DNA of 64,000 nt. Origin: Gilvimarinus polysaccharolyticus (lineage in GTDB: Bacteria; Pseudomonadota; Gammaproteobacteria; Pseudomonadales; Cellvibrionaceae). A program made the translations under genes and the position numbers. Location: NCBI RefSeq assembly GCF_001187555.1, contig NZ_LFIJ01000002.1, positions 160,716 to 224,715 of the forward strand. The letters run 5' to 3'. The notes under the pieces were generated by a model. It was not told the DNA's origin and did not search any database. It was given only the letters and a program-made list of their open reading frames with translations. Shown here in pieces: positions 1 through 64,000 of this stretch. Position 1 is the stretch's first letter. Each line of letters opens with the position of its first letter.

Positions 1-2064
1 CGGCGCATGGATCAGTAGTTTGGGACGTGCGCGACCGTCGGGCTGGTCGGATACAGGTGCCCCATATTGATCTCGGGCGTGACGGTGTAGCCGCCCGGAA
101 CGTTGAACCAAATCATCAATCAGGCACAAATCGCTGATCATTACATCTGCGTCCGCGTCGAGACTTTCTTGAAATACTTGAGTCGCTATTAACACCCGGC
201 CCGCTCGCTGTTCTTGCGTTGAGGATTTGCCAAAGTGTTGCATCACCCATGCCTCACGATCTTTGCGATGCTGTAGTACAAACCGACTGTGAAACAACTG
301 ACAATCTTTCGGGTTCGGCAAACGGTCGCGAAGCTGACGGTAAGCCGATATGGCTTCATCCACCGAGTTGCGAATCCAGACGGCACATTGCCCGCGCTCT
401 ACCGCCGCCAACAAATGCTCCACGCACTCGGCTTCACTGTGAATAAAATCAACGGCAACTCTCTTTTCCGTCCCCTCCCGGCAAGGCAGGCGCGCCTCTT
501 GGACAGCATCGTCACCACTAACCCGAGTGGCTAATGGAAAATCGTCGGGCGCTGTATGTTGCAATAGCGCCGGTGACTGACCCAACGTTTGCTGCCAAGC
601 ATTAACCAACCGTTGACGTCGCGCTTGGGGTAAGGTGGCCGTTAGCATAATGATGCTGCCCCCTTGGCTCGCATGCAGCCGCATTACATGCTCCAACAAA
701 GCCAGCATGTATTCATCGGCGGCGTGCACTTCATCAAGTATCAACACTTTTCTGTACAAACCCAAAACCCGCAGCGATTGGTGTCGTTTGGGTAAAATGG
801 CGAGCAATACCTGATCAATGGTTCCTACCCCTACCGGGGCCAACAAGGCCTTCTTGCGACTGTCGGCCAGCCACTGGCTGCAATGCAGTGAGGCGGTGGC
901 TTCACCTTTTTCGTAGGGTTGATCAGTACTACTTTCACCCAGCATTGCCTCCCGAAACCGGTCGTTCATATTCCGCGCGCCATGGGCCAAAACAATACTC
1001 GGCACAGCGTTCTCTGACCCTGCCAACATTTCTTGATAATGCTTCGCTACTCGATCAAACATGGCATTAGAGGTCGCCATAGTAGGCAAACCAAAATATA
1101 AGCCTCGACCAGCGCCCGAAGCCAACAGTCGGTGCGCCAATGTTAACGCGGCCTCGGTTTTACCCGAGCCTGTAAGGTCTTCCAAAATAAATAACTGCGG
1201 CGATGCGTTCACGGACACTTTCTCTGCATAAGATTGCAAGGGCGAGGGGGCAAAAGGAAACAGCGATTGAAAACCATTAAATGGCTGTACGGTTACCGGC
1301 TCAAACACTTCGGTTTTGGTGAGTGCTCGACTAGCCGCTGGCAAGGCCACTTGATGCCAATACTCTTCAAGTGCAATGGGCTGATCGTGATAAGTGAAAA
1401 TATCGCTATCAGAGCCCACCCAATCACAATAAGTCCCCAGCCCCGCCAACAACCAGCTAACTTGTTTTAAACGATCTGAGAATACGTCGTCGGCCCAACA
1501 GCTTGTGGGGAGTTCAGCACCCATCAGACTTTGACAATCTTTAACCCAAGCCTCAGCGGCGGCAACATCTTGCGAGGTTAACTTGAGCGTATCTTTGATG
1601 GTTGTTTCTTGACGTACCGGCCTGCCGTGATGGCCCCAAAAAATCCCGAGGAAGAACTGCAATCGTTGTTTTTCTCTCAGGGTACTGCCTGTTAGTTGAG
1701 CAGTTTTTTGCACTTTCTTCCAGACGTCATACCCTAGCTGATCATGACGACCTCGCTTGCCATCGTAGCTCACACCATTAGGCAGATCGATTTTCACGAG
1801 ACCCGAGGACGCAAAAACACTCTGAAAAGAAGCGGTCATTTTTCCTAGATCATGCAACAGCAAACCAAACAAAAACAAAGCGCGAAACTGCACTGGCTCA
1901 ATATTGAGAAAACCCGCCAAGTCGGCCTCTAGCGTGGGACAACTATCCAGTACCCGGCTCCCAACCGCCGCCACATCCATAAAGTGATAAGGCAACAGGT
2001 GGCACGAAGCCGTCATCCCCTCGGGGTTCTGCGCTTTACCTATGTATTGATAATATGACTGCAT
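1..2064 (-). CDS. cas3: CRISPR-associated helicase/nuclease Cas3, partial at left edge (probably type I-E)
   Basis: Reading the minus strand from the ATG at 2064 gives 688 codons with no stop up to the window edge, so the C-terminus is missing. Cas3 is recruited by Cascade to unwind and degrade target DNA. An N-terminal HD nuclease is visible: His27 (LLPYHFMDVAAVG), His71-Asp72 (LLHDLGK) and a His-His-Gly near residue 145. The SF2 helicase follows: Walker A TGSGKTEA near residue 300, a DEVHAADEY box near 444, LTATLP (motif III), and QRSGRLHRH (motif VI) near 660. The opening and the HD context resemble type I-E Cas3 proteins as I remember them; type I-C cannot be excluded because no Cascade gene is in view. 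A GAGGTG ribosome site lies about 10 nt before the ATG. A WYL regulator sits 129 bp upstream, so cas3 is the first cas gene and the rest should lie to the left. Confidence 0.93.
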   Translation of the reverse strand, partial: MQSYYQYIGKAQNPEGMTASCHLLPYHFMDVAAVGSRVLDSCPTLEADLAGFLNIEPVQFRALFLFGLLLHDLGKMTASFQSVFASSGLVKIDLPNGVSYDGKRGRHDQLGYDVWKKVQKTAQLTGSTLREKQRLQFFLGIFWGHHGRPVRQETTIKDTLKLTSQDVAAAEAWVKDCQSLMGAELPTSCWADDVFSDRLKQVSWLLAGLGTYCDWVGSDSDIFTYHDQPIALEEYWHQVALPAASRALTKTEVFEPVTVQPFNGFQSLFPFAPSPLQSYAEKVSVNASPQLFILEDLTGSGKTEAALTLAHRLLASGAGRGLYFGLPTMATSNAMFDRVAKHYQEMLAGSENAVPSIVLAHGARNMNDRFREAMLGESSTDQPYEKGEATASLHCSQWLADSRKKALLAPVGVGTIDQVLLAILPKRHQSLRVLGLYRKVLILDEVHAADEYMLALLEHVMRLHASQGGSIIMLTATLPQARRQRLVNAWQQTLGQSPALLQHTAPDDFPLATRVSGDDAVQEARLPCREGTEKRVAVDFIHSEAECVEHLLAAVERGQCAVWIRNSVDEAISAYRQLRDRLPNPKDCQLFHSRFVLQHRKDREAWVMQHFGKSSTQEQRAGRVLIATQVFQESLDADADVMISDLCLIDDLVQRSGRLHRHARDQYGAPVSDQPDGRARPKLLIHAP

Positions 2065-2193
2065 TAATACTGTCACCTCGACAATTATTTGTACTTAACT
2101 TACCAACTCGCCCATAACACGCAATACTGTAAAAATAACCCGTATAAACTTCTGACAACCCACCTTAAAACTCACCTGTATTCGGCCGTTTTA

Positions 2194-3021
2194 TCAAAAC
2201 AACCACTGCTTTATGTCAGATAAATTGACGAGCACTAATTGCTGAGCTTCGGGGATGCCGTCTAGCACCTTGGGGTTGATGCGCATCTCTTGCAGTAAAT
2301 ATTGCGCTAGGCAGGCGCGGGTTTGAATGTTGAGTTGGCCGTTTTGCATTTGGTAGTCCACCTCGATCACTTCGCGTTGCGCGGCGTTTAGGCGTGGGTC
2401 GGGCTCGAAGGTTAGCGTGACTTGGGTATTCCACACTGTGTCTTGTGCGGCTGTGTGGGTGGCGGGGCCAGACAAAGTTGCATCACCGCGAAAGCGGCTT
2501 AAGACGAAGTCGCGAAATTGCTTTTTATGTTCGCACCAAGCGCGTAGGTGCCAGCGCAGGCCAGTTTGAATAAGCGCGTGGGGTGCGATGACCCGGCCCT
2601 GCCGACTGGGGTTGGTGAGGGAGACGTAATCGACCTCTAACCGCTGATTGTGGCGTATGGCTTGCGCCACCGCGCGCATAAGCTGTGGCGCTATGGGCCT
2701 GACGGATAACGCGAGGTTATGGATGGGTAGCCGGGCGGTGTTGTGCGCTAGGTCTGGCTGACCGAGCCAAGCGAGGTATTGCTCGGCTTGGGCCGAAATA
2801 AAATACGGCGTAAACGCGCTAAGCGGTAAGAATGCTTTTGCTGCTTCATCGTACTGCAAATTATGTGGGGCCAGCTCGCGGTAGCGTTTTATATCGGTGC
2901 TGGCCTGCTGGCGGGAGATGCCAAAATGCTTTACCAAGACACTGGCGTTTACCGCCCCTTCCCAATAAGCCACTAGCTCTAGGGTTGTTAAACGCAGCTT
3001 TTGCGCGTCGCCAAGTTCCAT
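2194..3021 (-). CDS. WYL-domain transcriptional regulator with N-terminal winged helix (CapW/BrxR-like)
   Basis: 275 aa. Residues about 1-60 form a helix-turn-helix (VLVKHFGISRQQASTDIKRY). Residues about 115-190 are a WYL-type ligand-sensing domain (IRHNQRLEVDYVSLTNPS, then RWHLRAWCEHKKQFRDFVLSRF), and a C-terminal extension domain follows. This is the architecture of the BrxR/CapW regulators that repress BREX, CBASS and other defence operons. It lies directly upstream of cas3 on the same strand, so it probably controls the cas operon in response to a nucleic-acid or nucleotide signal. The 129-bp gap to cas3 could hold a separate cas promoter. An inverted repeat at 3086-3102 in its own promoter region is a candidate operator. 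The family call is firm; the link to CRISPR control is inferred from position. Confidence 0.85.
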   Translation of the reverse strand: MELGDAQKLRLTTLELVAYWEGAVNASVLVKHFGISRQQASTDIKRYRELAPHNLQYDEAAKAFLPLSAFTPYFISAQAEQYLAWLGQPDLAHNTARLPIHNLALSVRPIAPQLMRAVAQAIRHNQRLEVDYVSLTNPSRQGRVIAPHALIQTGLRWHLRAWCEHKKQFRDFVLSRFRGDATLSGPATHTAAQDTVWNTQVTLTFEPDPRLNAAQREVIEVDYQMQNGQLNIQTRACLAQYLLQEMRINPKVLDGIPEAQQLVLVNLSDIKQWLF

Positions 3022-3415
3022 GTAGCGAATCCTTATTGTTTGTGGGGCGCTATCCTATCGTGCACATCAACAGTCAATATTGCCATAACTATCCGGTAGT
3101 TAAAACGATTATGAGAAAACCCAAGGTAACGGCCAGACAAACCCCCAAAAGTGAACCTTAAACTGGGGCGAACGACACAAGCAGCGCTCATTAAATTACT
3201 TACTCTTATTGTTCTTTTTGAGTGTTTCGTTGGCGCACTACTCAATTATTACCCCAAAGGCTTAGTAAAGTTGAGATGTCAGATAAAAATACTTTAACAC
3301 CAGCATTTATACTAGAAGCCGCTGATTAATTGTTATAATTACTTAAACAGATAAAGTGCGACGCTTAAGCAGTATCAGCGCTTAAAAACAATAACCAAAA
3401 TGGTCTACCGCCTAT
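3022..3415. other. Divergent intergenic region between the WYL regulator and the BASS transporter
   Basis: 394 bp without a convincing gene; the short reading frames here look like noise. It holds the inverted repeat at 3086-3102 and, on the minus strand, a possible sigma-70 promoter for the regulator (TTGACT, 17-bp spacer, GATAGC). The right part is AT-rich and should carry the transporter promoter. No strong ribosome site precedes the ATG at 3416. Confidence 0.5.
3086..3102. promoter_or_regulatory. Inverted repeat, candidate operator of the WYL regulator
   Basis: TAACTATCCGGTAGTTA: 6-bp arms TAACTA/TAGTTA around TCCGG, centred about 73 bp upstream of the regulator ATG. It overlaps the -35 side of a possible promoter (TTGACT at about 3071-3076 on the minus strand is just downstream). 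BrxR/CapW proteins are known to bind inverted repeats in their own promoters; that this is such a site is inference. Confidence 0.4.
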
Positions 3416-4330
3416 ATGCGTCCACTCCACCACTTTAATCGGCTGTTTCCCCTTTGGGCTATTGCGCTTGGCATTATTGGTTTTTACTTGCCGGGAGCAT
3501 TTACACCGTTGGCCGCTACTATTACATGGTTGTTGGCGCTGGTAATGTTTGCCATGGGGCTGACGTTATCTCAGGCCGATTTTTATCGCGTAGCGCGCGA
3601 GCCTAAACCAATTCTGCTTGGCCTAGCACTGCAATTTACATTGATGCCGTTGGCGGCCTTGGCTGTATCTCGCGTTTTAGGGTTAAACGCCGAACTGACT
3701 ACCGGCATGGTACTGGTGGGCACAGTTGCCGGCGGTACAGCATCAAATGTAATTACCTGGCTGGCCGGTGGGCGAGTCGCACTGTCGGTATCTATGACGT
3801 TAACGGCCACGCTGGCATCGGTTGTTTTAACGCCGTTGCTAACGTGGTTATTACTGAGCAACAGCGTAGAGATTGATATTCTAGGAATGCTTTGGGGTAT
3901 CGCCAAAATTGTATTGGCACCAATATTAATGGGCGTATTACTGCACCACTGGTTTGCCGCCACAATCAAACGGGTCGAACCGGCCTTGGCCAGTATAGCG
4001 GTGATTTTAATAAGCGTGATTATTGCTATTGTAGTAGCGCTAAACGCTGGGCGGTTAGCCAGCATTGGGCCATTAGTACTAATGGCCGTGGTACTGCACA
4101 ACGGTATTGGATTAACGGCGGGCTACGGAATGGCGTGTTTGTTTAAGTTTGACAAGGCGACCTGCCGCACCATCGCCATTGAAGTCGGTATGCAAAATTC
4201 CGGTTTGGCCGTGGCGTTAGCGCAGCAGTTTTTTACCGCCAGCGCGGCATTACCCGGCGCCCTATTTTCTGTTTGGCATAATGTGTCTGGATCGTTATTG
4301 GCAAGCTGGTGGCGAAGACGCAGTGAGTAA
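3416..4330 (+). CDS. Bile acid:sodium symporter family (BASS) transporter
   Basis: 304 aa, about nine to ten hydrophobic segments, an inner-membrane transporter. Family signatures are visible: the segment GTVAGGTASNVITWLAGG in the first half and EVGMQNSGLAVALA near residue 255, which in BASS proteins belong to the crossed helices forming the sodium sites. Members carry bile acids, pyruvate, pantothenate (PanS) or other organic acids with Na+. The sequence does not reveal the substrate. Pantothenate is a weak suggestion, since panC-panD are about 5 kb away but not in the same operon. The ATG at 3416 is the only reasonable start, although its ribosome site is poor. It converges with the CDF gene, with a hairpin at 4345-4375 between them. 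Confidence 0.85.
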   Translation: MRPLHHFNRLFPLWAIALGIIGFYLPGAFTPLAATITWLLALVMFAMGLTLSQADFYRVAREPKPILLGLALQFTLMPLAALAVSRVLGLNAELTTGMVLVGTVAGGTASNVITWLAGGRVALSVSMTLTATLASVVLTPLLTWLLLSNSVEIDILGMLWGIAKIVLAPILMGVLLHHWFAATIKRVEPALASIAVILISVIIAIVVALNAGRLASIGPLVLMAVVLHNGIGLTAGYGMACLFKFDKATCRTIAIEVGMQNSGLAVALAQQFFTASAALPGALFSVWHNVSGSLLASWWRRRSE

Positions 4331-4344
4331 CATAAAGCCATTGG

Positions 4345-4375
4345 CAGCCTTAATTAAGCATATTAACCAAGGCTG
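4345..4375. terminator. Possible bidirectional terminator between BASS and CDF genes
   Basis: CAGCCTT and AAGGCTG form a 7-bp stem with a 17-nt AT-rich loop between convergent genes. There is no clear T-tract on either side, so this is weak. Confidence 0.3.
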
Positions 4376-4401
4376 TCGCGCGCTTAGGATCGAGCTGGAA
4401 C

Positions 4402-5307
4402 TTATGGTTCAGCCACACTCACCTCAATAACTACATGGCTTAAATGACCTACGTCCGACAACTGGGCTTTATATTGTGTTGGGCTAAGCGGCTTGGATGC
4501 CACGACGCACACGCTGGCCGCATTGCGCCCCGGTGCCAAAGGCCAGACGTGTAAGTCGGTGATTTGGGTGTACTGGTCTGTAAGCGCCGCGCGTATCTCG
4601 GCGGCGGTGTGATCGTGCTCGGTGCTATCAAGCAGAATACCGCTGGTATCTTTGATCAAACCGTAAGCCCAACGCAAGATGACGACAGCACCGACAATTC
4701 CCATCAGGGCGTCCATCCAGATCCAACCCAATTTGCGGCCAAAAAACAACGCAATAATGGCGAGCACTGAGGTAAGTGCATCGGCCAGCACATGCATATA
4801 GGCGGCGCGCAGATTATGATCGTGGTGATGGGTATGGCCGTGATGATCGTGGTCGTGATGATTATGCCCCTGGTGCAACAACCAGCCGCTCACCAAGTTA
4901 ACCACTAAACCAATCACGGCGACCAGCATCGCTTGCGAGTAGGCAATTTGATGCGGTTGAAAAAAACGCATGACGGATTCGACAATCATCACCGCCGCGA
5001 CCACCCCCAAGGCAACGGCGCTGGCAAAACCGCCCAGCACACTGACTTTGCCGGTGCCGTAACTAAAGCGTGGGTTATTAGCATGACGCCGCGCGTACGA
5101 GTAGGCAAACAAGGTAATACCAAACGCGCCTACATGGGTTGCCATATGCCAGCCGTCGGCTAGCAGTGCCATCGAGCCATATAAAATACCGGCGGCAATT
5201 TCGATCACCATCATTACTGCCGTAAGCAATACCACAATGCGGGTACGAGTTTCGGCGCGGTTATGATTTGGGTTTAGCGGTTCAGGCTGGGAGCACTGGC
5301 TTGTCAT
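4402..5307 (-). CDS. Cation diffusion facilitator, DmeF-like divalent metal exporter
   Basis: 301 aa. Six membrane segments followed by a cytoplasmic ferredoxin-like domain (TDLHVWPLAPGRNAASVCVV). Metal-site residues are visible in TM2 (Asp51, His54, His58 in LADGWHMATH) and TM5 (His172, Asp176 in HVLADALTSV). The TM2 pattern with a second His resembles the DmeF/cobalt-nickel group more than the Zn-type HxxxD group. A His-rich cytoplasmic loop at residues 145-164 fits Co/Ni/Zn binding. It exports divalent metal in exchange for protons across the inner membrane. Only 4 bp separate it from the small membrane gene upstream, so the two are probably co-transcribed. Metal specificity is inferred. 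Confidence 0.88.
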   Translation of the reverse strand: MTSQCSQPEPLNPNHNRAETRTRIVVLLTAVMMVIEIAAGILYGSMALLADGWHMATHVGAFGITLFAYSYARRHANNPRFSYGTGKVSVLGGFASAVALGVVAAVMIVESVMRFFQPHQIAYSQAMLVAVIGLVVNLVSGWLLHQGHNHHDHDHHGHTHHHDHNLRAAYMHVLADALTSVLAIIALFFGRKLGWIWMDALMGIVGAVVILRWAYGLIKDTSGILLDSTEHDHTAAEIRAALTDQYTQITDLHVWPLAPGRNAASVCVVASKPLSPTQYKAQLSDVGHLSHVVIEVSVAEP

Positions 5308-5311
5308 AGCT

Positions 5312-5521
5312 TTACCGGTGACGGTTACGCAGGCCGTTAATCATAAAAATTATCGCCGGAATCATGCAGGCTACGCCTATTAAAATATATACGATTCCGT
5401 CGTTTTCAAAGCGTAGGTTTGCCGGTAATAAATCAACATCAGCAAAGTGCATTGTCATGCCAAGGCCGATGAATAGGCAGCCGATCATATCTAAAATAAG
5501 TAAATGCAGTGGTAGTTTCAC
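5312..5521 (-). CDS. Small two-helix membrane protein, unknown function
   Basis: 69 aa with two hydrophobic helices (about residues 4-24 and 43-63), a short polar loop and a basic tail (RNRHR). I do not recognise a family with certainty; the topology is similar to DUF1418-type proteins. It precedes the CDF metal exporter by 4 bp on the same strand, so it is translated together with it and could be an accessory membrane subunit. The function is unknown. Confidence 0.65.
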   Translation of the reverse strand: MKLPLHLLILDMIGCLFIGLGMTMHFADVDLLPANLRFENDGIVYILIGVACMIPAIIFMINGLRNRHR

Positions 5522-5577
5522 GACGATATTCCTTTTTGATGTTTGGCGTTAATAACGCGGTTTTTATAATTCATATG

Positions 5578-6150
5578 TTAGGTATGTTTTGAATGTTGCT
5601 CCCAATTTTCTTGGCGTTTTTTCTCGCTCTTTTTAAGCAGTACATAAGTAGCACCACTGGCGCCATGATGTTTTTGTGCCGAGTGAAATGCCAGCACTTC
5701 ATCAATGCAAGGCAGCCAATTGGCGACACAACTTTTTAGCAGGGCCGGTTGCTCGCGACCCTCGCCTTTACCGTGGGTAATTAGAGCGCAGCGAATATCG
5801 TGTTCCATACAATCGCGAATAAACTGAAACAGTGCTGTGCGAGCTTGCTCTACCGTCATGCGGTGTAAATCTAAGCGGGCATCAAAACCGTACTTGCCCA
5901 AGCGCAAGTTTTTATACACGCCGTGCTGCACCCCTGCGCGGCGAAAATCGAGAATATCCAGCGGGCCTACCGGGTCGATATGGTCGGCGCTTAAAAAGTT
6001 GGTGTCTTGCTCGGTAATAGCTTGGGCGGCAGCGCGCCGTTGCTTAAGCGTATCGGCAATAACGGGCTGGCGTTTAAGGGCAACCTTGGGATTGGCCTTT
6101 AAGCGCTTAACGTCTTGCATTTGTTGGCGGAACAGATCGTCGTCACTCAT
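5578..6150 (-). CDS. Smr-domain DNA/RNA endonuclease (SmrA/YdaL-like)
   Basis: 190 aa. The C-terminal Smr domain covers about residues 90-175: LDLHRMTVEQARTAL holds the conserved DxHG-like entry strand, followed by CALITHGKGEG and the closing HHGASGATYVLL segment. Smr domains are nicking endonucleases, and stand-alone versions in proteobacteria act on DNA or on mRNA of stalled ribosomes. The N-terminal 80 residues are charged and low in structure (KRLKANPKVALKRQPV), as in gammaproteobacterial SmrA/SmrB. It is a single gene between the DUF pair and acs. Whether it belongs to the SmrA or SmrB line cannot be told by eye. Confidence 0.88.
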   Translation of the reverse strand: MSDDDLFRQQMQDVKRLKANPKVALKRQPVIADTLKQRRAAAQAITEQDTNFLSADHIDPVGPLDILDFRRAGVQHGVYKNLRLGKYGFDARLDLHRMTVEQARTALFQFIRDCMEHDIRCALITHGKGEGREQPALLKSCVANWLPCIDEVLAFHSAQKHHGASGATYVLLKKSEKKRQENWEQHSKHT

Positions 6151-6208
6151 AGCGGCCGTTACATGGTTGTCGTGTAGCGCTTATTATGCCAGCTTGAGTA
6201 AGCAGGGG

Positions 6209-6243
6209 AAAACGCCTTGCGAGCCAGTGGCCCGCAAGGCGTT
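6209..6243 (-). terminator. Rho-independent terminator of acs
   Basis: CGCCTTGCG (6213-6221) and CGCAAGGCG (6233-6241) form a perfect 9-bp stem. On the minus strand it is followed by TTTTCCCC. It lies 11 bp past the acs stop. Confidence 0.8.
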
Positions 6244-6251
6244 AGACAGGG

Positions 6252-8186
6252 CTATCGGTTAATGCGGTTTTCGATCAGGTCGTCGACCACGCCGGGATCG
6301 GCCAAGGTTGAGGTATCGCCTAATGTATCCAGCTCGTTAGCGGCGATTTTACGTAAAATACGACGCATAATTTTACCCGAGCGGGTTTTAGGTAACCCCG
6401 GTGCCCACTGGATGATATCGGGCCTAGCAATGGCGCCAATCTCTTCTACGCACTGTTGCAGCAACGCTTTTTTAAGCTCGTCACTGGGCTCGGCGCCTTC
6501 CATTAAGGTGACATAGGCGTAAATGCCTTGGCCTTTAATGTCGTGCGGATAACCCACAACCGCGGCCTCGGCCACAAGCTCGTGTAACACTAGGGCGCTT
6601 TCGACTTCGGCGGTACCCATGCGATGGCCCGAGACATTCAGCACATCATCGACTCGGCCGGTAATCCAGTAGTAACCATCGGCATCGCGGCGTGCGCCAT
6701 CGCCAGTAAAATAATAACCGGGGTAGGTGGAGTAGTAGGTGTCGATACAGCGCTGATGATCGCCATATACGGTGCGCAACTGGCTGGGCCAGCTAGCTTT
6801 AATGGCTAAGCTACCCTCGCCCGCGCCGTCGACCTCATTGCCATCGGCATCGAGCAGTACCGGCTGAACACCAAAAAACGGGAAGGTACACGAGCCAGGC
6901 TTAAGGTCGGTGGCACCGGGTAATGGTGTCATCATGTGCGCACCCGTCTCGGTTTGCCACCAAGTGTCCATAATTGGGCAGCGCTCATCGCCCACCACAC
7001 GGTAGTACCATTGCCATGCCTCGGGGTTAATCGGCTCGCCGACACTACCCAAAATACGCAGGGATTTACGCGAGGTACGGGTCACAAACTCATCGCCAGC
7101 GCCCATAAGCGCACGCACAGCGGTTGGTGCCGTGTAAAAGCTGTTAACGCCATGCTTATCGATCACTTGCCAGCAGCGCGAGGCATCGGGGTATGTGGGC
7201 ACCCCTTCAAACATTAAAGTGGTGGCACCGTTGGCCAGCGGCCCGTACACGATGTAGCTGTGGCCAGTTACCCAGCCGACATCGGCGGTACACCAATAGA
7301 TGTCACCATCGCGATAATCAAATACATATTTGTGGGTCATGGCCGCTTGTAGCAAATAGCCGCCAGTGGTGTGCAGTACACCCTTGGGTTTACCGGTAGA
7401 GCCCGAGGTATAAAGAATAAACAACGGGTGTTCGGCGTCTACCCACTCAGGCTCGCACTGATTGGGCGCCGCATCTACCGCGTCGCGGTACCAAATATCG
7501 CGGGCATCACTCCAATCAATGTCGCCGCCGGTGCGCTTAACCACCAAACAGGTGTGAACGCCGGGGCAGCCGGCTAAGGCTTTATCGGCATTGGCTTTTA
7601 GGGGGACTTTTTTGCCGCCGCGCAGACCTTCGTCGGCGGTAATCAGCACCTGGCAATCGGCATTCAGCATCCGATCTTTTAGTGCATCGGGTGAAAACCC
7701 ACCAAACACAACCGAGTGCACAGCACCAACCCGAGCGCAGGCAAGCATGGCGTAACAGGCTTCGGGGATCATCGGCATATACAGGCACACACGATCGCCT
7801 TTTTTAACACCACGCTCACGCAAGACGTTGGCTAGGCGGCATACTTCGGTGTGCAGCTGTTGGTAGCTTATAAGCTGGTCATCGGCGGGGTCGTCGCCCT
7901 CCCAAATAATCGCGGTTTGCTCGGCGCGCGTGGCTAGGTGACGATCGATGCAGTTGACGCTAACGTTAAGCTTGCCGCCCAAAAACCAAGCGACTTCGCC
8001 CTGGCTTAAATCACTTTTACAGACGGTGTGCCATTTTTCTTGCCACGTTAAAAACTGCTCGGCTTGTTCAGCCCAAAAGGTATCTGGGTCTTCAACCGAT
8101 TGGCGATAGAGCTCTTGGTAGCGATCTTTGTCGATCAAAGCATCGCGTTGTAGCTCAGCCGATACGGGGTAAACTTGCTCGGTCAT
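6252..8186 (-). CDS. acs: Acetyl-CoA synthetase (AMP-forming)
   Basis: 644 aa, the full length of the family. It activates acetate with ATP and CoA to acetyl-CoA in the cytoplasm. Visible motifs: the AMP-binding P-loop [51 protein letters not shown], and the C-terminal [14 protein letters not shown] whose first Lys in that last motif (after GSGK/RSGK) is the catalytic and acetylation-regulated lysine of the family. Two in-frame ATGs exist at 8192 and 8186. GGAG lies 9 nt before the second and only 3 nt before the first, so 8186 is preferred. A perfect 14-bp palindrome upstream (8262-8275) may be a regulatory site. Expected role: acetate scavenging. Confidence 0.96.
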
Positions 8187-8261
8187 ACACATAATCTCCG
8201 CGCGTGAGTACTGTTATCTAGTTGTTCTTAGAGCTTAACAGCCATCGGCCATTTGCGCTAT

Positions 8262-8275
8262 AGACAACGTTGTCT
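8262..8275. promoter_or_regulatory. 14-bp perfect palindrome upstream of acs
   Basis: AGACAACGTTGTCT lies 76 bp before the chosen acs start. A perfect palindrome of this length in a promoter region suggests a dimeric regulator, for example a LuxR-type acetate response regulator. The identity is not known. Confidence 0.35.
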
Positions 8276-8356
8276 TTACGGCAAAAAATAGGGCCGATAA
8301 AATCCAGCCGGTATTCACCAGCCAAAAAAACTGTGCGGATGTGTATTGGTTCTAAA

Positions 8357-8373
8357 CCGCCCGCATTGGGCGG
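8357..8373 (-). terminator. Hairpin downstream of panD
   Basis: CCGCCC and GGGCGG with a 5-nt loop (gcatt on the plus strand), about 50 bp past the panD stop. On the minus strand only TTT follows, so termination is possible but weak. Confidence 0.35.
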
Positions 8374-8422
8374 CTATTGCGCGCGCCGCCCCAACCGGAC
8401 CGGGCGCTACTCAGATAGGTGC

Positions 8423-8803
8423 TTAGACAACTTGCATAGGAATGGTATTGGTGCTGCGCTCAACTTGATTGGATTCATTTAAATACACTAACCGAGGCTT
8501 ATAGTTTTCCAGCTCTGCTTGGCTGTATTGGCCAAAGGTGGCAATGATAACCCGATCGCCCACTTGCACTTTACGCGCGGCCGCACCATTCATAGAAATA
8601 GTGCCCGAGCCAGGCTCGGCCAAAATAATATAGGTGGTAAAGCGCTCGCCGTTGTTAACGTTGTAAATGTCAATTTGCTCAAACTCACGTAGCCCCGCCA
8701 ACTCGACTAAGTCGGCGTCGATAGCGCAAGAACCGTCGTACCACAGCTCTGCCTGGGTGACTGCAGCCATGTGGAGTTTGCCTTTAAGCATGTTAGAGAG
8801 CAT
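8423..8803 (-). CDS. panD: Aspartate 1-decarboxylase proenzyme
   Basis: 126 aa, the usual length. It decarboxylates aspartate to beta-alanine for pantothenate synthesis. The self-cleavage site is clear: Gly24-Ser25 in YDGSCAID, where Ser25 becomes the pyruvoyl group, the same numbering as the E. coli enzyme. The later [17 protein letters not shown] segment is also typical. The start at 8803 is supported by AGGAGG 5 nt upstream. panC lies 58 bp upstream on the same strand, so panC-panD form one operon supplying both the substrate and the ligase of pantothenate synthesis. panB is not adjacent. Confidence 0.97.
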
Positions 8804-8861
8804 GTGCCCCTCCTGTGTTTGTCTAATAACTACTCGGTAGCGCCGGTGGTTAAGGTGAACG

Positions 8862-9722
8862 TCACTTTACTGAGATAAGCTCTAGCGAGAGATTGTCTAT
8901 CAGCCGAGCGCCCTCAGTGTACATGGCGCCCAATATGGTAATTTCGGTGTCGTCGTGTGCCGCGGGCTTAAGTGTACGGCTATTACAAATCTCTAAGTAA
9001 TCGACCTTAAAACCCGCCTCGCTGATTTGCATTTTACCGGTCTGAGCCAGCCCAATAAAGTCTCGCTGGCCCGCTTTAATTTGCTCGGCCACCCAGTTAA
9101 GCGTGCTATACAACTGGTTTACACGAGGACGCTCGGCGCTGCTAATAAAGCCGTTGCGCGAGCTAAGTGCTAAGCCATCGGCTTCGCGGTAAATCTCACC
9201 AGCGCTTATTTGCACTGGGATACATAAATCTTCAACCATGTGACGAATCACCGCCAGCTGTTGGTAATCTTTAATACCAAATACGGCCTCGTCGGGCTGG
9301 ACGATATTAAACAGTTTAGACACTACCGTGGTGACCCCCTCAAAATGGCCTGGACGGCTGGCGCCACACAGAACGTCGGTCATAGCCGGCACAATCACGC
9401 GGGTTTGCTCATCCATGCCGTTGGGGTAAATTTCGGTTTCATCGGGGCAAAACAAAAAATCGCAGTTAACCGCCTCAAGCTTGGCCGAATCGGCGGCTAG
9501 AGTGCGCGGGTAGCGATCCCAGTCTTCATTTAAACCAAACTGCAAACGGTTAACAAAGATACTCACGACCACACAATCGCAGGTTTGCTGCGCCTGTTTT
9601 ACCAACGCCAAATGGGCATCGTGTAAATTGCCCATGGTGGGCACAAAGCCAATACGTTTACCGTTACGACGGGCCTCTGCTAGCGCCTCGCGCAGCGAGC
9701 GAGTATGGTGGAATACCTGCAT
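8862..9722 (-). CDS. panC: Pantoate-beta-alanine ligase (pantothenate synthetase)
   Basis: 286 aa. It joins pantoate and beta-alanine with ATP hydrolysis to AMP, the last step of vitamin B5 synthesis, in the cytoplasm. The nucleotidyltransferase HIGH-type motif [11 protein letters not shown] lies near residue 31. The segments [40 protein letters not shown] (pantoate and ATP contacts) and [19 protein letters not shown] are typical. KMSKS-type LSSRNGFIS is present near residue 187. GAGG precedes the ATG. It is cotranscribed with panD. Confidence 0.97.
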
Positions 9723-9821
9723 GGGGAGCCTCTATCGCCTATTACCCAACAGCACTACGCGCGCTGACGGGGGCAGAATAATACACGCTCATGAGAAACA
9801 AGTACATTTTTTGGACACAAT

Positions 9822-10409
9822 TCAAAACAGTGGGAGCGAATCGCCAACAGACTCGCTATCAAGCCGCAAACGAGTCACCTGATCGCCCACCCGAATCACC
9901 CCCGAACGAACAATCTTGGCGCACAAGCCGCCATAACCGTACATCGCCGCCACACCACCCTCCCCCAAGTTCTCATTCATCCGCGAGCAAGGATGACACA
10001 GCGCGCCGGGCACAATAATCGCATCGCCAATTTGTAGTGTTTGATAGCGCAACAAGTTCAGGTTCATACCCGACACCACCAAATTGCGCCGCAACAGTGC
10101 TGGGTCGATACTGTCCTGCCCCATATGACGGCAAATTTGCTCGATAAACTCGCGGCTAATTAACGTTACTTGCCGACCCGAACCACGGGTTTTGCGGCAG
10201 CGATGATCGCCCTCCAGCCCCTGCTCGGCCAGCGCCTGTACCGACTCCACCTCGGCAATCGCGCCACGCCGCACAGTACGCAAACCGATCCACTCCAAAC
10301 GACCGGGCTGAATATTAGCCGCGAGCCGATCCAGAAAGCGAGCTTGCGTAGAACGTCGGACACCTGATGCCGGACGTATAGCATTGGAACGATCTGTACT
10401 GTTGGGCAT
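9822..10409 (-). CDS. MOSC domain protein
   Basis: 195 aa from the ATG at 10409, which has AGGTGAT 6 nt upstream; an in-frame GTG three codons earlier is less likely. The MOSC domain fills most of the protein (EQGLEGDHRCRKTRGSGRQVTLIS, then LRRNLVVSGMNLNLLRYQTLQIGDAII, then CHPCSRMNENLGEGG). MOSC domains, shared with molybdenum-cofactor sulfurases and YiiM/YuaD-like reductase partners, carry sulfur or bind the molybdenum cofactor. The conserved Cys in CHPCSRM is the expected sulfur-carrying residue. The protein stands alone, without the beta-barrel N-terminal domain. The substrate is unknown. Confidence 0.85.
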   Translation of the reverse strand: MPNSTDRSNAIRPASGVRRSTQARFLDRLAANIQPGRLEWIGLRTVRRGAIAEVESVQALAEQGLEGDHRCRKTRGSGRQVTLISREFIEQICRHMGQDSIDPALLRRNLVVSGMNLNLLRYQTLQIGDAIIVPGALCHPCSRMNENLGEGGVAAMYGYGGLCAKIVRSGVIRVGDQVTRLRLDSESVGDSLPLF

Positions 10410-10711
10410 AGTGATCACCTAGTATTGGGGCTGCGCAGAACAAAAGTGTGGGCGCTGACCGTCGGGTCGTCAACAACGCGTTGCCTCACAACCCCTTTTT
10501 CAGGGGAAACCCATAAATCAACAGTGTCGCACCCTCCAAGAATCAACAGTTTTTGCAATATATTCAACTACGATACCTAATGGATGGCCGCCACACGACG
10601 GTCTTACCCTGTCACAATGAAAACCCTAAATCTCAAAATTTTAAATTTGCGTTTTCTTTGCCGACCTATCATTATAAAGCTATCAACAAGTAAATTTATA
10701 CAGGGTGAGTC

Positions 10712-12058
10712 ATGGCTAGAGCTAAAGTAGAAAAAGCCCCAATACTCAACTTTTCGGAAGATTTTGAAGCGATTATCCCTTTACTGGGCGATTGCGATGT
10801 TACGGATTCAGAAGGGCGCTACCTCCACTGGGGTCAATTTAAGTGGAGAGTGGATAAAAATAACGCTGAGAATTTATGGAAGGCAGTTAAGTTTAAGCGG
10901 ATATCGCAACATAAACCAATTGGCTTGAACGATGAAAATGGCAGGCCCTTCGTCTACTGCACCCCCCATTCAATGGAGGCAACCCTTTATCAATTGGTTA
11001 AAGTTACTGGCGGCAATGTAGGCGCCATCGCTGACTCTGCAGCTAGTGAGAGCTTGCAAAGTAGGTTCTTAGTTTCGTCTCTAATAATGGAGGAGGCGAT
11101 TACCAGTGCTCAACTGGAAGGGGCCTCAACCACCAGAGAAGTTGCAAAGAAGATGCTGGAAGACGAAAGGGATCCCGTCGATGAAGATGAAAGAATGATC
11201 CTCAATAATTATCTTCTCCTAAAGTATGCAGAACAAAACAGTAAAAACGAACTTACTTTAGATATGATTTTAGAGTTTCATAGAATTGCAACGAGAGGTA
11301 CAACTGAGAATAACGTTGTACCTGGAGAGTTCAGAATAGACAACGATATTTATATCGAAGATGGAGATGGCAATATCGCCCATCAACCTCCTGACTTCTC
11401 ACTGATCGAGCAAAGAATACGGGATTTATGTGAATTCGCAAATAAAGATCATACAGGCTTAGGCGGCTGCGATTTTGTTCATCCGTTAATTAAAGCTATA
11501 GTTTTGCACTTTATGATTGGCTATGAACATCCATTTCGAGACGGGAACGGTAGAACCGCCAGAGCTCTTTTTTATTGGTTTATGCTTAAAAGTGACTACA
11601 CTTTGTTTAAATACATTTCCATCAGCAAACTATTAAAAGAGAAACCAAATGATTATGGCTTATCTTATATGTATACAGAAAAGGACGACAACGACTTAAC
11701 CTACTTTATTTATTTTCAATTGGAGATTATTTCTAAAGCTTTTGAAGAGCTTAAAAAATACCTCAACTTGAAGGTCTCGGAATTTAAAAGCATATCAGAA
11801 ACTCTAGAGAAAACCTCCTGGGGCAACATTCTTCATTTTATTCAAAAAGATTTAATTAAAAAAGCAGTGAAAGAGCCCGGGAGGATATTTAATGTAAAGG
11901 AGGTTTCGAAGTCTTACTCTATATCAGAGAATACATCGAGAAACTACCTTGCAAAGCTCGTGGATATGAAACTATTCCTTTCCACTAAAGATGGCAGAAA
12001 AGTTATATATATTGCTCCTTCAGACCTTCTTCGAAAACTGCAAAGCGGTAAAGCCTAA
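10712..12058 (+). CDS. Fic family protein AMP-transferase with N-terminal inhibitory helix and C-terminal winged helix
   Basis: 448 aa. Fic proteins transfer AMP (or a related group) to Ser, Thr or Tyr of target proteins. The full catalytic motif HPFRDGNGRTAR starts at His273. The inhibitory motif (S/T)xxxE(G/N) appears as Ser132-A-Q-L-Glu136-Gly137 before the Fic core, which marks class II, auto-inhibited enzymes. Residues about 380-440 look like a winged helix (NVKEVSKSYSISENTSRNYLAKLVDM), as in chromosomal Fic proteins that may bind DNA or autoregulate. The ribosome site is AGGGTGAG. The gene is clearly richer in A and T than its neighbours, which suggests acquisition. It stands alone between MOSC and dnaB. 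No antitoxin partner is visible. The target is unknown. Confidence 0.92.
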   Translation: MARAKVEKAPILNFSEDFEAIIPLLGDCDVTDSEGRYLHWGQFKWRVDKNNAENLWKAVKFKRISQHKPIGLNDENGRPFVYCTPHSMEATLYQLVKVTGGNVGAIADSAASESLQSRFLVSSLIMEEAITSAQLEGASTTREVAKKMLEDERDPVDEDERMILNNYLLLKYAEQNSKNELTLDMILEFHRIATRGTTENNVVPGEFRIDNDIYIEDGDGNIAHQPPDFSLIEQRIRDLCEFANKDHTGLGGCDFVHPLIKAIVLHFMIGYEHPFRDGNGRTARALFYWFMLKSDYTLFKYISISKLLKEKPNDYGLSYMYTEKDDNDLTYFIYFQLEIISKAFEELKKYLNLKVSEFKSISETLEKTSWGNILHFIQKDLIKKAVKEPGRIFNVKEVSKSYSISENTSRNYLAKLVDMKLFLSTKDGRKVIYIAPSDLLRKLQSGKA

Positions 12059-12244
12059 TCGAGTGGCCGGATGCATCTGCACAGGCTCCACTTTAATAAC
12101 CATCCAACTCGATGATCGCACACAAGGAGGTGTACCATCGGCAACGCCAATGCGAGCCGCAAGAATCCAGCAGAGTCACTCCCCTGCACCAGACTTATTG
12201 CGGTAGGTAAAATGTACGGTCGCGCCCACGGAGGGGCGCCATTG

Positions 12245-12291
12245 CGCCGGATTTAACCGGCGACGTCGCAAAAACACACGGACGTGTTTTT
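12245..12291. terminator. Hairpins between fic and dnaB (bidirectional terminator)
   Basis: Two stems in tandem: CGCCGG-ATTTAA-CCGGCG (12245-12262) and AAAAACAC/GTGTTTTT (12270-12291). The second has T-rich arms on both strands, which fits termination of both the convergent fic and dnaB transcripts. Confidence 0.5.
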
Positions 12292-12302
12292 ACGACAGCA
12301 GA

Positions 12303-13703
12303 TTAATAGCCATCATCTTGCTGACTAAAATACTCTGCCGCTAAGTTATCAAAACGAGTGTATTTACCAATAAAGGCGGCGCGTACTGTACCCACCTCAC
12401 CGTTACGCTGCTTACCTACAATCAATTCCGATACACCTTTTTCGGCGGTGTCTTCGTTGTAGTATTCATCGCGGTAGATAAACAAAATAACGTCGGCGTC
12501 CTGCTCGATGGCGCCCGACTCACGCAAGTCCGAGTTCATGGGGCGCTTGTTGGGGCGCTGCTCTACACTCCGGTTAAGCTGCGACAGGGCAATTACTGGG
12601 CACTCAAACTCTTTAGCCAAGGCTTTTAGCGAGCGCGAGATTTCGGAGATCTCTTGGGTGCGCCCTTCGCTGGCACCGGCAACCTGCATCAGCTGCAGGT
12701 AATCGATCATGATCATGCCAGGATTGCCGTGCTCGCGAGCTATACGGCGGGTACGGGCACGTAATTCTTGCGGGGTTAGGCCTGGAGTATCGTCAATAAA
12801 CAGCAGTTTATCTTTCATTTTACTCACGGCGGTCGAGAGCTTAGGCCAATCTTCTTCGGTGAGTTTACCATTGCGCATATGGCCTTGATCGATACGTCCA
12901 ATAGAGGACATCATCCGCATGACCAGCGCTGCCGATGGCATCTCCATACTAAACACTAGCACCGGTTTTGGCTGAGTGAAAATAGCCGATTCAACAAAGT
13001 TAAGCGCTAGAGCGGTTTTACCCATCGAGGGACGTGCCGCGAGAATCACTAGCTCGCCCGGCTGCCAACCAGAGGTTTTAGCGTCTAAATCGGTTAACCC
13101 TGTGGTTACCCCAGTAACGTCGTCGCCCGAGCGAAACAGCTCGTCAATACGCTCGACGGTTTCTTTTAACAAGCCGTTAACTTCGCGCAGGCCGCCTTCT
13201 TTAGGACGATCTTCGGCAATTTTTGCGACCCGCTTTTCGGCCATTTGCAGCAGGTCGTCGGAATCCAGCCCTGCGGGGTTATAACTCGACTGGCTAATCT
13301 CTTGTGCTGCGACGATCAATTGCCGCAAGGTCGAGCGCTCGCGCACAATACGCGCGTAAGCGGTGATATTGGCCGCGCTTGGGGTGTTGGCTGCCAATTC
13401 AACCAAGTAGCCTAAGCCTCCGGCATGTTCTAGCTCACCGTGGCGCTCTAACGCCTCGGATAGGGTCACCGGGTCCAATGGTTGAGCATCTTCTTGCAGC
13501 TCAATCATCATTTTTAAGATCAGGCGGTGATCTTCGCGATAAAAATCGACTTCGGAAGCAATCTCTAGCACGGCATCTAAGCGACTGTTGTCGAGCATCA
13601 AGCCGCCTAACACCGACTGCTCGGCCTCGACCGAGGTAGGCAGTACCGGCGCACCTTGGGGCTGAGTGGGCTCGCGATATTGGGCGGTGGCGTCGCTAGG
13701 CAT
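12303..13703 (-). CDS. dnaB: Replicative DNA helicase DnaB
   Basis: 466 aa from the ATG at 13703; an upstream in-frame TTG would add five residues and is less likely. DnaB is the hexameric 5'-3' helicase of the replication fork. N-terminal DnaB_N domain residues about 20-125 (SVEAEQSVLGGLMLDN). RecA-like ATPase domain: Walker A ARPSMGKTALALN, Walker B MIMIDYLQLM, the SLKALAKEFECPVIALSQLNRSVE segment, and DLRESGAIEQDADVI. No intein is present. It follows the rpsF-rplI operon, as in many gammaproteobacteria, but a strong terminator (13752-13806) lies between them, so it has its own promoter. Confidence 0.97.
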   Translation of the reverse strand: MPSDATAQYREPTQPQGAPVLPTSVEAEQSVLGGLMLDNSRLDAVLEIASEVDFYREDHRLILKMMIELQEDAQPLDPVTLSEALERHGELEHAGGLGYLVELAANTPSAANITAYARIVRERSTLRQLIVAAQEISQSSYNPAGLDSDDLLQMAEKRVAKIAEDRPKEGGLREVNGLLKETVERIDELFRSGDDVTGVTTGLTDLDAKTSGWQPGELVILAARPSMGKTALALNFVESAIFTQPKPVLVFSMEMPSAALVMRMMSSIGRIDQGHMRNGKLTEEDWPKLSTAVSKMKDKLLFIDDTPGLTPQELRARTRRIAREHGNPGMIMIDYLQLMQVAGASEGRTQEISEISRSLKALAKEFECPVIALSQLNRSVEQRPNKRPMNSDLRESGAIEQDADVILFIYRDEYYNEDTAEKGVSELIVGKQRNGEVGTVRAAFIGKYTRFDNLAAEYFSQQDDGY

Positions 13704-13751
13704 AAAACAAAAATCCAAACATTAACAAATAAAGGCGGCTATTTAACACGC

Positions 13752-13806
13752 AAAAAAAACGGGCACTACAACAACCGGTTAAGGTGGTTGATAGTGCCCG
13801 ATTTTT
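13752..13806 (-). terminator. Rho-independent terminator of the rpsF-rplI operon
   Basis: CGGGCACTA (13760-13768) pairs with TAGTGCCCG (13792-13800), with further pairing inside (AACC/GGTT). The minus strand continues into eight T residues. It lies about 45 bp past the rplI stop. Confidence 0.85.
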
Positions 13807-13849
13807 ATCGCTTTGTCAGCGTGCGTAAGCGTTTACCTAAAGGTAACGA

Positions 13850-14296
13850 TTACTCAGCAATAACAGCGACTTTTACCACTTGGGTGATTTCGGCGTGAAC
13901 TTGTACGTCAATCTCGTACTCGCCCAGCTCGCGAATCGCACCTTCTGGTAGACGTACTTCAGCTTTAACCACTTCAACGCCAGCCGCAGTGATTGCGCCA
14001 GCGAGGTCGCGAGTACCGATAGAACCAAACAGCTTGCCTTCATCGCCAGCGTTAGCTTCGATGGTGACAGACAGCTCAGCCAGCTTATCGGCACGAACTT
14101 GTGCTTCAGCTTTTTTAGCTGCAGCTGCAGCTTCAAGCTCGGCGCGACGCGCTTCAAAATCAGCAACATTTGATGCAGTGGCAGGAATAGCCTTGCCTTG
14201 TGGCACTAGGAAGTTGCGACCGAAGCCGGCTTTAACACTGACTTTATCGCCAATGGCACCCAGTTTACCCACTTTTTCGAGCAGAATAACTTCCAT
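13850..14296 (-). CDS. rplI: 50S ribosomal protein L9
   Basis: 148 aa, the normal length. N-terminal domain opening [36 protein letters not shown] is the family signature (the rRNA-binding part). It is followed by the long charged and Ala-rich connecting helix (about residues 45-75) and a C-terminal domain with [12 protein letters not shown]. It binds helix 76 of 23S rRNA. It is the last gene of the rpsF-rpsR-membrane protein-rplI operon, and a terminator follows. Confidence 0.97.
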
Positions 14297-14331
14297 CTCG
14301 TTTACCCTCTGTTTAATTACCTGCGCGGCAG

Positions 14332-15177
14332 CTATGCCTTGGGCCTAAGCCGACCGCGAAAATTCAACCACGTGTCGCAAAATGCGACTATAACCAACAG
14401 TGCTGTTAACGGCTGCAGCACCACCATTGCAATATAGAACATCACCAACCACTGGACGCCCATGCCCCGCGCTGCAATAAATGCATGCACTAAAGCAATA
14501 CCGGCAAACAGCAAAGGCTGGGCAAAAACCAATACCCACATGCCTGTGCCAGCGCCGCGCCAGTAGCAATAAGCTACGGCTAAAGCGCATACCGTTGCCG
14601 GTAAAGGCGCCAAGCGTAAGGCGCGAAACTCTGCGGCAAACCCACCGGGGTTGTACAGCAGCGATTGCCACCAGCGGCCCAGTATTAACCCCAACACACC
14701 ACTTAAGGTGGTCATTGCGGCTAACAGTGCCAACACTAATGTCGTGTCGGGCACCGGTAAACCCAGCGGCTGATCGGACTGTGCTTGCAGCTGATCAAAC
14801 AGCTCCGTACACAGCGCCAGCATATGGGCTACGGCCTCTGGCATCAGTAATGCCAGCAGTAAAACCCCTAATGTATTGCAGGCCACCAGGGCCATAAGGG
14901 CATACTGCCACAGTGCCGAGCGGCGCAGCACTGCTGCGGCCACACATACACTGATAACACCGGTTACTGCCAGCAACGCACTTTGCTGCTGCATTAGCAG
15001 CAAGGCAATCGCCGGTAATATCGCCCAGAGCAACACCAGCAAACCATTGGCCGGGCCGCGCCTAAGCGTTACTAATGCAACAGTGGCAGGCCCCAGTAAT
15101 GGAATCCAGTGCCCTATTAATGCAACGATTGCAGCCTGAGTGCGGCCGCGCATAATGAACTCTGCGAGCGCACGCAC
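14332..15177 (-). CDS. Membrane protein of the rpsR-rplI operon (DUF2232/YybS-like)
   Basis: 281 aa, about eight hydrophobic segments, with very few charged residues and no catalytic motif that I recognise. A membrane protein of this kind sits between rpsR and rplI in Pseudomonas and relatives and is usually annotated as DUF2232/YybS-like; that assignment here rests on position and topology. The GTG at 15177 lies 9 bp past the rpsR stop; the ATG at 15153 is an alternative start. The role of the family is unknown. Close packing within a ribosomal protein operon implies growth-linked expression. Confidence 0.75.
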
Positions 15178-15186
15178 TGGTCAGTC

Positions 15187-15414
15187 TTACTCGTGGCTGT
15201 CCGTGTACGGCAGCAGAGCCAAATAACGCGCGCGCTTAACAGCAGTAGCTAGCTGACGCTGATATTTTGCTTTTGTACCTGTGATACGGCTAGGTACGAT
15301 TTTGCCAGTTTCAGTGACGTAGGCTTTCAAGGTTTCCAGATCTTTATAATCGATCTGCTTGGTGCCTTCGGCGGTGAAACGACAGAATTTACGACGGCGG
15401 AAAAATCGAGCCAT
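15187..15414 (-). CDS. rpsR: 30S ribosomal protein S18
   Basis: 75 aa. The opening [17 protein letters not shown] and the later [33 protein letters not shown] are nearly invariant in the family. S18 forms a heterodimer with S6 on the platform of the small subunit. It starts 3 bp after the rpsF stop, so the two are translationally coupled and made in equal amounts. The S6:S18 complex may repress this operon through the leader at 15874-15913. Confidence 0.98.
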
Positions 15415-15417
15415 TGG

Positions 15418-15867
15418 TTACTCCCCCTCTGTTTCGGTAGTCTGATCTTCGGTTTCTGCAGAGTCGTTTGACTCATCAGAAGCTTGATCGTCAGACTCGT
15501 CACGACGCTCTGGACGAGGTGCACGTGGCTTACGCTCACGGCTCTCTTTATCAGCCTTAGCAATCGGTGACTCTTCAGTAACCGCTTCATCAGTGCGGAT
15601 AACCAAGTTACGCAGCACAGCATCGTTGTAGCGGAAGTTGGTGGTCAGCTCTTCTAGAGCTTCTTCGCTACACTCTACGTTCATCAGAACATAGTGCGCT
15701 TTGTGGATTTTGTTGATTGAGTAAGCCATTTGACGACGGCCCCAATCTTCCAAACGGTGAACCTGACCACCGCCGCTAGTAACCGTCGCGGTGTAACGCT
15801 CGATCATGCCCGGAACCTGTTCGCTCTGGTCCGGGTGAACCATAAAGATAATCTCGTAATGACGCAT
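15418..15867 (-). CDS. rpsF: 30S ribosomal protein S6
   Basis: 149 aa from the ATG at 15867, which is preceded by AAGGAG; a longer reading frame up to 15984 lacks the family start and overlaps the leader. The core [25 protein letters not shown] and the [24 protein letters not shown] segment are typical S6. Residues about 105-149 are a long acidic, disordered tail (Ser, Asp, Glu and Thr rich). E. coli S6 also has a variable tail that is glutamylated, and the ending TETEGE here is Glu-rich. First gene of the operon with rpsR, the membrane protein and rplI. Confidence 0.97.
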
Positions 15868-15873
15868 TAATCG

Positions 15874-15913
15874 CTCCTTACGGGTTGTAGCCTCCCGACC
15901 AGACGTCGGTAAG
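15874..15913 (-). promoter_or_regulatory. Candidate S6:S18-binding mRNA leader of rpsF
   Basis: Minus strand: outer stem CTTAC/GTAAG (15909-15913 with 15877-15881), inner hairpin CCGAC-GTCTG-GTCGG, and an unpaired CCG just before the closing strand. The closing strand overlaps the AAGGAG ribosome site. A CCG-containing bulge next to the rpsF ribosome site is the known recognition element for the S6:S18 complex in many bacteria. The match is by eye only. Confidence 0.5.
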
Positions 15914-16079
15914 ACAAGGAGTGGCTCTCGGGGTTCTGCAAAGCAGGCCGAAAGCCGTTTACTTAGAAACCGCACAAAATGCACGTACTCTAAGGGCGCG
16001 CTATTCTATGGAGTTTACTCTGTGGTTGCAAGGTTAAATTTTAAACAGCACACACAACCGATCGCGTTAACGAGCCGTC

Positions 16080-17843
16080 TTAATCGCCGTTAAGTTGATT
16101 TAAATACGCCCGCAACAAGGCAACCTTACCTGGAGACAAAGCGCGAGTCAGAGGCATATAAAGAGTCGTCGGGCGATAACTCTCATCAATGCGCTTTAAT
16201 AACTCGCCCGCCACGGCCTGAATAGTCGCCTCATCATTCAGGGGGATACGCTTAGACATGGCAGGAAAGAGTACATAAAAAAAGCGTAAACAGTGCTCAT
16301 AGACATCAGCCCAAGCAATATTGCCGGCATTAATAAGGGCGCTGTAATCGTGCTCTGGGTAGCGCCTAAACGCCATATGATAATCGCTGGCGCACACGGC
16401 TTTAAACTCCAGCAGCGAAAAGCCGCTACCCGCATTAAATTCTAGATCAATAGTCACCTCTGTAGCTCCAGCAGGCACTTGTACCGTAGCGGGGAACTCC
16501 AAAAACTGACCATCCTCTAAAGTGCCAGGCGATGAGGTGGAAAGTTGCAACACAACGGGTGTCAGCAACGGCCCGCCCAGCTCGTGTACTCGCACAGTCA
16601 CAGCTTTACGGGTATCGCTTGGATCGGTATACAAGTTTCGAGCATCGCTGCTGATGCGCAAGCGTGACTCCGTAATCTGCAAATCATTTTTGTCGCTAGT
16701 GATTTGTATCGGATGGGCTTTTAGTAGCGCAACCGCCTCGGTACTCAGCGCCACATCGTACAAACCGCCCCACTCATAGTAACCGCCTGGGTTTGACGGC
16801 ACGCTGGCGATTTGTCGCTCACCGGCAGAGATTATTAAATTGCCATAATCAAGGTTGGGGCCAATGGGGCCGGTGTTGGCCTGGCCGTTGCTACGAATAT
16901 TGTCGCCTTCAAGTGCCGACACCAAATCTAAACTCAATCGCGCCGCAGACTCATCCAGCCACGCCAACCCCTGGGCACCACCTAGCTTAACGTTTGGCAG
17001 TAATCGTCCTAGAGGATCACTTGCTAACTCATCGGCATACCAAGCACCGACACTGCCGATGACTCGTCCCAACGATGGGTTAGCGTTATTTTGATTTGCT
17101 TTTAAATCGGCGCGTACGCTGGCACTATCGTTACCGGGAAAACATTCAAACAGGCTGTAGCGAACCACCAACCCTTGGCTGCGCGGATCATTGATGATCG
17201 CCGCTAACACTGGGTCACTGTCGTCAAAAGAGACGATGTCTTGTTTACGAAATGCCAGCTGAAAGGTCCCACTAGCCCAAGCCGAGCCCGGCGTTAAATA
17301 AGGTGGCTGCACTCGACTGGTGGAATAACGCAACCCCAACAAACGCGAATGACTAACCGCGTGACCCTGCACCAGTAATGCCGGTGTATCGCCACCGCCT
17401 ATTTGAAAGCCACCGGCATAAATTTGGCTGGTGACAGAACTGGTGGGATCGATATCCACCATCACCGCCCCACCGTATGGGCCTTTACCGGTTCCCGGCT
17501 CTAATCCACCTAATAGATACACAGGTAAATGTTGCAGCCCGCCGGTTTGATTCATAGCCCCCGGCGCACCAGAGGACGAGACTTTAGCCTGCTGTAAAAC
17601 CACTTGGTGATCACCGTAGTAATTCCAACCACCGCGCACAAAATACGGCTGCCCTTTAGAGTTACTCACCTCTTCTCGCAGGTAGGCAATAACGTCGTCG
17701 TCCGACTGCGCAGAGCAAACCGAAGCGTCATTCAAATCCAGTAATGGCTTGCCATCGGTTGTGTACTGATCGTTATTGGCGGTATCGACATTAATGCTAA
17801 TGCCCCCGTAGAAGTTAATACGTGGTCCGTTTAAATAGCTCAT
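16080..17843 (-). CDS. Stand-alone VioB/RebD N-terminal-region-like protein, unknown function
   Basis: 587 aa, no signal peptide. The opening (YLNGPRINFYGGISINVDTANND) and the ending (YEHCLRFFYVLFPAMSKRI... then TLYMPLTRALSPGKVALLRAYL), with a middle SSDARNLYTDP, match my memory of the N-terminal ~580 residues of VioB, the iminophenyl-pyruvate dimer synthase of violacein synthesis (PRIHFRG...TAN.D; SDASNLY; MP.TRELS..KA). The ferritin-like catalytic half of VioB is absent and the protein stops where it would begin. The start codon overlaps the stop of the cytochrome-like gene by 4 bp (ATGA), so the two are translationally coupled. No VioA, VioC or other indole pathway gene is near. The family resemblance is from memory; the function is unknown. 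Confidence 0.6.
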   Translation of the reverse strand: MSYLNGPRINFYGGISINVDTANNDQYTTDGKPLLDLNDASVCSAQSDDDVIAYLREEVSNSKGQPYFVRGGWNYYGDHQVVLQQAKVSSSGAPGAMNQTGGLQHLPVYLLGGLEPGTGKGPYGGAVMVDIDPTSSVTSQIYAGGFQIGGGDTPALLVQGHAVSHSRLLGLRYSTSRVQPPYLTPGSAWASGTFQLAFRKQDIVSFDDSDPVLAAIINDPRSQGLVVRYSLFECFPGNDSASVRADLKANQNNANPSLGRVIGSVGAWYADELASDPLGRLLPNVKLGGAQGLAWLDESAARLSLDLVSALEGDNIRSNGQANTGPIGPNLDYGNLIISAGERQIASVPSNPGGYYEWGGLYDVALSTEAVALLKAHPIQITSDKNDLQITESRLRISSDARNLYTDPSDTRKAVTVRVHELGGPLLTPVVLQLSTSSPGTLEDGQFLEFPATVQVPAGATEVTIDLEFNAGSGFSLLEFKAVCASDYHMAFRRYPEHDYSALINAGNIAWADVYEHCLRFFYVLFPAMSKRIPLNDEATIQAVAGELLKRIDESYRPTTLYMPLTRALSPGKVALLRAYLNQLNGD

Positions 17844-19084
17844 TGCGACTCTCCTTGTGCTTTGGCCGGCTGTTGCGCAAACAGAAAAATAAAACTGTAG
17901 TTGGATTTAGTGGCATTACCCGGCACCCTTGCGGTGCTATGACAATCCATACAGCTGCTAATCGGCTGGATATAACTTTCTAAGACAGTATTGGCTACGG
18001 TACTAGGAAAAGGCGACCCCTGTGGATTGCCAGGATCACTAGGGTCGGTGGGCCACTGGGGCGAAATTAGCCGGTAATATTGAAACGGCGTTCCTTCGAC
18101 CCTCGCCTGCCAATCCTGATTAACCGCTATCACCTCATCGTCCAAATCGGTGACCCGAGTCACCTGATTAGGCGCGGTAAAAGGTGCGCCGGTAATTAAC
18201 GGTGAAACGTTGGGGGTACAGTGCGGCCCCGAACAATTCTCGTTGAAATAAGATGGCTGCACGCCGTGGCTGGCATCGGTATTATCTACTTGCTCAAAGG
18301 TCGCCCACGTCCACTGCGGAAACCCTGGCGCCCGATAAACAACATGCATGCCCACCATGCCCACAACCGCCTCACGAGTGCGACCGGTGTTATTACCCTC
18401 GCTGTCGTATTCCGTGACCTGCGCCGTCATAGTGTGATATCGGCTGTGATCATCGCTATCAACCAGGATTCGCCACGCAGCCTTTACCTCCAGCGCCCCC
18501 TCCGGGAAGCTGACCTTGTCAGCCGCCGCTATAATGTCAGCATTGTAGTAACCGTTGGTAACAACATACTCATAAGAGACTCGGTTTACCGAAATCGAAT
18601 AATAGGTTGGATTGCCGTGCTGGTCGGTTAGCCAGCCACCCACCGCCTGCCGCACCGACTCTTCCACCGGCAAATCTGCCGGCGCCTTGGCGCGATGTTC
18701 TAATGTGAACAGCATAACGGCCCCCGCGTCCCACGGACCGGGATCAAGGGCATTCGGTAAAAATAATTGATCGGTCGTTTTGTAGGTTTGCCAGACGGTT
18801 TTTTCGCTAGAGCCAAACGCCGCCGTACAATCCGGCACACCGCGCTGTGCACCTGCAGGCCAATTAAGCGCCACAAATTGCAGCCATGAGAAATCAGAAA
18901 AAGCGGTCAAAGAACCATCCGGCGACGGTGCCTGAACAGGCAAAGCACAGCTAAGTGGGACTGGCATTGGAGGGGCTGGGGCTGGGGTTGTATCTGCGAG
19001 CGCTACTGCAGGCAATATAAGTAGCGTTAATAACCGCCGTGCCAATTTAAACTGAGAACACGTAACCTTGTTGTACATACTCAA
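17840..19084 (-). CDS. Exported monoheme cytochrome c-like protein, partner of the VioB-N-like protein
   Basis: 414 aa. Signal peptide residues about 1-30 (LARRLLTLLILPAVALA|DTTPAP), followed by a proline-rich linker. A single haem c motif CMDCH lies near residue 389, close to the C-terminus, which is unusual: most class I cytochromes have it near the N-terminus of the domain. The body (AFSDFSWLQFVALNWPAGAQRG, WQTYKTTDQLFLP, MVGMHVVYRAPGFPQWTWATFEQVDN) is one I recall only from uncharacterised proteins. It contains several Trp-rich segments and could hold a second cofactor. It should reside in the periplasm, while its partner shows no export signal. First gene of a two-gene operon. Confidence 0.7.
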   Translation of the reverse strand: MSMYNKVTCSQFKLARRLLTLLILPAVALADTTPAPAPPMPVPLSCALPVQAPSPDGSLTAFSDFSWLQFVALNWPAGAQRGVPDCTAAFGSSEKTVWQTYKTTDQLFLPNALDPGPWDAGAVMLFTLEHRAKAPADLPVEESVRQAVGGWLTDQHGNPTYYSISVNRVSYEYVVTNGYYNADIIAAADKVSFPEGALEVKAAWRILVDSDDHSRYHTMTAQVTEYDSEGNNTGRTREAVVGMVGMHVVYRAPGFPQWTWATFEQVDNTDASHGVQPSYFNENCSGPHCTPNVSPLITGAPFTAPNQVTRVTDLDDEVIAVNQDWQARVEGTPFQYYRLISPQWPTDPSDPGNPQGSPFPSTVANTVLESYIQPISSCMDCHSTARVPGNATKSNYSFIFLFAQQPAKAQGESQ

Positions 19085-19172
19085 ACTCCTTTTGATGAAA
19101 AATACTCAACAAGTTTGGCTCAATCCGTCTCCCTGTCAAGCCATGGACCACTAAATCATAATAACCAAACAC

Positions 19173-19202
19173 AAAAAAGGCAGCCTTTAAGCTGCCTTTT
19201 TT
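19173..19202 (-). terminator. Rho-independent terminator of glyA
   Basis: GGCAGC (19179-19184) pairs with GCTGCC (19191-19196), flanked by A6 and T6 that extend the stem to 12 bp. It lies about 20 bp past the glyA stop and works on both strands. Confidence 0.88.
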
Positions 19203-19221
19203 ATGGTTACTCGTTTAAAAC

Positions 19222-20493
19222 TCAGCTGCCATAGACTGGAAACTTAGCACAAACGTTTAATACTTTTTGCTTAACTTCGGCAATTACCGCTTCAGCGTTG
19301 CCGTTTTCTAGTCCGTCCAATACGTCACACATCCAGTGTGCCAAATCGGTGCTTTCGGTCTCACCAAAGCCGCGAGTCGTAATGGCCGGCGTACCAACAC
19401 GCAAACCACTGGTGACAAACGGCGAGCGTGGATCGTTAGGCACGGCGTTTTTGTTAACCGTGATGTTAGCTTCGCCCAGTGCGGCATCGGCGTCTTTACC
19501 CGAGTACTCTTTACCGATCAGGCTGACCAACATTAGGTGGTTCTCGGTGCCGCCAGAGACTACATCTAGGCCGCGTTCGATAAACACTTTGGCCATCGCC
19601 TTGGCGTTTTTAACCACTTGCTTTTGGTAGGCTTTGTACTCATCGCTCATGGCCTCTTTAAAGCTGATCGCTTTAGCGGCAATCACATGCATTAATGGGC
19701 CACCTTGGCCACCTGGGAATACGGCCGAGTTAAGCTTCTTTTGAATGTCTTCATCGCTACCTGCCAAAATCAAGCCGCCGCGTGGACCGCGCAAGGTTTT
19801 GTGGGTGGTCGAGGTGACGACATGGGCGTGCGGCATTGGGTTGGGGTAAACACCTGCAGCAACCAAACCGGCTACGTGAGCCATATCAACCAGTAAGTAA
19901 GCGCCTACTTTATCGGCGATTTCGCGAAACTTAGCCCAATCGATAACTTGCGAGTAAGCCGAGAAACCAGCAACGATCATCTTAGGTTTGTGCTCTAACG
20001 CCAACTGCTCGACTTCGGCAAAATCGATCAGACCGGTTTCGGTGTTGATGCCGTACTGTACAGAGTTGTATATTTTGCCCGAAAAACTCACTTTAGCGCC
20101 GTGGGTTAAGTGGCCACCGTGGGCCAAGCTCATGCCCAACACGGTATCGCCAGGGGCACAAAGTGCGGCGTAAACGGCTGTATTAGCTTGCGAGCCGGAG
20201 TGCGGCTGAACGTTGGCGTAAGCGGCGCCAAACAACTCACAGGCACGGTCTATGGCCAGCTGCTCGCTGCGGTCGACGTATTCACAGCCACCGTAATAAC
20301 GCTTGCCCGGATACCCTTCGGCGTACTTGTTGGTCAGCTTAGTGCCCTGCGCGGCCATAACCATGGGGCTGGTGTAGTTTTCTGAGGCGATCAGCTCGAT
20401 GTGATCTTCCTGGCGGCGACTTTCGTTCTCGATAGACGCCCAGATCTCCGGGTCAAAGCTTGCAATGGTCTGGTCTTTATCAAACATGGACAC
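19222..20493 (-). CDS. glyA: Serine hydroxymethyltransferase
   Basis: 423 aa. PLP enzyme converting serine and tetrahydrofolate to glycine and methylene-THF, the main one-carbon source. Typical segments: [68 protein letters not shown], and [16 protein letters not shown] whose Lys carries PLP. The ATG at 20493 has GGAAG upstream. No glycine riboswitch could be seen in the 249-bp upstream region. A single-gene transcript ending at the hairpin 19173-19202. Confidence 0.98.
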
Positions 20494-20742
20494 TTCCTAC
20501 GCTAAACGGCAGAGCACCAAAGACGACAAGGGCACAGCATTGTCGAGCAGGCGGAACTACCAAGACTAATAAAATCGGGAAAAAAGAAGGCGCGATTGTA
20601 CACCAATCGTCCAGCGCTGTGCCACGTTAATTATTGCGACTACAGGCTTAGCTCTGCCCCCAGAGAAACCACTAACGGCGCAACACCTGCGTTACCGCTC
20701 GGGCGCTGCGCCGCTATAAAGACACTACTATTATAACAAGAC

Positions 20743-21237
20743 TTATGGTTCTTTTTTAGTAACCGGGGTTGGCTCTACGCGGAAAAAACCGATGCTCATG
20801 GGATAGTTTTGTATCCCGCCATCTTTAGCGCGAATGGCGCCAAGCACAATAAAGACGATGGAGGCAATTGCCAGCGCCGCCATCAAAAAGGCGCCGATAA
20901 CGACAAAGAGTAAAATAAAACAAATAATGAAATAGATAAAAGAGCTGATAATCCAGTTAAACACCACCTTGCCCTGCTGATCAATATACGGATCGTCGCG
21001 CTTCAACATCCATAAAACCAGCGGTACTATCCAGCCAAACATGGGTAGCACATAACCGCTCAGCTGAGAAAAATGCAACAACATACTGTAAGTGCGGTTA
21101 TCCATGTCGCCCATTATGTCAGAGCCGGTGGACGAGTTGCTGCCCAGCGCCTTGGCTTTAGCCTCGTTGTATTCTTGCTCGCTAATCAGGCCTTTTTCTT
21201 TTAACTCGTTGAGTTTTTCAATCTTGTCCAGATCCAT
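20743..21237 (-). CDS. SHOCT-DUF4870 membrane protein
   Basis: 164 aa. Residues 1-30 (LDKIEKLNELKEKGLISEQEYNEAKAKAL) are a SHOCT-type short helical module, usually found at C-termini but here at the N-terminus. Residues about 45-145 form a DUF4870 membrane domain with three or four hydrophobic helices (SMLLHFSQLSGYVLPMFGWIVPLVLW, then DPYIDQQGKVVFNWIISSFIYFIICFILLF). The DUF4870 family is found next to Tic20-like fold proteins and has no proven function; SHOCT modules are thought to mediate oligomerisation. It stands alone upstream of glyA, with a separate promoter. Confidence 0.8.
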   Translation of the reverse strand: MDLDKIEKLNELKEKGLISEQEYNEAKAKALGSNSSTGSDIMGDMDNRTYSMLLHFSQLSGYVLPMFGWIVPLVLWMLKRDDPYIDQQGKVVFNWIISSFIYFIICFILLFVVIGAFLMAALAIASIVFIVLGAIRAKDGGIQNYPMSIGFFRVEPTPVTKKEP

Positions 21238-21322
21238 TTTCTCACCCTATCGTGGAGGTATAAGGGGTCAGTATAGTGCGATTGCTCGCCACCACCAAAC
21301 TCATCGTAAGTGCAGCCAGTAC

Positions 21323-23092
21323 TCACCCAGATCGACGCTGCCCTTGTACGATACTTTCTAAACGGCTATCAAAACCCAAGGCGGGCTGAAAGAAAACCGC
21401 GTGCCCGGCCACCAGCATTTGTGCTAACTGCTGGCGAGGCAGCGTAGTGATAGGTCTTCCCAAATGATCGTGAAAGACGTATTTATCCGTCGACTGCAAT
21501 AGCATCGCCAATTCACACTTAACGCTTGTGCCCTCATCCAAACGCAACTCGGCCCAACTGCCGACGGTTAACGCTGCTACTTCTGTCAACGCACTTTGTA
21601 AACGCTGTTCTGCTAAGGCTTGTTCGGCCTCTTCGCGCTGGCGCTTAATGGCCAGTTGTTCACGCTGGAGCCGCTGCTTTTGCTCTAACATTGCCTTGAT
21701 TCGATCGGCTCGATCCGCCGCTTTACGCAGCTTGCGATCATGCTCACGGGCTGCTCGTAAACGCTCATTGCGCTCTTGGCGCTGCTGCTCTAATTGCTCC
21801 TCGACTCGGCGCTGGCAGGCAAGCTCCGAGTAGGCATATTCCAATCTTGCCGTCGCGGTATTTAACGCGGTGGTGTAAGCGTGTACTGGTAACATACGGC
21901 GCGCTTCACCCGTCGCCAAACAATCAAGGATACGTCCCACTGGGGCGGTGAGCACCCGATGCCCCTCACGATTGACGAACAAAAGCTCGTGGCTATTAGG
22001 CGGTTGCAGCAAAAACTGACAGCGCAGTACGCCTTCGCGCTGGGTGCGATAGGCCAACCAATCGCCACATTCAAATCCGTGCGGCTCTAAGTCTCGGGGG
22101 TGGGGTTCGGTCCGCACAGCCGCCGATTTTTCTGAGTTCCGAGCAGCAAACAACGGCGGAACCAGAATCATCTCGGGGGCTTTATCGGAGCTGAGTTGAT
22201 CGACGCAAATAGTTACATCGGTGACAAACTGATGATAATGCTCAAAGATACAATTATGCGGTGGTTTTTCGGTGCTTAGACGAGCGACAAAAGTAGCTGC
22301 ATTTTGATGGAAACGTTGCCACTGCTCGGCGGTTTTAACCGGTTTTAAACAACCCACTAAATCTCTAATACTGTCGGCCCACAGCTGCCACGAATCGCGC
22401 TCGTCATTGATCAGGTAGTACTGTAATGCGGGCCGAATGGAGCCGATAACAAACTCATATATAGGCTCGGGCAAGCTGCACCCAGCAAGATGACTATTAA
22501 GGTAGGCGACCACCTCGCGATGGGCATTGGCAACACTTTGCTGCCCCAGCTCGGATTCTCGAATACGGCACGCCAACATAGCCGCGCGATCTAAATCTTT
22601 ATCGGCACGACGATTAAAATCTTGCAGCGCCACTAAAGCTTCATCTGCCGAGCGCGATTCCAATACCGTTAACAAATCATCGGTGCGCGCCAAAAAGCGC
22701 TCCCCCAAACGCCCCAGCGCGGGATACCAGCTCTGCCAATGAAAGCATAAACGGTCGAGCTGCTCGCACCATTCGGCAAGGCACCAAACTCGCACGGCAT
22801 CTGCTGCGGTTAACGTGGTTAGTAACGCCGCTTGTAAGCGGCGCACCCGATCGCCGAGAGCACGATCAACATCAATATTTTCTTGCAGCGCGCGCAAGAT
22901 CCACACAGCCACTAAAGACTGTGCATCGGCGCGAGGAAACTGAGCCTTAAAAGAATCCCAACTAAGCTTATCCCACTCCAATAACGGCAAGAGCTCGGCC
23001 GGCGTTAAGGGCTCACTCGCCCCCGTCCACTGGCAGATATCGGCTAGCTGTTGCGATAAGCGATTAGGATCCCGCCGGCTAACGTGCTTCAT
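21323..23092 (-). CDS. DUF1631-like protein (paralogue 1 of 2)
   Basis: 589 aa from the ATG at 23092, which has GAGGA 6 nt upstream; the reading frame extends 16 codons further but without a ribosome site. Mostly helical cytoplasmic protein. Residues about 435-500 are a charged coiled coil (QRRVEEQLEQQRQERNERLR...). The C-terminal about 75 residues form a small beta domain (GSWAELRLDEGTSVKCELAMLLQSTDKYVFHDHLGRPI), the part that recalls DUF1631 proteins of pseudomonads. A paralogue with the same plan lies at 41971-43713. There the PilZ gene next door suggests a c-di-GMP or surface-related role; here there is no such neighbour. The function is unknown. Confidence 0.65.
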   Translation of the reverse strand: MKHVSRRDPNRLSQQLADICQWTGASEPLTPAELLPLLEWDKLSWDSFKAQFPRADAQSLVAVWILRALQENIDVDRALGDRVRRLQAALLTTLTAADAVRVWCLAEWCEQLDRLCFHWQSWYPALGRLGERFLARTDDLLTVLESRSADEALVALQDFNRRADKDLDRAAMLACRIRESELGQQSVANAHREVVAYLNSHLAGCSLPEPIYEFVIGSIRPALQYYLINDERDSWQLWADSIRDLVGCLKPVKTAEQWQRFHQNAATFVARLSTEKPPHNCIFEHYHQFVTDVTICVDQLSSDKAPEMILVPPLFAARNSEKSAAVRTEPHPRDLEPHGFECGDWLAYRTQREGVLRCQFLLQPPNSHELLFVNREGHRVLTAPVGRILDCLATGEARRMLPVHAYTTALNTATARLEYAYSELACQRRVEEQLEQQRQERNERLRAAREHDRKLRKAADRADRIKAMLEQKQRLQREQLAIKRQREEAEQALAEQRLQSALTEVAALTVGSWAELRLDEGTSVKCELAMLLQSTDKYVFHDHLGRPITTLPRQQLAQMLVAGHAVFFQPALGFDSRLESIVQGQRRSG

Positions 23093-23410
23093 GAATATCC
23101 TCGTTTTCAGTGCGAAAGCTGCGCCGACAAAAGCACACAAAACAACAAGAGAGCCAAGCGTCTCGCGTGTGTTTACTCGTGTAGAATTTAGCTATTACAG
23201 GGGTGACCGTTAGTCTGTGAGCGCACAGCGTGGTGCGAACGGCAAAAGACGCCATGTTATGAGGCTGGTGCAAAGCGCCCCAAGCGCTTGTGGCTAGTGT
23301 AACAAACGTTAAATTTAACGACAAACCTGATCGAGTGTTGCGCACATAAAAAAGCCCCCTAATATCAATCAGGGGGCCTAAGCGTATGACCACTAATTAA
23401 AGTCGACAGG
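23093..23410. other. Intergenic region between DUF1631-like gene and the zinc lipoprotein
   Basis: 318 bp without a credible gene. It holds the terminator at 23348-23377 and two perfect palindromes in the likely promoter of the DUF1631-like gene: CAAGCGCTTG (23281-23290) and CGTTAAATTTAACG (23307-23320). The rest shows nothing. Confidence 0.5.
23348..23377 (-). terminator. Rho-independent terminator of the zinc operon
   Basis: GCCCCCT (23354-23360) pairs with AGGGGGC (23371-23377). On the minus strand six T residues follow. It lies 33 bp past the stop of the His-rich lipoprotein gene. Confidence 0.88.
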
Positions 23411-24769
23411 TTAGTGATCGTGCTCCTCGGTTGCTACCCCCAACCAAACACCACCGGCCGGAGCAAAGTCGAGCGACCAGGCGTCGGCGCTCACAGCATC
23501 CTCTAAGTCTACCGGTATCACTTGCTGGTCGGCGCTGTTAAGCACGTAAGCCATATGACCTTCGGGTTGTACGATAAGCGTTAGTGCATCGGCAGCGGGG
23601 CTGGTCAACACCTGAATTCGGGCCTGCTCGGACCAGTCGTGCGCATCCAGCAGCACTAACGCGCCATCGGACTGCAAAATAGCAAACGCCTCGCCACCCA
23701 ATACAAACTCGTAGCTAACCGCGCTGACACCTTCCGGCATACTCACCCCCAGTGGCTGCAACTGAGCTTGGGACGGGTCGGCCAGATAAAACTTACCCGA
23801 GGCAATCGCTACTGCTTGCGCGACATGGTGGTGCGCACGCAAAGTGCCAACTCGCATGCCATCGGTAAAGTCATCGGCATTGGTTATTTTGGTTGCGCTA
23901 AAATCGCTCGGCTCATCAATAAGTAACACGCCGTCTTCACAGCCAAAAAAGATCGCATCTTCACTTTGCGCGCTGCCGTGCAAACCAGGACAAGGCTCAG
24001 CAAAGGTAAGCTCGTGCTCGTACAATCCTCCATGCAGGTGATACAAACCTACCGCGGCAGGCAATGTACTGCTGGTGGCTGCATCGCGCTCGGTGGCCAA
24101 TACATGCTCGCCACGCAATTGCGCCGCACCGTGCATATGGGTGGTAAATTGCAGAGCATTTTCTAAACCATTCTCAGCAATAGTTGCATCGCTAAAGGTC
24201 ACAACGCCGGCAACATCGGCGGTATCACCATTGCCGTCGTAAAATACTGCAGCACCGGCATCGCCAAGGGTAAAGTGCGTAGGTTTAACGCCATCCAAAG
24301 CAAAATCCATTAGCTGTGGCGCTTCGGCGTACGGGTGGTCGTGATCGCCGTGATCTTCAACCCAAACACCGCCATCGACAAAGCTTACCCAGTTGTCATC
24401 GCGGTGGATAAATGCCGCGTAGCGATAGCCTTGCATCGGGTAGACATAACTAACGGCGGCTGGCAGTGTCAGCTCGGCCACTTCATCGCCATCGCTCGCC
24501 TCAAAAACATGAACCGTATCGGTGCCGGCTTCTATCAACAGCAAACGCGCAGCGCTGAGTTCGTCCTCGTGATCATGTTCATCTTCTTCGTGGTCGTGCT
24601 CATCTTCTTCATGATCGTGATCATGTTCATCTTCTTCATGATCGTGATCTTCGTGACCCGGCTCGGCCACATCTTGTGCATAAATATTGGTTTCGTTATC
24701 ACCACAGGCAGTTAGAGCTAACACTAAAAAAGCAGCAAATAACGGGTTAAATTTTGAAATTTTTTGCAT
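23411..24769 (-). CDS. His-rich metal-binding lipoprotein (zinc-uptake accessory)
   Basis: 452 aa. Lipoprotein signal with lipobox LTAC at Cys22 (LVLALTAC|GDN). Residues about 40-72 are a low-complexity His/Asp/Glu tract built from repeats of HEEDEHDHD type, a strong metal-binding segment. The remaining about 380 residues are beta-rich repeats that look like a beta-propeller (LLLIEAGTDTVHVFEASDGD, YAAFIHRDDNWVSFVDGGVW and others), with scattered His. It ends with HDH. The gene follows the ZnuD-like receptor by 27 bp in the same operon, behind a Zur-like palindrome. Inferred role: capture or hand-over of zinc at the outer membrane or in the periplasm. I do not recognise a named family with confidence. 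Confidence 0.7.
   Translation of the reverse strand: MQKISKFNPLFAAFLVLALTACGDNETNIYAQDVAEPGHEDHDHEEDEHDHDHEEDEHDHEEDEHDHEDELSAARLLLIEAGTDTVHVFEASDGDEVAELTLPAAVSYVYPMQGYRYAAFIHRDDNWVSFVDGGVWVEDHGDHDHPYAEAPQLMDFALDGVKPTHFTLGDAGAAVFYDGNGDTADVAGVVTFSDATIAENGLENALQFTTHMHGAAQLRGEHVLATERDAATSSTLPAAVGLYHLHGGLYEHELTFAEPCPGLHGSAQSEDAIFFGCEDGVLLIDEPSDFSATKITNADDFTDGMRVGTLRAHHHVAQAVAIASGKFYLADPSQAQLQPLGVSMPEGVSAVSYEFVLGGEAFAILQSDGALVLLDAHDWSEQARIQVLTSPAADALTLIVQPEGHMAYVLNSADQQVIPVDLEDAVSADAWSLDFAPAGGVWLGVATEEHDH
24561..24654. repeat. Tandem coding repeat encoding His/Asp/Glu tract
   Basis: The DNA has imperfect direct repeats of a unit close to CATCTTCTTCATGATCGTGAT, about 24-30 bp long, repeated three to four times. 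They encode the metal-binding tract of the lipoprotein and could vary in number by slippage. Confidence 0.7.
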
Positions 24770-24796
24770 TGAGATGTCCTTAACTTAATCGTTGAA

Positions 24797-27127
24797 TTAG
24801 AAAGAAGCGCGAATACCTGCGGATACCGAACGTGCGGCACGCGGTGCGATGTCTTTAATAAAGGAGCTATGAACACGGGCGGTTTCATTCAGCAGGTTGT
24901 CGCCTCGCAGATAGACGTTCACTCCGCCCAATACTGGCAGGGTGTAACGCACTTCCGCATCAACCCAGGTGTAAGCGTCTGTAGTGGTTTCCAACTCGGC
25001 AGTGTTATCTGCCTCAAAGTAGTGAGTAGCGCTGGCATTTAAGTACCACGAACCAACTTCATACTCGGCCACAAAACCTGCGCGCATAGGCGGGATACGA
25101 GGCAAATTGCCGCCACTGCGCAAAGTGGCTCGAGTGTAGTCGGTGGTAATGCGTAACAGCAGTGGGTCATTCACTTGCCAATGCAACTCACCTTCAAACC
25201 CGTAGAGCTCGGCGTCGGCAGCGGTAAACTGATACGCCGGCAGCAACTCCTCGTCCTCATGCTCGTCGTGCTCTTCTTCATGGTCATGATCATGTTCTTC
25301 TTCATGGTCATGATCGTGGCCACTATCTGCCTCAAGCCCGGTGGCACGAGCGTAGTAAAAATCGTCTACCTGATTGTAGAAGGCGCCTACGACAAAGCCG
25401 ATATTACCAATGAATTTACGCAGCGAAATATCAATGTTATTCGAAGTTTCAAGCTCCACTGGTTCTTCGGCAAAATTCACGACCCAATCGCCATGATCAT
25501 TGGCGACGATGTCAAACATAGAGCCCACCTCATAGCTGCCAGCCCCGATATGAGGGCCAAACGAAAACGCCTCGGTAGCCGATGGCGCGCGCTGAGCGTG
25601 GGTGAGGTTAATGCCAAGGTTATACCCTTCGGTAAAGTCCCACACAGTTCCCAGCGAGACGCTGTAAGGCATAAACTCTTGTTCGATGCGGTACAAACCA
25701 CGCTCACCCTCAGAGTCTAAACGCACGTCTTGGGCATCAACCTCAATCCACTCAATCCGACCGCCCAACTGCACTAGCCAGTCGCCAAAGTGCTTTTCTT
25801 CCATCACCGCCAGTGCGTAAGAGTCTGTTACCGATGGAGGCGTAAAGGCCTCTTCGCCCTGCGCCTGGGAGTCTTCTTGTTTAAAGTGCAAGCTTACAGC
25901 TCCGCGCCACTCAGAAAACGGCTGATGAAACACATCTAAACGTGCTTCGTGCAGCTCTTTCTCAAAGGTCGTGCCAATCGCATCACCTTCCAGCTCTTGA
26001 TGCTGATAATCGGTATAGCCGTAGCGAAAACGTGCTTCAGAAAAAACACTGTGGTCAAAGCTATACTCGCTCACCAGCTGGACCCGGTCTTGCTCGAGCT
26101 CAGCCTGTACCGCCACACCGTCATGGCTATGACCGGGAATTCCGTAGGTGCGCTCGATACGACCGACACTAATACCGGTAAAACCCATGTCGCTAATGTA
26201 GCTACCACCGAGAGTCGCGCCTTGACTGTCGTAAGCAGAGTTTTCTAATACGCCATAAGCGGCATCACCGTCAGGCTCTAGCTCGGCATAGCCGGGAACA
26301 TCTATATCCTCGGCCTCGCGCCAAAAACCGTCTACGTGCACCGCAAACTGATCGCTCAGTGCGACGTTAGCGCTCCCTTCTATCACCGGCTCGTTGTTAG
26401 CGCCGTTGTATTCTAATTGCCACTGACCGAAGGTTTCGGCATCTTGTGGAACACGATCATCAACCACGTTAACTACACCACCAATGGCACCATTACCGTA
26501 AAACAAGGTGGCCGGGCCGCGCATAATTTCCACCTGACGAGCTGTTGTCGCTTCACCAGTTACCGCGTGATCTGGGCCCGAGCGCGATACATCGCCAACG
26601 TCTAAGCCGTTTTGCGCCACCAATACGCGCGGCCCCGATAAGCCGCGAATGATTGGGCTGCCAGCCACTGGACCATAGTAGCTCGAGTGCACCCCTACCT
26701 GCTTATTAAGGGTATCGCCTAAAGTAGCCGATTGCGCATCGCGCAATGCGTCACCACTGAGCACCGAGACTGGCGAAGCGGACTCTAACTGTGAGATGTG
26801 CCAGGGCATACCGGTCACATCAACAATTTCCATAACGGTTTCATCGAGAATGATCTGCAATGGATCATCCCCACCGTGCACATGAACATTCTTGTGCATA
26901 AACCTGGGCGCTTTTACGTGCAACTCCACGTCTTGGCTGGACAGATCCTCCAGCACAAACTCACCTTGAGTATTAGTCGTGGAGCTTGTGCGCGTGCCCA
27001 CCACTTCAACCGCGGCGTCACTTACCGGCGCCCCATCCGCATTCAGTACCACACCTTGAATAGTGGCGGCACTCGCCCAGCACGGCAGCAATACACAACT
27101 CGCAAACAACAAAGACCGTTTCAACAC
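24797..27127 (-). CDS. znuD: TonB-dependent outer-membrane zinc receptor, ZnuD-like, with N-terminal carboxypeptidase-like domain
   Basis: About 776 aa from the GTG at 27127 (TTG at 27124 is an alternative). Signal peptide LKRSLLFASCVLLPCWASA|ATIQ follows directly. The frame is open up to 27310, but that extension crosses the Zur-like site and has no ribosome site; GGGGG lies before the GTG. Domains: a CarboxypepD-reg-like domain (QGVVLNADGAPVSDAAVEVVGT), a plug (SPVSVLSGDALRDAQSATLGDTLNKQVGVHSSY, PIIRGLSGPRVLVAQNGL) and a 22-strand type beta-barrel ending in Phe. An extracellular His/Asp/Glu loop near residues 605-635 (HDHDHEEEHDHDHEEEHDEHEDEE) matches ZnuD-type zinc receptors. First gene of the zinc operon. 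Confidence 0.88.
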   Translation of the reverse strand: MLKRSLLFASCVLLPCWASAATIQGVVLNADGAPVSDAAVEVVGTRTSSTTNTQGEFVLEDLSSQDVELHVKAPRFMHKNVHVHGGDDPLQIILDETVMEIVDVTGMPWHISQLESASPVSVLSGDALRDAQSATLGDTLNKQVGVHSSYYGPVAGSPIIRGLSGPRVLVAQNGLDVGDVSRSGPDHAVTGEATTARQVEIMRGPATLFYGNGAIGGVVNVVDDRVPQDAETFGQWQLEYNGANNEPVIEGSANVALSDQFAVHVDGFWREAEDIDVPGYAELEPDGDAAYGVLENSAYDSQGATLGGSYISDMGFTGISVGRIERTYGIPGHSHDGVAVQAELEQDRVQLVSEYSFDHSVFSEARFRYGYTDYQHQELEGDAIGTTFEKELHEARLDVFHQPFSEWRGAVSLHFKQEDSQAQGEEAFTPPSVTDSYALAVMEEKHFGDWLVQLGGRIEWIEVDAQDVRLDSEGERGLYRIEQEFMPYSVSLGTVWDFTEGYNLGINLTHAQRAPSATEAFSFGPHIGAGSYEVGSMFDIVANDHGDWVVNFAEEPVELETSNNIDISLRKFIGNIGFVVGAFYNQVDDFYYARATGLEADSGHDHDHEEEHDHDHEEEHDEHEDEELLPAYQFTAADAELYGFEGELHWQVNDPLLLRITTDYTRATLRSGGNLPRIPPMRAGFVAEYEVGSWYLNASATHYFEADNTAELETTTDAYTWVDAEVRYTLPVLGGVNVYLRGDNLLNETARVHSSFIKDIAPRAARSVSAGIRASF
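25249..25325. repeat. Low-complexity repeat encoding the ZnuD His-rich loop
   Basis: Imperfect repeat of TCATGGTCATGATCATGTTC-like units, encoding the acidic/His loop of the receptor. It resembles the repeat in the neighbouring lipoprotein gene at the protein level. Confidence 0.6.
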
Positions 27128-27183
27128 AACCCCCAAACCACAGATAAACTTAGATAAATGAACGAAGACAATTCTAGATCGCA

Positions 27184-27199
27184 TTATGTTATAACATAA
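27184..27199. promoter_or_regulatory. Perfect 16-bp palindrome, candidate Zur box of the zinc operon
   Basis: TTATGTTATAACATAA is a perfect palindrome. It is close to the gammaproteobacterial Zur consensus core (GTTATAATATAAC). On the minus strand it overlaps the -10 of a plausible promoter (TTGATG at 27209-27214, 17-bp spacer, TAACAT at 27186-27191), which fits repression by zinc-loaded Zur. It sits 57 bp before the GTG of the znuD-like gene. Confidence 0.65.
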
Positions 27200-27612
27200 C
27201 AATCCTGACATCAAGCGAATAGGTATCTCCGAGTGAAGCGGTACACCATCATTAAAATCGCTACCAAGCCTGCCAAGCAAAGAGCGCCTACCACCGCACA
27301 ACCAAGGCATTAAGTACGAAGCAACCTAGGTAACACCCGTCGGTTGCATTCCACGCACTGGCGTAATACTGTACAAATCGCAAAAGAGTGGCTCTTTTTT
27401 CAAACCTAAATAGAACACCGCCCCAGCATGACAAATGACAATTTATTAAAAAGCCAAGCTCTAGCGGTGCGATATAATCAGCAGAGGGCGGGCACATAAA
27501 ACCAAGCCTCTAGATTTTGGAGAATAAGGCTCAGCGTTAAGGCAGCCGATAGAGAAACGCTTTTATTACTCGCAACCTCTAAACAATACATTAACCTCAG
27601 CAAATAAATTCT
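27200..27612. other. Divergent control region between znuD-like and trmH-like genes
   Basis: 413 bp without a credible gene. The left edge holds the -35 of the zinc promoter. Near 27473 a TATAAT hexamer points rightwards and may be the -10 of the methyltransferase gene. Nothing else is recognised. Confidence 0.45.
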
Positions 27613-28161
27613 ATGACAAATAGTTATGCCTGCATTGGCTTATTTAATCCAAAATCCCCCGAAAATGTTGGTTCAGTTATGCGAGCCGCGGGATGCTACG
27701 GCGTTAACTCCGTGTTCTACACGGGCACACGTTATGACCATGCCAAACCTTTTTATACCGATACGCAAAAAATCTACGAAACATTACCACTCATTGGCGT
27801 CAATGAACTTAAAGATATTATTCCCTTAGGTTGCGTACCCGTTGCGGTTGATTTAATCGCCGGAGCAAAATCACTGACCAGCTATAAACACCCAGCCAGA
27901 GCTTTCTACATATTTGGCCCAGAAGACGGAACCTTAAAAAAAGAGATCACCGACTTCTGTGAAGATATTGTTTATATTCCAACGGAAGGCTGTATGAACT
28001 TAGCGGCAACCGTTAATGTAGTACTTTATGATCGCCTCGCTAAAGGGGATAATTTTTCTCATCATCAAGAATCATTAAAGAAAAAGAAACACAAAGATCA
28101 AACCGAAAACCATTGTGCGACACTTAATAATGATGACTCGAGCGACGAGAAAGTCCGCTAG
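27613..28161 (+). CDS. SpoU/TrmH-family RNA 2'-O-methyltransferase
   Basis: 182 aa. It uses SAM to methylate ribose 2'-OH of tRNA or rRNA. The trefoil-knot SPOUT fold motifs are present: motif 1 NPKSPENVGSVMRAAGCYGV near residue 11, motif 2 FYIFGPEDGTLKKEI, and motif 3 VYIPTEGCMNLAATVNVVLYDRL near residue 120. The normally strict NxxR of motif 1 appears as PENVGSVMRAA. The protein lacks the extra N-terminal L30e-like domain of large TrmH members. The C-terminal 35 residues are highly charged and basic. The target RNA site is unknown. It is unrelated in function to the divergently transcribed zinc genes. Confidence 0.9.
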   Translation: MTNSYACIGLFNPKSPENVGSVMRAAGCYGVNSVFYTGTRYDHAKPFYTDTQKIYETLPLIGVNELKDIIPLGCVPVAVDLIAGAKSLTSYKHPARAFYIFGPEDGTLKKEITDFCEDIVYIPTEGCMNLAATVNVVLYDRLAKGDNFSHHQESLKKKKHKDQTENHCATLNNDDSSDEKVR

Positions 28162-28294
28162 CAGAGATTAAGTCAACGCTTTAGATTAACGCCCCTTGAA
28201 ATTTAATTAGCTACCCGATGCCGGTAAGCTTAGCTTTTAATAATCACTCAAACGCTAAGATAACCATTACTATTATCAGTTTATTTGGAGCTTT

Positions 28295-28783
28295 ATGAAA
28301 ATGACTATTTCTCGAGAAGCCATTATATTTTTAACCTGTACGTTTTTGACAAACGGTCTAAACGCACAAGAAGACGCAAGTATAAAAAAAACGCAAGATT
28401 CCAAACAGTTTTATGATTTTGCATTAAACAACCAACCCAATATTGCCTCTTTCGAATTGGTTTCTAAATGGCTGCAAGAGGAAACTGTCATCCTGATTGA
28501 TTTACGCTCTAGCAGCGATTTTGAGAAATCACATATTAGTGGCGCCATCAGTATTCCTGCTACAGAGCTTACCGAAAAATCGTTAAGGCAAGTAATCCCG
28601 TCTAAAGAGAGTCGAGTTGTCACCTACTGTGACAATAATTTCTCTTTAAGCCGAAAAGTCGCCTTGACCACCATAGCCGATCCAACCATCAAACAACTCG
28701 GATATAAAAATACTTTTATTCTTCAGTCCAGCTTATCGAATAAAATATCCCCTTTATCTTTAGAAATTTCACCGCCCATATAA
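28295..28783 (+). CDS. Exported rhodanese-like domain protein
   Basis: 162 aa. Signal peptide residues 1-24 (IIFLTCTFLTNGLNA|QED). The rhodanese-like domain covers about residues 48-150 (VILIDLRSSSDFEKSHISGAISIPATEL, the cdc25/rhodanese entry motif, then the active loop). The putative active Cys112 is followed by Arg120 in CDNNFSLSR, giving a loop of seven residues between Cys and Arg, longer than the usual four or five. In bacterial sulfurtransferases the loop length separates sulfur from phosphate/arsenate substrates. The protein would act in the periplasm. The substrate is unknown. It stands 111 bp before the COG0523 GTPase gene. Confidence 0.82.
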   Translation: MKMTISREAIIFLTCTFLTNGLNAQEDASIKKTQDSKQFYDFALNNQPNIASFELVSKWLQEETVILIDLRSSSDFEKSHISGAISIPATELTEKSLRQVIPSKESRVVTYCDNNFSLSRKVALTTIADPTIKQLGYKNTFILQSSLSNKISPLSLEISPPI

Positions 28784-28882
28784 TGTTTGCGATTAAAGCA
28801 CCGCCCCCAGCAAATGGCGCAACCCATTCAACACTATGTACGCAGCGCCATAACCTTTAACCTACTTGCAGCCTAACTACTT

Positions 28883-29857
28883 ATGTCTTCGCTAATACCC
28901 ACCAATATCATCACTGGCTTTCTCGGTGTAGGTAAAACCACCGTCATTCGGCACCTATTACAGCAAAAGCCACAAGCCGAGCGCTGGGCCATCTTGGTCA
29001 ACGAATTTGGCGAAATTGGTATTGATGGCGCTTTACTGCGCGATGACGGCACCGCCGTTAAAGAGATTCCCGGTGGCTGTATGTGTTGTGTTGCAGGCTT
29101 GCCCATGCAAGTAGGGTTAACTCAATTATTACGCAGTCAAGATTTTGACCGGCTAATTATTGAACCCACCGGCCTAGGCCATCCAGTCGAGATACTGCAA
29201 ACACTCAACGACCACTTCCAACAATCACTCAAGCTAAAAGCCTGCTTAACGCTTATCGACCCCCGCCATTTTGTGAGCAACAGGCACCTAGAACACGAAA
29301 CCTTTCGCCAACAGTTAGAGGTTGCCGATGTACTGGTCATTAGCAAAGTGGACTTGGCCAGTGATGAGCAGTTAACCGTCATGCAGCAACAGCTTGAACA
29401 GTGGCAACTGCAACAGCGCCCACTGGTGCAAATTAAGCAAGGCCAGCTGCAGCCACACTGGTTAGATGGCACGCATCAACAACACAGCCCGTTACCCGAG
29501 CCCAGCCATCACCACAGCAGTAATTACCCGGCAGCGACGCTGCCTACACCAACCCTCGAGCAGCCGATCCTCAGTAAACAACATCAGGGGCAAGGGTACT
29601 TCAGTGCCGGCTGGGTCATTCATCCCGCCAACGTATTTGCCTTAGGGCCGCTATTCAATTGGGTAAACGGCTTAACTTGCGACCGCCTAAAAGCGGTACT
29701 GATTACCGATCAAGGCATCATCGGCCTCAACCTCGCCGATGGTGTGGTTAAAATGCTGGAGCTGGACGAGTGCGAAGACAGCCGGTTAGAAATTATTCAC
29801 CACCAACCGCTGGACTGGGATGCTTTAGGTGATGAGTTAAAAAAGTGCTTAGAATAA
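28883..29857 (+). CDS. COG0523 (CobW/YeiR-type) metallochaperone GTPase
   Basis: 324 aa. G3E-family P-loop GTPase. Walker A GFLGVGKTT at residues 12-20, the metal-binding CxCC as Cys66-M-Cys68-Cys69 (GGCMCC), a guanine-specificity SKVD motif near residue 155, and IEPTGLGHP switch region. Between the two domains a His-rich stretch (HQQHSPLPEPSHHHSS) near residues 200-215 fits zinc binding. The C-terminal CobW_C domain is present (GYFSAGWVIHP). Such proteins deliver zinc or cobalt to metalloenzymes. It lies near the zinc uptake operon but not within it, and I saw no Zur-like site directly upstream. Target protein unknown. Confidence 0.9.
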   Translation: MSSLIPTNIITGFLGVGKTTVIRHLLQQKPQAERWAILVNEFGEIGIDGALLRDDGTAVKEIPGGCMCCVAGLPMQVGLTQLLRSQDFDRLIIEPTGLGHPVEILQTLNDHFQQSLKLKACLTLIDPRHFVSNRHLEHETFRQQLEVADVLVISKVDLASDEQLTVMQQQLEQWQLQQRPLVQIKQGQLQPHWLDGTHQQHSPLPEPSHHHSSNYPAATLPTPTLEQPILSKQHQGQGYFSAGWVIHPANVFALGPLFNWVNGLTCDRLKAVLITDQGIIGLNLADGVVKMLELDECEDSRLEIIHHQPLDWDALGDELKKCLE

Positions 29858-29943
29858 ATAAAGCAGAGAAAGTTGAAAGCGACTTACGTAGAATAAACAA
29901 ATTCTGGCCCGGCTTATAAAACGCTCATCATTAAGGAACAATA

Positions 29944-30348
29944 ATGTCCCTATCCTTTCATATAGATTTCTGTGGGCAATGCCGGGAAGCTTTCGAATTT
30001 TACTCAAAGCACCTGGGTGGCAATATTGGCACTATGCTTAGCTTTAGGGATTCACCAGCGTCATCGAGCATTCCGGGGGCTCGACAAGACGAAATTATCC
30101 ATGCCAATATTTCAATTCACGGTGTTGAACTGGCAGGTGCGGATCTTGCTCCAGAGCAATATCAACGACCAACAGGATTTTATGTATTACTTAGTCTAAC
30201 AACAGATGCACAAGTTAAATCGGCGTTCAGCGCACTCGAAGTAGGTGGCGATGTTATTTTCCCTCCTCAAAAAACATTTTGGTCTTCATGTTATGGAATC
30301 GTTGTTGACCAGTTTGGCGTCCCCTGGAAGTTAAACTGCGGAACCTAG
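29944..30348 (+). CDS. VOC-family protein, PhnB-like
   Basis: 134 aa, the size of the PhnB/YjdN group of vicinal oxygen chelate (glyoxalase-like) proteins. The repeat halves begin LSFHIDFCGQCREAFEFYSKHLGG and end FWSSCYGIVVDQFGVPWKLN; the second is the typical YG.v.D..G..W.i motif. Members are thought to be cytoplasmic and to bind small molecules, mostly with unknown activity. GGAACA precedes the ATG at 29944. A single gene; function unassigned. Confidence 0.88.
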   Translation: MSLSFHIDFCGQCREAFEFYSKHLGGNIGTMLSFRDSPASSSIPGARQDEIIHANISIHGVELAGADLAPEQYQRPTGFYVLLSLTTDAQVKSAFSALEVGGDVIFPPQKTFWSSCYGIVVDQFGVPWKLNCGT

Positions 30349-30475
30349 CATAATCCGAATCATGGCCACATTAAGCCTAACGCGACTATAAAGTTGCTAA
30401 TGGTTATAACTTAAGGCTAGATTCGACACTGCGCCTATTACCGTAAATAACGACAAACACACTACATTTTTATAA

Positions 30476-31069
30476 GTGATAATAATGAAATTCTTACTGA
30501 TATTTACTATTTTTTATTCTCACAATTTATTTGGCTCAAGTATCGCAAGTGACTTGGTTAATGCCGCCATAGAGCGGACCCGACACCAGGTTGAATATGA
30601 TGGATCTTACCACGCTATTTCCTACCCCAATGGCGATGTACCTTCCAATATAGGAGTTTGTACCGACGTTATTATCAGATCCTACCGAGCTATTGGCGTT
30701 GACCTGCAGGCACTTGTCCACGAGGATATGGCTAAAAACTTCTCCCTCTACCCGTCAAAACGGATTTGGGGGCTTAGCACCACAGATAAAAACATCGATC
30801 ATCGCCGGGTTCCCAACTTACAAACTTATTTCACTAGACACGGAAATTCACTGCAGATATCTCTGGACAAAGATTCTTACCTTGCCGGCGATATTGTCAC
30901 ATGGAGCCTTGCAGGAAATCTTCCGCACATTGGTGTTGTCAGCAATAAAGTATCTGACATCACAGGCAACCCACTGATTGTTCATAATATTGGCGCAGGC
31001 CCAACATTAGAAGATATGCTGTTCTCTTACAAAATAACGGGGCATTATAGATACACCCCAGAATTATAA
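30476..31069 (+). CDS. DUF1287 exported protein
   Basis: 197 aa. Signal peptide about residues 1-22 (MKFLLIFTIFYSHNLFGS). The rest fits the DUF1287 family: ARTRHQVEYDGSYHAISYPNGDVPSNIGVCTDVIIRSYRAIGVDLQALVHEDM contains the typical Cys-Thr-Asp-(V)-(I)-x-R signature. Then HRRVPNLQTYFTRHG and DIVTWSLAGNLPHIGVVS, reminiscent of papain-like NlpC folds with Cys61-type and His residues. DUF1287 proteins are regarded as possible periplasmic amidase-like enzymes without proven activity. The family call is good; catalysis is inference. Confidence 0.8.
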   Translation: MIIMKFLLIFTIFYSHNLFGSSIASDLVNAAIERTRHQVEYDGSYHAISYPNGDVPSNIGVCTDVIIRSYRAIGVDLQALVHEDMAKNFSLYPSKRIWGLSTTDKNIDHRRVPNLQTYFTRHGNSLQISLDKDSYLAGDIVTWSLAGNLPHIGVVSNKVSDITGNPLIVHNIGAGPTLEDMLFSYKITGHYRYTPEL

Positions 31070-31123
31070 ATACAACGTTACTTTTTATACCTTAAATCCT
31101 CATTATTACTCGCGAAAAAATGA

Positions 31124-31951
31124 TTACTCGACAATTTGTTTTATTGAGCGGTCTATTGTTAAATAATCGATAGTCTCTATAAAACCTATGGAAAAAGTAT
31201 TCGGTTCGGTTATATATTTATTTTTATCTCTGCGACCAAAGCCCAAAACGGTCATGTCAGGACGACTGACGTAATCGTCCGGATTCTTATCGTCCTCATG
31301 ATGCAACATAAAGAGCACCCGCGAGCTATTTGCATCGCCAAAGGCATACCACTCCGGCGCAGGTAAATCACCCTTAAACGATTCGTTAATCGAATGCTTA
31401 GCCGAACTCGCCGAGTTGTACCAATAATCTTCGTCATCCATCTCGCCACCAGGAACACCCTCGTACTGAATCCAATACTTATGACCGGGGCTTACCTTGG
31501 TCATGGTGAAATCGCAACGATCAGAGTAAAAATCCCATCGCCCCTGCCACTTGCCATTGGCCGAGGTAAAAACAATGCGAACATGATCATCGGTATTAAT
31601 TTTAACAATAGACGATGATTTATCCGTATTGGCATTCATAGCGTGGAAGTAATTTCCATCTTGCTTATGAATGGCGTTGGGGAATCCCCTATACTCGCCC
31701 TTCCAGCCAGAGCCGGCCTCATTACTAAAGCCTATCCAATCGACACCATCGCTATCTAACATACTCGACAAACCGCCACCGGTTTTTTCTAAATAAAAGG
31801 TCGCATTGCGAATCTTGACGATATAGGCGGGCAGGCCTCCAGCAGACTCATCCACACCGTGTATCAAAGTGACACTGGCGTGCTGCGGTTTATTAACACA
31901 ACTGACCAGACACACAGATGCGGCAACAAGGATCAGTGTGTGTTTTATCAT
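31124..31951 (-). CDS. Lipoprotein of unknown function, possibly carbohydrate-related
   Basis: 275 aa from the ATG at 31951; the frame extends five codons upstream without support. Lipoprotein signal with lipobox LVSC (VCLVSC|VNKP). The body is beta-rich, with many Trp and Tyr and aromatic pairs (WIGFSNEAGSGWKGEYRGFPNAIHKQDGNYFHAMN, WQGRWDFYSDRCDFTMTKVSPGHKYWIQYEGVPGGEMDDEDYW), a look shared by surface glycan-binding or polysaccharide lyase-like beta-sandwich proteins. I do not recognise the family. It lies beside the sugar-acid cluster, on the same strand as the MATE and SSS genes, so a role in handling a sugar or glycan is possible but unproven. Confidence 0.6.
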   Translation of the reverse strand: MIKHTLILVAASVCLVSCVNKPQHASVTLIHGVDESAGGLPAYIVKIRNATFYLEKTGGGLSSMLDSDGVDWIGFSNEAGSGWKGEYRGFPNAIHKQDGNYFHAMNANTDKSSSIVKINTDDHVRIVFTSANGKWQGRWDFYSDRCDFTMTKVSPGHKYWIQYEGVPGGEMDDEDYWYNSASSAKHSINESFKGDLPAPEWYAFGDANSSRVLFMLHHEDDKNPDDYVSRPDMTVLGFGRRDKNKYITEPNTFSIGFIETIDYLTIDRSIKQIVE

Positions 31952-31993
31952 TCTATATATAATCATCGTTCGTCCTTTTTGCAGAGTTTACAG

Positions 31994-33334
31994 TTAACAC
32001 GCCAGCGCCTTACTCAACTGCACCGTCGATCGTTTTTTATAATGGTAAAAGGGAAATATTTTTAGTGCTTCCTCCAGTGGAATAATAGCGAAAGCCCAGA
32101 ACACCGAAATATCAAACACAATCACAAGCAGCGCACATAGCGGTAAAGAGACCATCCACTGGGTGTAAAAATGAATTTTAAGAACACACGAGCTGTGCCC
32201 TAATGCTCGCAACATATTACCCGCTAGCGTGTTGTAGGCACGCACCACCGGCAGCACAATATAGAGCGGTGCAATAAGCAGTAAAGCCTGCTGCGTTTGC
32301 GGCGCAACGTTGGGGTAGATAAACCCCAAACACTGGCTAAGCACCAAAAACAGCAACGCGACAACGACTGACAAACTCATACCCACTTTGGTCGAAGCTG
32401 GAATAAAATCTCTGACCGCGCTCGCATGGCGCTTACCCAACGCTTGGCTGATGGTAATAGCCGACGCTTGCGCCCAGGCGTTGGTAAGCTGAGTGCCTGC
32501 CCGCAACCAGGGGAAAATTAACGTGATGGCAGCAAAGGAGTAAACAGACAACTGCGCGAACAACAACTGATAGACTGTCGCCCCGATCGATAAAATAATA
32601 AAATTGGCCGCTATCGGGTAAATCACATCGAACTGCGGCTTTAGCTCTGCCATAAAGGGACGACCCTGTGGATAACGCACGCTAAACGCTGCATAGCGCA
32701 AAGACACCGTTAGAAACACCGCCCGAACCACAATCGCCAATAAACTACCCCAAGCCGCACCCGGCAACCCGATACCGGAATATCCCCCCAGCCCGTGAAT
32801 TAGGCTGTAGCTGAGAGCGATATTGACAGGGATCTCAAGCAAAAAACCGTTTAACGGAATCTTAGACTTACCCACACCGTTGTAAAATGCCGTACAGGTT
32901 TGTGTATAAGCTGCCACCAATACCACATACTGTGCAATATTTAAGTAACTTAGAGTTGCATCCGCCAAGTGGGTGTCGTCTGTAATCAAATTAACCAAAT
33001 CAGCACTACTCAATAGCAGCACAATAAAAAACACCAGTGCGGTTAACGTGTTAATTAATAATCCGGCCCAAAATGCAACTTTTAAATCGGTTTTTTTACC
33101 CGAACCATAGGCTTTGCCCACTAACATCTGAATGCCATTACCTATAGCAATTTCAACACCCAGTACAAATGTAATAATGGTCGTCGCAATACCCATAGCG
33201 GCGACCGAATACTCCCCTAACGATGCCACCAAAAGGGTGTCAATCATCAGCATGGACTGTACCAAGAGCGCATTAAAAGCCAATGGCCATGCCAGCGAGC
33301 GATTTTGTTTTATGTAATCACCGGAGCTGTTCAC
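31994..33334 (-). CDS. MATE-family efflux transporter
   Basis: 446 aa with about twelve membrane helices in two similar halves. The first half opens NRSLAWPLAFNALLVQSMLMIDTLLVASLGEYSVAAMGIATTI and the second has NAWAQASAITISQALGKRHASAVRDF, both typical of MatE domains. It exports cationic or uncharged compounds with Na+ or H+. The substrate cannot be told. It is separated from the upstream SSS gene by the terminator at 33411-33449, so it is transcribed on its own, probably with the lipoprotein gene following 42 bp later. Confidence 0.88.
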   Translation of the reverse strand: MNSSGDYIKQNRSLAWPLAFNALLVQSMLMIDTLLVASLGEYSVAAMGIATTIITFVLGVEIAIGNGIQMLVGKAYGSGKKTDLKVAFWAGLLINTLTALVFFIVLLLSSADLVNLITDDTHLADATLSYLNIAQYVVLVAAYTQTCTAFYNGVGKSKIPLNGFLLEIPVNIALSYSLIHGLGGYSGIGLPGAAWGSLLAIVVRAVFLTVSLRYAAFSVRYPQGRPFMAELKPQFDVIYPIAANFIILSIGATVYQLLFAQLSVYSFAAITLIFPWLRAGTQLTNAWAQASAITISQALGKRHASAVRDFIPASTKVGMSLSVVVALLFLVLSQCLGFIYPNVAPQTQQALLLIAPLYIVLPVVRAYNTLAGNMLRALGHSSCVLKIHFYTQWMVSLPLCALLVIVFDISVFWAFAIIPLEEALKIFPFYHYKKRSTVQLSKALAC

Positions 33335-33410
33335 GTTAAATCCTGTTCACCTAGCATCAGGGTAAAGGCATTGAAAACTATAATGCGGCATACACTGCCA
33401 TCATTGAAAA

Positions 33411-33449
33411 TAAAAAGGAGCAGGCTCAAACACAAGAGAGAGCCTGCTC
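33411..33449 (-). terminator. Rho-independent terminator of the manD-SSS operon
   Basis: GAGCAGGCTC (33418-33427) pairs with GAGCCTGCTC (33440-33449), a perfect 10-bp stem. On the minus strand CCTTTTTA follows. It lies 22 bp past the SSS stop. Confidence 0.88.
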
Positions 33450-33470
33450 AAGGCACTTTCTACTCGACCT

Positions 33471-35240
33471 TTAGGCCGTAGCAGAACTGGAGTTGGTTAG
33501 TGGCGAGCTGGCGCTTTTTTGTAACATAACGCCAATTAGAAAAATGATAAGAGCGCAGACAAGAAACATCACCCGTCCCCACAGCGGGTTGGGGATCAGC
33601 ACCAGTAACAACATACCGGCGCTCATAATTTTGATCATTAAACCCAACTTTAAGCGCTGCTGACGATCGTAGTTATCCTGCCCTTGTTCGGAGATGACCG
33701 GCGTTGCCAAGTCGGTAAAGAACTTATCAGTTTCCACCTTGCATTGATCTGTTTCTTCGCGGTAGAACAAGGTTGTCGCACAAAAGAAGCCCGCGGTAAT
33801 CACAATGTGACCGGCCAGCGTGATCATCAGATTAATATCCACTGCCTCGCGATCGGTAAGCGCAGGCATTCCCAGCATGTCGGCAAAAACGTGTGCGGTA
33901 AAAAGATTCGCCACGAACCAAGAGACACACATCCCTAAACCAACCGTTACCCAGGGCGCCCATTGCGGAGTTTTACGGATAATCAAACCCAACACCAAAG
34001 GAATCATCAGTGGTACTTGTATCATGGTTGAGACGGACATCATCAGCTCGAAAAGACTCAGCTCTTGCAACGACTTAAAATAAAGCGCCACGGCAATAAC
34101 CAGTATGCCGTTGACTAGACTCACCCAGCGGCTGACTTTTAGTAGTTTTTTATCTTCGGACACACGACCGCGACGTTTAAGAAACGGCTGATAGATACTG
34201 CGCACAAAAATACCAGCATTTTTGTTCAGAGCCGAATCCATTGACGACATAGACGCTGCAAACAGCCCCGCCATAAGTAAGCCAACGGTACCTACAGGCA
34301 TCGCATTGCGGGTAAACACCAAGTACACCGCATCTTCCGCTTTATCACCAAGCTGTGAGTAAGCTGTTGCGGCATCTGGGTAGAGGATGGCGGCCGCCCA
34401 AGGGGGAATAAACCAAATAATACTACCCACCCCCATCAAGACCATTGCAAGCAATGAGGCCTTACGCGCATTGTCTGAATCCTTGGCATTCAAAAACCGA
34501 AAGGAGTCATGCATATTCATGATGGTAATTAATTGTTTTGCAAGAAAGAAAACAAAGGTGCCCACCAGAATAAGGCCGTAGTTCATATCCGGCCCCATCA
34601 AAAAACCACCAGGGAAGTTGCTGACCAGCTCCACCGGCCCTCCCACTTTGACCAGAGCCACCACCGCACAGGCAACCGATACCACTGCGACGATTAACGT
34701 CTGCACAAAATCTGAAGCGACCACGCCCCAGGAACCCGACAGCACCGAAATAAACAACACTGTAAGCCCAGTGGCGATAATCGTTATAGCGATATCAGCC
34801 TCGAATACGGCACTGGCAAACACCCCCAAGGCATTGAGCCAAACACCAGCGTTAATAAAGCTAAAGACAATCAGCGCCCAAGAAAAGAACGTCTCATTCT
34901 GGTCGCCAAAACGTCGCTTAATCGCTTGCGATGGGGTATCCACTCGCATCTGGCGAAAACGATGACTAAAGAACGCCCAACCACAAAAGTACGCAACGGT
35001 ATTAGCAAAAAATACCAGGCAAATGGCAAACCCATCAGAGAAGGCTTTACCCGCACCGCCGGTAAAGGTCCAGGCCGAGAACTGCGCCATAAACGCCGTC
35101 GAGCCCACCATCCACCAAAGCATACGACCGCCACCGCGAAAATAATCGCTGGTGGAATGCTTAGCCATTTTGGTGAAAGAAAAACCAACGGCCAGAACCA
35201 GAATGAAGTAACCGGCGATGACGATATAGTCAATAACCAT
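33471..35240 (-). CDS. Sodium:solute symporter (SSS family), sugar-acid cluster
   Basis: 589 aa from the ATG at 35240, preceded by AAAGG 8 nt upstream; the frame extends 13 codons further but overlaps the upstream gene. Thirteen to fourteen membrane helices. Typical SSS segments: YFRGGGRMLWWMVGSTAFMAQFSAWTFTGGAGKAFSDG in the first helices, GLFAASMSSMDSALNKNAGIFVRSIYQPFLKRR (the conserved SS..S..NS.. sodium signature) near residue 340. It follows Gfo/Idh and ManD in one operon, so the likely cargo is a sugar acid or a modified sugar. A C-terminal soluble tail and another helix pair are present. Confidence 0.92.
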   Translation of the reverse strand: MVIDYIVIAGYFILVLAVGFSFTKMAKHSTSDYFRGGGRMLWWMVGSTAFMAQFSAWTFTGGAGKAFSDGFAICLVFFANTVAYFCGWAFFSHRFRQMRVDTPSQAIKRRFGDQNETFFSWALIVFSFINAGVWLNALGVFASAVFEADIAITIIATGLTVLFISVLSGSWGVVASDFVQTLIVAVVSVACAVVALVKVGGPVELVSNFPGGFLMGPDMNYGLILVGTFVFFLAKQLITIMNMHDSFRFLNAKDSDNARKASLLAMVLMGVGSIIWFIPPWAAAILYPDAATAYSQLGDKAEDAVYLVFTRNAMPVGTVGLLMAGLFAASMSSMDSALNKNAGIFVRSIYQPFLKRRGRVSEDKKLLKVSRWVSLVNGILVIAVALYFKSLQELSLFELMMSVSTMIQVPLMIPLVLGLIIRKTPQWAPWVTVGLGMCVSWFVANLFTAHVFADMLGMPALTDREAVDINLMITLAGHIVITAGFFCATTLFYREETDQCKVETDKFFTDLATPVISEQGQDNYDRQQRLKLGLMIKIMSAGMLLLVLIPNPLWGRVMFLVCALIIFLIGVMLQKSASSPLTNSSSATA

Positions 35241-35251
35241 AAAACAAACCT

Positions 35252-36391
35252 TTATTGCAGATGCGTCACATCTGTCCAATTATTATTTTTGCGGATAATA
35301 TCAATCAGTTGCTGATACTGACTGCCTTCTTTAAAGGTTTGATAGGGTGCAACTTGCTCGCCCTGAATATCTTTAACCAGCTCGCGTGCCAGATACTGCC
35401 AGTTGCGTTCGGTATCGCCCGCAACGTTGGGAACATCATCGGCAATATCCTGAGGCACTGCCAGCTCCTGCCATTGTTTGTTTGCATCGTATAAATACAG
35501 CGGCCCGCTGCCATAATGACCCTTAATATAAATAGCGCCTTTAGTGCCGTAAAACACAATATGATCTTCGTTAAACCGGGGATTCAAGCCGCCGTGCTTA
35601 AACAGCACCGATACCGGCTTATTCGCGTAGGGACTTTCTAATTTGGCGAGCACGGTATAGGTCCATTCGACGTTACTTTCGCCCCACTGTAAATCTGGAT
35701 CGTTTAAATCTTTAGGAATAAAATCACGACGTGTTTTGAAGTTACGTACGCCCTCTACAATTGGCGCTTTACCTAAGTCGTCGCGCACTTCACCAATAAT
35801 AGATAATATTTTTTCGCCAACAACCGAAGTTACGATAGACAGTTTATGGGTAAAATTATTATTGAGCCGACCGCCTCCATGCTCTTTGCGATGTGACCAA
35901 CCAAAGGGAATTTCTCGCTCCAGATTAAAATGCGATATACATTCAACCTCTAGCGGTTCACCGATGGCGCCTTCGGCAACCAGACGTTTGGCATGCATAA
36001 TATCCGGCATATAACGGAAGCTAGCGGCAAACGCAGTTTTCACACCTTTTTCCTGGGCTAACTGACTAAGTTCAGCTGCACTGTCGCCAGTATCGGTCAG
36101 CGGCTTATCACAAAACACATGGCAACCATGCTCAATCGCTTGCTTAATCGGCTCGTAGTGTGCGCCACCGGGTGTTGCAATCGACACAAGGTCTGGCTGA
36201 CACTCATCCAAGGCTTTTTGCCAATCAGTACCGGCATAGGGAATGGCCATTTTCTCAGCCACGTCACGCACAACTTCGGGGGTTCTTCCCACTAGGCCAA
36301 CCACTTCGGCACCAACCGCCCGAAACGCATCGGTATGCCCCTGCCCGGCAAAACCGGTGCCCATAACAAGTACTTTTACTTTTTTAGACAT
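35252..36391 (-). CDS. Gfo/Idh/MocA-family oxidoreductase
   Basis: 379 aa. NAD(P)-dependent dehydrogenase of sugars or cyclitols. The N-terminal Rossmann domain has VLVMGTGFAGQGHTDAFRAVGAEVVGLVGRT (glycine-rich motif), ATPGGAHYEPIKQAIEHGCHVFCDKPLTD contains the EKP-like CDKP motif with the catalytic Lys, and the C-terminal domain has HREHGGGRLNNNFTHKLS. It is between manD and the SSS symporter with gaps of 11-40 bp, so it is part of that operon. Probable role: oxidation or epimerisation of the imported sugar acid before dehydration. The substrate is unknown. Confidence 0.9.
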   Translation of the reverse strand: MSKKVKVLVMGTGFAGQGHTDAFRAVGAEVVGLVGRTPEVVRDVAEKMAIPYAGTDWQKALDECQPDLVSIATPGGAHYEPIKQAIEHGCHVFCDKPLTDTGDSAAELSQLAQEKGVKTAFAASFRYMPDIMHAKRLVAEGAIGEPLEVECISHFNLEREIPFGWSHRKEHGGGRLNNNFTHKLSIVTSVVGEKILSIIGEVRDDLGKAPIVEGVRNFKTRRDFIPKDLNDPDLQWGESNVEWTYTVLAKLESPYANKPVSVLFKHGGLNPRFNEDHIVFYGTKGAIYIKGHYGSGPLYLYDANKQWQELAVPQDIADDVPNVAGDTERNWQYLARELVKDIQGEQVAPYQTFKEGSQYQQLIDIIRKNNNWTDVTHLQ

Positions 36392-36431
36392 TTTTCCACC
36401 TATCTTATTTGGTTTATATCTTGGCTGAGCT

Positions 36432-37649
36432 TTACCAGTTCCACATGGTGCCGTCTTCTAGGCGACTCACCGGTAAATAAGAGCGCTTATACGGCAACGC
36501 GAGAGCAGCCTCTTCGTTTAACTCAACCCCTAGGCCTGGGGCATCACTGACATAGGCCATACCATCTTTCACTTGATGGTTATGCTGAAAAACTTGCCGC
36601 AGCTGTTCGTTGCCCAAACCGACAAACTCCTGCACACCAAAGTTAGGGGCCCACACATCCAGGTGCATATGTGCGGCAAAACAAACCGGCGACAAATCTG
36701 GCGCGCCGTGCGGTGCCAATTTAACGTTGTACAAACTGGCAAAATCGGTGATACGACGCAGTGCCGTGATTCCGCCGGCGTGCGTTGCCGCGACCCGAAT
36801 ATAATCGATCAACTGATTTTGAATTAAATCTTTGCAGTCCCAGATAGTGTTGTAGGTTTCACCAATAGCCAGCGGCGTAGTGGTGTGCTGGCGAATCATT
36901 TTATAGTTGTCTTGATTCTCGGCCATACTCGCATCTTCTAAAAACATCAGGTTGTACGGCTCCAGCAATTTACCCAGCTTGGCCGACTCGATCGGCGTTA
37001 ACCGGCTGTGGACATCGTGCAATAGCTGCACCCCGTTGCCGAGTCGGCTTCGTGCTTGGTCAAATAAATCGACAATCATTTCGAAGTATTTTGCCGTCGA
37101 CCAAGTCTCTTCGGGAGGCAGTGGACGATTGCCCTGCAGCTCAAAATAATCTTTTTTATCCCCCAAGACTCCGTAAGTAACATCCAACCCCGGGACCGAC
37201 GATTGCAGTCTTACTGCCTTAAAACCGCTTTTGATGTGGGCTTGGGCGTTATCCAGCGTTTGCGTAATAGTCTCGCCGTTGGCGTGTGCATATAAAGTAA
37301 CCGCCTTACGGCTTTTACCGCCCAACAGTTGGTACACCGGCATACCGGCCACCTTGCCTTTAATATCCCATAGCGCCATATCAATCGCGGCGATAGCGGC
37401 CATATTGATTGGGCCTTTGCGCCAGTACACACCTTTGTACAAATACTGCCAAACGTCTTCGATATTGTGTGCATCGCGACCAATCAAGCAGGGAATAACA
37501 TGCTCCTCCAACATGGCCACCACCGCTTGCTCGCGGCCATTAACGGTCGCATCGCCCAAACCGGTAACGCCGTCGGCCGTGGTCACCTTGACGGTGACAA
37601 AGTTTCTTCCCGGACAGCTTACAAATACTTCAATCTTGTCAATTTTCAT
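36432..37649 (-). CDS. Mannonate dehydratase-type enolase superfamily enzyme (ManD/RspA)
   Basis: 405 aa. Enolase-superfamily acid sugar dehydratase. N-terminal capping domain opens MKIDKIEVFVSCPGRNFVTVKV. Barrel motifs match ManD/RspA: LLHDVHSRLTPIESAKLGKLLEPYNLMFLEDASMAENQ (Asp and Glu metal ligands), PLAIGETYNTIWD (third ligand Glu), THAGGIT, KLAPHGAPDLSPV (the His pair), ending GTMWNW with the conserved Trp. High-activity ManD dehydrates D-mannonate to 2-keto-3-deoxygluconate, the entry to the KDG route; low-activity relatives act on gluconate or on other sugars. Operon head, followed by Gfo/Idh and SSS. Confidence 0.9.
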   Translation of the reverse strand: MKIDKIEVFVSCPGRNFVTVKVTTADGVTGLGDATVNGREQAVVAMLEEHVIPCLIGRDAHNIEDVWQYLYKGVYWRKGPINMAAIAAIDMALWDIKGKVAGMPVYQLLGGKSRKAVTLYAHANGETITQTLDNAQAHIKSGFKAVRLQSSVPGLDVTYGVLGDKKDYFELQGNRPLPPEETWSTAKYFEMIVDLFDQARSRLGNGVQLLHDVHSRLTPIESAKLGKLLEPYNLMFLEDASMAENQDNYKMIRQHTTTPLAIGETYNTIWDCKDLIQNQLIDYIRVAATHAGGITALRRITDFASLYNVKLAPHGAPDLSPVCFAAHMHLDVWAPNFGVQEFVGLGNEQLRQVFQHNHQVKDGMAYVSDAPGLGVELNEEAALALPYKRSYLPVSRLEDGTMWNW

Positions 37650-37688
37650 TACATAAGTCCTAAATACGCTCTACCTTACAACGATGGA

Positions 37689-37716
37689 GTAAAACGTTTT
37701 ACTAAATCGGTTTAGT
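37689..37716. promoter_or_regulatory. Overlapping palindromes, candidate LacI-family operators of manD
   Basis: GTAAAACGTTTTAC (37689-37702) is a perfect 14-bp palindrome with the central CG usual for LacI-family sites. ACTAAATCGGTTTAGT (37701-37716) is a near-perfect second one sharing the AC. They lie 40-67 bp before the manD ATG, in the gap between manD and the LacI-type gene 37898-38908, the likely regulator. Confidence 0.6.
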
Positions 37717-37897
37717 TGTTAATTTAGCATACTGCACGGCAATGTCAAATAAGGATTTATAATGTGTTAAGAATGAGCGAATCACTCAGTGGGTCGGATG
37801 CTCTCGCGATTGCATTACCGGCGCGCACAAGGGCAGCTAAGGGGGGCGTAGTGTATAAAAATTGAAGGGATTTCGTCTGGCGCTACGGGCGAGCCAG

Positions 37898-38908
37898 TTA
37901 GTTAAGCTTGCGGCACGACTCGCGTAAAACTAATGTGCATGGGGTGGTGATACGTTTTGTGGGTATTGTGCTGTCATCAACCAGCGCGAGGAGCAGCTTT
38001 GCCGCCTCCTGCCCGATATCATAAGGCTCCTGCATCATCACCGTTATCGGCGTTTTAAAAAACTCTACCATGGGGATATCGTCAAAGCCTAGCAATGAGA
38101 CGTCCTCGCCAACCGCCACTCCCTGCCGGTTAAACTCCTCCAGCAGCTGCACCGTGATCGCCAAATGCTGTGAGAAAAACGCTGTTGGCGCCAGCTCGGA
38201 ATGCAGCATGGCCAACGGTGAGCGAGCAAAACCCCGCTCCCTTTGCCACGACAAAACAAGCTCATCACAGTAGTCAACGCCATGAGCCTCAAGTGCCTGC
38301 CGATAACCCAAGTAGCGGTCACGGCGCGATTTAACTGACTCAAACTCCTGGGTAACAAAACAGATTTTTTGATGGCCGAGCTTAAGCAAATAGTCGGTCG
38401 CCTCGTAAGCCGCCTGCTTGTAATCCGACAAAATGATGTACTTTTCGTTGCCCTCGTGCTCCAACTGAAATTGGACAATCGGCAACCCCTGATCGATTAG
38501 ACTGTCAATCAAGGCAGTGTTGGCACCAGAAGGCGCTATCACTATACCGTCGACGTTTATTTGGCTCAGGTTGCGCAGAGCCTGAGCCTCTTTTTGAGGA
38601 TCAAAATCGGTGCTGTAAATCAGCACATTGTATTGACTACTTTTGCAGAAATCGTCTATACCGCGGATTGTACGGCTGGTGTAAAAGCCCGTCACATCGC
38701 GTACAACAAGGCCAATAGTCTTGGTTGTGTTGGTTTTTAAGCTTCTGGCAATGGCGTTGGGGACGTAATTTAACGCAGCGATGGACGCCTCGACACGCAC
38801 CTTGGTTTCTTTTGACATATAGTCAAAGCGTCCGCTTAAAAATTGCGATACCGTGCTTTTTGATACGCCAGCGTGCGCTGCCACATCGACCAATCTTACC
38901 TTTGCCAT
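37898..38908 (-). CDS. LacI-family transcriptional regulator of the sugar-acid cluster
   Basis: 336 aa. N-terminal LacI helix-turn-helix (VRLVDVAAHAGVSKSTVSQFLSGRFDYMSKETKVRVEASIAALNYVPNAIARSLK) with the hinge helix, followed by a periplasmic-binding-protein-like sensor domain (TIGLVVRDVTGFYTSRTIRGIDDF, then VSLLGFDDIPMVEFFKTPITVMMQEPYDIGQEAA). It lies upstream of manD on the same strand, 248 bp away. It probably represses the manD-Gfo/Idh-SSS operon by binding the operators at 37689-37716; the inducer would be an intermediate of that route. Inference from position. Confidence 0.9.
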   Translation of the reverse strand: MAKVRLVDVAAHAGVSKSTVSQFLSGRFDYMSKETKVRVEASIAALNYVPNAIARSLKTNTTKTIGLVVRDVTGFYTSRTIRGIDDFCKSSQYNVLIYSTDFDPQKEAQALRNLSQINVDGIVIAPSGANTALIDSLIDQGLPIVQFQLEHEGNEKYIILSDYKQAAYEATDYLLKLGHQKICFVTQEFESVKSRRDRYLGYRQALEAHGVDYCDELVLSWQRERGFARSPLAMLHSELAPTAFFSQHLAITVQLLEEFNRQGVAVGEDVSLLGFDDIPMVEFFKTPITVMMQEPYDIGQEAAKLLLALVDDSTIPTKRITTPCTLVLRESCRKLN

Positions 38909-39230
38909 TATCGAATCACTTTGCGCTGCTGCGTTTGGGGGCGGGTATTTAGAGTTGATAATACCTTATCCGCAAATCCCGTTCCATCGTCACCGGCACC
39001 TATGAGCTTTAGCACGCTAATCGCTCGCGTAGCAATTTTAAGGGTTATCTGAGAAACTAACAAAAGCCAATTTAAAAGCTCGGATTACCGAGTACAGATT
39101 TTGGTTTTATTAAAACAATAAAAGGTGAGAGGAGCTGAAACACCAAGCTTTCTCTATGCCTAAGATCAATAGAGCCTCCAGTGTGAGAACCGTAAATACT
39201 ATCCACATCTCTCCACAATAGGACACCACT
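38909..39230. other. Divergent intergenic region between LacI gene and PepSY-like gene
   Basis: 322 bp without a credible gene. It must hold both promoters. AGGACACC lies just before the ATG at 39231 and acts as ribosome site. No clear operator palindrome was seen. Confidence 0.5.
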
Positions 39231-39758
39231 ATGAATACTCCTATCTCGCAATCGGTTTTGGTTGCAGTATTTAGCATATGCTGTTCGGCTCAGGCCGCGC
39301 CATCTGACATCGGCTCGGACTTATACCAAAAAGTAGCAATCTCTGGCGACAAGGTACCCGTCCAAGCGCTAGAAGCGGTGCAGAAACTACAACCAGGCTT
39401 TGTACTGCAAGAGGCCGAACAAGAGTCAAAGCACGGCAACCAGTATCTTGATCTAGAAGGCTTAACAGCGGACGGCTCCGAGATAGAGTTCGACATGCTG
39501 CTGAACAAACAAAAAATATGGGAAATCGTTGAAATTCAACGCGACCTAGAGCTAGCCGATTGCCCTACCCCTGTACGCGAGTTGTACAACAAAACCTTTG
39601 AATCGCAGCCGGCTCAGCGCATTATCGAAAGTAAACAAATGACTGGCGCCGTCATCTATGAGTTTTACTTTGTTAGCCAAGATGGTGAAACACGCAAAAG
39701 CGAAATAAAACTAGAAGAAGATATGGCGATACTGCTTGAAAAAGAGTGGCAACATTAA
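39231..39758 (+). CDS. Exported PepSY-like hypothetical protein
   Basis: 175 aa. Signal peptide residues 1-22 (SVLVAVFSICCSAQA|APS). The rest is a repeated alpha-beta layout: VQALEAVQKLQPGFVLQEAEQESKHGNQYLDLEGLTADGSEIEFDMLLN is very like PepSY domains (helix-strand-strand-strand), and the second half (PTPVRELYNKTFESQPAQRIIESKQMTGAVIYEFYFVSQDG) is another such unit. PepSY-type proteins are thought to inhibit proteases or bind metals in the periplasm. Small, acidic, monocistronic. Function unknown; the PepSY call is by eye. Confidence 0.65.
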   Translation: MNTPISQSVLVAVFSICCSAQAAPSDIGSDLYQKVAISGDKVPVQALEAVQKLQPGFVLQEAEQESKHGNQYLDLEGLTADGSEIEFDMLLNKQKIWEIVEIQRDLELADCPTPVRELYNKTFESQPAQRIIESKQMTGAVIYEFYFVSQDGETRKSEIKLEEDMAILLEKEWQH

Positions 39759-39804
39759 TCTTTAGGAAATGTAACGCGAGGGGTAAACTATAACGTTACA
39801 TAAG

Positions 39805-39847
39805 CAAAAAAACGGCCGAGGTGCTTACGGTTTAAGCGCCTCGGCCG
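39805..39847 (-). terminator. Terminator of the GPH transporter gene
   Basis: CGGCCGAGG (39813-39821) pairs with CCTCGGCCG (39839-39847), with a further GCTTA/TAAGC pair inside. On the minus strand a T7 run follows. It lies about 10 bp past the transporter stop, and also closes the convergent PepSY-like transcript. Confidence 0.88.
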
Positions 39848-39856
39848 AGCAAAAAA

Positions 39857-41401
39857 TTAACCTTCGGCTTCTGCCCGCCGTATATTTAGGTCGGCCTCTA
39901 TTTGCCCCATACGCTTAGTGTTAAGCGGATAAACGACCAGTAATAACACCGCCGCAAAAGCAAATACCGCGGGTATCCAACTCATCAGTAAAATCATGCC
40001 ATCGGTGGTTTGTGCGATGGTAGCCGGATCGGTGCCAACATACCCATAAGAGCCCAGTACCACCAACACTAAAGCGCCGGCAAAGCCACCACCGGTCTTT
40101 TGGATAAACGTGCCCGCCGAGTAAAACAAACCCGTAGCGCGACGATGATGCTTCCACTCAGAGTAATCCGCCGCATCGCCCAGCATGCTAAAAATAAGTA
40201 CCGGCATAAAAGCGGCAAAAAACTCAGCTGCACAACCCAGTATAAATAACTCGGTTACATCGTCTTTGCCTAATAGTGAAATACAGCCAGTTAGTACACC
40301 ACTGACAATGAGAGAGACAACAAACAATGTCTTTTTACCCAGCCTGCGGGTGATATAACCGCATAGAAAGGCGGCAATGATCGAGGTCAACAACAACGCA
40401 ATAAAGTACCGACCTGCAAGTGTGGGCTCGTGTAAAAAGTGTTTAAAGTAATAGGCGATAACACCGTATTTAATGCCATTAAACAGCATGGTTAAGAAGC
40501 CCAAACCCAAAATCATTAACCAGGGCTTATTGGTTAGCAGATCAATTAAATCGCGCTGCGAGGGAGTCGTTTCACTTTCAGGCTTACTCACTAGTTTTTT
40601 GATGGCATAACCGCTCAGCACGACTACAACGGCAAAGAGCATGCCCGTGTACCAACCTCGATAATAAAAGAACAACGATATCGACAACAGCGGCACCACA
40701 ATAAAGGGAAGGTTGCGCAGCAAGTCACGCAGCTCGCGTCCGAGTGAGCCACTGGCCGCAGGTGACTGCACACGCTCTTTAGTGGTGAAAAAGGTAATGA
40801 AGCACAGTACCACCAACAGTGCGGCAAACACATACATGGTCTGCTGATAGCCTTTAGCATCATCGCCCTGACCAAAGTACGCGACCAAATCTGGCGTAAA
40901 ACCCATCACCAGCGCGCCCCCTAAAAAGGCACCAGCAAAGCGGTAGCCCGACAACACACTGCGCTCTTCGTGACTTGGCGTCATGACACCCATCAAGGCC
41001 GAATAGGGAACATTATTAATGGTATAGGCCAACGTAAGGCCAATATAGGTAAAATAAGCCCACACCAACTTCATTTGCAGACTAACATCGGGGGCGGTGA
41101 ACGACAGCACCATAAACAGCGCCAGCACTGGGGCGGACCATAACACCCAAGGACGAAATTTACCGTGGCGCGAGGTGGTTCGGTCAGCGATCATCCCCAT
41201 AACAATATCGGTAATGCCGTCCGAGACTCGTACAATAAGTAACAAAATCGCTGCTGCCGCCGCCGAAATACCTAATGTATCTGTGTAAAAAACAGCCAAA
41301 TAGGCCAATGCGCCACGCCAAACCAAGTTGGCTGCTGCATCGCCCATGGCGTAGCCGCTTTTTTCTAATATCGAGAGTTTATGAGTAGGGTTTGTCGCCA
41401 C
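39857..41401 (-). CDS. GPH-family (MFS) sugar:cation symporter
   Basis: 514 aa, about twelve membrane helices. The opening LSILEKSGYAMGDAAANLVWRGALAYLAVFYTDTLGISAAAAAILLLIVRVSDGITDIVMGMIADRTTSRHGKFRPWVLW contains the glycoside-pentoside-hexuronide family signature (GD-A-N; D-P/D-G-T-D; R-x-G-K/R-F-R-P). These transporters, related to MelB and XylP, carry oligosaccharides or uronides with H+ or Na+. Start is GTG at 41401 with GAGGTG 7 nt upstream. It stands alone; the cargo cannot be told, though the neighbourhood suggests plant or algal oligosaccharides. Confidence 0.9.
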   Translation of the reverse strand: MATNPTHKLSILEKSGYAMGDAAANLVWRGALAYLAVFYTDTLGISAAAAAILLLIVRVSDGITDIVMGMIADRTTSRHGKFRPWVLWSAPVLALFMVLSFTAPDVSLQMKLVWAYFTYIGLTLAYTINNVPYSALMGVMTPSHEERSVLSGYRFAGAFLGGALVMGFTPDLVAYFGQGDDAKGYQQTMYVFAALLVVLCFITFFTTKERVQSPAASGSLGRELRDLLRNLPFIVVPLLSISLFFYYRGWYTGMLFAVVVVLSGYAIKKLVSKPESETTPSQRDLIDLLTNKPWLMILGLGFLTMLFNGIKYGVIAYYFKHFLHEPTLAGRYFIALLLTSIIAAFLCGYITRRLGKKTLFVVSLIVSGVLTGCISLLGKDDVTELFILGCAAEFFAAFMPVLIFSMLGDAADYSEWKHHRRATGLFYSAGTFIQKTGGGFAGALVLVVLGSYGYVGTDPATIAQTTDGMILLMSWIPAVFAFAAVLLLVVYPLNTKRMGQIEADLNIRRAEAEG

Positions 41402-41585
41402 GGTTCACCTCAGGTCTTGTAATTATATGTAGGGGCATTTTGACCGAAAGCATAAGAGGCGCTAGGCCAAATGTACAGCCCTAATACACCGTTAACGATA
41501 CCGTGAACAACAAGATAAAGGATACCTTTAGACCACCCTAGTAACCGCTAGCTAAAAAGGGGATTAGAGCAAGCAGATGCGAGAA

Positions 41586-41951
41586 TTAAGCCTGAGTCAG
41601 CCGGCGAGCTATTTCTTCTTTCCAGCCAACAATCGCAGTATCATCAGACTCAAATAACGCGATACCAATCAGATAACGGCCACCACTGGGGCGGCACCAT
41701 TTAACCTCGCCGGTAAGTACATAGCGGGCCGGTGGCGAGTACAGCTGTATACAAAGCGGATAGATGTTTCCCTCGGGCAGTGGCCGATCGACCACCACCT
41801 GCAAGCCGTTAGCAGACAAATCTGTCGAGCGACTCAACAAGATTCGCGCCGTGGCGTCATCCTGGCCAGCCTCAAGCTCGATATAAACCGCCTCCGAGAC
41901 ACTCAACCGATACTCTTGGCGCTGCTCTTCGTTATTAGCTTCAATAGTCAT
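41586..41951 (-). CDS. PilZ-domain c-di-GMP-binding protein
   Basis: 121 aa, a single PilZ domain. The ligand motifs are intact: Arg11-xxx-Arg15 (RQEYR) and Asp44-L-Ser46-A-N-Gly49 (DLSANG). It should bind cyclic di-GMP and change partner behaviour. It follows the DUF1631-like gene by 19 bp on the same strand, so the two are probably co-transcribed and may act together. The output is unknown. Confidence 0.9.
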   Translation of the reverse strand: MTIEANNEEQRQEYRLSVSEAVYIELEAGQDDATARILLSRSTDLSANGLQVVVDRPLPEGNIYPLCIQLYSPPARYVLTGEVKWCRPSGGRYLIGIALFESDDTAIVGWKEEIARRLTQA

Positions 41952-41970
41952 TCTGTGTATCCACGATTAA

Positions 41971-43713
41971 TTATTCTGTACGTCGCAGGCCGCGAACAAT
42001 CGTTTCGAGCCGATTTTCAAAACCTTGCTCTGGCTTATAAAATACGGCCTCATCACGCATAAGATAGCCAAGCAAATCATCGTACAATAACTCGGCAACT
42101 TTGCTCCCCACTCGATCAACAAATATATATTTGCTGGTTGAGCGCATGCTAACCGCCAATTTACAGCGTACGGTTTTACCCTCGCTTAAAGGCAAATCTG
42201 CCCAAGTACCCAGAGTAAGGCCGTCTAAGGTATCGCGCATTTGTTGCTCGCGTGCCTCGCGCGCCTCTGTCATCTGGCGCACTTTTGCTAACTTCTCACG
42301 AGCGGCGCGCTCAACAGCCAAACGCTCAACTTCAGCACGCGCCTTGGCTTCTGCAGCCTGCTTTGCCAGTAATTCACGGCTTTTGATCTGCGCTAACGCC
42401 TGCTTGTGACGCCTTAGTTTTTCACGCTCTTCATGTTGCGCACGAGCTTGAGTAGCCACTCGCTCTTGCAGCGCGGCCATACGTGCATTAACAGCCGACA
42501 GAGCCGCCGATAACGCAGGGACTTTAGGGATTTCTTCGGCGATACCCGCATCAAAGCAAGCCGACATTTGCTCGACCGTTTTTTGCAATACTTTATGGCC
42601 GGCACGATTAACAAACAATAAAGTATCGGTACCCGGCGCCTGCATTAGAAATTGACAGCGTATCAACGTGTCACCGTTATCAAACCCAAGCCAATCTCCA
42701 GCCGAGAAATGATGCTCGACACCACCGCTTTGCAATTGGCTAAGGGACTCTACCTCTGCCGACACTCTCCTCTTGGGTGCCGTTACGGTTTCAATTGCCT
42801 GACCTTTTAGTAAGGTAATAATATGAGAGGAAAATTCATCGACGTAATCGCGATAAACATTGTCTGAGCACGCTTTATTAACAGCGCCGTCCTCTAGCTG
42901 GGCAAGTAACACCGGCCCTTTATTAAAAAAGGCTTGACGATCTTCGGAGGATTTATCGGGATTAACGGACCAAACAATCAAGCGCAAAATACGCACCCAA
43001 TAACTCCAATCGGGTGCCTGCTCAGATTCGTTGATTAATAAGTACTGCAAATTAGGCAGCACAATATTATCAATCAGGTCTAAGGTAGACTCTGGCAGCG
43101 GGTGCAATGCCACCACATCATTGTATATCTGCGTAACGCGCTGCTCCGCATGAGCTATTTTTATTTCGCCCAGCTCTGACGCCTGCATACGCTTAGCCAG
43201 CATTGCGGCTCGATCAAGTTCTTTACCACACCCGAGGTTAAATGTTGCCAGTGCGGCATCCCACTGTTCAACACCGCCCTGTAAAGCGTCAACCAAAACA
43301 TCGAGCCGCTCGGTAAATTTTCGCCCAACGGGACCTAAATCTGGATACCAAGTACGCAAATGAAAAAAACACTGATCAAACGCTTTACGATTTTTTTGCA
43401 CTGCGGCAAGACTCAGCGCATCGTTGCTTGCGACATAAGAAACTATCGCGCCAACTATGGCGATACGTGCGTCTTCCAACTTGGGATCGCACAAAACATT
43501 ATCGCTCAATGCTCGCCACAACCACGCCGCATAATAGCCCGACAACCCAGCTTTTTTTGCAAAAGGTAACTCTCTATAGACTATCCAGCTATCATCGGCA
43601 CGATAAAACTCCTCTCCCAGCGCACTGATGTCGGCCACAGTAGCCGGCACTGTTAGCGAATCAAGGCCAAACAGCTTTCTAACCGCACTGAATTGAAGTC
43701 CATCATTTTCCAT
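41971..43713 (-). CDS. DUF1631-like protein (paralogue 2 of 2), next to PilZ
   Basis: 580 aa. Same plan as 21323-23092: a helical N-terminal half (for example RAAMLAKRMQASELGEIKIAHAEQ, matching RAAMLACRIRESELGQQSVANAHRE of the other), a coiled coil around residues 425-500, and a C-terminal small beta domain (GTWADLPLSEGKTVRCKLAVSMRSTSKYIFVDRVGSKVAEL), ending FENRLETIVRGLRR. The pair look like old duplicates. The PilZ gene 19 bp downstream links this one to c-di-GMP control, perhaps surface or motility functions. DUF1631 assignment rests on the C-terminal resemblance. Confidence 0.65.
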   Translation of the reverse strand: MENDGLQFSAVRKLFGLDSLTVPATVADISALGEEFYRADDSWIVYRELPFAKKAGLSGYYAAWLWRALSDNVLCDPKLEDARIAIVGAIVSYVASNDALSLAAVQKNRKAFDQCFFHLRTWYPDLGPVGRKFTERLDVLVDALQGGVEQWDAALATFNLGCGKELDRAAMLAKRMQASELGEIKIAHAEQRVTQIYNDVVALHPLPESTLDLIDNIVLPNLQYLLINESEQAPDWSYWVRILRLIVWSVNPDKSSEDRQAFFNKGPVLLAQLEDGAVNKACSDNVYRDYVDEFSSHIITLLKGQAIETVTAPKRRVSAEVESLSQLQSGGVEHHFSAGDWLGFDNGDTLIRCQFLMQAPGTDTLLFVNRAGHKVLQKTVEQMSACFDAGIAEEIPKVPALSAALSAVNARMAALQERVATQARAQHEEREKLRRHKQALAQIKSRELLAKQAAEAKARAEVERLAVERAAREKLAKVRQMTEAREAREQQMRDTLDGLTLGTWADLPLSEGKTVRCKLAVSMRSTSKYIFVDRVGSKVAELLYDDLLGYLMRDEAVFYKPEQGFENRLETIVRGLRRTE

Positions 43714-44153
43714 TTTATCGAGCTACCCTCATAACCATCGCACCCAGTAAAAGCATAACCTGTACTCTAAGTGGGTGAGTGCACCTTTAAACATACACAC
43801 ATTCCCCGTGTAAACATACAGCCATTGCCTTTAATACAAACTCAATTCTAACTGGCCTGCAACTATTCGCTACCCTTCAGCAATATAGGCCGAATGAGGC
43901 ATTACCGCGGACTCAGTTCACATTTTATACAATTCTTTCTGTAAAATCTCACATTTTGGTATTTCCTCCTTACCAAAATTATGAATTTTTGCACCTAAAG
44001 ACTATTATTTTAGCCGGAATGGTCGTATGGCCTTACCAAATGACCAGATCAACACAATGAAAAGCATAGGTGAGCTTCAAGCTTCGCCCCGATTGCAACA
44101 CTCCCGCCAACGGCGGTGGAGTCCACTTTACGCCCTTACACAGGAATAACTTT
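43714..44153. other. Long leader/intergenic region before the beta-helix protein gene
   Basis: 440 bp. It contains a perfect inverted repeat ATTTTGGTA (43953-43961) / TACCAAAAT (43971-43979) with a pyrimidine-rich TTTCCTCCT loop, and a further TTACCAAA copy near 44033. A long untranslated leader before 44154 is possible. No known riboswitch was recognised; I checked for a c-di-GMP aptamer by eye and did not find the conserved core. Confidence 0.45.
43953..43979. promoter_or_regulatory. Inverted repeat in the leader of the beta-helix gene
   Basis: 9-bp arms ATTTTGGTA and TACCAAAAT around a 9-nt loop. It may be an operator or an mRNA hairpin. It lies 175 bp upstream of the start. Confidence 0.35.
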
Positions 44154-45635
44154 ATGACTTTTTCAAAAGCACTACGAACAATACCCTCTAAGTTAATATC
44201 CGCCGCTGGCTTTTATTTTATAACTACAAGCTTCTCTTATGCGGCAACAGTGTCAGTTCATAACGCCACTGATCTACAAAATGCTTTAAAGACGGCGAAC
44301 CAAGGTGACGAAATTGTTGTTTACCCTGGCACCTATACCGGCGACAGAAGTACCAGCGGTGAAAGTCGAGCTCACTTTTATAGCAGTCAAAACGGCACCG
44401 AAAACGATCCCATCACACTGCGTAGCGCCACCAAAAACAACAAGCAAATATTAAAAGGCAATGATATAAACGATGGCTATGTCTTTTTACTAGAAGGCGA
44501 CCACTGGATTATTAAAGATTTAAAATTTAGCAACTCACAAAAAGGGATCGTACTAGAGTCAGCCAATCACAATAAAATCGATAATATCGAGGTGTATAAT
44601 CTAGGCCAAGAAGCTGTTCATTTTCGTATCAGCAGTTCTTACAACCGATTGAGCAATTGTTATATACACGATACTGGCAAGCGTGAAGGAAAAGCAGGCA
44701 CTGGCGAAGGAATTTACATAGGAACAAACAAGGGCAACGAAACCACCACACCTGACAACAGTAATTACAACCGTATTGGCGGCTGCAGCATTGGACCACA
44801 GGTAACCGCTGAAGCATTCGATATTAAAGCGGGCACTACGGGCACCGTTATAGAGTACAACTACGTCGATGCTAGGGGTATTGTCGGCACCTCGGCATTC
44901 CCTCATGCAGACAGCTTTGTCGACTTAAAAGGCACCGATGTCATTGTGCGCAATAATGAGATGGATTACCGCAACGACAATAACATCACTCACGCTATTT
45001 ACACTTTTCGTGAACACCAACAATCTAATGTGTACGACAATACCTTTAACTTACCTTTTTCCGCCGGAACCTTTCGTGCGCAAGAGCCGATGATTCATAT
45101 CTCAAATAATTACCGAGCCGATGGTGGCTCAACGTTAGTCTGGAAAGAGTACCAAAGCCGTAATATTGACTACTCATTAAACCAATCCATCGAACAGCCC
45201 AACGAAGGCCCCTACCCATGCTTTGACGAACTCGACGGCGGCTGTGGTGGAACCCCAACGCAATCTAGCAGCAGTTCATCTAGCTCTAGCAGTACGCCCT
45301 CCAGCAGTTCCTCCTCATCTAGCAGTAGCAGCTCTTCAAGCGCAAGTAATGGTAATAATAACTGTGTAACTGTACCGTTTGATAGCCGAACAGAGGTGAC
45401 TCTGGGTTCTGGACACTGTGTTAGCTTTGACCAACCACTACAAGGCAATACTTTGCAGCTATGGGATAGTGACGAGAATTCTCACTGTGACTTTCGAGGC
45501 ACGGTAAGCTCTATCGATGGCAACGGAAATCTTACGGTCACCTCAAACTACGCCTCTACCAATAACCTTTCAGGTAGCTCACTTAGCATTAACAGCAATA
45601 ATGACTGCAATGTATTAAAAATCCGGGCCTACTAA
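44154..45635 (+). CDS. Secreted right-handed beta-helix protein with poly-Ser linker (putative polysaccharide lyase or glycosidase)
   Basis: 493 aa from the ATG at 44154, with AGGAA upstream; the longer frame from 44070 would add 28 residues before the signal peptide. Signal peptide ends near Ala30 (SFSYA|ATVS). Residues about 31-365 form a parallel beta-helix (NDPITLRSATKNNKQILKGN, then ladders such as IVLESANHNKIDNIEVYNLGQEAVHFR, SSYNRLSNCYIHDTGKREG, GEGIYIGTN). The fold is shared by PL6 alginate/chondroitin lyases, pectate lyases and other glycan enzymes; I cannot assign the family. A poly-serine linker (about residues 370-398) precedes a C-terminal four-Cys beta domain, perhaps carbohydrate-binding. 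Poly-Ser linkers are common in Cellvibrionaceae plant-cell-wall enzymes. Confidence 0.78.
   Translation: MTFSKALRTIPSKLISAAGFYFITTSFSYAATVSVHNATDLQNALKTANQGDEIVVYPGTYTGDRSTSGESRAHFYSSQNGTENDPITLRSATKNNKQILKGNDINDGYVFLLEGDHWIIKDLKFSNSQKGIVLESANHNKIDNIEVYNLGQEAVHFRISSSYNRLSNCYIHDTGKREGKAGTGEGIYIGTNKGNETTTPDNSNYNRIGGCSIGPQVTAEAFDIKAGTTGTVIEYNYVDARGIVGTSAFPHADSFVDLKGTDVIVRNNEMDYRNDNNITHAIYTFREHQQSNVYDNTFNLPFSAGTFRAQEPMIHISNNYRADGGSTLVWKEYQSRNIDYSLNQSIEQPNEGPYPCFDELDGGCGGTPTQSSSSSSSSSSTPSSSSSSSSSSSSSSASNGNNNCVTVPFDSRTEVTLGSGHCVSFDQPLQGNTLQLWDSDENSHCDFRGTVSSIDGNGNLTVTSNYASTNNLSGSSLSINSNNDCNVLKIRAY
45262..45348 (+). repeat. Poly-serine-coding repeat
   Basis: A run of Ser codons (AGC, AGT, TCT, TCA, TCC mixed) coding the linker of the beta-helix protein. 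Mixed codon use means selection on the protein, not simple DNA slippage. Confidence 0.8.
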
Positions 45636-45946
45636 AAACACAACTAACAAAGCTGAGGAATTTAATATTCACCTCAGCTTTGTGACAAATAAAAAATGAA
45701 ACTCATTCGCTCAAACAAGACCCCCGACATTTTAATCATGAAACCTTCAACCTAAAAAATTAATATCAGCAACCTAAAGACGAAATAGATAATTGAAACC
45801 CACGTTAAACACATCCAAAATTACTGTAAGAAAAATCGATATTATTAAAACTTTTAACCAACAGACTCGATTTCTTTAAACAATGCATAATTGTTAATTG
45901 TATAACAACCCACATACTCAGATTAATAGTTTATTAATAACCATAA
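45636..45946. other. Intergenic region after the beta-helix gene
   Basis: 311 bp, AT-rich, between two convergent genes. It contains the hairpin at 45647-45683. Nothing else is recognised. Confidence 0.5.
45647..45683. terminator. Hairpin terminator of the beta-helix gene
   Basis: ACAAAGCTGAGG and CCTCAGCTTTGT form a 12-bp stem with an AT-rich loop, 12 bp past the stop. The T-tract is poor (TTTGTGAC), so termination is likely but not certain. Confidence 0.6.
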
Positions 45947-47293
45947 TTACAGAGCCTGTAAGCGCTCGGCATGTTTAGCGATAACTTTAAGCGTGGTTTC
46001 ATCATCAGAAAATACCGAGTTTAAGCCCTGTGCTTCTTGCGGTGGATCGCCAAAAAAATCATCCCCTTTTTGCCACATATAATCTGCACGATCGGTTTTA
46101 CCAAAGCCGCCCCACGCCCAAAAATTTGAACCTACAAAGGGGCCACCTGCCGCGGTGTTATCTTCTATAACGCTATAAACCATTGCATAAAAACGATCGC
46201 GATAAGCAACGGGAGTTTTGTGGTCAAACACACCGTTATCGCGCTCAACCCCAAACTCCTCTAATACTATCGGCTTACCCAAACGCTGTGCGATCTCAAC
46301 ATGCTGGCTCATATAATGCTTAGCGGTAGCCACTGCAGAATCATAAGTTGCTTCTGGTTTGGTTATATCAAACCAATTCCAGTTTTTAATCCACATATGA
46401 AAAGTTAAATAATCGATATTGGGACTGGAGTGTGAGCGCTCAAACAGCTCTGCATCGCCGAGGGTTCCCATTGCACCTTCATTGCCTGTACTTACCAACT
46501 GACGGGGCGCCAGTGATTTAACATAACCGGCCGTTACATCAACCCAACGCTCAAATGCTTCAAAGTTAACTCGGCCGTCGGCATCGCTACCTGGCCGAGG
46601 CTCATTTGCCAACTGCCAGGACATAATGGTCGGGTCATCATTGTAAGGCATCCCGGTAATACTATTAGTTCGCGTGATAACCGAACGAATCACTTTACGA
46701 TACAACTGCTGCGCTTGCTCAATACGATAAAAGCGAGCAGAGTTTTCCATAAAAGGGTTCCACTTACCTGTCACATCAGGGTCCAGAACTTCCGTGCCGG
46801 TAAACCATGCAACGTATTGCGACATACCACCAGACCATTGCCAAAAATTATTTAAGTACAATACCGCTTTCATATCGCGCTTAGCCATTTCAGCCAACAA
46901 AAAATCCAATCCTAACAGCAACTCGCTATCAAGATCTCCTTGAGTGTTTTTGACAACGGCAGGTCGCACTGCCCGCATAAGATCGCTAGTTTCTGAGGCG
47001 GCCAAGATACGTAAATTCGTAATGCCATGCTCAAGCAACACATCTAGCTCACGTGTCAAGCGTTCACGATCACCTGTTTCGCCCGGCGAACCTAAATACG
47101 CGCCATACCACATATTGGCACCCACATATCGATAGGGTTTGTCACCCAGGTAAAAATTCTGCCCATCAACACGGACAAACTCATCGTTATCGTGTGTACT
47201 ATTTGACACTGATTGCGAGCAGCTCGCGACGAATACGGAGAACAGAGCAGCCGCCAACAGCATCAAGTGCTTCAGTATTATTTTCTGCATCAT
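45947..47293 (-). CDS. GH5 beta-mannosidase/mannanase lipoprotein (CmMan5A-like)
   Basis: 448 aa. Lipoprotein signal with lipobox VASC (FSVFVASC|SQS). The glycoside hydrolase family 5 barrel has FLGDKPYRYVGANMWYGAYLG at the start, the acid/base in WQLANEP near residue 230, and the nucleophile in LEEFGVERDN near residue 345. Its plan resembles the exo-acting mannosidase CmMan5A of Cellvibrio mixtus and other GH5_7 enzymes. It would be anchored at the cell surface or periplasm and release mannose or mannobiose from mannan. It is the last gene of the mannan operon (SSS, GH130, epimerase, GH5), 134 bp after the epimerase. Exo or endo mode cannot be told. Confidence 0.88.
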   Translation of the reverse strand: MMQKIILKHLMLLAAALFSVFVASCSQSVSNSTHDNDEFVRVDGQNFYLGDKPYRYVGANMWYGAYLGSPGETGDRERLTRELDVLLEHGITNLRILAASETSDLMRAVRPAVVKNTQGDLDSELLLGLDFLLAEMAKRDMKAVLYLNNFWQWSGGMSQYVAWFTGTEVLDPDVTGKWNPFMENSARFYRIEQAQQLYRKVIRSVITRTNSITGMPYNDDPTIMSWQLANEPRPGSDADGRVNFEAFERWVDVTAGYVKSLAPRQLVSTGNEGAMGTLGDAELFERSHSSPNIDYLTFHMWIKNWNWFDITKPEATYDSAVATAKHYMSQHVEIAQRLGKPIVLEEFGVERDNGVFDHKTPVAYRDRFYAMVYSVIEDNTAAGGPFVGSNFWAWGGFGKTDRADYMWQKGDDFFGDPPQEAQGLNSVFSDDETTLKVIAKHAERLQAL

Positions 47294-47427
47294 AAGTACC
47301 TTTCTATAAACTTAGCGGCTATTGAATCTAGCGGCTGGTATTGGTTAGATTATTTTCTATTGTTATTTATGCGTGGGATATTAGTGAATATATTTTTTGA
47401 TGACTTTAATTGACAACCCAGCCCATA

Positions 47428-48681
47428 TTAACCGCCGAGCAGTTTGGCAGCTTCTATCATCGCTCGACCATTATGATAAGGGCCCTTCCAAAAACCGGCC
47501 TTATAGTTACGAGATCCATCGGGTGCATCCAGTGTCGAGCGCCAGCGCCATTCACCTTTATCGTGATCGATTTGATAAGTATCTATAAACGACCAAATAT
47601 CTTGTGCTGTATTTAAAAAACTTTCATCGCCGCTGAGTTTATAAGCACTTAAAAAACCCACTAATGCCTCGGCCTGAACCCACCAAACTCGCTCTTCATG
47701 ATAGCTTTCCGTGACCCAGCTATAGGCATCGATAACCTCGCCATGCTCACCTATGGCTTCACGCTGACAGGTTTTGGCGAGCTTTATGATAACCGGAAGT
47801 AAACGCTCATTACGCGAGGGATCATCCAACACTTTTAACGCCTTACACAGCAACCAACTGCACTCTATGTCGTGACCATAGGTTATTCCGGGAGAGTGAT
47901 CTTGCCAACTGTCATCTAAGAACATATGCAAGTGGTAACTGTCGTGATCGATCATATATTTATCAAACAAATCAATGCCGTAAGCGAGCGCCTGCGCCAC
48001 TTTTTTATCTGGGTGCACTTGGTAAAGCTTGGTATAGGCCTCAAGCACATGAAGATGGGTATTCATGGTTTTAGGGTAATTAAGATCTTTTTCACTTAAG
48101 CGAACATCTTCTATCTTGCCCCACTCTCGAGTGTAGGCCTCATAATAACCCTCACCTTCAGTATCGATACAGTTTTCTTCAATCAAAGTAAAACAATCTA
48201 GCGCCATCTTTAGTGCCGACGAATTTTTGCTTAACTCGTAATATGCCGACAAAGCATAAATAGAAAACGCTTGCGCATACACTTGCTTTTTACTTTGTTC
48301 AACTTCACCGCCAGGAGACAACGACCAGTAAAACCCACCATATTCTCGATCGAAAAAATATTCACATAAATATTGATACGCCCGATCGGCGATCGCTCGG
48401 TAATCCATATTGCCAGTAAAAACTGCCGCCTCGGAAAAAAACCAAAGAATTCGAGTATTAAGCACTATGCCTTTATCTGCATCAGTACGGGCAATGTTGT
48501 CATCACTCACTTCACCGTAAAAACCTCCTTGGGCCTGATCTTGTGCATAGCTCAACCACCACTGAGCTATATCATCCAGTTGTTTATTAAATACCTTAGC
48601 TAACGCTGAATGAACAGCCGTATCCCGATCAGGTGATACGGCCATATGAGTTTCGTTATGCGTGCCGACGGTTTGACTCAT
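47428..48681 (-). CDS. Mannobiose/cellobiose 2-epimerase (AGE superfamily)
   Basis: 417 aa, an alpha/alpha-barrel enzyme. It inverts C2 of the reducing-end sugar, turning beta-1,4-mannobiose into mannosyl-glucose. Visible family motifs: [21 protein letters not shown]-like [17 protein letters not shown] with the catalytic His, [23 protein letters not shown], and [14 protein letters not shown] at the end. Its start overlaps the stop of the GH130 gene by 4 bp (48678-48681), so the two are translationally coupled. This is the standard two-enzyme mannobiose route known from Bacteroides and Ruminococcus. Confidence 0.92.
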
Positions 48682-49859
48682 TTAAGCGAATCCAGAATAT
48701 TCAAATTAGCCGCAATCAATGTATTTCTAGTCTGCACCGAGGCAGCCGAACGAAAACCGTCCTCCGGTGTATTCACACAGTAATCGATTAGCTTATCAAC
48801 ACTTGACGTGGCAACATGCATACGGGTATCCGATGAGGCGTAATATATAAATACTTCATTTTTTTCATTAACAATCCAGCCGTTAGCAAACACCACGTTA
48901 GATACATCACCAACACGCTCATTACCTTTTGGCGCAATGAAATGACCGCCTGGACGATGAGTGACGACCCAAGGGCGCTCAAGCTCAGTCATAAACATAT
49001 ACAACACATAACGTAAACCTGCGGCCGTATTGCGCACGCCGTGAGCCATATGCAACCAACCATGGGAGGTTTTTATGGGCGCTGGACCCTGGCCATTTTT
49101 AACCTCTTTAATGGTGTGGTAAGCCTTACCGTCAACAATCACCTCGTCTTTAATCTCGGCGCCGTCCATCGACTCACTCAAACCCCAGCCAATACCGCCA
49201 CCAGCACCAACACTAATAAAACCATCTTGTGGTCGGGTATACATGGCATATTTGCCATCGACAAACTCGGGGTGCAACACCACGTTACGTTGCTGACCAG
49301 AGTAGGTGATCAAATCCGGCAGCCGCTCCCACGTCACTAAATCTTTGGTGCGAGCGATACCACACTGAGCTTCGGCCGCCGATAAGTCATTGGGCTGATC
49401 TTCATCTTTTCGTTCGGTACAAAATAAACCATAAATATAACCATCTTCGTGCTGCGTCAAACGCATGTCATACACATTGGTATCGGGACGATCGGTTTCG
49501 GGCAGAGTAATGGGATAGTCCCAAAAACGAAAGCCATCCACGCCGTTATCACTCTCAGCTATAGCAAAAAAACTTTTCCGATCATCGCCTTCGATACGCA
49601 CCGCCAAAATGTACTTACCGTTCCAGTACAGCGCCCCAGAATTAAACGCGGCATTAACCCCTAGGCGCTCCATTAAACGTGGGTTGCTCTCCTCATTTAG
49701 ATCATAACGCCAAAAAATAGGTGTGTGTTCCGCCGTTAAAATGGGATTTTGGTAGCGGGAGTACACGCCGTTACCAGGTTCTATCGCGCAATTGGCACGC
49801 GTAATTAGCGCTTCATGCTTTTGCAGCAGTTGTTGGGCGCGAACACGAAAGTCACTCAT
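48678..49859 (-). CDS. GH130 mannosylglucose phosphorylase
   Basis: 393 aa from the ATG at 49859, with GGATAG upstream; the frame extends seven codons further. GH130 fold, a five-bladed propeller. It phosphorolyses 4-O-beta-mannosyl-glucose into mannose-1-phosphate and glucose. Visible: [68 protein letters not shown] with the catalytic Asp, [24 protein letters not shown] with phosphate-binding residues, and [18 protein letters not shown]. These match subfamily GH130_1 in layout. It works with the epimerase next to it. Confidence 0.92.
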
Positions 49860-49960
49860 AATATCTATCCTAAAATTCAATCTATTTATTATTGTAACAA
49901 CGGCACAAGGAGCATAACCGGCTACAACATTTACCTAAAAATATCGATCAACACCAAACC

Positions 49961-51826
49961 TTAATCGATATATTTCGCTGGCGTATCCGCAGGGTAGTCT
50001 TCCAACTTGCACCACCAAAAACGCCACAACCATAAACTAGTTGTCGCAAACACAGCCACCGAAACGCTAAACTCCGGCCAGTGTTGAATTACCATAAATA
50101 TCGATGCTGCAACCATAGAGGTTTGCCAAACAATACCAACGATCAAATTGCCAACATCACGAGCCAGATCAGTATTACGCTGTAGTTCGGGATGATCTTT
50201 CAGTGCTTCACGATAAACCGGCCCCCACACACCCCAGGGCCGAACCTTGATGTAAAAGGTTTTTAATACCTCCATATCGTCGGCCCGACTCAGCAGAGAG
50301 CCCACCACACAAGCAATAAAGCAACCGACAAAAATAAACGGGAAGGCGTATACCTGCATGACTTGCCAATCTAACGTCCATTGTAGGATTTGAATAATCA
50401 GCAAAATAACTACACCCATTGCCATGCCACAAAAATACCCAACGCCGTTAAAGCGCCACCAAAACCATTTAAGTAAATTAGACGCGGTATAAGCACCATA
50501 AAATGCGCTAACTATCCACAATATAATGGCGTTAAGTGAGGGCACGAACAATCCGATAACAACCCCAAGAGCGACAAACAACACCGACACTATATAGCTG
50601 ACTTTAACGTAGCTTTTGTCACTGCCATTAGGTTTGAAGTAACGTTTATAAATGTCGTTAACCACATAAGCTGGTGCAGCATTAGTTGTGGCGGCAAAGG
50701 TAGACATAAACGCGGCGAGCAAACCGGCAATTAACAATCCGAGCAGCCCCGACGGAACAAACTCTTTCATCGCAAACGGCAAGATTTGCTCAAAGTCGAC
50801 ATCTGGCCCCATCGCCCGCATGTCATCCATAAAAAACACTAATGCCAATATGGTTAAACCAGCAATCAACATATAGCGCGGAAACAGTAGTGCCACATTA
50901 ACAAAGCCACTCATTTTTGCCGCGTCAGTAGGCGAACGTGCTGACAGCACCCGCTGCATATCATAGTTAGGCGGCGGGCCCATTAAGCTTTTTGCTATGC
51001 CCGAGAGCAGCATCAACATAAAAAAGATAGTGAATGGCTCGTAACCGTCGGCAGCAATTTTGGCATTGGCAGACTCAAGCGTACCCGACCAATCCATATC
51101 GAGATTCCAACCAAAGGTCACTTTGTCCCAGTTATCTGGTACCACCTTTGCCAACATCTCGGGGGATACCTGCTGCATTGCAATAATCCCCACTGCAATA
51201 CAGGCCACTGTCATAATAAAAAACTGCAAAACCTCGGTGAACACCACGCTAAACATACCGCCTTTAACCACATAAACCGTCGTTAAAGCGGTAATAATTA
51301 AGCCATAGTAAATATCATTGGTATCAGGATCGGCGGCTAACTGCCAAGGTAAAAATACCGAGGCAAATTTACCAATGCCGATAAAACCATAAGCCAAAAA
51401 GCCCACGACATTAACCAATGCGAACAACACTACAATAAGGTGCGACAAGCGCGCGCCGGTGGTATCGCCAAAGCGGAAAGTAATCCACTCAGCACCGGTC
51501 ATCACCCCCGAGCGACGCAGCCACACGGACAAAAACACCATTAAAAAGATTTGATTAAAGACTGGCCAAAGCCAAGGAATATAAATACTGCTTAAGCCGT
51601 ATACAAACAGTAGGTACACCATCCACATAGTGCCGCTAATATCGAACATGCCAGAGGCATTGGATAACCCTAATGTGTACCACTTAAGCTTGTTGCCACC
51701 TAAAAAATAGCTGCGCATATTTTTTGAGGCACGACTGGAAATCCAAAAGCCGATAAACACTGTGGCAAACAGGTATGCTGCGATCACCACCACATCTACG
51801 ATTGCTAACTGCATGAGTGCGTCCAA
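49961..51826 (-). CDS. Sodium:solute symporter (SSS family), mannan operon head
   Basis: 621 aa, about fourteen membrane helices. Typical SSS features: the start ISSRASKNMRSYFLGGNKLKWYTLGLSNASGMFDISGTMWMVYLLFVYG, and the sodium motif LIAGLLAAFMSTFAATTNAAPAYVVNDIYKRYFKP. It is the first gene of the leftward mannan operon, followed by GH130, epimerase and GH5. Its cargo is therefore probably mannobiose or mannose. The promoter region upstream contains the LacI-type operator at 52025-52038. ATG at 51826; the TonB receptor that would bring oligosaccharide across the outer membrane is not in the window. Confidence 0.9.
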   Translation of the reverse strand: MDALMQLAIVDVVVIAAYLFATVFIGFWISSRASKNMRSYFLGGNKLKWYTLGLSNASGMFDISGTMWMVYLLFVYGLSSIYIPWLWPVFNQIFLMVFLSVWLRRSGVMTGAEWITFRFGDTTGARLSHLIVVLFALVNVVGFLAYGFIGIGKFASVFLPWQLAADPDTNDIYYGLIITALTTVYVVKGGMFSVVFTEVLQFFIMTVACIAVGIIAMQQVSPEMLAKVVPDNWDKVTFGWNLDMDWSGTLESANAKIAADGYEPFTIFFMLMLLSGIAKSLMGPPPNYDMQRVLSARSPTDAAKMSGFVNVALLFPRYMLIAGLTILALVFFMDDMRAMGPDVDFEQILPFAMKEFVPSGLLGLLIAGLLAAFMSTFAATTNAAPAYVVNDIYKRYFKPNGSDKSYVKVSYIVSVLFVALGVVIGLFVPSLNAIILWIVSAFYGAYTASNLLKWFWWRFNGVGYFCGMAMGVVILLIIQILQWTLDWQVMQVYAFPFIFVGCFIACVVGSLLSRADDMEVLKTFYIKVRPWGVWGPVYREALKDHPELQRNTDLARDVGNLIVGIVWQTSMVAASIFMVIQHWPEFSVSVAVFATTSLWLWRFWWCKLEDYPADTPAKYID

Positions 51827-52143
51827 TTATTATTGCGCTGATGATACTTCTGCGCGTGTAGTTTCAGGCTGTACAGCTTCTGGGGCGAGACACCGATGGT
51901 CCGGCTCCGACATATAAACATGCCCTAACATCGATACTGCCAGTGCGTTATCAACGCAACAACCGGCTGCCCGAACGTGCTGCAATTTGGCATTGCGATC
52001 ACTTTGTCACAAAGTAGCGCCAAATGTAACCGATTACAGAGAATAATACCAGCACATTAAGCCACTTAAAGGTGCCCTTAAGCGACCACCAACGGTATGC
52101 TACTATTCACACAACCTTACCCTTTATAAAAGCCTTACTTTTT
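51827..52143. other. Divergent control region between the mannan operon and its LacI-type regulator
   Basis: 317 bp without a credible gene. It holds the operator at 52025-52038 and must hold two opposing promoters, which are not clear by eye. Confidence 0.55.
52025..52038. promoter_or_regulatory. LacI-type operator of the mannan operon
   Basis: TGTAACCGATTACA has palindromic arms TGTAA/TTACA around a central CG, usual for LacI-family sites. Nearly the same word (TGTAACCGGTTTCA) occurs at 54423-54436 before the mannose isomerase-type gene. It lies between the SSS gene and the LacI-type gene. Confidence 0.7.
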
Positions 52144-53142
52144 ATGTCCAATATCAGAGATGTAGCACGCGAAGCGGGAGTGTCTGTAGCCACCGTATCT
52201 CGCGCCCTCAGCGACCCAGATAAAGTCTCGCAAACAAGCCTTAATAAGGTTCACACAGCCATTAACAAAGTTGGCTATCGACCTAACATGCTAGCGCGCA
52301 GCTTTCGCTCGGCTAAAAGCTATACCGTTGTCGTACTGGTACCGGACATTACCAACCCATTTTTTGCGCAAGTGATTCGCAGTATAGAAGATCGCGCGCA
52401 ACAAAAAGGCTATGCGGTGTTGCTGGGCGATACTCGTGGCATGATTGAGCGCGAGAAAGAATACGTTCGCCGAGTAGAAACCCGCCTTGCAGACGGTGTT
52501 ATTCAGTTACGCCCCGACGACGCCATTAAACATCACGAGATGCCCACTGGAGTCGTCTGCGTTAATGCTTGTGGCTGTGAATCGACCCGAGGGCCGAGAG
52601 TGCGCATCGACAACCGCGGCGCCGCGCGAGCCGTAGTGGATTATTTAATCTCTTTAGGGCATCGCCGTATCGGAGTTATGTCGGGCCTAAAAGACAACCC
52701 ACACACCACCGACCGGCTGGCAGGTTATCTCGAAAGTCTTGAAAACGCAGGAATAAAATATGATAAGTCTCTTCTGGCCGAGGGCGACTTTACCATTTGG
52801 TCGGGCCTTAACAGCGCTAAGCAGTTTTGTGCGATGCAAGACAAACCCACCGCTATATTTTGCATGAATGACGAAATGGCCATAGGCGCCATCCAAACAT
52901 TTAAACAACACGGGCTACGGGTACCAGAAGATATTTCGATTACCGGCTTTGACGATATTAGTTACGCCCGTTACTGCGACCCAAGTCTAACCACAGTAAC
53001 CCAGCCCGCCGAAGAAATCGGCAAGTTGGCCATGGATATGCTATTGCGACTGATAGAAGGCGAAGAGCTCGCCCAAGAGGAGAATGTACTGCCGGCTGAG
53101 TTTGTTATTCGCAAAAGTACAGCTGTGCCGCACAGAGACTAA
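52144..53142 (+). CDS. LacI-family transcriptional regulator of the mannan genes
   Basis: 332 aa from the ATG at 52144, the normal start of the LacI helix-turn-helix (MSNIRDVAREAGVSVATVSRALSDPDKVSQTSLNKVHTAINKVGYRPNMLARSFR); the frame extends 24 codons upstream without support. The sensor domain (VVVLVPDITNPFFAQVIRSIEDRAQQKGYAVLLG, ITGFDDISYARYCDPSLTTVTQPAEEIGKLAM) is CytR/PurR-like. It sits divergent to the mannan operon and probably represses it at TGTAACCGATTACA; inducer likely mannose or a mannobiose derivative. Confidence 0.92.
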   Translation: MSNIRDVAREAGVSVATVSRALSDPDKVSQTSLNKVHTAINKVGYRPNMLARSFRSAKSYTVVVLVPDITNPFFAQVIRSIEDRAQQKGYAVLLGDTRGMIEREKEYVRRVETRLADGVIQLRPDDAIKHHEMPTGVVCVNACGCESTRGPRVRIDNRGAARAVVDYLISLGHRRIGVMSGLKDNPHTTDRLAGYLESLENAGIKYDKSLLAEGDFTIWSGLNSAKQFCAMQDKPTAIFCMNDEMAIGAIQTFKQHGLRVPEDISITGFDDISYARYCDPSLTTVTQPAEEIGKLAMDMLLRLIEGEELAQEENVLPAEFVIRKSTAVPHRD

Positions 53143-53161
53143 TCGCGGCACAGTGAAATGT

Positions 53162-54328
53162 TTATTGCTCAGCTTGCTCAGGTAGCTCATTGCAATAGCG
53201 CAACAACTCTTGCGCCAAGACGATCAGATGGTACAAAGTACTAGCCGGCGCCTCAGCGACCACCACTTCATCGCTCTTGCCCCGCTGATCAACGTAGCTG
53301 CCGAGTGTAGTGGCACACAAATAATAACGAAACAATGTATCCACCGCATTTGCCGCACGGGTCTCTGCCTCCGCACTACCTGCTCGGGCCATGACTAAGC
53401 TTGCTTTAATTAGCTCGGTCAGCCCCCAGCAGCGTTTGCTGTATTGCAAAATCTGTCCCCCTGGAGTCACGGAATCGTAAAGCAAACCGGAATCTGTTTT
53501 TAGGCCTAGATCTAGCGCGCGACGATATAAGGTATTTGTATAATGACTCACCTCCTGACCGCTAAGTCGCGCGTACCAATCTAACAACCACACCCACTCC
53601 ATCATGTGCCCAGGCTCAACCACCTGCCCTGCTTCACCAGCGGCCAAAGTCCAGTCTGCGTTAAAAAACTCGAACAGCACCTCTCGCTTAGGGCAAAAGA
53701 AATGCGACTCAAACAAACCAAACAATTTATCCGCACGCGCCAGCCAATGCGCTTCACCACTGGCCTCATAAAGCGCCATACAGGCCTCAAACAAATGCAT
53801 GTGGGGGTTTTGTCGGCGCACAACGTGACCATAGTCACCCTCAGTCCAACCACCAAATTCACTGCAAAAATGTGCATCCAAGTGGGCAATCAGAGCCTCA
53901 GCTTTATCAAGGGCAATACGCTCACCTGTCACCCGATAAAGCCAAGCGTAGGCGAGCAAAAAGAAAGCGTGATCGTATAGATCTTGTTTAAAGTCGATGA
54001 CTTCAAACTCAGGATTCAACAAATGTGTAAAACCACCACCGGCGCTAGGGTGTGCCGCATGCGATTCAGTAAAGGCCAGCAGCCTCTGCGCCACATCGGC
54101 CCCGTCATCACACCAACCACAGGTTTTAGCGGCAGCAAAAAAAAATGCCTGACGCGCCTGCACTCGGACTCGCACGTTAGCATGAGTATCTGCGGCACCG
54201 TCGGCGCGCAAGCGCTCGAAACTAGCGCCAGTACACGGGTCTATTATGCGCGCGCGCCACAAAGGTAGCGCGTCCATCTCAAACCACTGCAGTAAGCGTT
54301 GGGTCTGAGCTTTAATATCGCGGGCCAT
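53162..54328 (-). CDS. AGE-superfamily mannose isomerase/epimerase
   Basis: 388 aa. Same superfamily as the epimerase at 47428 but closer to D-mannose isomerase and YihS-type enzymes: RRQNPHMHLFEACMALYE and EPGHMMEWVWLLDWYARL carry the conserved catalytic His residues (RxNPHMHL, EPGHxxEWxWLL). It would interconvert mannose with fructose or glucose, feeding free mannose made by GH5 into glycolysis. AGGGAGG precedes the ATG. A LacI-type operator lies upstream at 54423-54436. Exact substrate inferred. Confidence 0.85.
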   Translation of the reverse strand: MARDIKAQTQRLLQWFEMDALPLWRARIIDPCTGASFERLRADGAADTHANVRVRVQARQAFFFAAAKTCGWCDDGADVAQRLLAFTESHAAHPSAGGGFTHLLNPEFEVIDFKQDLYDHAFFLLAYAWLYRVTGERIALDKAEALIAHLDAHFCSEFGGWTEGDYGHVVRRQNPHMHLFEACMALYEASGEAHWLARADKLFGLFESHFFCPKREVLFEFFNADWTLAAGEAGQVVEPGHMMEWVWLLDWYARLSGQEVSHYTNTLYRRALDLGLKTDSGLLYDSVTPGGQILQYSKRCWGLTELIKASLVMARAGSAEAETRAANAVDTLFRYYLCATTLGSYVDQRGKSDEVVVAEAPASTLYHLIVLAQELLRYCNELPEQAEQ

Positions 54329-54422
54329 GAGCCTCCCTCATTAAGAATCATCAGTAAAAGGTAATCGCAAACAGCCCCCCAATACGAACACTCGGGGTAT
54401 TACGATTCGATTACACGCGCAA

Positions 54423-54436
54423 TGTAACCGGTTTCA
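54423..54436. promoter_or_regulatory. LacI-type operator upstream of the mannose isomerase-type gene
   Basis: TGTAACCGGTTTCA differs from the mannan operon operator by two bases. It lies 95 bp before the isomerase ATG and also within the control region of the divergent solute-binding protein gene. Confidence 0.7.
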
Positions 54437-54528
54437 ACGAGAAATTCTACCAATGATGCCGGCTTGTTATAAATTACGCTACACTAATGGGCACCAAACT
54501 CACTAAATGATGACAATTGCGTTGGCTT

Positions 54529-55422
54529 ATGAGCTTAAGCACCCCAGACATGCCGGTTAACTTTTACACTAAGATGCGCCGGTATATAGCAGCGGCAATG
54601 CTAATTTGCCCATCATTAGGTGTGTCCGAGCAAAATGCCAACGCAGCAGCGAGTGAGCCCGCCTCCACAGAGATCACCCTTTGGATCGGCGCCATGAGCG
54701 AGGCTCGAAAAGCTCATGAGGCAAGCGTAATACGATTAGCATTAGAGAGAAGTCGTGACCCTTACGGCTCTTATCAGCTAAATGTCGTCGACTCGACTCA
54801 CTCAAGGCCGCGCACGATTCGCAATTTAAGCAAAGGGCATATCGCACAGGTCATTACCGCTCCGGCACGTACCTACCAAGTAGACTCAAAAACACAGCCG
54901 CTCATTGGTATCCCGATCCCTCTGCTAAAGGGCTTGCTTGGCAACCGGGTGGCTATCGTCCGGCGCGATCGCGTAGCCGATTTTAACAACATTAAAACCT
55001 TGCCTCAGCTACGCCAATTTAATGCAGGGTTGGGAGCTGGCTGGCTTGATCAAGATTACTTTCGGAACGGGAAGTTAACTTTTACCACTGGCGCGGATCT
55101 TCCCCAACTTTTTAATATGTTGGCCCACGGTCGCTTTGATTACTTACCTCTTGGCATGCTCGAGGCAGACTCAGCATTAGCCGCTTCTAAGTATGCCAGC
55201 GACCTAACCATCGTAGAAAACCTTACGATCCATTACCCTCTGCCCGTATACGCCTATGTGAGCCACAACCGTCCAGATATTATCGAGCGGTTAACACTTG
55301 GGCTAACGCGTGCCAGTAAAGACGGTAGCTTAGATGCCCTGTTTGACCAGCATTATGGCCAGATTAAAATACCCAACTTAAACGCCGTCAGCATAGAGCT
55401 TCCGGCAACCGCCCCTAACTAA
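54529..55422 (+). CDS. Orphan periplasmic solute-binding-like protein
   Basis: About 297 aa from the ATG at 54529; a TTG at 54517 and an ATG at 54574 are other possible starts. A signal peptide RRYIAAAMLICPSLGVSEQNANA is visible. The rest resembles type 2 periplasmic binding proteins (family 3 or transporter-linked): EITLWIGAMSEARKAHEASVIRLALERS, LLGNRVAIVRRDRVADFNNIKTLPQLRQFNAGLGAGWLDQDYF, and a closing VSHNRPDIIERLTLGLTRASKDGSLDALFDQHYG. No ABC transporter gene is near. It is divergent from the mannose isomerase-type gene. The ligand is unknown. Confidence 0.7.
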   Translation: MSLSTPDMPVNFYTKMRRYIAAAMLICPSLGVSEQNANAAASEPASTEITLWIGAMSEARKAHEASVIRLALERSRDPYGSYQLNVVDSTHSRPRTIRNLSKGHIAQVITAPARTYQVDSKTQPLIGIPIPLLKGLLGNRVAIVRRDRVADFNNIKTLPQLRQFNAGLGAGWLDQDYFRNGKLTFTTGADLPQLFNMLAHGRFDYLPLGMLEADSALAASKYASDLTIVENLTIHYPLPVYAYVSHNRPDIIERLTLGLTRASKDGSLDALFDQHYGQIKIPNLNAVSIELPATAPN

Positions 55423-55423
55423 T

Positions 55424-55909
<486 letters not shown>

Positions 55910-55957
55910 TTATTCTCTGTGTGGCAGACGGTGTGGACGAGATACTACAAAAATAGC

Positions 55958-56566
55958 CTAGCCCTTACTAGTCGAATGGTAAAAATACAGCCGATAGCAC
56001 ACGCCGCCGGCACGCTTTTCACGATGCAACATCCAAGTATCCGGCACCTGAAACACGCTGTCGGGCCCCGCCTCGATATAAATCGCGGCACCATCGGCAA
56101 GCCAGCCTCGGGCGCTCAACGCATCAATACTCGACTGCCACAAGTTAGCGGCAAACGGCGGGTCGAGAAACACCAACTCAAGCGGCGCGTTAATCTCGCC
56201 AGTGTGCAGCCACTGCAGCGCATCTATATGCTGTAGGCGCCCGCCGCTGGCACCGAGCACCGTTAAGTTATTAGCCAAAGCCTTGGCCGCTGCTGGGTCA
56301 CGCTCGCAAAAAGTCATGCGGCTTGCCCCCCGAGACAAAGCCTCTAACCCCAAAGCGCCCGAACCCGCATATAAGTCAGCCCCTACTGCATCCACTAAAT
56401 ACGGGCCAAGCCAATTAAAAAGCGTCTCGCGAATGCGGTCTCCGGTGGGCCGCAAGCCGTCGCACAGCGGAAAATGCAATTTTCGTCCTCGCCATTGCCC
56501 GCCAATAAGTCGCAATGGCTGGCGCAATGTAGCCTCGGCCGGTTTTCCTCGTTGCTGTTTTGCCAC
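55958..56566 (-). CDS. rsmD: 16S rRNA (guanine(966)-N2)-methyltransferase RsmD
   Basis: 202 aa. Methylates G966 of 16S rRNA with SAM during assembly of the small subunit. LRLIGGQWRGRKLHFPLCDGLRPTGDRIRETLFNWLGPYL is the family opening, DLYAGSGALGLEALSRGASRMTFCERD is the SAM-binding loop, and VFLDPPFAANLW is the catalytic DPPF motif. It is divergent to ftsY and in operon with coaD. The arrangement rsmD divergent to ftsY is conserved in gammaproteobacteria. Confidence 0.97.
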   Translation of the reverse strand: MAKQQRGKPAEATLRQPLRLIGGQWRGRKLHFPLCDGLRPTGDRIRETLFNWLGPYLVDAVGADLYAGSGALGLEALSRGASRMTFCERDPAAAKALANNLTVLGASGGRLQHIDALQWLHTGEINAPLELVFLDPPFAANLWQSSIDALSARGWLADGAAIYIEAGPDSVFQVPDTWMLHREKRAGGVCYRLYFYHSTSKG

Positions 56567-56641
56567 CTGCTACTCTCCACCGTTTGTCAGAAGTGGTAGG
56601 ATAGCGCCTTTGTCTTGCAGCGATAAGAGCCGCCTACCAAC

Positions 56642-57760
56642 ATGTTCTTTAAACGGTTTAAAAAATCCGCCCAAAAAGTCGACCCAGCGGTCGAACAGCC
56701 ACAGCTCGAAGCGGACCATGATAAAGTCCCCAACGAGCTCCCCGAAGCCGCACCCGCTGGCATCGAGGCAACTGAATCCGCCCCAATTAAAACAGAGGCG
56801 GTAGAGTCCTCGGCCGAGCCTGCCGACCCGCCTCCAGCCAAAGAAAGCCTGTTTGGCCGAATTAAGCGCGGCTTGTCACGCACCAGCAGCAATTTCTCGG
56901 AGGGACTCGGCAACATCTTTTTGGGAAAAAAAGAAATTGACGACGAACTGCTAGAGGATATTGAGTCGCAGCTATTGGTTGCCGATGTGGGTATCGAGGC
57001 CACCGGCGCCATCATCGACGATCTAACCGCCCGCGTAGCACGCAAACAGCTAGCCGACCCTGACGCACTGTATGATGCCCTTAAAGTATCACTGGCCGAA
57101 TTAGTTGCGGGCTCCGAGCAGCCATTGATTATCGATACCAGTAAAAAACCCTACGTAATTTTAATTGTCGGGGTTAACGGTGTGGGCAAGACCACCACCA
57201 TTGGCAAACTTGCCAAGCGCTTACAAGGCGAGGGGAAAACCGTGATGCTGGCCGCAGGCGATACTTTCCGCGCCGCCGCTGTCGAGCAACTACAAGTTTG
57301 GGGCGAACGCAACAAAGTACCAGTGATAGCCCAGCACACCGGTGCCGACAGCGCTTCGGTAATTTTTGATGCTGTACAGGCGGCCAAATCACGCGGCATC
57401 GATGTTCTCATCGCCGACACCGCTGGCCGCCTGCACAATAAAGAACACCTAATGGAGGAGCTCTCTAAGGTGCGCCGAGTAATGGGTAAGCTAGATGACA
57501 GCGCCCCTCACGAGACACTTCTTGTACTGGATGCCGGCACCGGCCAAAACGCCGTGAGCCAAGCCGAGCACTTTATTAAGTCGTCTGGCGTTTCGGGTAT
57601 TGCCTTGACCAAATTAGACGGCACCGCTAAAGGCGGCGTCATCTTTGCGCTGACCAAACAATTTGGCCTACCGGTAAGGTTTATCGGTATTGGTGAAGGT
57701 ATCGACGACTTACAACCGTTTGTCGCCAAGCCCTTTATTGAGGCTTTGTTCGAGCGGTGA
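56642..57760 (+). CDS. ftsY: Signal recognition particle receptor FtsY
   Basis: 372 aa. SRP receptor GTPase targeting nascent inner-membrane proteins. The N-terminal about 80 residues are acidic and proline-rich (the membrane-associated A domain, here VDPAVEQPQLEADHDK and following). Then the N and G domains: LEDIESQLLVADVG, GVNGVGKTTTIGKLAKRL (P-loop), AAGDTFRAAAVEQLQVW, DTAGRLHNKEHLMEEL, and TKLDGTAKGG. It overlaps ftsE by 4 bp (57757-57760). First gene of the ftsY-ftsE-ftsX-rpoH group. Confidence 0.98.
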   Translation: MFFKRFKKSAQKVDPAVEQPQLEADHDKVPNELPEAAPAGIEATESAPIKTEAVESSAEPADPPPAKESLFGRIKRGLSRTSSNFSEGLGNIFLGKKEIDDELLEDIESQLLVADVGIEATGAIIDDLTARVARKQLADPDALYDALKVSLAELVAGSEQPLIIDTSKKPYVILIVGVNGVGKTTTIGKLAKRLQGEGKTVMLAAGDTFRAAAVEQLQVWGERNKVPVIAQHTGADSASVIFDAVQAAKSRGIDVLIADTAGRLHNKEHLMEELSKVRRVMGKLDDSAPHETLLVLDAGTGQNAVSQAEHFIKSSGVSGIALTKLDGTAKGGVIFALTKQFGLPVRFIGIGEGIDDLQPFVAKPFIEALFER

Positions 57761-58425
57761 TTCGCTTTCAGAACGTCACCAAGCGCTACGCTACAGGGCA
57801 AGAAGCGCTCAGCCGAGTCGATATCCAAATCGATCGCGGCGAGATGGTGTTTTTAACCGGCCACTCCGGGGCCGGAAAAAGCACTCTTATGAAGTTAATT
57901 ATGCTGATGGAGCGCCCCAGTAATGGGCGCATCGAAATCGGCGGGCGTGATACCAGCGGCATTAAACGCAGCGGTATTGCTCACTACAGGCGCGACATTG
58001 GCGTCGTGTTTCAAAACCACCAACTGTTATTTGATCGCAGCGTGTTCGACAATGTCGCACTGCCCTTGCAAGTGGCGGGCTACCAAAACTCAGATGTCGG
58101 CCGCCGAGTACGTGCGGCGCTGGATAAAGTCGGTCTATTACACAAAGAGCGAGCTAACCCAGTCACGCTATCGGGCGGCGAGCAACAGCGCGTTGGCATC
58201 GCCCGAGCAGTGGTCAACAAGCCCGCGCTAGTCTTGGCCGACGAACCCACCGGCAACCTCGATCCAGCACTTTCTGCCGAGATCATGACGCTGTTTCGCC
58301 AATTTAACGAACTGGGCGTTACCTTGATGATCGCCACCCACGATATCGACCTAATCGAGCGCATGAACAAACGCGTGCTGCAACTGGCCGAGGGACGCGT
58401 AATAGCCGGCGGAGGCAATTTGTGA
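57757..58425 (+). CDS. ftsE: Cell-division ATPase FtsE
   Basis: 222 aa, starting at the GTG at 57757. ABC-type ATPase that with FtsX transmits signals from the divisome to the periplasmic peptidoglycan hydrolase activators. Walker A GHSGAGKSTLMKLI, Q-loop VFQNHQLLFDRSVFDNVALPL, signature VTLSGGEQQRVGIARAVV, Walker B ALVLADEPTGNLDP, and H-loop MIATHDIDLIE. It overlaps ftsY and ftsX by 4 bp each, so the three proteins are translated together. Confidence 0.98.
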   Translation: MIRFQNVTKRYATGQEALSRVDIQIDRGEMVFLTGHSGAGKSTLMKLIMLMERPSNGRIEIGGRDTSGIKRSGIAHYRRDIGVVFQNHQLLFDRSVFDNVALPLQVAGYQNSDVGRRVRAALDKVGLLHKERANPVTLSGGEQQRVGIARAVVNKPALVLADEPTGNLDPALSAEIMTLFRQFNELGVTLMIATHDIDLIERMNKRVLQLAEGRVIAGGGNL

Positions 58426-59474
58426 GCCGCATAACCCCACCGCGCTCTAACGCTACACGTAGCAATGCATCACGCCCGCCCGTCGCCCGCAAACAAGTCA
58501 CACGTGCGACAACGCCGCGCAGCCAAGGCGCCAGTCAAAGTAAAACAGCTTGGCGCGACCGTCTCAGCGCTTGGCAGGCCCATCACAGCAATTGCGCCAT
58601 CGAAAGCTTACTGCGGCTGTTGCGCACACCACTGCAAAGCACCCTTACATGGCTGGTCGTCGCCATAGCCACCGCGCTGCCCGCCACATTATACGTGGCG
58701 CTGTTAAATATCGAGTCGCTCGGTTATCACTGGCAAGACTCCAGTCAGATATCGGTATTTATCAAGCCCGCGGCCAAATCCACCGCTATTGAAAAGTGGG
58801 CCGATACCTTACGCACCCGTGCCGATATCAGTGATGTGGTTTACGTCAGTCCAGAACAAGCACTACTAGAATTTAAAGCTTACTCTGGACTTGGAGCGGT
58901 ATTGGACGATCTAACCGAAAACCCTCTGCCTGCCGTGCTTTTAGTGCAACCTAGCAGCACCACTACGGGCGAGCCGCTGGAGCGGCTGCTGGCCGAACTG
59001 GCTAGCAACCACTTAACGGACGACGCGCGACTGGATATGATGTGGGTTAAACGATTAGAGCAATTAGTCGAACTGGCCAGTCGTGGGGTATTTTTTCTGG
59101 CGGCCTTGCTCGCATTAGGGCTACTGCTGGTAGTGGGTAATACCATTCGCTTGGCGATTGAAAGTCGACGCGATGAAATTTTAATAGTGAAGCTGGTTGG
59201 CGGTACCGATGCTTACGTACGCCGACCGTTTTTGTACACCGGCCTTTGGTATGGACTGGGGGGGGGCTTAATCGCACTGGTATTGCTCTCCTTAGGTTTG
59301 GCGTGGCTAGAAACACCAGTTGCCTCGCTAGCAGAGCTGTATCAGAGTGAATTTAACCTTCGCGGCCTAAGCTTGGTACATAACCTGCAGCTAGTGCTGG
59401 CGGCAGGTCTAATAGGTTTGGCCGGTGCTTGGCTGGCGGTAGGGCGGCATTTGACGCAAATCGCCCCGCATTAG
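58422..59474 (+). CDS. ftsX: Cell-division protein FtsX
   Basis: 350 aa. Inner-membrane partner of FtsE with four membrane helices. It starts at the GTG at 58422. The first about 65 residues are a basic, Ser/Arg-rich cytoplasmic extension longer than in E. coli (NATRSNASRPPVARKQVTRATTPRSQGAS). The first helix follows at WLVVAIATALPATLYVALL, then an extracellular loop SSQISVFIKPAAKSTAIEKWADTLRTRADISDVVYVSPEQAL, and helices in GVFFLAALLALGLLLVVGNTIRLAIESRRDEI and later. Translated with ftsE. Confidence 0.95.
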   Translation: MSRITPPRSNATRSNASRPPVARKQVTRATTPRSQGASQSKTAWRDRLSAWQAHHSNCAIESLLRLLRTPLQSTLTWLVVAIATALPATLYVALLNIESLGYHWQDSSQISVFIKPAAKSTAIEKWADTLRTRADISDVVYVSPEQALLEFKAYSGLGAVLDDLTENPLPAVLLVQPSSTTTGEPLERLLAELASNHLTDDARLDMMWVKRLEQLVELASRGVFFLAALLALGLLLVVGNTIRLAIESRRDEILIVKLVGGTDAYVRRPFLYTGLWYGLGGGLIALVLLSLGLAWLETPVASLAELYQSEFNLRGLSLVHNLQLVLAAGLIGLAGAWLAVGRHLTQIAPH

Positions 59475-59572
59475 CTCAAAGGTTATCAACAACCACTTTC
59501 TGCGCTCGTTAAGAATCGTCAAGCCATTGTTTTTATTACGCTTTTTCCAAGCACTATGGGAACCTTTCGGTA

Positions 59573-59602
59573 TTGGCAGACTCCAAGGATCAATGCTAGA
59601 CT
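59573..59602 (+). promoter_or_regulatory. Candidate sigma-70 promoter of rpoH
   Basis: TTGGCA (59573-59578), an 18-bp spacer, and TAGACT (59597-59602), about 70 bp before the rpoH ATG. Found by eye; a sigma-24 or other promoter may also be present in the 198-bp gap. Confidence 0.4.
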
Positions 59603-59672
59603 AACTAGCCCTGCAAATCACCGCAGAGGCTTATATTCGGTTTTAATCGCGCAAAAATTGGGAGTCACAACT

Positions 59673-60533
59673 ATGGGCACAAGCCTACAGCCAATGGGGA
59701 ACCTCGCACCAGGTGGTAACCTCAATGCCTATGTGCAGGCTGTCAGCGGCTTTTCTGTTCTTACGGCACAAGAAGAGCAAACCCTCGCTGAAGACCTTTA
59801 CTACAACGACAGCCTCGAAGCCGCCCGCCGGCTGGTTATGGCGCACCTACGTTTTGTGGTTCACATTGCCCGCTCATATAACGGCTACGGCCTACCGCTG
59901 GGTGATCTAATCCAAGAAGGTAATGTCGGCCTGATGAAGGCTGTTAAACGCTTCAACCCCGAAAAAGGCGTGCGCCTAGTATCTTTTGCCGTGCACTGGA
60001 TCAAAGCCGAGATTCACGAATTTATCTTAAAGAACTGGCGCATTGTTAAGGTGGCAACCACCAAGGCACAACGCAAATTGTTCTTTAATCTGCGCAGCGC
60101 CAAGAAACGTTTGGCCTGGCTCAGCAACGACGAAGCCAAGGCAATTGCCGAAGATTTAAACGTTGAAGTTAAGCACGTTCGCGAAATGGAAAAACGCCTC
60201 TCATCGTATGACGCAGCCTTTGACGCGCCCGAAAACGAAGACGAAGACAGCCATTTTGTTGCGCCAGCACACTATTTAGAAGACAAACGCCAAGACCCAG
60301 CGGTACAGCTTGAAGATTCTAATTGGGAAGCAACCAATGTAGACAGCTTAGAGCGCGCCATGGAGCAACTGGACGATCGCAGCCGTACTATTTTACAGCG
60401 TCGCTGGTTAAGCGACAGTAAATCTACCCTGCATGAACTGGCGGCCGAGTATGGCGTATCAGCTGAGCGTATTCGCCAGCTTGAAAAAAATGCAATGAAC
60501 AAAGTCAAAAACATGATGACCGAAGCGGCTTAA
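59673..60533 (+). CDS. rpoH: RNA polymerase heat-shock sigma factor RpoH
   Basis: 286 aa from the ATG at 59673, with GGGAG 8 nt upstream; the frame runs on 39 codons upstream, but that lacks the family opening. Sigma-32 directs transcription of chaperone and protease genes. The RpoH box [10 protein letters not shown], specific to this sigma family, is present near residue 130. Region 2 ([73 protein letters not shown]) and region 4 ([29 protein letters not shown]) are complete. It follows ftsYEX, the standard order. A strong terminator follows. Confidence 0.98.
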
Positions 60534-60555
60534 ACTTAACCGCATAAGTCACCGT

Positions 60556-60580
60556 AAGCCGCGCCCTGCGCGGCTTTTTT
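60556..60580 (+). terminator. Rho-independent terminator of rpoH
   Basis: AGCCGCGC/GCGCGGCT stem with a 3-nt loop followed by TTTTTT. It lies 25 bp past the rpoH stop. Confidence 0.9.
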
Positions 60581-60605
60581 ATGTCACCATTACGGACAAC
60601 AACTA

Positions 60606-61022
60606 ATGCCTCAGCTAGCGCTCATTGCTGCCACCGCTTACGGATTTATCGCCGTAGCGCTAGGCGCCTTTGCCGCCCACAGCCTTAAAGACACACTAAC
60701 GCCTGAACTACTAGGGGCGTTTCAAACAGGTGTGCAATACCAAATGTACCACGCGCTTGCTTTGTTAATGGTGGGTCTGTGGTTACAACATTGTCGACAA
60801 CGAGCGGAACATCAAAGCACCAACGTTTGGCTCAATCGTGCCTGCGGGTTATTTATAATCGGCACGCTTCTGTTTAGCGGCAGTCTTTATGGGTTAACAT
60901 TAACCGGCTTTCGTTTGTTTGGCCCTATCACCCCCCTTGGCGGCGTTTGCTTGCTGCTGGGTTGGCTGTGTCTATTACTGGCCGCATTAAAATCATCTAA
61001 GGACTTTACCCCCAAAACATGA
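60606..61022 (+). CDS. DUF423 membrane protein (YgdD-like)
   Basis: 138 aa, four membrane helices. [39 protein letters not shown] carries the family's conserved GAFGAH and YQxxHalal motifs, and the end has [23 protein letters not shown], typical of DUF423. The role of the family is unknown. It overlaps trmB by 4 bp (61019-61022), so it is translated together with it. Confidence 0.92.
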
Positions 61023-61726
61023 GCGATATCCCTGAGTTTCGTCCCGAGTTTAAAGACAAATCTATCCGCAGCTTTGTAATTCGCGCCGGACGCATGACCG
61101 ACGGCCAGAAAAAAGCCTTTGAGCAATACTGGCCTAAATACGGTGCCAGTTTATTTTCCGGTGCTTTTGTTCCCTGCGAACAATTTGGCCGCGATGCCCC
61201 CGTAGTGTTAGAGATCGGCTTTGGCATGGGCGACTCTCTACGTGAAATGGCCAGCAACGAACCAGATAAAGACTTTATCGGTATAGAGGTACACCCGCCA
61301 GGTGTGGGGCGTTTGATTTATACCGCAGGCGAAGCCGGTGTCGACAATTTAAAAGTGTACATGGCCGACGCCACCGATGTTTTGAGCGATTGCATTGCGG
61401 ACGCTAGTCTTGACCGCGTGCAAATTTACTTTCCCGATCCTTGGCATAAAAAGAAGCACCACAAACGCCGGATTATTCAACCTGAATTTGTGCAACGCAT
61501 TCGCGCTAAGCTTAAAATCGGCGGCTTGCTGCATTTTGCCACCGACTGGGAAAACTACGCCGAACACATGAAAGAAGTTATGGATGCTGCCGAAGGTTAC
61601 GCTAACACTCAAGCCAATGGCGATTACTCACCGCGCCCAGATCACCGCCCGATTACTAAATTTGAAAAACGTGGCGAGCGATTAGGTCACGGGGTGTGGG
61701 ATTTAATGTATCAGCGCAGCAGTTAA
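61019..61726 (+). CDS. trmB: tRNA (guanine(46)-N7)-methyltransferase
   Basis: 235 aa. It methylates N7 of G46 in the variable loop of t[29 protein letters not shown] opens the protein, [17 protein letters not shown] is the SAM-binding loop, [34 protein letters not shown] follows, and [24 protein letters not shown] is the catalytic segment, with its PDPW motif. Complete. It is coupled to the DUF423 gene. A hairpin at 61767-61785 follows. Confidence 0.97.
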
Positions 61727-61736
61727 GTCATCTATC

Positions 61737-61785
61737 GGCTGAGGGCGTCGCTCAGCCAAAAGCCCCCCCCTTACCTAGTAAGGGG
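61737..61785. terminator. Tandem hairpins between trmB and the K+/H+ antiporter
   Basis: GGCTGAG/CTCAGCC (61737-61757) and CCCCTTAC-CTA-GTAAGGGG (61767-61785). They lie between convergent genes and probably end both transcripts; on the minus strand CTTTTGG follows the second. Confidence 0.7.
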
Positions 61786-61816
61786 TGACAAAAGTGGAGC
61801 AATCGCAACATTATCT

Positions 61817-63409
61817 TCAATTAATAGAAGGCTTAATGTTTTCATACTGCAGTGACCCCTCAAAACTGGTAAACAATTGTTCCTGCACGTGTTCGGCCAA
61901 ACCCACACCAGCCTCCGACATAGTCAGGTAGGTCTCATTGGCGCCAGCCAAGTTGATTTTATCGGCCTCGTCCTGAAACAAGCTGTGCGAGGCAATAAAG
62001 CCACTGTAACCGCGTTGACGCAGTTGCCGAGCGGCAATGATTTTAGCCTCTAGGTCGCTCATACTTAAAATAACCGCGCGGATACAACTCATATCCAGCC
62101 CCTGCCAAAACACTTGGTCTTCGGCATCGGCAAACATCACTGAGCGCCCAGCTTTACGATGCCGATCAACCTTACCTGGATCGGAGTCTAACGCTATCAG
62201 CTTACCTATTTTGCCACTAAGCTGATCATATGCGGCCGTACCGGTCCGCCCCATGCCAAATATCAGCACCTCGGCATCACCGAGCGAGATAGGCTGCTGA
62301 TCTGGATGGTGAATGTTGCGCTCTAACAGCAATAGACGGCGGGATAGCTTTTCGTAAAAAGGATGGGCAATACGGTTAAGAGGGGCCGAAATCACAAACG
62401 ACACAGCTACGGTTAACGCCAACGGCACCAACCACTCCGGCAACACAACGGCAATCACAATAAGACCAAACTCACTGTAGTTGGTCAGTGCCAAACTGGT
62501 TAGAAACGCACTGCGGGCGCGTAACTTAAACAACACCAGCAATAAAAAGAAACCAATGCCTTTGAGCGGTAATAATACTGAAGCCACAATAGCGAGCACC
62601 AAGGCATCCATACCCGGTAATCCGCTCATTCCAATTTGTAAAAAGAAGCCCACTAAGAAGACTTCTTTGATGCTCCAGAGTGAATTTGACAACTCTGTAG
62701 CACTACGATGTTTGGCCAGCAAGACACCAAATGCCAAAGCGCCCAACTCCGAGCTTAACCCCAGTGCCTCAAAGCCCATGCCACCGACTACCAGTGCCAG
62801 TAAGAGACCAAACAGCACCATAAGTTCATCGTGGCCACACACATCCAGCAATTTGAATAATACCGGCCGCAACAGCGGTAAACCTAGTACCAAAGGTGCC
62901 CAAATCGAGGGCACCTTGCCACTGGCCAACGAAATCACCAGCAGTGCAATCAAGTCTTGTACAACCAAAATACCAATGGCGACACGACCGTGAAACGCTC
63001 GCAGCTCACGTTTACTATCGAGCACCTTGGCGGCCAGAACAGTGCTTGAGAATGACAGCGCAATGGCGAGCAATATCGCCTCATACCAAGTCACATCCAA
63101 CAACATGTACATGCCCGGAGCGAGCAAGCCTACGGCCAAGGCAAAGTGCAGGATACCGCCGCCGATGACCTCGGGCTGTACCAGGTTGCGCACCCTAAGC
63201 TTTAAGCCCACAGTAAAGAGCAGCAACAATACCCCCAAGTGAGCAAGGTGAGCGATAATCTCGTCGCCATTTTCGGGCAACTCAAAAAAGTATCCCAAAC
63301 CACTGATGGCAAATCCTGCGGTCAAATACCCGACCAATGGCGGCAAACCGACTGTCCGCACCAATAAACCCAGCGTGAACGCACAGGCAATCCATATCGC
63401 TTCTAACAT
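61817..63409 (-). CDS. CPA2-type cation:proton antiporter with TrkA-N domain (KefB/YbaL-like)
   Basis: 530 aa. Residues about 1-375 hold twelve to thirteen membrane helices (GLPPLVGYLTAGFAISGLGYFFELPE, LLLFTVGLKLRVRNLVQPEVIGGG, ALSFSSTVLAAKVLD, GILVVQDLIALLVISLASG, the last with the paired-charge region of CPA2 antiporters). Residues about 385-500 are a TrkA-N Rossmann domain binding NAD(H) (VLIFGMGRTGTAAYDQLSG). It exchanges K+ (or Na+) for H+ across the inner membrane and is gated by NAD. The C-terminus lacks a TrkA-C domain. Substrate ion inferred. Confidence 0.92.
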   Translation of the reverse strand: MLEAIWIACAFTLGLLVRTVGLPPLVGYLTAGFAISGLGYFFELPENGDEIIAHLAHLGVLLLLFTVGLKLRVRNLVQPEVIGGGILHFALAVGLLAPGMYMLLDVTWYEAILLAIALSFSSTVLAAKVLDSKRELRAFHGRVAIGILVVQDLIALLVISLASGKVPSIWAPLVLGLPLLRPVLFKLLDVCGHDELMVLFGLLLALVVGGMGFEALGLSSELGALAFGVLLAKHRSATELSNSLWSIKEVFLVGFFLQIGMSGLPGMDALVLAIVASVLLPLKGIGFFLLLVLFKLRARSAFLTSLALTNYSEFGLIVIAVVLPEWLVPLALTVAVSFVISAPLNRIAHPFYEKLSRRLLLLERNIHHPDQQPISLGDAEVLIFGMGRTGTAAYDQLSGKIGKLIALDSDPGKVDRHRKAGRSVMFADAEDQVFWQGLDMSCIRAVILSMSDLEAKIIAARQLRQRGYSGFIASHSLFQDEADKINLAGANETYLTMSEAGVGLAEHVQEQLFTSFEGSLQYENIKPSIN

Positions 63410-63454
63410 TCATGTGCCTTAATTTTACTTTGATCTATGAGAACACTTAGGGTC

Positions 63455-63483
63455 TTGAAGTTTACGCCCATTACCTCTATTTT
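63455..63483 (+). promoter_or_regulatory. Candidate sigma-70 promoter of the guanidinium exporter gene
   Basis: TTGAAG (63455-63460), a 17-bp spacer and TATTTT (63478-63483), about 36 bp before the first riboswitch stem. Confidence 0.5.
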
Positions 63484-63518
63484 AACTCATACGAGCGGCG
63501 AGCCTAAGGCACCGACCT

Positions 63519-63575
63519 GTACGGGACGACCCGTACTGCAGAATTTTCTGGCTATCTCTAACTGGGGACGACCCC
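63519..63575 (+). promoter_or_regulatory. Guanidine-II (mini-ykkC) riboswitch
   Basis: Two hairpins with identical ACGA loops: GTACGGG-ACGA-CCCGTAC (63519-63536) and GGGG-ACGA-CCCC (63564-63575), joined by 27 nt. This is the hallmark of the guanidine-II class: each loop is half of a guanidinium pocket, and ligand brings the two loops together. The expression platform is not clear; the second stem is followed by GCCCC and a weak GTGAG ribosome site before the ATG, so ligand binding probably opens translation. It directly precedes a gene that reads as a guanidinium exporter. Confidence 0.9.
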
Positions 63576-63595
63576 GCCCCGTGAGATTAACAAAC

Positions 63596-63907
63596 ATGTC
63601 TTGGTTTTACTTACTTTTCGCTGGCTTATTCGAAGTTATCTGGGCCGTTGGCCTCAAATATACCGAGGGCTTTACTCGCTTATGGCCGAGCCTGGCGACC
63701 CTAACAGCGATTATTATCAGTATGTCGCTACTGGGGTTGTCACTTAAAGAGCTGCCTATTAGCACCGCCTACGCGATCTGGACTGGTATTGGTGTAGTGG
63801 GGACGGTCATACTCGGTATATTCCTGTTTGGCGAAAACGTGTCGGCTTTGCGCCTAGTCTGTATTGCCCTTATACTCACGGGCATTGTTGGACTAAAATT
63901 GAGCTAG
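63596..63907 (+). CDS. gdx: Guanidinium exporter Gdx (SugE subtype, SMR family)
   Basis: 103 aa from the ATG at 63596; the longer frame from 63437 includes the riboswitch. Four membrane helices. [32 protein letters not shown] matches the SugE/Gdx signature with the conserved glutamate (Glu13), Trp16 and the GLKYT.GF.RL.PS segment. [28 protein letters not shown] follows as in the E. coli protein (SugE). It exports guanidinium in exchange for protons. Controlled by the guanidine-II riboswitch just upstream. It overlaps nothing; 8 bp separate it from the partial gene at the right edge. Confidence 0.97.
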
Positions 63908-63915
63908 GACACACC

Positions 63916-64000
63916 ATGGACGCACTCTACGACGAACACCCCGTGATGTTTAAAAACAACCCACTGGGGTTTATTGTCGCCCTGATATTATGCCTTGTGG
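63916..64000 (+). CDS. Partial PH-domain-like membrane protein at the right edge
   Basis: ATG at 63916, 8 bp after gdx; the frame is open to the end of the window (28 residues). The visible start (MDALYDEHPVMFKNNPLGFIVALILCLV) resembles bacterial PH-domain membrane proteins (YdbS/YdbT type) with a short N-terminal soluble segment and a first membrane helix. Family assignment is tentative with this little sequence. It may be co-transcribed with gdx. Confidence 0.4.
   Translation, partial: MDALYDEHPVMFKNNPLGFIVALILCLV

Follow-up and report, generated by a model that had tools for sequence, protein, structure and literature searches.

A stand-alone VioB-like N-terminal half and an exported monohaem protein form a gene pair linked to ebo clusters

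Background

Gene clusters of the ebo type are found in many bacteria and also in some algal plastids. They have been implicated in the export of the scytonemin monomer in Nostoc, where each ebo mutant studied retains the monomer in the cytoplasm (PMC6282210). The EDB locus, by which Pseudomonas fluorescens NZI7 repels nematodes, encloses a full ebo cluster, and expression of the locus in E. coli gives rise to indole compounds (PMC9655573). A literature search that combined ebo with VioB returned no paper with ebo in its main text, and the terms VioB, violacein, cytochrome, heme, EDB and ferritin have no occurrence in PMC5133447.

Here we describe a gene pair from Gilvimarinus polysaccharolyticus, one member resembling half of a pigment-making VioB-type enzyme and the other encoding a haem protein, which has remained together in distantly related bacteria and in relatives recurs within ebo clusters. 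The window is the whole stretch of 64,000 nucleotides that was analysed.

Results and discussion

Arrangement and conservation of the gene pair

In the list of open reading frames both genes lie on the minus strand, with the haem gene first and the VioB-like gene second. The features of the locus are:

17840 to 19084, minus strand: gene 1, exported monohaem protein of 414 aa, TTG start, read from 19084 to 17840
18482 to 18484, minus strand: Lys201, placed where P460 proteins have their haem-lysine cross-link, kept in 24/24 members and aligned to the P460 lysine by hhalign
18344 to 18346, minus strand: His247, invariant (24/24 members), by the computed alignment at most one residue from where P460 has its distal carboxylate
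17939 to 17953, minus strand: CMDCH, residues 378-382, c-type haem attachment motif, with C378, C381 and H382 in 24/24 aligned members
17851 to 17856, minus strand: AAGGAG, resembling a ribosome-binding site, 7 nt before the start of gene 2
17840 to 17843, minus strand: ATGA, 4-bp overlap of the gene 1 stop and the gene 2 start
16080 to 17843, minus strand: gene 2, stand-alone VioB N-terminal half of 587 aa, ATG start, read from 17843 to 16080
19170 to 19205, minus strand: terminator-like hairpin with a 16-pair stem, in the interval between glyA and the pair

The 4-bp overlap claimed in an earlier note on this DNA is indeed present, the ATGA being common to stop and start. It suggests translational coupling of the two genes, and the orthologues of the pair in G029 overlap by 4 bp as well. 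The hairpin is only suggestive as a terminator, since the scan gave 5 terminator-like sites where shuffled sequence would give 4.1; a promoter scan gave 3 against 3.1 expected.

The pair is not a chance arrangement, since three relatives align at 40-56% identity and retain both gene order and adjacency. A haem gene adjoins upstream in all 29 full-length type-1 VioB-N genes examined (the window's own, those of G029, L001 and L002, and 25 in the genus of G536). The adjacency of the two genes across genomes, on which the earlier note had made its reading depend, holds throughout the type-1 cases (29/29).

Composition gives no support to a foreign island, the GC contents of the genes being 51.5% and 53.5% and the mean 49.4% (sd 3.6, windows of 1500 bases). 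A phage origin was rejected: the VioB-N protein, which alone was searched against phage records, had no match there, and the viral contigs, searched with both profiles, held no relative by either.

The VioB-like protein

Against the VioB model TIGR04492, residues 1-586 of the 587-aa protein align with profile positions 1-584 of 1003 (E 1.9e-17). The match ends where the ferritin-like half would start, and its score of 62.4 bits is a small fraction of the 1250 set as the equivalog cut-off. The same model matches 14 of the 15 aligned VioB-N members, the window's included, at E <= 0.1. Pfam gave no match for the protein at E <= 1, and the ferritin-like family PF12902 has 0 matches in the genome of the window. 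The extent of the profile match and the absence of PF12902 uphold the earlier reading of a VioB N-terminal half without its catalytic half. The comparison was made with the model of VioB, an enzyme to which RebD and StaD are related.

A strongly hydrophobic N-terminal segment is found in none of the 15 aligned members, and a signal peptide is not evident in the sequence of the window's protein. A search of the PDB by sequence yielded nothing convincing, with no VioB/RebD-type chain among the matches. The predicted structure, based on an alignment of three sequences, is a weak model (mean pLDDT 52.8), with which Foldseek returned mostly partial beta-sandwich matches; cystinosin entries headed the list, which also had Ig/Calx-beta-like domains of about 110 residues, and we base no conclusion on it.

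The haem protein

The 414-aa protein has a single CXXCH, which is C-terminal, and by simple hydropathy its N-terminus bears a hydrophobic stretch typical of export. This agrees with the earlier description of an exported protein with one CMDCH near its C-terminus (residues 378-382 of 414).

The protein is probably a long and divergent relative of the cytochromes P460 and c'-beta. The Pfam family Cytochrome_P460 matches residues 173-288 at E 0.0097, the 16.7 bits being below the gathering cut-off of 27, and 2 of the 24 haem-family members match it at E <= 0.1. With the family alignment cut to its likely core, which was done after the uncut result was seen, hhalign against 27 P460s gave a score reached by 0/100 shuffles, a control that covers the cut version only. 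In the uncut comparison the best local match consisted of 6 columns at the CXXCH (19.2%), the lysine segment came second (7.8%), and a realigned run gave 2 columns.

The spacing of the Lys201 motif, P-x-G-x4-K, is that of Pro71/Gly73/Lys78 in McP460. Lys201 matches the cross-link lysine by position, the haem cross-link itself being only predicted; the c'-beta proteins do without this lysine (PMC11928373). His247 may lie near the P460 distal carboxylate, a placement of low confidence that concerns nearness only. Matches to the PDB by sequence are at chance level, a cytochrome P460 at E 1.9 among them, and the predicted structure (alignment of three sequences, pLDDT 31.1) is an unusable model. 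The protein bears a P460 signature that is specific but weak, and its body, described earlier as poorly known, is therefore not wholly unknown.

Linkage to ebo clusters

In the genomes that could be checked, ebo genes accompany the pair, and in several lineages it sits within ebo clusters. In the genus of G536, which belongs to the same order as the window's organism, VioB-N-like genes occur in 32 and EboE in 31 of the 249 genomes. EboE is found in 31/32 genomes with VioB-N-like genes versus 0/217 of the others, in a set whose genomes are not independent and in which G536 was picked for carrying the pair, so that a Fisher value computed on it does not have the meaning of a probability. The sole VioB-N genome without EboE is G998, an assembly of about 1150 contigs. 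Of the 24 genomes having both EboE and the type-1 pair, 23 carry EboE 6.4-7.5 kb upstream of the pair and in the same orientation. The full-length type-1 pair is adjacent in 25/25 cases in this genus, and a second haem/VioB-N pair is present in 32/32, with match midpoints 2.8-2.9 kb apart. The gene order in G536 is eboD-C-A-B-E-F-haem2-VioBN2-secreted-haem1-VioBN1-ScyD/E-like.

Similar neighbourhoods are seen elsewhere. The pair is adjoined by ebo D, C, A, B, E and F in a Marinobacterium MAG (L002), and has ebo C, E and D nearby in Nitrospirillum (L001). EboB and EboD homologues adjoin in the cyanobacterium Gloeothece (L042), where EboA, C, E and F were not found by tblastn. ScyD/ScyE-like genes adjoin in L002 (below the family cut-off) and in G536.

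In the genome of the window, eboA-F (at G000:C1) and the pair (at G000:C2) are on different contigs; its EboE scores above its cut-off, and its two ScyE matches are both under theirs. G029 also has EboE, with the pair unlinked to ebo. Among 58 relatives EboE was found in 17, including both of the VioB-N carriers (2/2). The other 15 of these 17 have no VioB-N match, and therefore ebo does not need the pair. EboE is present in 6/7 other species of the window organism's genus.

An isolated, unrelated redox pair is rejected on account of the relatives that carry the pair among ebo genes. The earlier note had treated the pair as isolated; it now appears as an accessory of a known type of cluster, ebo/EDB, with eboA-F elsewhere in the window's genome. 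Its statement that indole-alkaloid genes are lacking nearby is correct within the window, where no such biosynthetic families were recognised among the Pfam matches of 50 proteins, but the ebo link was missed thereby. Its guess at a natural product-like system gains support, because most of the relatives seen carry the pair amid ebo genes.

Proposed role and alternatives

On balance, and with modest confidence, we favour the reading that the pair is a module accessory to a metabolite pathway of the ebo/EDB type, with steps of VioB-N handling, Ebo transfer and haem oxidation. It is probably an add-on to make or finish a small aromatic compound, for which we infer the following chemistry. The VioB N-terminal half would act in the cytosol, without a ferritin-like catalytic half, and would bind or position an aromatic intermediate, probably derived from tryptophan or indolepyruvate. 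The Ebo proteins would then hand this intermediate over to the periplasm, where the exported P460-like monohaem protein may carry out the final oxidation or coupling, or take up electrons from that step. Since they lie apart in the window's genome, the pair and the ebo cluster would there act in trans.

The partners of VioB-N allow a different reading. With L040 left out as too fragmentary, VioB-N-like genes of clear context adjoin or are fused with a haem-family or ferritin-like (PF12902) partner: type 1 has its haem partner in 29/29 cases, a second type has a haem gene close by in 32/32 (one genus) and also in L042 and L037, a third type has a ferritin-like gene in L001 and L042, and L039 holds a fusion. 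Together with the overlap of the two window genes, this would suit a VioB-N scaffold with exchangeable redox partners, in which the P460-like cytochrome replaces the ferritin-like domain and both proteins make up one oxidase complex. We consider this unlikely. Attachment of c-type haem takes place in the periplasm, whereas VioB-N is without an evident signal peptide; moreover, the haem family is found without VioB-N too, both partner types are present in L001, and the ferritin-like frame of L038 is partial, on the opposite strand and one frame away. Less probable still is the wider conclusion that VioB-type enzymes are modular, with a conserved N-terminal scaffold that can employ either a ferritin-like iron domain or a lysine-cross-linked cytochrome of the P460 type. 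In that case the window's pair would be a bisindole-type oxidative coupling enzyme in haem form, and P460-type haem would have a use beyond nitrogen metabolism.

The ebo model has points against it, among them the separation of the pair from ebo in the window's genome and in G029 and the many EboE-bearing relatives without VioB-N. The location of the proteins also bears on it: with one exported and the other lacking an evident signal peptide, the two may never meet. A further observation against it is that haem-family members are also found, in loci that lack VioB-N, in the vicinity of GMC, LodA-like, tyrosinase and other genes, and therefore the role of the haem protein may be generic. It could serve unrelated oxidases in general as an exported carrier or acceptor of electrons, the VioB-N pairing being one of many and without specific shared chemistry. 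In line with this, a haem-family member shares a gene group with a GMC oxidoreductase in L035 and L043, is at most two genes from a tyrosinase in L044, has ferritin-like and LodA-like genes near it in L046, and is adjoined by SagB/TOMM genes in L045. This explanation seems doubtful to us, however, as the type-1 haem proteins stay with type-1 VioB-N in 25/25 cases in one genus, where the other haem-family members score far lower. That the pair is a relic of a lost cluster, now functionless in the window's organism, we regard as very improbable. VioB-N has a match in 0/7 other species of its genus examined and the pair is apart from ebo, but both frames are intact with the invariant residues of the family kept, the gene overlap and the ribosome-binding-site-like sequence are present, the GC content is ordinary for the window, and the same pair is kept in G029, likewise distant from ebo.

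In the ebo reading, a two-gene module with near-perfect ebo co-occurrence in one genus, containing half of an indole-coupling enzyme, offers a hint to what ebo clusters may process. The VioB N-terminal half is here found in a natural setting in which its role can be studied without that of the ferritin-like half. The signature of P460-type haem, lysine included, may also extend into natural-product-like loci.

Comparison with known systems

The window's protein follows the VioB iminophenyl-pyruvate dimer synthase (TIGR04492) along the whole N-terminal half, whereas the ferritin-like half is missing from both the protein and its genome. With the cytochromes P460 and c'-beta (PF16694) the haem protein shares the single C-terminal CXXCH, the lysine in P-x-G-x4-K and a weak profile similarity. 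It differs from them in its length, 414 aa versus roughly 160-240 for the P460 frames kept (110-300 being allowed), in a P460-like core that stops near residue 288 with the CXXCH beginning at 378, in the invariant His247 of its family, and in that the haem-family genes sit with biosynthetic or oxidase genes in the loci read. Finally, although the window's pair is on another contig than ebo, in relatives it lies within or near ebo/EDB clusters, and the two co-occur across genomes.

Gene pair and surroundings

The two genes lie next to each other between glyA and rpsF:

15418-15867: rpsF (ribosomal protein S6), flanking the pair on one side
16080-17843, minus strand: VioB-like gene, 587 aa, second of the pair
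17840-19084, minus strand: haem gene, first of the pair, encoding a 414-aa exported protein whose one CXXCH lies at residues 378-382
Between the pair and glyA: hairpin of 16 pairs
19222-20493: glyA, flanking the pair on the other side

The genes share the sequence ATGA, in line with the 4-bp overlap proposed in the earlier note, and AAGGAG precedes the second start. The exported partner does carry its single CXXCH near the C-terminus, and the stated lack of indole-alkaloid genes nearby also holds: no families of indole-alkaloid biosynthesis were recognised among the Pfam matches of the 50 window proteins searched. Terminator-like sites were not commoner in the region than in shuffled sequence (5 found, 4.1 expected).

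Elsewhere in the window, what looks like an uptake region for a metal, perhaps zinc, spans 23411-29857: close together lie genes for an exported protein rich in His and Glu that has no Pfam match (23411-24769), for a TonB-dependent receptor (24797-27310) and for a CobW-family GTPase (28883-29857). A Fic/DOC-family protein is encoded at 10712-12058 (PF02661, E 2.7e-18). A sugar-use region (33471-54328) holds two each of sodium:solute symporters, LacI-type regulators and GlcNAc 2-epimerase-like proteins, together with a GFO/IDH/MocA oxidoreductase, a GH130-like phosphorylase and a mandelate racemase-like protein.

A free-standing half of VioB

Residues 1-586 of the 587-aa protein (VioB-N) match positions 1-584 of the 1003 in the NCBIfam VioB profile TIGR04492 (E 1.9e-17), a span that identifies it as a homologue of the N-terminal half of VioB with both ends complete. 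With 62.4 bits at a cut-off of 1250 it is, as judged from its sequence, no VioB by the curated definition. The protein has no Pfam match, and PF12902, the ferritin-like half of VioB, was not found in the window's own genome; the half-length VioB recognised from the sequence alone is thus borne out. The position of the missing half is visible in a 1016-aa protein of another genome (locus L039, G171), where the VioB-N part is followed by PF12902 (213.9 bits).

Probable divergent relationship to cytochrome P460

The haem protein is probably a long, divergent P460/c'-beta relative. Its body, previously called poorly known, is not wholly so: it has a weak Pfam Cytochrome_P460 match, below the cut-off of 27 (16.7 bits, E 0.0097). 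Such a match at E <= 0.1 was found in 2 of the 24 family members aligned (24 of 41 rows, excluding re-fetched copies and close repeats). The comparison set comprised 27 P460 proteins from 30 fetched loci, three of which lacked a suitable frame. With the uncut family alignment, hhalign placed six columns around CXXCH first (19.2%) and a lysine segment second (7.8%), and the realigned run covered 2 columns only. When only residues 140-290 and 366-400 of the alignment were kept, a cut chosen after that outcome, the lysine segment ranked first (17.9%); its score of 27.3 was reached by 0 of 100 column-shuffled P460 profiles (mean 13.7, maximum 22.7). The segment pairs FPEGALEVK with WPDGAILVK, in identical register across three comparisons.

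Pro71, Gly73 and the cross-linking Lys78 are named as conserved in Methylococcus P460 (PMC6427953), which gives the motif P-x-G-x4-K; P194, G196 and K201 of the haem protein have the same spacing. All 24 members have K201, H247, W260, E264, N268, Y337, N365, E369 and CXXCH; 21 have P194 and 14 have G196. The predicted structure reached a pLDDT of only 31.1.

Other members of the haem family are found near a GMC oxidoreductase (L035, L043) and near SagB/TOMM genes (L045). The haem protein therefore falls within a larger family of exported proteins encoded next to oxidative enzymes; in this family the branch of the window-type pair (type 1) keeps to VioB-N.

Several loci of the family have features of their own. 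In another species of the genus (L035, 4697-8635), the haem-family gene, a small protein and the GMC oxidoreductase, in that order, look like a three-part membrane dehydrogenase. On a Bradyrhizobium plasmid (L046, 7650-14444) the gene lies beside a protein with BNR-type repeats and PF12902, adjoined by a LodA-like gene; on a Paracoccus denitrificans plasmid (L044, 4209-9335) it comes after genes for a tyrosinase and for a protein of 606 aa that has no Pfam match. A second CXXCH protein (454 aa, no Pfam match) adjoins it in L036 (5663-8499).

Linkage with ebo genes

In several relatives the pair is linked with genes of the metabolite-export cluster ebo. VioB-N was found in 2 of 58 related genomes (the window's own and G029), in 4 of a class sample of 369 (full-length only in the own genome), and in a phylum sample of 398 in the own genome and G536, a member of the same order. 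Scanning species-genome contigs with one protein as query, which detects close relatives only, added Nitrospirillum amazonense (L001) and a Marinobacterium MAG (L002). The survey called for earlier found the two genes adjacent, the haem gene directly upstream of VioB-N, in the own genome, G029, L001 and L002, and in all 25 type-1 cases in the genus of G536.

In the Marinobacterium MAG, eboD, C, A, B, E, F are followed by the haem gene, VioB-N and a gene resembling ScyD/ScyE; scores exceed the respective cut-offs for EboE, the EboA domain and the EboD-type synthase and stay below them for EboC and ScyD/E. G536 has eboD-C-A-B-E-F, a second haem/VioB-N pair, a secreted protein, the type-1 pair and a ScyD/E-like gene. 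In N. amazonense eboC, E and D are followed, on the opposite strand, by a third-type VioB-N, a separate PF12902 gene, the haem gene and type-1 VioB-N. In the cyanobacterium Gloeothece verrucosa (L042), a plasmid bears homologues of EboB and EboD, second-type haem and VioB-N genes, and a third-type VioB-N adjoining a ferritin-like gene; a tblastn search of this stretch gave no match for EboA, C, E or F. A protein of about 320 aa that looks secreted and has no Pfam match, common to the order-mate's ebo cluster (L016, 11766-12728) and L042 (2492-3460; 54% identity), forms a further unnamed cluster component.

The genus of G536 was searched three times, with 249 genomes each and identical handles wherever listed. 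VioB-N-like genes occur in 32 genomes, of which 25 have type 1 in full length; EboE occurs in 31, every one of them among these 32. The Fisher value of the co-occurrence overstates the case because G536 was picked for carrying the pair and genomes within a genus are not independent of one another. The carrier lacking an EboE match, G998, is in about 1150 contigs. EboE lies 6.4-7.5 kb upstream of the type-1 pair in 23 of 24 cases; in G962 the distance is about 200 kb, on the same contig. The genes of the second pair are close together in 32 of 32.

The window's own genome has an ebo run (A-B-D-E-F-C; EboE 414.4 bits, cut-off 250) on another contig than the pair, and in G029 EboE is about 230 kb from it. 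It speaks against a necessary link that 15 of the 17 EboE-bearing genomes among the 58 relatives lack a VioB-N match; these 15 include 6 of the 7 further species examined in the window's genus.

Proposed route and known systems

By analogy with known ebo systems, VioB-N may act in the cytosol on an aromatic intermediate, which Ebo would pass out of that compartment; the P460-like protein in the periplasm would then oxidise it or accept its electrons. What the analysis shows is the linkage of the genes; substrate, product and haem chemistry in this scheme are all inferred. That both proteins instead form one haem-dependent enzyme appears unlikely to us, because their predicted compartments differ. 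Peak N-terminal hydropathy (mean over 13 residues) is at most 1.20 in 15 VioB-N members (15 of 29 rows, excluding re-fetched copies and close repeats) versus 1.58-3.58 in the 24 haem-family members.

The suggestion of an uncharacterised redox or natural product-like system gains from the ebo linkage in relatives. Taken singly, ebo, P460 and the VioB half are of known kinds; in the open-licence literature we found no publication joining VioB with ebo. The proposed order, VioB-N to Ebo to the P460-like protein, follows Nostoc scytonemin and the EDB locus. The Nostoc ebo mutants studied retain the scytonemin monomer in their cytoplasm; the late oxidative step that dimerises this monomer is assigned to the periplasm (PMC6282210). 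A full ebo cluster is also contained in the P. fluorescens NZI7 EDB locus, which, according to a review (PMC9655573), turns tryptophan into nematode-repelling indole compounds.
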